From positions 1 through 21,720 of the IMG/VR virus record IMGVR_UViG_3300006109_000045: a stretch of DNA of 21,720 nucleotides, one strand, 5' to 3'. Within the stretch, counting starts at the first letter, position 1, and the number at the start of each line of letters is the position of its first letter. The notes below the pieces were generated by a model. The model was not told the DNA's origin. It saw nothing but the letters and a program-made list of their open reading frames with translations, and ran no database searches. The translations under genes and the position numbers were made by a program. This document shows positions 1-21,720 of the stretch, piece by piece. The stretch is from a virus.

Positions 1-995
1 GCAGAGCCTCCTAAGCTAATGGTTGTGCTATTAATTGTTAGTGAGCTATTGGCTAGTTGCGCGTTGGTAATAGTTCCAGATAAAGACGTTGTAGGAATAG
101 TTGTACTAGCTGTCATAGCGCTAGTGCCATTCCCATATACATACCCGGTCAAAGTACCTGCTGCGCCAGTGCCGCCATTTGCAGCGTTTAAAGTGCCTGC
201 AAGAACAACACCGCCTGATGTAGGCACGTTAGGCGTAAAGCCCGTTGTGCCTGCGCTAAACGTAGACACACCTGAACCTGACACAATGGCGCCCCAAGCA
301 TTATTAGCATACGCTTCTAATGTTGCAGTGTCCGTGTTATACCGCAATTCGCCATTACTACCAACACCGCGCTGTGCTGTTGTGCCTACAGGAACAACTA
401 CGCCTGCAGTTCCGGGCAAAACCGGGTTGTTTGCAAGGCCAATAGTAGGCGAGCCGCCTACGCCATTGCCATTAGCAACAGTAATTTGATTAGTTGTGCC
501 TAAAAACTGATAGGTATTAAGACTATTTGCGCCATTGATGGCCACAAAACCTGTACCAGATGCGCCCGCTAGGTTTGCTACATTGCCAGAAAGTGCAAAT
601 GTGGGGTTTCCAGCAACTCCGGACCCGTTGGTTAAGGATAATCCATTACCTGATACTTGAAGAGTCACTGGAGTGACTGTGTTGGTAGTGGTTTTAACCA
701 AAATACCATAGCCAGCATTTTCCAAACTAGCTGCTGTGGCATTCAAAAAGATAGAGTACTTACCTTGCGGGCCAGTACTGCTATAGCCAAGGCCTAAACC
801 TACGCCAAAGTACTCACTATTTGGCAATGTAGGCTCATTGTTAATAGTAAGATAGGATTGAGTCTGCGTTGGGCTAGCTTGAATTTGACTAACCGTAGTT
901 TGAACTGTTTGCCCATTTTGCACAACAGGCACCAACTCAGCACCTGTAAGAGCTACAGGGTTAGTTGGTAATTGTGATATGCGTACATTTGCCAT
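1..995 (-). CDS. Tail-fibre-like structural protein, N-terminal part (partial)
   Basis: The minus-strand frame is open from an ATG at 995 to the window edge, about 331 codons with no stop, so the C-terminus is missing. The protein begins MANVRISQLPT and continues with a segment on the pattern LTGAELVPVVQNG, a start typical of phage fibre and fibre-adaptor proteins. The rest is Gly/Thr/Ser/Asn-rich and looks like beta-structure: a GNGLSLTNGSGVAGNPTFAL stretch, a GSNGELRYNTDT...AYANNAWG module at about residues 212-240 that recurs in phage fibres, and an NGGTGAAG element near residue 272. There are no long hydrophobic segments and no enzymatic motif. The start lies 1 base after the stop of the upstream 123-aa gene, with no strong Shine-Dalgarno, so translation is probably coupled. 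It probably forms part of the receptor-contacting tail apparatus. The tip that would fix specificity lies outside the window. Confidence 0.72.
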   Translation of the reverse strand, partial: MANVRISQLPTNPVALTGAELVPVVQNGQTVQTTVSQIQASPTQTQSYLTINNEPTLPNSEYFGVGLGLGYSSTGPQGKYSIFLNATAASLENAGYGILVKTTTNTVTPVTLQVSGNGLSLTNGSGVAGNPTFALSGNVANLAGASGTGFVAINGANSLNTYQFLGTTNQITVANGNGVGGSPTIGLANNPVLPGTAGVVVPVGTTAQRGVGSNGELRYNTDTATLEAYANNAWGAIVSGSGVSTFSAGTTGFTPNVPTSGGVVLAGTLNAANGGTGAAGTLTGYVYGNGTSAMTASTTIPTTSLSGTITNAQLANSSLTINSTTISLGGS

Positions 996-996
996 A

Positions 997-1368
997 TTAT
1001 GGGCTCAAGTTATCTAAGTTGCCATCAATAGGATCTTCTGAAGTCTCAGGCGCAATACCAAACTCACCAGTTGTAGAATGCTGTGGTGTTTGATTTGGGT
1101 TCAAGAAAACATTTGGATCCGAGGTAATTGCATCATCATACTGCGCAATGTCAGCATCAGGCCTAGGAAATCGAATTGAGATACGTTCAACTTGTCGCAT
1201 AGGCAAACGATACGGGTCTCGCTCATCATTACAACCTTCATTGCAAACTCGCAGTGCCGGAATGTTTCTATCACTGCTAATGGAGTCATACGCACGCTTC
1301 ATTTTACACCGGTCGCATATAGCTATGGACAGTGTTGAATTGCCGCGTGTATCAAGCCATTTGCTCAT
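997..1368 (-). CDS. Cys4 zinc-ribbon-like small phage protein
   Basis: This is a 123-aa protein whose N-terminal half holds two Cys pairs, C18-x2-C21 (CDRCK) and C42-x3-C46 (VCNEGC), spaced as in a treble-clef or zinc-ribbon metal site. After them come DPYRLPMRQVE and RFPRPD, a conserved-looking arginine/proline stretch. The C-terminal third is acidic, Asn/Pro-rich and probably disordered. The start codon overlaps the stop of the upstream neck-protein gene (ATGA), so translation is probably coupled; I see no clear ribosome site. It sits between the neck-type protein and the fibre gene, so a structural or assembly role in the tail is plausible. From memory, proteins with this layout occur beside tail genes of related phages, but I cannot name a characterised family. 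Metal binding is inferred from the cysteines only. Confidence 0.7.
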   Translation of the reverse strand: MSKWLDTRGNSTLSIAICDRCKMKRAYDSISSDRNIPALRVCNEGCNDERDPYRLPMRQVERISIRFPRPDADIAQYDDAITSDPNVFLNPNQTPQHSTTGEFGIAPETSEDPIDGNLDNLSP

Positions 1369-2423
1369 TTTGTGTACGGGCTAATGTTAGGCGCAAAAAA
1401 GATAGGCGACTTATCACGTTCTTCGGCTTCAGCCTGCGCCCAGTATTTTTCAGCTTGTTGCTCACAATACAGCATGCGGTTTGGGTCTACGCCTGGCAGC
1501 TCCATAGACATCTGATGCGCAAGCATATTTTGAATGGCCAGATACCATCGCTGAGGAATTTCTATCGAGCCTGATAAAGAACCTACATCCTGTACATACC
1601 GATGGCACCACGCCACAATTTGTGGACTATAAATTTGTGGTGCAGGCCACAGGTACATGGCAGGCTGAGGAATGTTACGGTCAAACCAGTATTGCAACGG
1701 GTAGTTGTTAGTAAAGTTTTTATTTGGCAAATTAACGTAGTCATCCCGATTCATGCGATACATCGGAATTTCCGTTGAGTTTGAGCCAAACACAACTTGG
1801 TATACACCCATGTTAATACCGGATGTCTGCAAGATGCGCCAATATGGGGCGGTGGCCGATGGATCTAAGTCAGTATAGATCCAAGTACCTGCTACCCAAT
1901 TGGTTGAGCTAGGCGTAGCAAGTGTTACCCATGTAGATCCATTTTGCGAGTACTGAATTTCATAGTTAACAGTGCCCGTTACGGCAGGCAAAATACCTAC
2001 CGTGCCCATGTAAATACCCTGGCCTGTGCCTAAGTTGATGCCAATGTAGCCCGTATTGGTAGACAATTGGCAAATGTTGGTGTATTGCCCATCAAACGCG
2101 TAAGACGCATTGCCTGAAGAGCTATTTGCGCCTGTAGTATTTGCTGTTACCGTGCGATAGTTAGCATTCAAAACATCATTAATGCTGGTGTCCAAATAGT
2201 AAATGTAGTGATCTGGTATCATGCCAATGATCACTTTTTCAATACACCAGTATTGAATACCGCGGTTAACTAAATTTGATAAAAGGTAGTAAAGACTTTG
2301 CTTTGAGGCTTGAATTTGCTCAACAGTCAACTCTTCTGCCAACTTACCGGCACGTCTAGCGCCACTGTCAATCAGGTTTTGAACAGTAACAACGGTTTGA
2401 CTGACAGTGCCTGATGTGCTCAT
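1365..2423 (-). CDS. Neck/head-tail connector-like protein with inserted discoidin-like domain
   Basis: This is a 352-aa protein. Residues 1-95 are helical (QNLIDSGARRAGKLAEELT, then LLSNLVNRGIQYWCIEK). Residues about 218-340 have the pattern MYRMNRDDYVNLPNK, RNIPQPAMYLWPAPQ and a final helical Glu/Ala/Gln stretch. These flanks resemble head-tail connector and tail-tube adaptor proteins of podovirus-like phages. Between them, at about residues 98-216, lies a beta-rich Ser/Thr/Asn domain with landmarks of the F5/8 type C (discoidin) fold: YAFDGQYTNICQL, YIGINLG, YEIQYSQNGSTW and a closing YWRILQT. Such domains usually bind carbohydrate. Neighbours are the 185-aa basic protein upstream (gap of 3 bases) and the Cys4 protein downstream (overlap of 4). 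The ribosome site is weak, suggesting coupling. The connector role is an inference from flanks and position; the inserted domain is the firmer call. Confidence 0.66.
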   Translation of the reverse strand: MSTSGTVSQTVVTVQNLIDSGARRAGKLAEELTVEQIQASKQSLYYLLSNLVNRGIQYWCIEKVIIGMIPDHYIYYLDTSINDVLNANYRTVTANTTGANSSSGNASYAFDGQYTNICQLSTNTGYIGINLGTGQGIYMGTVGILPAVTGTVNYEIQYSQNGSTWVTLATPSSTNWVAGTWIYTDLDPSATAPYWRILQTSGINMGVYQVVFGSNSTEIPMYRMNRDDYVNLPNKNFTNNYPLQYWFDRNIPQPAMYLWPAPQIYSPQIVAWCHRYVQDVGSLSGSIEIPQRWYLAIQNMLAHQMSMELPGVDPNRMLYCEQQAEKYWAQAEAEERDKSPIFFAPNISPYTK

Positions 2424-2426
2424 ATG

Positions 2427-2984
2427 TTACCACATTGGAGTTTTCTTGATTTTACCACCATCTGCGCAATGCCAGCGCTTTAATGACGCGGCTTTTCTTG
2501 TCGGGCGGCCTTTTTCATCTTTCATAGGCCCAGGCATGCCACTCATTCGAGCGCAAAAAGAATCATGCCTAGGGCCCTTTGCTTGTGGAGCCTTAAGGTG
2601 ACTACCTGTTGCGCGATTAAATTTATCTCGACCTTTTTGAGTCAATCCAGCCCCACGGCTTGTAGGCAATTTTTCCCCACGACTCACCGATAGCTTAGGG
2701 TCACCGCCCTTAGCCATCTTTGTAGTCTTTGCTGCAGCTTTAAAGTCAGCAGCAGTAGGGGCGCCTTTGCTACCGGGCTTTCGCATATGCTCGCCAGAAC
2801 CATGCTTAATACGCTCTTGCTTAGCATGAATGTTATCCCACAAACCACCGCCGTCTTTCTTTTTAGCAGCACGCTTCATGCTATATGCAATAGCAACGGC
2901 CTGCTTAACAGGTTTGCCAGCATGCACTTCAGCTTTTATGTTCTTTTTAAAAGCTGCAGGCGACTTAGATTTGATGAGAGGCAT
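2427..2984 (-). CDS. Basic three-module phage protein with DUF6321-like region
   Basis: This is a 185-aa, very Lys/Arg-rich protein that reads as three modules. Residues 1-38 (PLIKSKSPAAFKKNIKAE followed by GKPVKQAVAIAYSMKR) form a short helical element that I recall recurring at the N-terminus of many phage small proteins. Residues 47-82 (LWDNIHAKQERIKHGSGE, MRKPGSKGAPT) form a second recurring element. Residues about 97-172 (SRGEKLPTSRGAGLTQKGRD, FCARMSGMPGPMKDEKGRPT, ending in LKRWHC) match my memory of the DUF6321 family. It also has MAKGGDPK and ADGGKIKK, variants of the GG motif found in other proteins of this cluster. Function is unknown. Its charge and position among virion genes suggest a DNA- or capsid-associated protein. 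The start is 2 bases after the upstream stop. Confidence 0.78.
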   Translation of the reverse strand: MPLIKSKSPAAFKKNIKAEVHAGKPVKQAVAIAYSMKRAAKKKDGGGLWDNIHAKQERIKHGSGEHMRKPGSKGAPTAADFKAAAKTTKMAKGGDPKLSVSRGEKLPTSRGAGLTQKGRDKFNRATGSHLKAPQAKGPRHDSFCARMSGMPGPMKDEKGRPTRKAASLKRWHCADGGKIKKTPMW

Positions 2985-2986
2985 GT

Positions 2987-3766
2987 TTACGTCCCAACGC
3001 CGGTCACGGTGTTATTGTTCTGAATCAGCTTGCCGGTCACGATAATGCCAGCAGCAATTGTTCCAGAACTTGCCGACAACTGCCATTGGATGTCAGTCTT
3101 TTGGGCATAAGCAAATGGATCAGCCACACGACTAGCCGTGTAGATCGACACAAAAGGTTGTTGCAACACATTGCGAATCACGCCAGACACGTTGTCAGCC
3201 GCTTGGACTTTATAAGTCACGGTCACGGTGCCGGTGTAAGGGTTTGATGTGTTGGCTTCAACCCAATCCAAGAAGAAAGTGTAACCAGCAGGCACGGTGT
3301 ACACGGTGCTTTGCGAACGACCAATACCGGGGTTGATCTGAGCCAGCGTGTTGGTGCTTTGCTTTAAGGTGATCGTGCCCACGTTGGTGCTTTGGCTGGT
3401 GCCTGCGCTAGCCAAAGTCAAGCTGTTGATACGGAAATAGCTGTTGACAGTTGTCACAGCAGCCGTGCCGTTCAAGAATAGGGTTTCAGACAACGGGTTG
3501 AAGCTGGCGTCAAGGCCATTGATCAAAACCGATGCCAATGTATTGTCTGAAGCAGAGCTACTCACCATTGTCAGCGTTGATGCTGAGGTGGGGTAAGTGT
3601 AAGTGCTTGCGTTTTCCCAAACAGGGATAGAGGTTGTGCCGACAGATGCTTGATAGCCAAAGATGCTAACGGTTGTATGCCCCATGATTTGACCACGGGC
3701 AACTTGCAAATCAAAAGGCTCATACGCACCATTGCGTGTAACTGACGCGACAATGTTATTGCTCAT
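2987..3766 (-). CDS. Beta-rich virion structural protein
   Basis: This is a 259-aa protein with low charge, rich in Ser, Thr, Val and Gly. The N-terminal segment includes PFDLQVARGQIMGHTTVSIF followed by VWENASTYTYP and a run of TLTMVSSSASDNT. This order (residues about 18-85) resembles a structural protein seen in several marine and freshwater podovirus- and myovirus-type phages. The middle has GLDASFNPLSETLFLNGTAA, typical of stacked beta-sandwich virion proteins, and later an FFLDWVEANTSNPYTGTVTV strand pair. There are no enzymatic motifs and no membrane segment. The ribosome site (AAAGG) lies immediately after the U-tract of the upstream terminator, so this gene needs read-through or its own promoter. 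A decoration, neck or tail role is likely, but I cannot separate these. Confidence 0.72.
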   Translation of the reverse strand: MSNNIVASVTRNGAYEPFDLQVARGQIMGHTTVSIFGYQASVGTTSIPVWENASTYTYPTSASTLTMVSSSASDNTLASVLINGLDASFNPLSETLFLNGTAAVTTVNSYFRINSLTLASAGTSQSTNVGTITLKQSTNTLAQINPGIGRSQSTVYTVPAGYTFFLDWVEANTSNPYTGTVTVTYKVQAADNVSGVIRNVLQQPFVSIYTASRVADPFAYAQKTDIQWQLSASSGTIAAGIIVTGKLIQNNNTVTGVGT

Positions 3767-3777
3767 AATATACCTTT

Positions 3778-3802
3778 AAAAAAGTGGGGGCCAAAGCCCC
3801 CA
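3778..3802 (-). terminator. Rho-independent terminator after the His-rich gene
   Basis: Read on the minus strand, a perfect 7-bp stem TGGGGGC/GCCCCCA with loop TTTG is followed by C and a run of six T. It begins 5 bases past the stop of the 411-aa gene and ends just before the ribosome site of the 259-aa gene, so it can end or reduce the upstream transcript. Confidence 0.85.
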
Positions 3803-3806
3803 GCTT

Positions 3807-5042
3807 TTAATAGTTGCACGACCCGCCTTTTTTCTGCACACAAGTAGAAATCTTGCTTGTATGCATGCTGCCGCCCTTTTTCATGGGATGGCCATCAACT
3901 TTATGATGCCCATGCGCATGTTTGCCGCCTTCTTTATGCATATGCATATGTCCAGCGTCATGGTGACCGTGCGTGGTGTGATGCGGAGCATGGCCATGAT
4001 GTACATGACCGCCCTTTTTGAACTTGCTCAGTTCAATATCACCAGTTTTGCGGCCGGCTTTTTTGTTCTTTTCCCCATCTTGCATGTCGTTAAGATAACG
4101 ATTTGCAACGGACTCAGAAACAGTACCGCCTTTAGCATAGTGATGCTTTTTATGAGCATGTCCACCGCGTTTATAGCCCCCATCATGTTCACCGGCAACA
4201 GTATTTACAACACGACCAGTAGAACTACCTGCCGATTTGTTTTTGCTGCCATCAACCACGGTGTCTTGCACATTGATTTTAGGCTTTGCGGCAGAGCGAG
4301 CTTGAAAAGCATCGCCTTTTGCAGCAATAGAGCCACCATCTTTGTAACCACCACCGCACATTTTAGCCATGTGTTTATGATGCTCATGCATTTTAGCGTG
4401 ATGTGCAGAGCCGCCTTCAGCATGCTTAGCAGCATGGTGTTTAGCCATTGCCAAGTGATGCTTTTTGGTGCCTTCTTCATGGCCAGAAATGCGATGTGTT
4501 TTGCCACCATGCTTATATTTGCTCAGCTCAATATCACCGGTGTCTTTCTTGGAGTTAGGGCGTGTAGCCTCAAGCCCACCAAGCAAACCGCCAGGAGTAT
4601 TGTCTTTAGCCATTGCAGCAGCACCGCCTTTTTTCAAGCCATGGTGCGCTTTGCCAGCCTTCATGCCTTCATGATGCTTAAGCTCTTTTTCAAGCTTATG
4701 CATTTCATGCATTTCGGCTTTTTCAGCTTTACCACCCTCAGCGTGATGGGCTTTGCCACCGCGTTTGCTAAGCAAAGCAGGTTGTTGACCTGCTACGGCT
4801 TGGCGCATATTTGCAGGAGGGCGTTGCATCATAGGGCGACGTGCAGGCATAGGCTGTCCACCTGCAGGTGCGCCCATGGGAGGACGCATTGCCATTGGCG
4901 CACCGCCCATACCACCGCCCATTGCCATGTGCTTTTTATGGCGTGCATGGCCACCGCGTTTCATACCATCACCAACTTCATCTGCAGAAGGCTCGTCGGT
5001 ATATTCTTTAGGTTCACGAGTGAACTTTTCGCTCTTTGCCAT
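3807..5042 (-). CDS. His/Lys/Gly-rich repeat protein with KKGG motifs
   Basis: This is a 411-aa low-complexity protein dominated by His, Lys, Gly, Ala and Met. At least eight GG-centred motifs recur: KRGGHARHKKH (28), KRGGKAHH (93), KKGGAAAM (137), KHGGKTH (177), KRGGHAHKKHH (291), KKGGHVHHG (342), KKGGSMH (388) and KKGGSCNY at the C-terminus. A longer unit, TGDIELSK[Y/F]K, occurs twice (168-177 and 333-342), showing internal duplication. Residues 41-82 are Met/Pro/Gly-rich. Cysteines are few (229, 401, 409). There is no signal peptide, membrane segment or known catalytic domain. The ribosome site is excellent (AAGGAG, 7 bases from the ATG) and a terminator follows, which suggests high and separately controlled expression among capsid genes. 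Binding of DNA or metal ions by the basic His-rich repeats is inference only. I cannot name a family. Confidence 0.85.
   Translation of the reverse strand: MAKSEKFTREPKEYTDEPSADEVGDGMKRGGHARHKKHMAMGGGMGGAPMAMRPPMGAPAGGQPMPARRPMMQRPPANMRQAVAGQQPALLSKRGGKAHHAEGGKAEKAEMHEMHKLEKELKHHEGMKAGKAHHGLKKGGAAAMAKDNTPGGLLGGLEATRPNSKKDTGDIELSKYKHGGKTHRISGHEEGTKKHHLAMAKHHAAKHAEGGSAHHAKMHEHHKHMAKMCGGGYKDGGSIAAKGDAFQARSAAKPKINVQDTVVDGSKNKSAGSSTGRVVNTVAGEHDGGYKRGGHAHKKHHYAKGGTVSESVANRYLNDMQDGEKNKKAGRKTGDIELSKFKKGGHVHHGHAPHHTTHGHHDAGHMHMHKEGGKHAHGHHKVDGHPMKKGGSMHTSKISTCVQKKGGSCNY
4008..4055 (-). repeat. Second copy of internal coding repeat (GDIELSK unit)
   Basis: This stretch encodes GDIELSK-FKKGG, residues 330-345 of the 411-aa protein. 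Its partner at 4503-4550 encodes the matching DTGDIELSK-YKHGG unit at 165-180. The two copies are 495 bases apart and both lead straight into a GG/His motif, so they mark an old internal duplication. Confidence 0.75.
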
Positions 5043-5053
5043 GGTATATCTCC

Positions 5054-6082
5054 TTAGGCTTGGGCTACACCAAGTGCACCTGTAGCCGTAGCATTAGGTC
5101 CAACTTGAATTGCGGTTAAATAAATACCCATCACCAAGCGGTACGTGCCATTGGCATTGCTTGAAGGTGCATAGGTACCGCGAACATCACCAGTTGTGCT
5201 TGTTGACACACCTTGGAAAGCAGCAACAAATGTGCCAGTGTCATTGGCAATGGACTGAGCCCAGCCAATATCGGCAATGTATGCAGCGTCTGTTACACGA
5301 ACAGGCAAACCAAAGACATTAGAAATGCCTGCCGAGACAGTGTTGGTGTTGCTTACACTAGGGGTAATGGAGACAATCGATTTGAAAGCTTTTTTACCTG
5401 TAGTGGTGGTTGAAGCGGTAACTGGAACACTAATTGCCTCGGTCATTGCTTGGCCATAGATGTCATAGCCAGAAACAGTAAACACAGATGCAGTAATAGT
5501 GGAGCCACCGGTTGTAATTGACACAGCGCGGGCATAGTCAAGCACATACACAGTTTGACCTGCGGTGTTAATAGACGAAACAACACCTGCAGTTGACAAT
5601 GCACGCAAAGTCATTGCTGCGCTTGCTGTTGTTGCCTGAGCTGTAGACAAAGCTGTAGTAGAAGGTGCTGCTGGGCAAGCATCAAACACATACAAACGAC
5701 CCAATGGGCCCACACCTTGACCCATAGGGGAAGGCGAAGCTTGTGTAGGTGTACCATATGTTAAAGAAACAGTTACTGTACCAGAGCCAGAAGCACTAGT
5801 CAAGATAACAGTGTTGAGTGTTCCAAGTGGGGGGTTGCTATATGCACCGCCAGTAGTTAGCGTTAAGCCAGTTACAACGCCAGCAGAGACAGAGCTAACA
5901 GTTAGTGTTGCAGGATTGCCTGTACCACCAGCTACTTGCAGTGTATCGCCAACGGCGTAGCCACTTGAGCCACCAGAAACTAAAGTTACTGCAGTTGCAG
6001 AAGTTTGATACGCCAAAAACGCATCAGTGCCCATGTACGTTTGGGCAGTACCTAAATAAAGATCATCACCAAATTGTGGCAT
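5054..6082 (-). CDS. Virion structural protein with inserted Gly-rich beta domain
   Basis: This is a 342-aa Ser/Thr/Gly/Ala-rich protein. The first 30 residues (MPQFGDDLYLGTAQTYMGTD) and residues from about 112 onward (GQGVGPLGRLYVFDACPAAP, VYVLDYARAVSI, SGYDIYGQAMTEAI) form the main body. The C-terminal part, including FGLPVRVTDAAYIADIGWAQ, is predicted beta. Residues 31-111 look like an inserted module with the pattern SGGSSGYAVGDTLQVAGGTG, then a valine/threonine strand series and GGAYSNPPLGT. Modules of this kind occur as add-ons in many phage capsid, neck and fibre proteins. The gene follows the major capsid gene with a 64-base gap that holds a stem-loop, and has a good ribosome site (GGAGAAG). 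A head decoration or surface role is likely; it has no enzymatic motif. Confidence 0.73.
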   Translation of the reverse strand: MPQFGDDLYLGTAQTYMGTDAFLAYQTSATAVTLVSGGSSGYAVGDTLQVAGGTGNPATLTVSSVSAGVVTGLTLTTGGAYSNPPLGTLNTVILTSASGSGTVTVSLTYGTPTQASPSPMGQGVGPLGRLYVFDACPAAPSTTALSTAQATTASAAMTLRALSTAGVVSSINTAGQTVYVLDYARAVSITTGGSTITASVFTVSGYDIYGQAMTEAISVPVTASTTTTGKKAFKSIVSITPSVSNTNTVSAGISNVFGLPVRVTDAAYIADIGWAQSIANDTGTFVAAFQGVSTSTTGDVRGTYAPSSNANGTYRLVMGIYLTAIQVGPNATATGALGVAQA

Positions 6083-6115
6083 TTTGTCTTCTCCATGAAA
6101 AGCATGACAAATGAT

Positions 6116-6139
6116 GCGGGGGATTTAAGGTTCCCCCGC
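6116..6139 (-). other. Stem-loop downstream of the major capsid gene
   Basis: A perfect 8-bp stem, GCGGGGGA/TCCCCCGC, with an 8-base loop lies 7 bases past the capsid stop. On the minus strand it is followed by ATCATTTGTC, not a T run, so it is a poor intrinsic terminator. A role in stabilising the capsid mRNA 3' end, or in partial termination, fits better. Confidence 0.7.
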
Positions 6140-6146
6140 AAAACCT

Positions 6147-7061
6147 TTAGGCGCCAGGGGTGCCAAACAAGGCACGTGGGTCAGTCCAGTTAGGAATGTA
6201 ACGTTCTGTGGCTTTGTAACGCATGGAGTCGGTTTCGAAATCGCCTTCCATGGTCTTTTCCAAAGCACGACGCATCATCAGCTTCATACCTTCTGGTGCG
6301 TCGGTTTGAACCCACCAGTTAGTAGCAGAAGTCAAACGGCTGATAACGGTAGCGCCTTCAGGCAACAAACCAATCGATTTGATTGGGTTGATGTCATTGT
6401 TAGCGGTGCCGGTACGCAACACAGACTTCAGCAAAACTTCAGCTTGGAAGACGTTACCAGGGGCAACAACCAGTTTCAGAGGCTGCAACCGGATCTTCTT
6501 GCCATTGTTATCAACGGCTTGGCGAATTTGAATCAACATTTGTTCCAAAGAAGTTTGGCTCAGTGCAGCAGCAGTAGACAACTGATTGCTGAAAGAACCA
6601 ACTGCAATGGGGTGTGCAGTGTTGATCAAAGAAACGCCGTCACCGCCGGTGTAAGAGCTGTTAAATGCACGGTTCAAGATGTTAGCGCACAGCAATTCTT
6701 TGGTTTCCACCAAAGATTGTGCCAAGTGCTTAGCATAAACTTGACCGATACGGATGTGGTCACCGTCTTCAACCAACACTTTGGTCAAAGCAAATGCCAA
6801 ACCGTACACGTTATAAACATAACGTTGCAAGAACAGCACGCCACCTTGTTGGTAGCTTACTGGAGAGCCATCGGGCAACTGTGGAGCTGCACCGAAGCCG
6901 TACAAGACGGGCTCTTCATGGTAGTTACGTGGGATACCTTGTTGTTCACGGAAAACGGTCGACCATTCATCGGCACGTTGATCATAAACACCGTCAAAGG
7001 ACTCGTTAAGAATTGGTTCGACAATACTTCTAAAGTCCGTACTGCGCATTGGGGCTGCCAT
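6147..7061 (-). CDS. Major capsid protein, HK97-fold (Mu gpT-like)
   Basis: This 304-aa protein has the layout of the shorter HK97-fold capsid proteins of the Mu gpT type. It has an N-terminal helix (TDFRSIVEPILNESFDGVYD), an extended segment (YGFGAAPQLPDGSPVSYQQG, then RYVYNVYGLAFALTK), a long spine-type helix (QVYAKHLAQSLVETKELLCA), then an INTAHPIAVGSFSNQL stretch and the LKLVVAPGNVFQAEVLLKS element common in this family. A C-terminal DAPEGMKLMMRRALE strand-helix follows. It forms the icosahedral shell. Its position agrees: scaffold and GroES-like genes lie upstream and decoration-type proteins downstream. The ribosome site AAAGGA is well placed. There is no N-terminal propeptide or protease gene nearby, so maturation by cleavage is not indicated. 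Confidence 0.9.
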   Translation of the reverse strand: MAAPMRSTDFRSIVEPILNESFDGVYDQRADEWSTVFREQQGIPRNYHEEPVLYGFGAAPQLPDGSPVSYQQGGVLFLQRYVYNVYGLAFALTKVLVEDGDHIRIGQVYAKHLAQSLVETKELLCANILNRAFNSSYTGGDGVSLINTAHPIAVGSFSNQLSTAAALSQTSLEQMLIQIRQAVDNNGKKIRLQPLKLVVAPGNVFQAEVLLKSVLRTGTANNDINPIKSIGLLPEGATVISRLTSATNWWVQTDAPEGMKLMMRRALEKTMEGDFETDSMRYKATERYIPNWTDPRALFGTPGA

Positions 7062-7080
7062 GATGCTATCCTTTCTTTAA

Positions 7081-7680
7081 TTACACAATCGCGGTATATT
7101 GACCGAAGAATTGTGTGTTAACCATTTGGACGCGCACAATGGTGTATGCATCCCCCCATGCGTTGTCGGCGTAAGGAGCCAGATCAACGACACGCATTTG
7201 GCCTTGTGCGTTATTGGCCACGTTAGTACCGGCACCAAGGGTTGCTTGCGACAAACCTGTGGTAGTAGAACCCGCAGTAACGTTGGTGAAGAAGTATTCA
7301 CCGCCAATAGACGTTTGAGCCATCGAGCCATCAGCTTGAATTTCATAAATGATATTCAAATCATTGTAGAAATAAGCAACGATTGATGTACCGGTTGTGC
7401 TTGCGGGCCAGTAGTTGGACACGCGGCGACGGCCGGTGGTATCAGTCCATTCAACGCCTTGGAAAGAACCTGTCACAGTTCCAGTAGCCAGTGCGGGAAG
7501 GATAGTACCATTGGTTGATGTGCTTGTCTGGTTGCCTGCTTGTCCATAAACAATAGGCTGACCTTTCAAGATGTTGGCACTAAAGCCAGATGCAATACCG
7601 TTGGCCAGCGCCTGAGCACGTTCCAACCCAGTTGGAAAGAATGCAGGGCGCAAACCAAACGGAGCGGATGTTGCTGACAT
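7081..7680 (-). CDS. Probable head decoration or minor capsid protein
   Basis: This is a 199-aa protein beginning MSATSAPFGLRPAFFPTG, followed by LANGIASGFSANILKGQPIV, a Thr/Gly-rich strand region, then FQGVEWTDTTGRRRVSNYWP, YEIQADGSMAQTSIGGEYFF and VVDLAPYADNAWGDAYTIVR. I recognise the overall pattern as a small conserved protein encoded immediately upstream of the major capsid gene in many aquatic phages. I know of no experimentally assigned function. Predicted structure is mostly beta, with no Cys and no membrane segment. The ribosome site is strong (AGGAG) and the gene is 19 bases from the capsid gene. Size, composition and placement suit a head decoration protein, but a capsid-folding partner is not excluded. 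Confidence 0.72.
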   Translation of the reverse strand: MSATSAPFGLRPAFFPTGLERAQALANGIASGFSANILKGQPIVYGQAGNQTSTSTNGTILPALATGTVTGSFQGVEWTDTTGRRRVSNYWPASTTGTSIVAYFYNDLNIIYEIQADGSMAQTSIGGEYFFTNVTAGSTTTGLSQATLGAGTNVANNAQGQMRVVDLAPYADNAWGDAYTIVRVQMVNTQFFGQYTAIV

Positions 7681-7701
7681 AATGAGCTCCTAAATTAAAA
7701 A

Positions 7702-8235
7702 TTACCTGAAAACAGGCACTTCTCTTGTTTGGTCAAATCTCATGCCTTCACCCTCAATTTGAACCAATGGCTTCCCACTACTGTCTTTTGCGCCAAGCAA
7801 CGATTCTTGTTGGACTTTAATCTTCTCCTGTTCATCCAAAGGTGCATAGTGATGCATCTCGGCCATGAAGTCTTGGTAGATATCCATGGGGAGTTTATAA
7901 AGAACCATCTCGTTGACGGAGACAAAACCCGCGAGCTCACCCGACTTAACCTTTAAGTGTTCAAAGCCGGGAACTTCTTCAGCTTTCACAGGTATATAGC
8001 CAAGGCGCAAACGTTTATGTATTGGGTCGTATTGGTTGGTTGTGGATAACCAGCATAAGTGGAATCCCGGAATTTCCGGTGGGGTTGGAAGGGCTTCTTG
8101 TTGCCATTCCGAACGGAATGCCCTGCGGCGCTCCTGCGATGATACCATGTGGTCTTCAGGACCGCGCCTTTGCAAATCGTCTGTAGCACGATTTTCGCGG
8201 CCTGCATTAGTATTCTTTTTAAGTCTATCGTCCAT
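7702..8235 (-). CDS. Conserved phage protein of unknown function between scaffold and head genes
   Basis: This is a 177-aa protein. The N-terminal 50 residues are charged and probably disordered (MDDRLKKNTNAGRENRATDD). A folded core follows, with PPEIPGFHLCWLSTTNQYDP, KRLRLGYIPVKAEEVPGF, SGELAGFVSVNEMVLYKLP and a helix MDIYQDFMAEMHHYAPLDEQ. The C-terminus is EGEGMRFDQTREVPVFR. No catalytic motif or membrane segment is visible. The ATG is 2 bases after the scaffold stop, with AGGA at 8-base spacing, so the two are probably co-translated. Its fixed place between scaffold and capsid suggests an assembly or minor virion role. I do not recognise a named family. Confidence 0.72.
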   Translation of the reverse strand: MDDRLKKNTNAGRENRATDDLQRRGPEDHMVSSQERRRAFRSEWQQEALPTPPEIPGFHLCWLSTTNQYDPIHKRLRLGYIPVKAEEVPGFEHLKVKSGELAGFVSVNEMVLYKLPMDIYQDFMAEMHHYAPLDEQEKIKVQQESLLGAKDSSGKPLVQIEGEGMRFDQTREVPVFR

Positions 8236-8237
8236 GA

Positions 8238-9206
8238 TCAGTTCCTAGATTTATTTTGGCGGTCCCACTCGGCGTATTTGCGAATGGCGTTTTGACGTAG
8301 TGCGGGATTGTCCCAAAGTCCTGCTTCTTTCATAGCAGCGACGCGGTCTGGGCTAAGCCTAAATTCATTAGACTTTGTTGTTGCCATAGACTCACGACCT
8401 GAACTTGTCACTACAGACCTCGGTTTCTGATTACGGACACTGGAATCATTATAACTACTATTTGTTTTGTTGGGAATATATTTTTGCAATCTTTCATCCA
8501 ACTCATCCCAGTAGTCTTCGCTTGTAGGGTCAAAGCCTTCCGCGGTTAGCTTCTTGTCAATCATTTGCGCAATGGCTGACTCTTCGTTTTTACCGCTTGG
8601 GTCATACCAAGTGTTGCGCTCCATCCATTCTTCGGCGTATTTGCGAATAACAGGGTCCGCGGTAGGGGCTGGGGCAACAGGTTCTTGCGCTTGCTTAACA
8701 GCTTTTTGCTTAGTTGCTTGCAAGTTTTGCAACTTTCGACGAGCTTCATACAAAAGTTCCTCAGACTTGGTCACACCGGCGCCATCGCCGCGTGCAACAG
8801 CCTCTTGCATCTTCATCTTAGCATACTCGACTTGCACGCCAGCGTCTTGAATAGCTTTATCAACACGGGCGAGCTCGCCATTAACAGCACTGCGCTCAAC
8901 CTTGGCCAATCGTTCTGACAAGGCCTCATTTTGCTTGCGCAATGCCGCAATTAAGTGGTTAGATTCACGTGCTTTTTCACGGTGAATTTGTTTTTTAAGC
9001 CGTCGTTCTTCTCGTCGAGCTTCACGAATGGCTTCTCTATCCGGATCGTTGTCCAATCCATCATTAGCAGGTGCAGCTGGACCATCATCATGGTCATCTT
9101 CTACTGCTGCGGGCTCAGGAGCTGGGATTTCTGGGGGCAAAGTTACGGTCGCGCCGCCATCTTGTGCCTCAGTTACCTGCATCTCCATCTTATCGGTAGG
9201 AGTCAT
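8238..9206 (-). CDS. Probable capsid assembly scaffolding protein
   Basis: This is a 322-aa, strongly charged protein. Residues 20-60 are Pro/Ala/Asp-rich and probably disordered. Residues about 58-190 form one long helical, coiled-coil-like region (EAIREARREERRLKKQIHRE, LIAALRKQNEALSERLAKVE, EELLYEARRKLQNLQATKQK). Then comes RKYAEEWMERNTWYDPSGKN, a motif I have seen in other phage scaffold-type proteins, and a C-terminal helix pair (FRLSPDRVAAMKEAGLWDNP, RKYAEWDRQNKSRN). An acidic N-terminus, coiled coil and C-terminal helices upstream of the major capsid gene are the usual features of internal scaffolds. No serine-protease motif is visible, so it is not an obvious protease-scaffold fusion. 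The start has AAGGA 8 bases upstream; Met7 is an alternative. Confidence 0.78.
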   Translation of the reverse strand: MTPTDKMEMQVTEAQDGGATVTLPPEIPAPEPAAVEDDHDDGPAAPANDGLDNDPDREAIREARREERRLKKQIHREKARESNHLIAALRKQNEALSERLAKVERSAVNGELARVDKAIQDAGVQVEYAKMKMQEAVARGDGAGVTKSEELLYEARRKLQNLQATKQKAVKQAQEPVAPAPTADPVIRKYAEEWMERNTWYDPSGKNEESAIAQMIDKKLTAEGFDPTSEDYWDELDERLQKYIPNKTNSSYNDSSVRNQKPRSVVTSSGRESMATTKSNEFRLSPDRVAAMKEAGLWDNPALRQNAIRKYAEWDRQNKSRN

Positions 9207-9225
9207 ACAGTTTTCCTTTCAAAAC

Positions 9226-9648
9226 TTAGATAAACGCTTTAATATCGCGTGGGTCGCCGGTTACTTTGCCAATTAGTTCATGGTCATTAAAGAACGTAAA
9301 CAAGGCTTTACCGCTTGCGCCTTGCTCATCGGTGAAGTCTACTTCCCAACGGTCGCCGCCCCATTTAGGAACGCGAACAAAATCGCCGACTTGCGCCCAT
9401 GCGCCTTCAGGCCAAGGCTCCATAGACTCACGTTTTCTAAAGGCCAATGGGCCAATTGCCAAGACTTTACCAATCATGGTGTTCCATTTCTCGGTTTCCT
9501 TGGTATCTTCGGGAATGTAAATTCCGGCTGATGTTACTTTTTCCTTGACAGCGCGGAGCTGGACAAGAATACGAGCTCCATAGGGAGCCATGAGAGGGTC
9601 TACAATAGGGAACGCTTCTTCAAGCGTCTGTTCAACGTCGTTCGACAT
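9226..9648 (-). CDS. Phage GroES-like co-chaperonin
   Basis: This 140-aa protein aligns by eye with the Cpn10/GroES family. Residues 21-31 are APYGARILVQL, the first strand. Residues 33-49 hold the mobile-loop region (AVKEKVTSAGIYIPEDT, with the SAGI hydrophobic tip that contacts GroEL). They are followed by MIGKVLAIGPLAF and WAQVGDFVRVPKWGG, matching the GxVxAxG and VGDxV landmarks. The C-terminal HELIGKVTGDPRDIKAFI is typical of the phage form. It is longer than bacterial GroES (about 97 aa), with an N-terminal extension and an insertion near residues 70-82. No GroEL is encoded in the window, so it would work with host GroEL, as T4 gp31 does, probably in folding the capsid protein encoded a few genes downstream. 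It overlaps the upstream 61-aa gene by 17 bases. Confidence 0.88.
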   Translation of the reverse strand: MSNDVEQTLEEAFPIVDPLMAPYGARILVQLRAVKEKVTSAGIYIPEDTKETEKWNTMIGKVLAIGPLAFRKRESMEPWPEGAWAQVGDFVRVPKWGGDRWEVDFTDEQGASGKALFTFFNDHELIGKVTGDPRDIKAFI

Positions 9649-9817
9649 TTCTTTCTTCCTCTAGAATGTTGTTAATAAAATCTAAGACTTCTGACAAGCC
9701 TTGGTGCTGCCCGACCAAGCGTTGGTACGTTTCAAAATTGATGGCATTGCCATTGGCAAGGCCTTCTGCAATTTCATGTTGCCGACGCTTGATCTGGCTG
9801 ATAAGTGTGTTTAGCAT
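9632..9817 (-). CDS. 61-aa helical phage protein, function unknown
   Basis: This small protein is predicted fully helical: LNTLISQIKRRQHEIAEGLA, then NFETYQRLVGQHQGLSEVLD and a charged end (NNILEEERNVERR). Two helices with a loop at AINFE suggest a helical hairpin. The pattern is like short proteins often found just before GroES or capsid genes in related phages, which supports it as real despite its length. The start follows directly on the stop of the 121-aa gene (TAAATG) with no clear ribosome site, so it depends on translational coupling. It overlaps the GroES-like gene by 17 bases. I cannot assign a function. Confidence 0.68.
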   Translation of the reverse strand: MLNTLISQIKRRQHEIAEGLANGNAINFETYQRLVGQHQGLSEVLDFINNILEEERNVERR

Positions 9818-10183
9818 TTATCGACCGCGGCCTGTGCTCTTTTTCATAGGCGCCAGCACAAGGGCTATGCCCATTTTTCCACTATGCGCATGACCGCCTT
9901 TTTTCATTGTGGCAATCTTAGGCCCAGTGGCTTTGGTCAGCGGTTTAACGCTGCCTTTAGCAGGAAGATTGCGAATCTTGCTTTCAGGATAGGCACCAAT
10001 TTTGTTAACACCTTCTTGATGGCTAACTTCAGCTGGTTCGCCTGAGTTAGACCCTACTAAATTAACTTGTCCGCCTTTGGCGTATTTGGCAACTTTTACC
10101 TTGCCGCCTTTTTTCATATTGTCGCCCATGATGTTTTCACCCATGGCCATACGTTTATGCTGACGAATTGCTTCTTCATTCAT
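9818..10183 (-). CDS. Basic small protein with KKGG motifs
   Basis: This is a 121-aa, Lys/Gly-rich protein. It contains MKKGGKVKVAKYAKGGQVNL (23-42) and MKKGGHAHSGKMG near residue 93, and ends in LAPMKKSTGRGR. The middle (GEPAEVSHQEGVNKIG, KIRNLPAKGSVKPLTKATGP) is hydrophilic. AKGGQVN closely resembles KRGGQVH at the end of the 690-aa protein and KxGG units of the 411-aa protein. The ribosome site is excellent (AAGGAG, and its first bases are also the stop codon of the upstream gene), so it may be well expressed. No known fold or enzymatic motif is visible. A nucleic-acid- or capsid-binding role is inference from charge and location only. Confidence 0.75.
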   Translation of the reverse strand: MNEEAIRQHKRMAMGENIMGDNMKKGGKVKVAKYAKGGQVNLVGSNSGEPAEVSHQEGVNKIGAYPESKIRNLPAKGSVKPLTKATGPKIATMKKGGHAHSGKMGIALVLAPMKKSTGRGR

Positions 10184-10194
10184 ATCGATTCTCC

Positions 10195-10452
10195 TTAAAA
10201 TCCATGATGATGTTTACCAGTTTTGCCACCGCCAAAGCCGTGCCAATCGTGGTGGGGTTTAGCGGATTTAGCTCCACTGGACTTAGCAGCACCGCCTTTT
10301 TTAAGGGCCGTAGGGCTACATTGCTGCGAGGCAACTTGACACATGCAAGGCACGGCTTGACCCATAGCGTTTTCATCGCTAAGTAGGCGCTGAGCCGGAC
10401 TTAGCATGCCTACAGGTAATTGCGCGCATTGCGCTTGAAAGGGTTTTGTCAT
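10195..10452 (-). CDS. Small Cys/His-containing KKGG protein
   Basis: This is an 85-aa protein. The N-terminal half has MTKPFQAQCAQLPVGMLSPA and four cysteines (9, 36, 38 and 45), including CMC and the QQC that precedes SPTALKKGGAAK. The C-terminal half is Lys/Gly/His-rich (AKPHHDWHGFGG, then KTGKHHHGF at the end). It overlaps the portal stop by 4 bases (ATGA). The Cys plus His content could bind a metal ion, but this is inference. It shares the KKGG signature with its downstream neighbour and with the 411-aa protein. I know no family with an assigned role. Confidence 0.7.
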   Translation of the reverse strand: MTKPFQAQCAQLPVGMLSPAQRLLSDENAMGQAVPCMCQVASQQCSPTALKKGGAAKSSGAKSAKPHHDWHGFGGGKTGKHHHGF

Positions 10453-12998
10453 TGCGGCATTCCTAAATTAGATTGAAGTTTGTTCTGGACATCCAAAATG
10501 GTCTTGGCTTGCTCATGCTGCAAGTTCGCAGCATCTCGACTGATTTCAGCTGACTTAATTCGTTCTTGAGTCAAATTGTTTTCAGTATTCTTAATCAAGT
10601 CAGCCTGCATGGCAGTAGATTTTTCTTGGTTAATCAGTTGCATGTCTTGAGCTTTAAGCGCCAAGCTTTGCTGGTCATACTGCGCCTTGCGCTGCGTCTC
10701 GGCCAAAGATGTTTGCACCAAGCCTTGAACCTGCGCTTGCACATTGGGGTCAATGGGCTGCTGAGCGCCTTGCGCAGCTTTTTGCACCAGTTCAAACATT
10801 TGTTGAATGTATTGCAGTGATGGGCCAAGTTGCTCTTTGCTGTCTTGGTGCGTATGCTGCGCTGCGGCGGCGACCAGTTTTTGCGCCTCCGGCGTAATTG
10901 GGCTAGTGCCAAAGATAGCAAAAGGCTTGCCTAGAGCAACACTGGCGTAAGCGTCCGTCTGATGCAAGTACCACAAACCAAAGTGCTCAATAACGTGCGC
11001 CAAAGTAGCAGGTAAGAACGTTTTAGGCACCGCGGGGTTCATACCAAAGACTGGGTCCACCGCAAATTGCAAGTGCGTCATAATATGAGCCATGTGGTCT
11101 TGCTGCGGGAAAGCGCCAACAGGCTTGCCCATCAACATAGCCACGTTTTCCAAGGCCGGGTTCATGTCTTTAACTTCTGCGGGGTCAGGCAAAACTTCAT
11201 TGACATCAGGCAATTTAATTTGCTTGAGGATTCGCTTTTCAACGGCCAAACGGTCATACAGGTCAGGGTTAGCCTGTGCACGAGCTGCCAAAGCTTGGAT
11301 TTGTGCGTACCGTTGTGACTCAGCAAAGATGTTGGGGTCAGACACCGGGATGATGTCTGAGTTGGTAAGAAAGTCTTCTTTCTTAACATCCAAGTCAGCA
11401 ACAATCTCATTTTTGCGCTGCTCATCCAAATACCACCGGTTAATTCGGCCAAGGATTCGAAGAACGCGGCGCTGTGAGTCATGGAGTCGTGAGTGAATGG
11501 CAGAGAAAACCGCCGCGCCTTGCTCAATCAAAGCTTGTGTAGTTCCAACTGGGGCGTTTGACGTTACGTCGGCAATCTTTTCCTCAGCGGTAGTAACTAC
11601 GCCCTTGGCGGCGTCTGTCAACCAGCCCAGCAACTCCATCAACACATTAGATGGGGGATTAAAAGGCACAGGCATGGCGATCTTGCGCACATCGTCAATG
11701 CCTGGTGCCCCTTCTATTTCACTGACCTGCGTAGGCTCAATGACCGTAGTCTGTCCGCTAATCTTGCCGCCCTTGAGCTTAAGCATCGTAGGGGCGTTGT
11801 TAATGTGAGCTGAATCCAATAAAGCACGTAAAGCACCAGTAAGAGCAGCACTAAGCCCGCCAATAAGATGAGGCAAACCAATAGCGTAAGCACCGCGCCA
11901 AGGTATGAACTTAAACTCAACCAGCCAGTCCAGCTTAGTAAACGTTTCATCACCATTCTCCCAATTGCGATATAGCCCAACAATTTGCTGCTCATTCTCA
12001 TCAATCATCATGATGTAAGGAGCTCTATCACCCTTGGTAAACTTATCCCCTTCTTGTTCAAGCCAAGTGTAGATGTGAAAGACTCGACGCACGCCGTCTA
12101 TGTTGTCATTCTGGTCTTTACGACCCTCAATCTTGTCATTGGCTTTTTGCGCCTTGGACTCATCCGGCTCCATGGGTGCACGATAAACGCCTAGGTCAGT
12201 GTACAAGCCTTGCGAGACGCGCAGGTCATACTCATCTTGCGTAATGTCTTGGACTTCGGTGACACGCTGTGCTGTGTAAAAGTTTGCCGCCGCAAAGGGC
12301 AAGTAAATGTTGTCAATGGGGACAAACTCAGCGCAGGGGCGTTTCTTCAATTCATCATACCAAAGCTTCATGTACTGACTGCCACCAAGTGGCAGCTGCG
12401 TCAGCAATTGCTCCTGCTCATCTCGGTATTCCTCGATCTGCTCAGTCAGTTGCCAGTTCATGTAATCGCGCTTGCGATCGGCTTTCTCAATCTTAGCCTG
12501 CGTTGTGTCGCCAACAATCTTAGTTTTGACCGGCCCGTCTGAAGGGAATAGCTCCTTAATAGCGCGGGCGGCAAAGTCAACGCAAGCCTCTGCCATAACG
12601 GGGTGGACGACTTTACTGGCGCCCATGAACTGAGCACCGCCTGGGGCGTCATTGCCTAAGCCCGTACGACGCAGGCCTTCTTCATATTGCTTATCTCTGT
12701 CTTCTCGAGCTTCTTTGTCTTTCTCAATCAAGTCCAAGTACTTAATCGCCAAATTAGAAAGCTCCCAACTTGGCAAGCTATCAGCCAAGTTCTCGTAAAA
12801 ATCCGGGGTCGCCTCTGGCCCCTGCAAGTTATCCCCAAAGGTTACTATGGCCGAGCCATCGGGCATCTCCTCGACCATTGCTGGATCATCTGCGCCTTCT
12901 ATATCATCAAACAGTTCTTGAATACCTTCACTGGTCGAGCCCGTGATAGGGTCAATGAACCGATTGTAGTCTTGAGGAATCGGCATTTCAGTAGCCAT
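10449..12998 (-). CDS. Portal protein
   Basis: This is an 849-aa protein, in the size range of the large portals of podovirus-type phages. Landmarks are an acidic N-terminus (residues 1-75), EACVDFAARAIKELFPSDGP, a helix-rich DYMNWQLTEQIEEYRDEQEQ, then QLPLGGSQYMKLWYDELKKR, FVPIDNIYLPFAAANFY and RRVFHIYTW. The core LIGGLSAALTGALRALLDSA followed by NNAPTMLKLKGG resembles portal stem and clip regions. The C-terminal 130 residues or so are Gln/Ala/Lys-rich and coiled-coil-like, starting at about VQAQVQGLVQTSLAETQRKA. It would form the dodecameric ring through which DNA is packaged and ejected. The start shares one base with the stop of the upstream gene (TAATG) and has an AGGAGA ribosome site. 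Position directly after the terminase block supports the call. Confidence 0.87.
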   Translation of the reverse strand: MATEMPIPQDYNRFIDPITGSTSEGIQELFDDIEGADDPAMVEEMPDGSAIVTFGDNLQGPEATPDFYENLADSLPSWELSNLAIKYLDLIEKDKEAREDRDKQYEEGLRRTGLGNDAPGGAQFMGASKVVHPVMAEACVDFAARAIKELFPSDGPVKTKIVGDTTQAKIEKADRKRDYMNWQLTEQIEEYRDEQEQLLTQLPLGGSQYMKLWYDELKKRPCAEFVPIDNIYLPFAAANFYTAQRVTEVQDITQDEYDLRVSQGLYTDLGVYRAPMEPDESKAQKANDKIEGRKDQNDNIDGVRRVFHIYTWLEQEGDKFTKGDRAPYIMMIDENEQQIVGLYRNWENGDETFTKLDWLVEFKFIPWRGAYAIGLPHLIGGLSAALTGALRALLDSAHINNAPTMLKLKGGKISGQTTVIEPTQVSEIEGAPGIDDVRKIAMPVPFNPPSNVLMELLGWLTDAAKGVVTTAEEKIADVTSNAPVGTTQALIEQGAAVFSAIHSRLHDSQRRVLRILGRINRWYLDEQRKNEIVADLDVKKEDFLTNSDIIPVSDPNIFAESQRYAQIQALAARAQANPDLYDRLAVEKRILKQIKLPDVNEVLPDPAEVKDMNPALENVAMLMGKPVGAFPQQDHMAHIMTHLQFAVDPVFGMNPAVPKTFLPATLAHVIEHFGLWYLHQTDAYASVALGKPFAIFGTSPITPEAQKLVAAAAQHTHQDSKEQLGPSLQYIQQMFELVQKAAQGAQQPIDPNVQAQVQGLVQTSLAETQRKAQYDQQSLALKAQDMQLINQEKSTAMQADLIKNTENNLTQERIKSAEISRDAANLQHEQAKTILDVQNKLQSNLGMPQ

Positions 12999-15070
12999 TA
13001 AGCTCTCCTAAGTAATGCAAGGCGCATTTCATCTGGGTTATTGGTTATGTGAACTTGGCCACCGCGCTTATGGCCCTCAGGCTGCGCGTCAGTGTCTGCA
13101 ACAGGCGGGCCGCTTTCACCATACGTAGGCGGAGTATCTGGATTGACAAAGTCCGCAAACTCACGCTCTGTCATAAACCGCGGAGCGTCAGGTTCAAAAT
13201 GCAACGCCGTGTTAAGAATGTCACGCCTTTCATGCGGCAAATTTGTAGGCAACGCATCTTGCAATGCGGGCATAACATGGTTAGGGTTGCCAAGATCTAC
13301 CAAGCCATGCATCTCAACGTCATGCCCGCTAACATCGCCCCATTCACGACTGTTCAAAAAGTCTTTGACAGCGTCCCGCATATTTGCCAGATAATTAGGA
13401 TCTTTTCGCGCGTAGCCCGCAGCTCTCTCGCTTGAGTAATAATTGCCCGGTGGCTTAATCTCGTAAATGTTAGGCGGTTTGTCTTCCAATCCGCTAGGGT
13501 GATCGACAACTTGTATTTGTACATGTGGGCGCCCATCTGAGTCTAGCAACGCGTACAATTGTCGATCGACACCGCCGCCATAACGTTGAGCATTACCCTC
13601 ATCTTTTGTGCACCATCCACCGGCTTGACCAATGCTTCTACATACTGTCATGCCTTCATTTGATTCAGTGTCGGGAATGGCCACCCACTTACCGCCTTTG
13701 TCTTTGGCTTCTGCGTATGAAAAGTTAGGGGCTTCGCGGTATGGGTTGGCTTTCAAATTGTCAAGCATGCCTTCTTTCTCGGCACGCGCAGCCATCATTT
13801 CTCGATACTCGTTAATGTCATGCACACGCTTAACGGCTTGAGGCACTGTGACTTTTTGCAAGTCCTCGGGCTTCCATTGCAGGTAGGCCGGCAAGTCAGT
13901 GCGCCTATCAGTTGCGCTTTCTAGCTCGTTGACCAAGTGATCAAAATACGTTTCATCGCCAAAGTCTCTTGGAAATAGGACTGAATGAATCGGCGTATTG
14001 GGGTCAACACTATTAAGCCAAGGGTTGCTTTTTGAAAACTCATAGACACGGTATTCACTTGCAGGACGCGTATTGATTTGCTTATCGCTCAGGTCTTCCC
14101 AAATCTCGCCGCGGCGCGTATTGTGCAACGCGTCCCACATATCGCCCTCTTCCATTTCATTGAAAGTTTTATTGGCAAAGCCTTCTTCAGGATAGCCTGC
14201 GTTAACGCGAGCATGGGAAACACGATCCGGCGTCCAAAACTGCAAATCATTCGCAAGCTCTGCGCCAGGGATATGGGAGATGCTTTGCCCGGGGTAATCT
14301 GGGTGTAGGCCCTGATGCATAAGTCGCAATGGGTCATCGGGTGTTGACATTTGGTTTCGAACATATTTTTGTAGCTTAGTGTCTACCCAGTTGTTAATAG
14401 CGCCGACTTGCGCCATTCTTGCTTGCGTAGCCGGTGTGTCTGCATGTTCTGCCCAAGCGCCGCCAACTGCAATTGCCTCATCACGATGTACAGGCTCTGC
14501 AATCTTGAGATTGTTAAGGGCTTCTTTCACCGAGTCAGGGGCGAACTTAGAGCGTGCAGGCCGCCAATTGCCACCCGGCGCTTTGATGGCGCCTAAGTCA
14601 GACATTGGATTGCGCGCAGCTTCACGCCCACCGCCTAATGTACTTAGGCCTTCACCGGCTACGCGCATGGCAGCGGGCTGAACAATAGGTGCCACGACAT
14701 TAGTGCCCATCCACGAGCCAACATCCTCCGAGTGTTGAGCCGCGGGGCTCATGCCAAGCGTCTTGGTCATGTTGGGCGCCCTTGCCGCCAGCTGCTCTGA
14801 GGTTGGGCCTGCCGGCATACGGGCAAAGAAGTCTTGCGCTGTCTTAGGCAAGCGCGGAGTCATGTATTCTCTAAGCAGAGCGTTCAGGTCTCCGGGAGCC
14901 CCAAGTATACCGGCACCAGTACCTTTCACAGCGCCGTAAAGCATAGGCGCCAGACCCTGTGTCAACGCATCAAGTGGATTGGCCTGCACGCCTTTGTTGA
15001 CTCGGCTGCCCATGCCTTGCTGGGCCAGTGCATACTGCATCTCATCTGGAGTTGGCTGATCAGACGGCAT
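12998..15070 (-). CDS. Large multidomain phage protein with PcfJ-like stretch and C-terminal KRGG motif
   Basis: This is a 690-aa protein starting at the ATG at 15070. An AGGAGG site lies 10 bases upstream of it and it overlaps terL by 11; a further in-frame start at 15130 lacks such a site. Residues 35-70 hold GLAPMLYGAVKGTGAGILGA and DLNALLREYMTPRLP, an element common in large phage multidomain proteins. Residues about 460-575 have KGGKWVAIPDTES, GQAGGWCTKDEGNAQRYGGG, RQLYALLDSDGRPHVQIQVV and NIYEIKPPGN. Their order resembles the PcfJ-like domains of phage and plasmid proteins. The C-terminus carries HKRGGQVHITNNPDEM, the GG motif shared with several smaller proteins of this cluster. It lies between terL and portal. 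Whether it is a virion component, perhaps ejected with DNA, or an assembly factor cannot be decided. No catalytic triad is apparent. Confidence 0.75.
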   Translation of the reverse strand: MPSDQPTPDEMQYALAQQGMGSRVNKGVQANPLDALTQGLAPMLYGAVKGTGAGILGAPGDLNALLREYMTPRLPKTAQDFFARMPAGPTSEQLAARAPNMTKTLGMSPAAQHSEDVGSWMGTNVVAPIVQPAAMRVAGEGLSTLGGGREAARNPMSDLGAIKAPGGNWRPARSKFAPDSVKEALNNLKIAEPVHRDEAIAVGGAWAEHADTPATQARMAQVGAINNWVDTKLQKYVRNQMSTPDDPLRLMHQGLHPDYPGQSISHIPGAELANDLQFWTPDRVSHARVNAGYPEEGFANKTFNEMEEGDMWDALHNTRRGEIWEDLSDKQINTRPASEYRVYEFSKSNPWLNSVDPNTPIHSVLFPRDFGDETYFDHLVNELESATDRRTDLPAYLQWKPEDLQKVTVPQAVKRVHDINEYREMMAARAEKEGMLDNLKANPYREAPNFSYAEAKDKGGKWVAIPDTESNEGMTVCRSIGQAGGWCTKDEGNAQRYGGGVDRQLYALLDSDGRPHVQIQVVDHPSGLEDKPPNIYEIKPPGNYYSSERAAGYARKDPNYLANMRDAVKDFLNSREWGDVSGHDVEMHGLVDLGNPNHVMPALQDALPTNLPHERRDILNTALHFEPDAPRFMTEREFADFVNPDTPPTYGESGPPVADTDAQPEGHKRGGQVHITNNPDEMRLALLRRA

Positions 15071-16508
15071 ACGGGTTGACCCTCCTGGGCTGTGTGTCAT
15101 CGACGTAAATGTCAGTGTCATTATACACATGATCGATCACAAGGAAACCCATATCTCGGAGAAGACGCAATCCCTGCGTCGTGGCGTCCACCAAGTCATC
15201 GTGCCGGACTTCGGGGAAAGCGCAAAGCTGGCTAATCAGGGGCTCGGCCCATGACCTGGGGGTGTTAGGCTTCTTGGTGGACTCGGGCACATAGACCAAG
15301 CCCCGTTGAATGATGGGGGAGACCACGTTCAGGCGCTGTGTCTTGTCCGCCATCCCTGGGTTGTAAGATCTGACCTGCAGGCCGGTGCGCTGCAAGTCTT
15401 GGATTAGGCTGATGCCGGCGGACTTGTCCTCAATCAGAATCAGGTCAACCTTCTTCCCGTTGCCAAACTCGTTGGGGTCGCCATACACAGTGCTGGCTTC
15501 ATCGACCACGCGGGGTCGAAGGTCTGGGTACTGCATATGCTCTTCCCAGCAATCAATAATCATGACCGACATGGGGGAGTCAGGCCCAGGCTTGAAGATG
15601 CCAAACACGACGCAGGCTGTGGGATCGTTATGCGTTTTGTCCGAGGTCGCGCAATCATAGCTCTGGACCACGTACTCAAAGCGAGGCAAAGCGCGAGGCT
15701 CGCCATTCTCAAAGTACGCAGGCCAAAGCTGAAACCAATCCCGTTTGACGATACCGGCTTCTTCTGGATCGATCAGCTCGGCGTAGATTTCTTGCCTGCC
15801 GATCTTGGTGCCCTCATACTGAAGAATCTGCTTCTTGTATGTGGGAGCCAAGTTGTCGATGTTGTCATAGGTCGATGCCATTGTGTAGGCAACATCATCC
15901 CCATCGCGCTGGACCAGCTCCACGATCTTAGGCTTAGGCTTTGGCGTGGTTGTGCATATGAGCTGTGGGTGCTTACCTAGGCGCATGCCAAAAGCGATCA
16001 TGTCCCAGGCATCGTCCAAGTATTGCCAAGCTGCCAACTCATCAAGCCAGCCTCTATGAAACTGTGGGCCCCGGAATCGCTCCGGCTCAGAGGCCGGAAT
16101 GCCTTTGATGATGCTGCCATTCTTAAGCGTGAGCTCATGCAACGACTTGACATACGTGTCTATAAGAATGTTGGGGCACACCGACAGGAGTCCAGAGTCT
16201 CCCTCAAAGCAAACATCGCGCACATCACCTGATGTGGGAGCAGAGACCAAAGTGCGAGTCCCCGGGTTTGCCCATGCGTACCACCAAGTGTCCTCTGCCG
16301 CAGTTCGAGTCTTGCCCGCACCACGACCCGCCAACAAAAGCCAAATGTCCCACCACTCGCCGCTAGGCGGAATCTGGTGATCGTTTGCAATTGTCAACCA
16401 CTTGGTTCTGGCTTTAACGGCAGCTTTCCACTCAGGGCTGGACTGATTGAGATCGGGCCCAGACTTGATGCGACGCGCTATGCGTTCACTCGTCGCTTGA
16501 CTCAGCAT
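15060..16508 (-). CDS. terL: Terminase large subunit (ATPase and nuclease)
   Basis: This 482-aa packaging motor has all the expected motifs. The Walker A motif is LLLAGRGAGKT (57-67), Walker B is GWLDEL (153-158) with catalytic Glu157, and the coupling motif is TTTPKP (186-191). The C-terminal RNase H-like nuclease has its acidic residues at SYDCA (Asp285), LILIED (Glu360, Asp361) and RHDDLVDA (Asp437-438, Asp441). It pumps DNA into the prohead through the portal ring encoded two genes downstream and cuts it at the end. Length is normal for the family (about 450-550 aa) and no motif is damaged. It overlaps the small-subunit gene by 23 bases; AAGG precedes the ATG at about 8 bases. The packaging type (cos or pac) cannot be told from this sequence. 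Confidence 0.95.
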   Translation of the reverse strand: MLSQATSERIARRIKSGPDLNQSSPEWKAAVKARTKWLTIANDHQIPPSGEWWDIWLLLAGRGAGKTRTAAEDTWWYAWANPGTRTLVSAPTSGDVRDVCFEGDSGLLSVCPNILIDTYVKSLHELTLKNGSIIKGIPASEPERFRGPQFHRGWLDELAAWQYLDDAWDMIAFGMRLGKHPQLICTTTPKPKPKIVELVQRDGDDVAYTMASTYDNIDNLAPTYKKQILQYEGTKIGRQEIYAELIDPEEAGIVKRDWFQLWPAYFENGEPRALPRFEYVVQSYDCATSDKTHNDPTACVVFGIFKPGPDSPMSVMIIDCWEEHMQYPDLRPRVVDEASTVYGDPNEFGNGKKVDLILIEDKSAGISLIQDLQRTGLQVRSYNPGMADKTQRLNVVSPIIQRGLVYVPESTKKPNTPRSWAEPLISQLCAFPEVRHDDLVDATTQGLRLLRDMGFLVIDHVYNDTDIYVDDTQPRRVNPYAV

Positions 16509-16938
16509 CAGCTTGCCTTGCAGCTAACAGATCTTGCATCAGATCTTTTGCAAAGTCATGTATGACGTCGACTTCAATCGCGTCGCCATTTCTGCCGGAC
16601 ACTTCAACGCGCGTATTTTCACGATACTCAGGAAAACGCGCTTGCACGATAAACTTAAACAGTTGTGTGTTAACACGCGGCCCGCCGGGGACTTCGACCA
16701 TGTGTGACTCGGCAAGCTTTTCATAATGTTTGCGCGCCAGATCATGTGCTTCATTCATGGCGCGAAGAAAATCAGGGTGTGCCATTTCCCACTCAGGGAT
16801 TAGTGCAGATGAAATCCCGAGTTCGCATGCAATTGCAGTGCGTGAAAGACCCTGTCGCCCGTATTCAATGACACGGTCACACATGGCGGGATCGTATTTA
16901 GTGGGACGCCCGCGACCACGCTTAACTGGTGTATTCAT
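16486..16938 (-). CDS. terS: Terminase small subunit
   Basis: This is a 150-aa protein from the ATG at 16938; a TTG at 16980 would add 14 residues but looks unlikely. The N-terminus MNTPVKRGRGRPTKYDPAMC is followed by an HTH (RVIEYGRQGLSRTAIACELG and ISSALIPEWEMAHPDF), the DNA-recognition part of many small terminases. Then comes a helical EAHDLARKHYEKLAESHMVE and a C-terminal acidic helix (DFAKDLMQDLLAARQADAES) that would contact the large subunit. The GRGRPTKYD opening is common in this family. It selects phage DNA for packaging and forms a ring. The gene lies directly upstream of terL with a 23-base overlap, a classic arrangement. A regulator with the same HTH is less likely because of this pairing. 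Confidence 0.86.
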   Translation of the reverse strand: MNTPVKRGRGRPTKYDPAMCDRVIEYGRQGLSRTAIACELGISSALIPEWEMAHPDFLRAMNEAHDLARKHYEKLAESHMVEVPGGPRVNTQLFKFIVQARFPEYRENTRVEVSGRNGDAIEVDVIHDFAKDLMQDLLAARQADAESSDE

Positions 16939-17169
16939 ACCAACGATTGTACACTCAATTTTTGCAGGTCGTACACACAATTTGTAGTTACAAAAAAAGT
17001 TACAAACAGCGCGAAAACTTTTATACGAGCGATATATATACTCTTTAAATATATATTTTATAAAGTATTGTAATTAATGTAATTAGGTAATTAGAACACA
17101 GAGTCAACAACTTAGAGCCCGGTCTTAATGTAATCTATACATAACTATGCTGCTTGTTTTTGTAACTTA
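16939..17169 (-). promoter_or_regulatory. AT-rich gap between primase and terminase genes; probable late-gene control region
   Basis: These 231 bases hold no gene. The centre (about 17020-17095) is very AT-rich (TATATATA, ATATATATTTTATAAAG) and has three spaced copies of GTAATTA (17070, 17079 and 17087). AAGTTACAAA at 16998-17006 and its inverted form at 17159-17167 flank the AT-rich core. On the minus strand TTGACT (17107-17102) lies 16 bases before TAATTA, a weak -35/-10 pair. I see no strong terminator for the primase gene. A late promoter for the packaging cluster or a replication-associated element is plausible. Confidence 0.5.
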
Positions 17170-19299
17170 TCAAAAAGATTCGTTAGAATTCTGCACTTCA
17201 CGTGCAATTGCGTCAGCTGTCTTTTCCGCGACCTGCCTCTTATTACACGTATTGATTACATTTTGTAATCCGACCATCCATCCTCGAACCGTGATAGTTT
17301 TGTACGAATCTGTGGGGTCTTTCTTCAAAGTCACGATGACTTCGTCACCAGGATGCAGGTTTGCGAGCGCTGCTTTGATGTACTTGGTTGCGGGGATTTT
17401 CTCCTCACCTTGCCAAGTTTTGAACAGTATTTGCAGTTGTTGGTTGGTGAAGAACGCAGCCTCACCAATGTTGGACTTAGTCCACTCAATGAGATCGTTG
17501 GCGAATTGCTGCGTTGGGGATTGCGAGAGCTTAACGATTTGAGCTTTGCGTTTGGTGTTTGGCGCTGCCTCAAAGGGGTCAAAGTTTGCAATGTCTCTTT
17601 CATAGTACCAATTAAGCACGTGGCTAAAGCCGCCGGCCCTTGCCCACTTCATTAGCTCATTGACCATGGGCCGCGTCTCTTTGTTGGTCAGCGTTTCAGG
17701 TTTGTAAATGGCTTCACGGCGTGCGTTATTGCCCATCGTTGTCACATAGGGCCTATTGGTAGTGAAGACAAAGTTCATGAAGTTTTCTATCGAGTATTGA
17801 TGCCCATACTTATTGTTGATAGTTATTTCTTTTGATGTGATGAAGTTCTTAAGCTTGGCGGAGTGGTCTTCACGGTCAGATGAGGGCTCATTCACAACCA
17901 CAAAGATCTTATTCTTCAAGATACCGTTGAAGGAGCCAAATAGTTCATCGGGGCCCACTATGCAAGCAGCGCCGCCTTCTCCAATGCCCATCATCTCGGC
18001 TATGAACTCCGCCACGGCTGATTTGCCAATGCCCTCAATGTTGGAGACAAATTGCGGGGTTGTATTATTTCGCCTATGAGGAAATTGTATGATGTTGGCC
18101 ACCCAGTTGTGCCAATAGTCAGCAAACTCGGGCTCATCCCTAAAGAAATAGTCGCAGAATTTTGTGTATAGATCAATTGAACCGGCCAAGGGCTCATAGG
18201 CCCAGCTGTTGAGATAGTTGTAGCACCCATCCGGTGTGACGCGGAGCCCCTGGTATTGAGGAAAGACTCCTACTTTCCGAATATCACACCGCTTATGCCA
18301 CTTCTTATACTCCTCAAGCATAGCAACTTCTTTAGTCACTACTTTAGGGGGCTGGCCGGCTCGACCCTGCACCGTGTTGGTTTGGACAAAGATATGCTGT
18401 GCTGAGTCTATCTTAGCTTTTTGGAATGACATAATCAAGCCATCCCCTAGGCGGATCACATCCCCGTTGAACAATGCGTATTTGGTTGAGAATTCATGAA
18501 GCTTTACATCCAGTGTGTCAACTCCGTTCATAACAATGGAGATGCTGGTCATAACATCGCCGAGACTGCCCCCGGACTGCAAGTGATCGTCAATGGCGTA
18601 CTTAGCCCCCGGGCCTCTGCTAAACTTGCCAACTCTGCAAAGATGGACCTCAGCGCCCATACCTCTAAGCGTGATCGCTAGCTTAGTCTCTGCCAAAGCG
18701 ACCTGCTCATTCAACTCCCCATCGTCCTTGGCCCCGTCATAATCAAAAATGATGTAGACTTTTCTGGACTTGGACTCAAAGCTGGTTTTCTTTTTCCACA
18801 TAATCTGCATCAAATCCTTATGCAGATGTAGTCCATTTTTGTCTGTCCAACTCGTCACCCCTGCCAAGCCCAAACAAGCATAAGGCAATGAGCCCTTAAC
18901 TATTTCTTTGGTGATGGCCCAGGCTTTGAACTCGCCCTCTGTGATAATGATTGGCACATCCACGTCCATGAGGACTCTTGGCCAATTCGTTTTAGGTGGA
19001 AAATAGATATGACTGCCACTGGCTCGAGCCTGTGAGTACTTCATCTTGGTCTTTGGCTGTAATAGCCTGACACGGTTAAAACCGGTGTCTTGACCTTGAA
19101 CATCTCTGTAAGGTATTTTGACCGTCCACTCTTTGGTGTGGCCAATTAGCTCTTTTGTCTCCTCAGGGCTTAATAGCTCCAAACCTAGCTCGGCCTGGTC
19201 TATGTCTGTAAAGCCTCTGTCCGTGAGGAAGTTGTCATATAATTGTTGGGGTGTGATAACACTGGCGCCAAAGCCCGTTGGCGCTGTCTGCTTCTGCAT
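17170..19299 (-). CDS. Primase-helicase (DUF3854/toprim-like plus DUF5906-like helicase)
   Basis: This is a 709-aa protein with two halves. The N-terminal half has a toprim-like core: PIIITEGEFKA (116-126, Glu121 and Glu123), then YIIFDYDGAKDD (182-193, Asp186 and Asp188) and a GAKYAIDDHL element (231-240), the order seen in DUF3854-type primase domains. The C-terminal half is a superfamily-3-like ATPase of the DUF5906 type: Walker A NIEGIGKSAVAE (420-431), Walker B KIFVVVNEPSS (464-474), FTTNRP sensor motif (512-517) and a likely arginine finger at NNARREA (524-530). There is no N-terminal zinc-binding domain. It should unwind phage DNA and prime lagging strands. AGAGGA sits 6 bases before the ATG. 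It lies on the same strand as the virion genes and diverges from the plus-strand small genes. Confidence 0.88.
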   Translation of the reverse strand: MQKQTAPTGFGASVITPQQLYDNFLTDRGFTDIDQAELGLELLSPEETKELIGHTKEWTVKIPYRDVQGQDTGFNRVRLLQPKTKMKYSQARASGSHIYFPPKTNWPRVLMDVDVPIIITEGEFKAWAITKEIVKGSLPYACLGLAGVTSWTDKNGLHLHKDLMQIMWKKKTSFESKSRKVYIIFDYDGAKDDGELNEQVALAETKLAITLRGMGAEVHLCRVGKFSRGPGAKYAIDDHLQSGGSLGDVMTSISIVMNGVDTLDVKLHEFSTKYALFNGDVIRLGDGLIMSFQKAKIDSAQHIFVQTNTVQGRAGQPPKVVTKEVAMLEEYKKWHKRCDIRKVGVFPQYQGLRVTPDGCYNYLNSWAYEPLAGSIDLYTKFCDYFFRDEPEFADYWHNWVANIIQFPHRRNNTTPQFVSNIEGIGKSAVAEFIAEMMGIGEGGAACIVGPDELFGSFNGILKNKIFVVVNEPSSDREDHSAKLKNFITSKEITINNKYGHQYSIENFMNFVFTTNRPYVTTMGNNARREAIYKPETLTNKETRPMVNELMKWARAGGFSHVLNWYYERDIANFDPFEAAPNTKRKAQIVKLSQSPTQQFANDLIEWTKSNIGEAAFFTNQQLQILFKTWQGEEKIPATKYIKAALANLHPGDEVIVTLKKDPTDSYKTITVRGWMVGLQNVINTCNKRQVAEKTADAIAREVQNSNESF

Positions 19300-19462
19300 G
19301 AGACATCCTCTTTGCTAAACGTTTCAATAGTCAATGATGAGCTACTATACATCAAAAAATATGTGAAAAAAATTTATTTTTTGTGTGCGAAATCACGAAA
19401 GCAGCTGTATAATTTACTTACAGCACAGCTGCTGTAACTGACTATTGAAAGGAATTTATATC
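19300..19462. promoter_or_regulatory. Divergent control region between primase and plus-strand genes
   Basis: This 163-base gap serves both directions. On the minus strand TATAGT (19349-19344) is followed 10 bases on by TGACTATTGAAA (19333-19322) and the primase ribosome site. On the plus strand TATAAT (19408-19413) is followed by a small hairpin (19420-19435), TGACTATTGAAA (19439-19450) and an AAAGGA ribosome site. The centre (19350-19390) is A/T-rich. No convincing -35 elements are visible in either direction. Confidence 0.62.
19398..19413 (+). promoter_or_regulatory. Putative plus-strand promoter (-10 with repeated upstream word)
   Basis: AAAGCAGCTGTATAAT occurs here and identically at 20087-20102, each time upstream of a gene start. 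It combines a consensus -10 hexamer (TATAAT) with the word AGCAGCTGT. No good -35 sits at 16-18 bases, so activation or a phage-modified polymerase is possible. Confidence 0.6.
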
Positions 19463-19486
19463 ATGGCACATCAAAAATCTACCACC
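19419..19486 (+). repeat. Duplicated leader and start region, copy 1
   Basis: This 68-base unit is repeated at 19816-19883 with 4 mismatches by my count. It contains a hairpin (ACAGCA-CAGC-TGCTGT), the motif TGACTATTGAAA, the ribosome site, the ATG and the first eight codons (MAHQKSTT, against MAWQKSTT in copy 2). Confidence 0.9.
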
Positions 19487-19774
19487 GTTGCAGTCAACCT
19501 CACCCCCTTACAGTTGTCTACCCTTATGGACATTGTCGGTGACGAGGTCAACGCACAACGTCGCACTTTGAAAAAGGCCACCGCCCCTCGCGAAATCGCC
19601 TACGGTCGCGCTAAAATTGATTTCCTTCGTCAACTTGACAGCGTCTTAACTCAAAGCGCCAGCGCTGCCACCCGTGCCGATGTGATTCAGGACACGTTGC
19701 AAGCTGCCATCGAAGCTAAGATGGCTCTTGACCCTGCGCTCACCCTCGACGAATTGTCCATCCGTAACCGCTAA
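19463..19774 (+). CDS. 103-aa protein of unknown function, first gene of the plus-strand set
   Basis: The ATG at 19463 is preceded by AAAGGA at 9 bases; a TTG 18 bases upstream lies inside the conserved leader and is not the start. The protein begins MAHQKSTTVAVNLTPLQLST and is predicted mainly helical (LMDIVGDEVNAQRRTLKKAT, YGRAKIDFLRQLDSVLTQSA, then VIQDTLQAAIEAKMALDPAL). It is hydrophilic, has no Cys and no membrane segment, and gives the impression of a small helical bundle. I do not recognise a family. As the first gene behind a promoter facing away from the virion cluster it is probably expressed early. Its first eight residues nearly match those of the next gene because leader and start were duplicated. 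Confidence 0.72.
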   Translation: MAHQKSTTVAVNLTPLQLSTLMDIVGDEVNAQRRTLKKATAPREIAYGRAKIDFLRQLDSVLTQSASAATRADVIQDTLQAAIEAKMALDPALTLDELSIRNR

Positions 19775-19815
19775 CCCTTAAGGGGCATCCCGCAATGATG
19801 AACCTAAGAACTGAA

Positions 19816-19883
19816 TACAGCACAGCTGCTGTAATTGACTATTGAAAGGAATTTATATCATGGCATGGCAAAAATCTACCACC
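19816..19883 (+). repeat. Duplicated leader and start region, copy 2
   Basis: This is the partner of 19419-19486 at an offset of 397 bases. Hairpin, TGACTATTGAAA, ribosome site and start are conserved, but no TATAAT lies at the matching upstream place. This copy may therefore act on a read-through transcript or rely on a different promoter. Mismatches are at 19835 and 19866-19868. Confidence 0.9.
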
Positions 19884-20087
19884 ACCAAACATACCTGCGG
19901 CGGCCCGGTCTTCGGCAAAAAAACCGCTGGCTGCCCTCGCTGCGATGAGCTGCTGGCCGGCGCAAAGCCCACAGTTTGGAACTTCAACTCACGTAAAAAC
20001 CAAGAGCTCAGCTTAGCTCAGGCCATTCGGCAGCATAACTGCTTGACAAGCCGTTGCGGTCCAGTCTGCACGGCTTTTGAATGGTAA
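19860..20087 (+). CDS. 75-aa Cys/His small protein, probable zinc binder
   Basis: The protein starts MAWQKSTTTKHTCGGPVFGK. It carries six cysteines: C13, C25 and C28 (CPRC), C61, C66 and C70 (RCGPVC), plus His11 and His59. GGPVFGKKTAGCPRCDELLA and the ending RCGPVCTAFEW are a pattern I recall from small proteins in many phages of Gram-negative hosts; their function is not known to me. The Cys pairs could form one or two zinc sites linked by a helix (ELSLAQAIRQH). The ATG at 19860 has AAAGGA 9 bases upstream. An in-frame TTG at 19842 is part of the leader repeat and is rejected as start. Confidence 0.8.
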   Translation: MAWQKSTTTKHTCGGPVFGKKTAGCPRCDELLAGAKPTVWNFNSRKNQELSLAQAIRQHNCLTSRCGPVCTAFEW

Positions 20088-20126
20088 AAGCAGCTGTATA
20101 ATCCAATTTTGTTTGACTATTGAAAA
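20087..20126 (+). promoter_or_regulatory. Putative internal promoter and conserved leader
   Basis: AAAGCAGCTGTATAAT (20087-20102) begins at the last base of the stop codon of the preceding gene. After 11 bases TGACTATTGAAAA (20114-20126) follows, leading into AAAAGGA and the start at 20137. The hairpin of the two upstream leaders is absent here. Confidence 0.62.
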
Positions 20127-20136
20127 GGAATGTATC

Positions 20137-20328
20137 ATGGAAGACTTAGAAACTATCATCAAAACTATTGAATCAGATCGCCTATCGGTGTCTACCTGGG
20201 ACGATGGCGGCGTGTACATGCATGTTATGCGCAGTGGCTGCTCAATGGGTCTTACACTTACGCGTGATGAGGCCGAGCAGTTGATTGCCGGCTTGCAACA
20301 AATCATCAACTCGGTGGAGGCGGTATGA
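20137..20328 (+). CDS. 63-aa small protein of unknown function
   Basis: The start ATG at 20137 follows AAAAGGA by 7 bases. The protein has an N-terminal helix (MEDLETIIKTIESDRLSVST), a beta segment (WDDGGVYMHVMRSGCSMGLT) and a C-terminal helix (LTRDEAEQLIAGLQQIINSV). This alpha-beta-alpha layout with TRDEAEQLIAGL is seen in small phage regulatory or accessory proteins, but I cannot name it. It overlaps the next gene by 4 bases (ATGA), so the two are probably co-translated. Confidence 0.68.
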   Translation: MEDLETIIKTIESDRLSVSTWDDGGVYMHVMRSGCSMGLTLTRDEAEQLIAGLQQIINSVEAV

Positions 20329-20579
20329 CACAAACAATGGTATGCCCTAACAGTTTATACGAGTTCCTTGGTGACATTGACGGTGTCCCCATGACCCTGT
20401 GGTATGACTACACACCGGCTGAGCGGGGTTCATACTACGAGCCCAGCTACGATGCTAGTATTGAAATTTGCAATGTGATGGTCAATGGTGTAGAGCTTGG
20501 CCACATCTTGTCTGACAAGCAAATTGCGATGTTGGAAGAACAGATTTATAAAGCACTTGATGAGGTTGACTATGACTAA
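20325..20579 (+). CDS. 84-aa phage protein of unknown function
   Basis: This is an acidic, Tyr-rich protein: SLYEFLGDIDGVPMTLWYDY, then PAERGSYYEPSYDASIEICN, VMVNGVELGHILSDKQIAML and a helical end (EEQIYKALDEVDYD). Two strand pairs followed by a helix are likely. The word ISDKQIAMLEEQIYKAL-like ending suggests a short C-terminal helix for dimerisation or binding. The start overlaps the previous stop (ATGA) and the end overlaps the next start by 8 bases. No recognised family. Confidence 0.66.
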   Translation: MTQTMVCPNSLYEFLGDIDGVPMTLWYDYTPAERGSYYEPSYDASIEICNVMVNGVELGHILSDKQIAMLEEQIYKALDEVDYD

Positions 20580-20685
20580 TTGGGATGAAAAAGAACCTAG
20601 TGTTTGGGTTGTTTGGGCCGTGGCAGCTTTTTGGCTGCTGCTTTTTTGGATGGGCATATGGATGCTCTTTGCTTTTCTGGAGTAA
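20572..20685 (+). CDS. 37-aa Trp-rich membrane peptide
   Basis: This short gene starts MTNWDEKEPSVWVVWAVAAF and continues with WLLLFWMGIWMLFAFLE. After a charged 10-residue N-terminus, residues 11-36 form one continuous hydrophobic segment, long enough for a single membrane pass. Six Trp (4, 12, 15, 21, 26 and 30) make it unusual. It overlaps the upstream gene by 8 bases and its stop is 1 base before the next ATG, so it sits in frame-tight order with its neighbours, which supports it as real. A small holin-like, superinfection-exclusion or membrane-anchoring peptide is possible; no lysis partner is visible nearby. Confidence 0.6.
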   Translation: MTNWDEKEPSVWVVWAVAAFWLLLFWMGIWMLFAFLE

Positions 20686-20686
20686 T

Positions 20687-20908
20687 ATGATTTTAGTTAA
20701 AAAAGAATTGTGGGAAGAATCCTTTGAGGATTGGGCCAAGCTGCTCAAAACAGCCAAGTCCGAGGAATTGCTGGACGATCCCAAAGCGGTGTGGGACGAG
20801 GCTTGGCGACAAGCCGTCATGATTTGCATTGCAACGGTGGACCAGCACGCTGACTTAACCACGGCTGACAAACTGAATCAACACATTTTAAGGAAGCTAC
20901 TTAAATGA
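20687..20908 (+). CDS. 73-aa helical protein of unknown function
   Basis: The ATG at 20687 comes 1 base after the stop of the 37-aa gene. The protein is strongly helical: MILVKKELWEESFEDWAKLL, then KTAKSEELLDDPKAVWDEAW, RQAVMICIATVDQHADLTTA and DKLNQHILRKLLK. Trp at positions 9, 16, 36 and 40 and alternating charged residues suggest a small helical bundle. It overlaps the next gene by 4 bases (ATGA). No clear ribosome site is seen, so coupling is likely. The family is not recognised. Confidence 0.62.
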   Translation: MILVKKELWEESFEDWAKLLKTAKSEELLDDPKAVWDEAWRQAVMICIATVDQHADLTTADKLNQHILRKLLK

Positions 20909-21210
20909 AAGAGTTCATTGGCACAGAGCATGACAATAAGACCGAGGCTGAAAAGCAAGCTCTTATTGAATTGGCAAGACAAGGCCGTGACGCGCCAGGC
21001 ACAGCCCAAATCCTTGGCGCCCCTCCACCCCCGGTTGACAATGGCACTAATCTGCTGCCTGATCAAACCAACGTGACTGGGCAAGGGGACACCAACGCCT
21101 TGCAACGGTTCATCAATATGTATCAGCCCGGTGAATTGGTTGCACGACAAAACTTTCGTAAACACTTACTTCAAGTCCTTGAAGAATGGAAAGGCATACC
21201 CCATGACTGA
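20905..21210 (+). CDS. 101-aa hydrophilic protein of unknown function
   Basis: The protein begins MKEFIGTEHDNKTEAEKQAL and has a Pro/Gly-rich middle (APGTAQILGAPPPPVDNGTN), then TNALQRFINMYQPGELVARQ and a helical end NFRKHLLQVLEEWKGIPHD. Two helical ends joined by a flexible proline linker are suggested. Start and stop both overlap neighbours (4 bases before, 8 after). I see no motif that assigns a function. Confidence 0.6.
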   Translation: MKEFIGTEHDNKTEAEKQALIELARQGRDAPGTAQILGAPPPPVDNGTNLLPDQTNVTGQGDTNALQRFINMYQPGELVARQNFRKHLLQVLEEWKGIPHD

Positions 21211-21472
21211 CGAACAAATTATTGAGATGGCTAAACAGGCGTGGTCTGATGCTGGTGAAGGGTGGGTTGTAGATCGTTGGTTTAATGGCAGGGCCAAAGC
21301 GTTTATAGCCTTTGCCAAACTGGCGGCACAGCATGAGCGTGAGGCGTGTGCTGAGATGTGCAAGAAGCACGCTGATGTTTATGGGGCGTTTGAGCCAACC
21401 CCGTCATTTCAAGCGGCATGGGCGGCTTGCATTGACCTTCGCGACACAATCCGAGCAAGAGGTGAAGTATGA
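21203..21472 (+). CDS. 89-aa protein, first of a paralogous pair
   Basis: The start ATG at 21203 gives MTDEQIIEMAKQAWSDAGEG, then FIAFAKLAAQHEREACAEMC and a C-terminal LRDTIRARGEV. The block FAKL-A--[HY]EREACAE-[CL] followed by IRARG is shared with the next gene, and is a pattern I know from small accessory proteins of many tailed phages, function unknown. It is helical and hydrophilic with two cysteines near the middle (CAEMCKK) that the paralogue lacks in part. It overlaps upstream by 8 bases and downstream by 4. Confidence 0.72.
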   Translation: MTDEQIIEMAKQAWSDAGEGWVVDRWFNGRAKAFIAFAKLAAQHEREACAEMCKKHADVYGAFEPTPSFQAAWAACIDLRDTIRARGEV

Positions 21473-21720
21473 ATGACGAACAAATTGCAAAATTATATGA
21501 CCAAGCCTTGGTTATTGAAAACAATGGTGACTATGTTGCTGGCGAATTAGACCCCGTAAAGTTTGCCAAACTGGTAGCAGAGTATGAGCGTGAGGCGTGC
21601 GCAGAGTTGCGCAAAACTTTGTCAGCCATTCCAAATAGCCATGTTCCACAATTACAACCAGCAGTTGATTCTGCGCTTGATTTTTATGCCGAAAGAATCC
21701 GAGCAAGGGGACAAGCATGA
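21469..21720 (+). CDS. 83-aa protein, second of a paralogous pair
   Basis: The protein begins MNDEQIAKLYDQALVIENNG, with FAKLVAEYEREACAELRKTL at residues about 33-52 and an AERIRARGQA end. Compared with the previous gene the DEQI start, the FAKL...EREACAE block and the IRARG end are conserved, while the middle differs, so the pair arose by duplication or by recruitment of the same module. The start overlaps the upstream stop by 4 bases. The last four bases of the window read ATGA, so another gene probably starts at 21717 beyond the edge. Confidence 0.72.
   Translation: MNDEQIAKLYDQALVIENNGDYVAGELDPVKFAKLVAEYEREACAELRKTLSAIPNSHVPQLQPAVDSALDFYAERIRARGQA

What the first reader, a model, noticed from the sequence alone, without database searches (positions are those of the whole stretch)
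2427..15070. A K[K/R]GG signature shared by five or more proteins scattered through the virion cluster
The 690-aa protein (HKRGGQVHITN), the 85-aa (LKKGGAAK), the 121-aa (MKKGGKVKV, AKGGQVNL, MKKGGHAH), the 411-aa (at least eight copies) and the 185-aa (AKGGDPK, ADGGKIKK) proteins all carry a basic residue pair, GG, then small, basic or His residues. Seen directly: the motif recurs in proteins of very different size and otherwise unrelated sequence, all on the same strand and interleaved with packaging and capsid genes. I do not know of a described role. It could be a docking or sorting tag for the capsid interior, a DNA-condensing element or a cleavage site. This is the best candidate here for an undescribed system.
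Basis: partly seen in the sequence, partly recalled or inferred. Interest (0 to 1): 0.82.

Follow-up and report, generated by a model that had tools for sequence, protein, structure and literature searches.

The report
Shared short tag on phage cargo
A short glycine-glycine tag recurs in several otherwise unrelated proteins of an uncultured environmental phage and its relatives, including at the very end of large shuffled proteins thought to be injected into the host, which suggests a common label for loading cargo into the virus head, though nobody has shown this at the bench.

Summary
Strict K[KR]GG occurs in four window proteins (690, 85, 121, 411 aa) and nowhere else; the 185-aa protein has only AKGG/ADGG. 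In 411 aa there are 7 copies against 0.3 expected, in 121 aa 2 against 0.08.

In 91 relative contigs the motif is concentrated in three slots of the head block (115, 153 and 29 copies against 6.3, 4.6 and 1.0 in shuffles), while capsid, portal, terminase and tail proteins show none or near-chance levels. The true core is [FYM][AK]xGGx[VA]; the basic pair is a local flavour. In a scan of IMG/VR for KKGGxVKK, the unconstrained preceding residue is M/Y/F/L in 94% (background 15%; reversed control 14%).

The 690-aa protein is a PcfJ-like polyvalent protein. Its relatives carry ADP-ribosyltransferase, lysozyme and other domains. Many end with the same tag, GHKKGGx[VI]..D.M[RK]LALxRR; in one relative the tag is retained although a new domain precedes it. 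AlphaFold2 puts short helices at both ends on disordered linkers.

Best reading: a cargo-docking tag for the capsid interior, analogous to but not a member of T4/P1 capsid targeting sequences. Packaging itself is untested.

The parts
12998..15070 (-). 690-aa PcfJ-like polyvalent protein (LPP) between TerL and portal (ORF could start at 15130, 710 aa)
   Evidence: Relatives at the same slot hit PcfJ, LPD23, ART-PolyVal; model matches PcfJ-like phage proteins in BFVD, E=4e-25 for the best named one
13001..13072 (-). C-terminal tag HKRGGQVHITNNPDEMRLALLRRA
   Evidence: Same tag ends many LPPs; 57% identical to that of a 1147-aa relative over 30 columns; helix 679-689 after a disordered linker
15020..15049 (-). 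N-terminal copy of the tag helix, PDEMQYALAQ
   Evidence: Helix 8-17 in the model, followed by disorder 18-161; helix motif 1.8 per 1000 aa in the first 60 residues of LPPs against 0.13 in the body
10195..10452 (-). 85-aa post-portal protein with one copy, LKKGGAAK (about 10282-10305)
   Evidence: no family match
9818..10183 (-). 121-aa post-portal protein: HKRxAMG core plus MKKGGKV, YAKGGQV, MKKGGHA (GG codons start near 10108, 10075, 9898 on the minus strand)
   Evidence: GG-motif columns 93% identical against 67% for other columns in 10 sequences; invariant KKGGKV in alignment A5; model mostly disordered, mean pLDDT 58
3807..5042 (-). 411-aa Lys/His/Gly-rich protein (pI 9.9) after the capsid genes, with about a dozen copies, C-terminus QKKGGSCNY
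   Evidence: 7 strict copies against 0.30 expected; GG-motif columns 95% identical against 64% elsewhere in 10 sequences
2427..2984 (-). 185-aa protein: DUF6321 domain (about 2472-2651) with degenerate copies AKGGDPK and C-terminal ADGGKIKK
   Evidence: PF19846 E=1.5e-20; motif weak, GG columns 77% against 69%
10449..12998 (-). Portal protein (no motif), anchors the relatives' gene order
   Evidence: phrog_1216 E=1.9e-16; 1 motif in 88 relatives' portals against 3.0 expected

Best explanation
The K[KR]GG signature is the local form of a short linear motif, [FYM]-[AK]-x-G-G-x-[VA], that in a group of uncultured podoviruses (phrog_1216 portal, related to Caulobacter phage RW, Pelagibacter phage HTVC027P and phage DSL-LC04) marks non-shell proteins made from the head gene block. 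I think it is a docking tag that recruits cargo into the prohead before DNA packaging, by binding one common partner on the inside of the head (scaffold, portal or coat; which one is unknown). Large polymorphic, probably injected polyvalent proteins (LPPs) carry it as a terminal tag (GG-V turn plus a short helix D-x-M-[RK]-L-[AE]-L) at the end of a flexible linker; small disordered basic proteins (121, 85, 411, 185 aa) carry one to a dozen copies, which would give avidity and pack around the DNA. Shown: the motif, its conservation, its restriction to certain slots, the terminal position, the predicted disorder, the domain shuffling in front of it. Inferred: packaging, the common partner, injection.
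For: Slot-specific enrichment in 91 contigs: LPP slot 115 observed against 6.3 shuffled, capsid-adaptor slot 153 against 4.6, post-portal slot 29 against 1.0; portal, MCP, terminases, adaptor, fibre and most other conserved structural proteins at or near chance. In four long records the motif genes lie mostly in this block. Unbiased scan: the unconstrained residue before KKGGxVKK is M/Y/F/L in 94% of 112 contexts against 15% background and 14% in the reversed-peptide control; neighbours are portal, phrog_12985, DUF6321 and terminase families, not so in the control. A profile trained on other contigs finds the tag in LPPs (9 domains at iE<0.01, none in reversed sequences), mostly at or near the C-terminus. 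Helix motif: 5.3 per 1000 aa in the last 40 residues of LPPs, 1.8 in the first 60, 0.13 in the body, 0.02 in shell proteins. The tag is retained although the 1147-aa relative has several hundred extra residues, including an ADP-ribosyltransferase domain, before it. Termini are short helices on disordered linkers. LPP and motif-rich protein tend to co-occur, 13/15 against 2/6, p=0.03, not corrected for phylogeny.
Against: No virion proteomics, no binding data, no cultured close relative of the 121- or 411-aa proteins by tblastn. By a narrow regex only 24 of 63 proteins at the LPP slot have the motif in the last 50 aa (3.3 expected); some LPPs have none. Caulobacter phage RW and Roseobacter phage CRP-902 have related portals but no such motif set. 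The 85- and 185-aa cases are weak on their own. The co-occurrence rests largely on one clade without LPP.
Confidence: 0.5

Rival explanations
1. DNA-binding or DNA-condensing element: Lys/His/Gly-rich disordered proteins neutralise packaged DNA, and the tag tethers the LPP to the DNA so that it travels with it.
For: 411-, 121-, 185- and 85-aa proteins have pI 9.5-10.7, and the 411-aa protein is rich in Lys and His. T4 internal proteins contact DNA phosphates through lysines (PMC3012670).
Against: In LPPs the residue before GG is E or D in 49 of 115 copies, while the aromatic/Met three before GG and the Val after it (not charge) are kept. The window LPP itself is acidic (pI 5.3).
Confidence: 0.2
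2. The motif acts after ejection: tags and small proteins assemble or guide the polyvalent protein at the cell envelope (conduit, membrane or host partner), not during packaging.
For: LPPs carry host-directed domains (ADP-ribosyltransferase, lysozyme) of a class predicted to be injected (PMC5512222). P22 ejection proteins form a trans-periplasmic conduit (PMC8402733 abstract).
Against: Nothing tested here separates it cleanly; small motif proteins without any recognised host-directed domain carry more copies than the LPPs.
Confidence: 0.15
3. Proteolytic processing site: a protease cuts after GG, releasing domains, as with GG-X cleaving viral proteases.
For: GG sites lie in linkers and near termini; polyvalent proteins often carry peptidase domains (PMC5512222).
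Against: Conservation continues past GG (Val, then the helix); up to 13 copies in one small protein would shred it; no separate protease was seen among the window's head genes.
Confidence: 0.05
4. Low-complexity drift: lysine/glycine-rich disordered proteins produce KKGG by composition.
For: The 411- and 121-aa proteins are rich in K, G and, in the 411-aa, H.
Against: 18- to 33-fold over composition-preserving shuffles, flanking residues fixed, GG-motif columns more conserved than the rest of the families.
Confidence: 0.05

Closest known systems
T4 capsid targeting sequence (CTS) of internal proteins
   Same: A short conserved peptide is the only thing shared by a diverse set of packaged, injected proteins (PMC3012670).
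   Different: From general knowledge, the T4 CTS is N-terminal and removed by the prohead protease; here the GG tag is mostly C-terminal or internal and repeated, no protease is seen, and no sequence relation is claimed.
Phage P1 DarB N-terminal packaging signal
   Same: A large injected anti-restriction protein carries a short terminal signal; its first 30 residues send a reporter into the head (PMC9024508).
   Different: The authors found no consensus shared among Dar proteins; here several unrelated proteins share one motif.
Phage polyvalent proteins (Iyer et al. 2017)
   Same: The tagged LPPs contain PcfJ, LPD23, ART-PolyVal and similar domains and lie next to terminase and portal.
   Different: That paper predicts packaging; the passages I searched name no shared packaging tag.
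Bacterial KGG repeat (PF10685, GsiB/YciG type)
   Same: Contains KGG followed by small and basic residues (my knowledge).
   Different: No Pfam match at E 0.1 for the motif proteins apart from DUF6321.

Membership tests
Polyvalent proteins (for the 690-aa protein) | Contains PcfJ or other polyvalent-associated domains | tested here: met
   No direct Pfam hit, but homologous to the L019 LPP, which hits PcfJ, and BFVD structural match to PcfJ-like proteins
Polyvalent proteins (for the 690-aa protein) | Gene beside terminase and portal in a portal-terminase phage | tested here: met
Polyvalent proteins (for the 690-aa protein) | Packaged and injected | not testable with these tools
   No virion data for this group
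T4 capsid targeting sequence | N-terminal signal removed by the prohead protease (general knowledge) | tested here: not met
   GG tag lies at the C-terminus or is repeated internally; no separate protease found among the window's head genes
T4 capsid targeting sequence | Sufficient to package a foreign protein | not testable with these tools
   Needs a bench test
KGG repeat PF10685 | Match to the Pfam model | tested here: not met
   No match at E 0.1
N4-type virion RNA polymerase encapsidation region | Same motif in N4 virion proteins | tested here: not met
   Eight of nine N4 proteins tested have no match to a broad form, gp50 included; gp53 has one, KATGGKI

The most novel reading that the evidence does not exclude
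A whole group of uncultured podoviruses uses one two-part sequence code, an aromatic-GG-Val turn plus a short terminal helix, to load interchangeable effector proteins and their small packing partners into the virus head, so that a new effector domain becomes cargo simply by lying in front of the tag.
Probability: 0.4. Interest if true: 0.8.

Novelty: new variant of a known kind. Interest (0 to 1): 0.6.

Why it matters
How large injected phage proteins get into the head is known for very few phages, and in P1 no consensus signal was found among the packaged proteins. A shared sequence tag would allow cargo proteins to be recognised from sequence alone, would explain how effector domains are swapped without losing packaging, and makes the question directly testable with a reporter fusion.

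Tried and rejected
(1) DNA-level repeat: rejected, codons vary. (2) Stress KGG family: no Pfam match. (3) N4 virion proteins as a known example: only one weak match in nine proteins. (4) Scaffold-like (322-aa) C-terminus as the element the tag mimics: it has a conserved [LI]SP[DE]RVxAMKxAG helix slightly like the LPP helix, but profiles of the tag do not hit it significantly, so left as speculation. (5) Identifying the binding partner by co-occurrence: phages without the motif still have scaffold, coat, portal and GroES, so no partner stands out. (6) Cultured phages with the 121- or 411-aa protein, or a consensus tag by tblastn: no match; no relative of the 121-aa family in bacterial genomes. 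(7) Solved structures like the LPP: no significant PDB match, weak acetyltransferase-like hits only. (8) PADLOC and NCBIfam: nothing of use. (9) Literature: no paper found describing such a motif in phages.

Full report
What the window is. The record is a 21.7-kb virus fragment. Reading along the minus strand it encodes TerS, TerL, a 690-aa protein, a portal (phrog_1216), 85- and 121-aa proteins, a 61-aa protein, a GroES, a 322-aa protein (probably the scaffold), 177- and 199-aa proteins, the major capsid protein (304 aa), 342-, 411-, 259- and 185-aa proteins (the last with DUF6321), a 352-aa protein that is syntenic with annotated tail adaptors, and tail genes. The portal is 58% identical to that of an environmental phage from Manatee Spring (ctpbd312), 49% to Caulobacter phage RW, and about 29-35% to Roseobacter, Pelagibacter and Planktothrix phages.

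The observation. The quoted peptides are all there. Against shuffles of each protein's own composition, strict [KR][KR]GG is clearly in excess in the 411-aa (7 against 0.30) and 121-aa (2 against 0.08) proteins, weakly in the 85-aa and 690-aa (one each), and absent from the other 24 genes tested. The 185-aa protein has only KDGG, AKGG and ADGG; its [KRH]GG count is not above chance.

It is conserved and widespread. Relatives of the 121-aa protein keep the motifs in place, and so do those of the 411-aa protein, which end in HHKKGGKCNY in several contigs. In these two families the GG-motif columns are 93-95% identical against 64-67% elsewhere. In four long relative records the motif is found in a handful of genes, mostly in the same block. 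An independent scan of IMG/VR for the codons of KKGGxVKK gave 115 of 120 loci with the match inside an ORF; the preceding residue, not part of the pattern, was Met, Tyr, Phe or Leu in 94% of 112 distinct contexts (background 15%), whereas the reversed peptide gave 14%. About half of those ORFs hold two or more broad copies, the control ORFs none. Genes next to these ORFs often belong to the phrog_1216 portal, phrog_12985 (the window's 352-aa protein), DUF6321, terminase and GroES families; genes next to the control do not share such a set.

Where in the genome. I fetched 80 contigs with related portals and named their genes by similarity to the window (91 contigs with the earlier ones). The motif is concentrated in three slots: between TerL and portal (115 observed against 6.3 expected by shuffling), between capsid and adaptor (153 against 4.6), and just after the portal (29 against 1.0). 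Most conserved structural proteins have none, and portal, TerL and GroES have a few. The scaffold-like 322-aa family has 7 in 57 proteins, some of the form MAEGGDV. In the TerL-portal slot the residue before GG is K 33, E 31, D 18, Q 10, while the aromatic or Met three residues before GG and the Val at the second position after it dominate.

What the big protein is. Proteins in the TerL-portal slot range from about 330 to 2300 aa and, in a sample of 14, hit PcfJ, LPD23, ART-PolyVal, an ADP-ribosyltransferase, phage lysozyme and other domains: they are polyvalent proteins, a class predicted by Iyer et al. to be packaged and injected (PMC5512222). Their bodies are related in patches: 42 of 47 link into one cluster by shared stretches, yet lengths and domains differ widely. 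Many end in the same way: HKKGGx[VI], a short spacer, then D-x-M-[RK]-L-[AE]-L-x-x-[RN]-K at the C-terminus. A profile trained only on contigs from the pattern scan finds the tag in the portal-anchored set with nine domains at iE below 0.01 and none in reversed sequences. The helix part occurs at 5.3 per 1000 residues in the last 40 residues, 1.8 in the first 60, 0.13 in the body and 0.02 in shell proteins. Another branch ends instead in [FY]A[KEQ]GG[SL]V..YDP..[VI].AI. The clearest single case is the window protein against the 1147-aa relative L019: they align over residues 6-471, diverge afterwards, L019 has an ADP-ribosyltransferase domain at 921-1113, and the last 26-30 residues align again at 57% identity as PEGHK[RK]GG...N.DEM[RK]LAL.RR.

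Structure. AlphaFold2 with 15 sequences gives an ordered core (about 162-645); the model matches PcfJ-like phage proteins in BFVD. The core is flanked by low-confidence linkers that end in two short helices, 8-17 (PDEMQYALAQ) and 679-689 (within NNPDEMRLALLRRA): much the same helix at both ends. No solved structure matched significantly. The 121-aa protein is predicted mostly disordered apart from its N-terminal helix. That region carries an HKRxAMG sequence which recurs in the small post-portal proteins of many relatives, including some without KKGG; the KKGG segments look like an addition to it.

How it most likely works. I propose that the tag docks cargo to one partner in the prohead, so that polyvalent proteins and the small basic proteins are enclosed before or during DNA packaging. 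The terminal position on flexible linkers, retention despite domain changes, multiple copies in small disordered proteins, and a tendency of the motif-rich protein to be missing where the polyvalent protein is missing (13/15 against 2/6; p=0.03 without correction for relatedness) all fit. It works like the T4 capsid targeting sequence, where diverse injected proteins share only a packaging signal (PMC3012670), and like the P1 DarB signal (PMC9024508), but I do not file it as a member of either: position and, as far as can be seen, processing differ. DNA condensation may be an additional role of the basic proteins. The packaging step, the partner and injection are inferences; no virion data were found.

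Limits. Slot names in relatives come from BLAST against the window, and near-identical contigs were removed only by the first residues of each protein. The enrichment uses a broad regex, with shuffles as its control. LPPs without a recognisable tag exist. The group has few cultured members, and no close cultured relative of the 121- or 411-aa proteins was found.

Noticed in passing
9818-10183 (N-terminal 20 residues of the 121-aa protein): An H[KT]R[ILM]A[MAG]G peptide is present in the small post-portal proteins of many relatives, including phages without KKGG there; Caulobacter phage RW has HKKLAVG at the same place. It may be a head or portal contact of its own.
   Followed up: partly
2427-2984: The 185-aa protein's DUF6321 region matches 377 phage records, mostly cyanophages, and lies near capsid or head-tail genes in the two inspected; function unknown.
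   Followed up: partly
9226-9648: A GroES-like gene sits in the head block of most relatives, just before the scaffold-like gene.
   Followed up: no
8238-9206: The 322-aa scaffold-like family ends in a conserved helix region SP[DE]RVxAMKxAGxWDxP, faintly like the LPP terminal helix; similarity not significant by profile.
   Followed up: partly
3807-5042: The 411-aa protein is 12% histidine (48 of 411), and several relatives keep His-rich stretches and a C-terminal KKGGKCNY.
   Followed up: no
L399, L401, L410 (TerL-portal slot): Some relatives have two adjacent large proteins in this slot, with recognisable but different C-terminal endings.
   Followed up: partly
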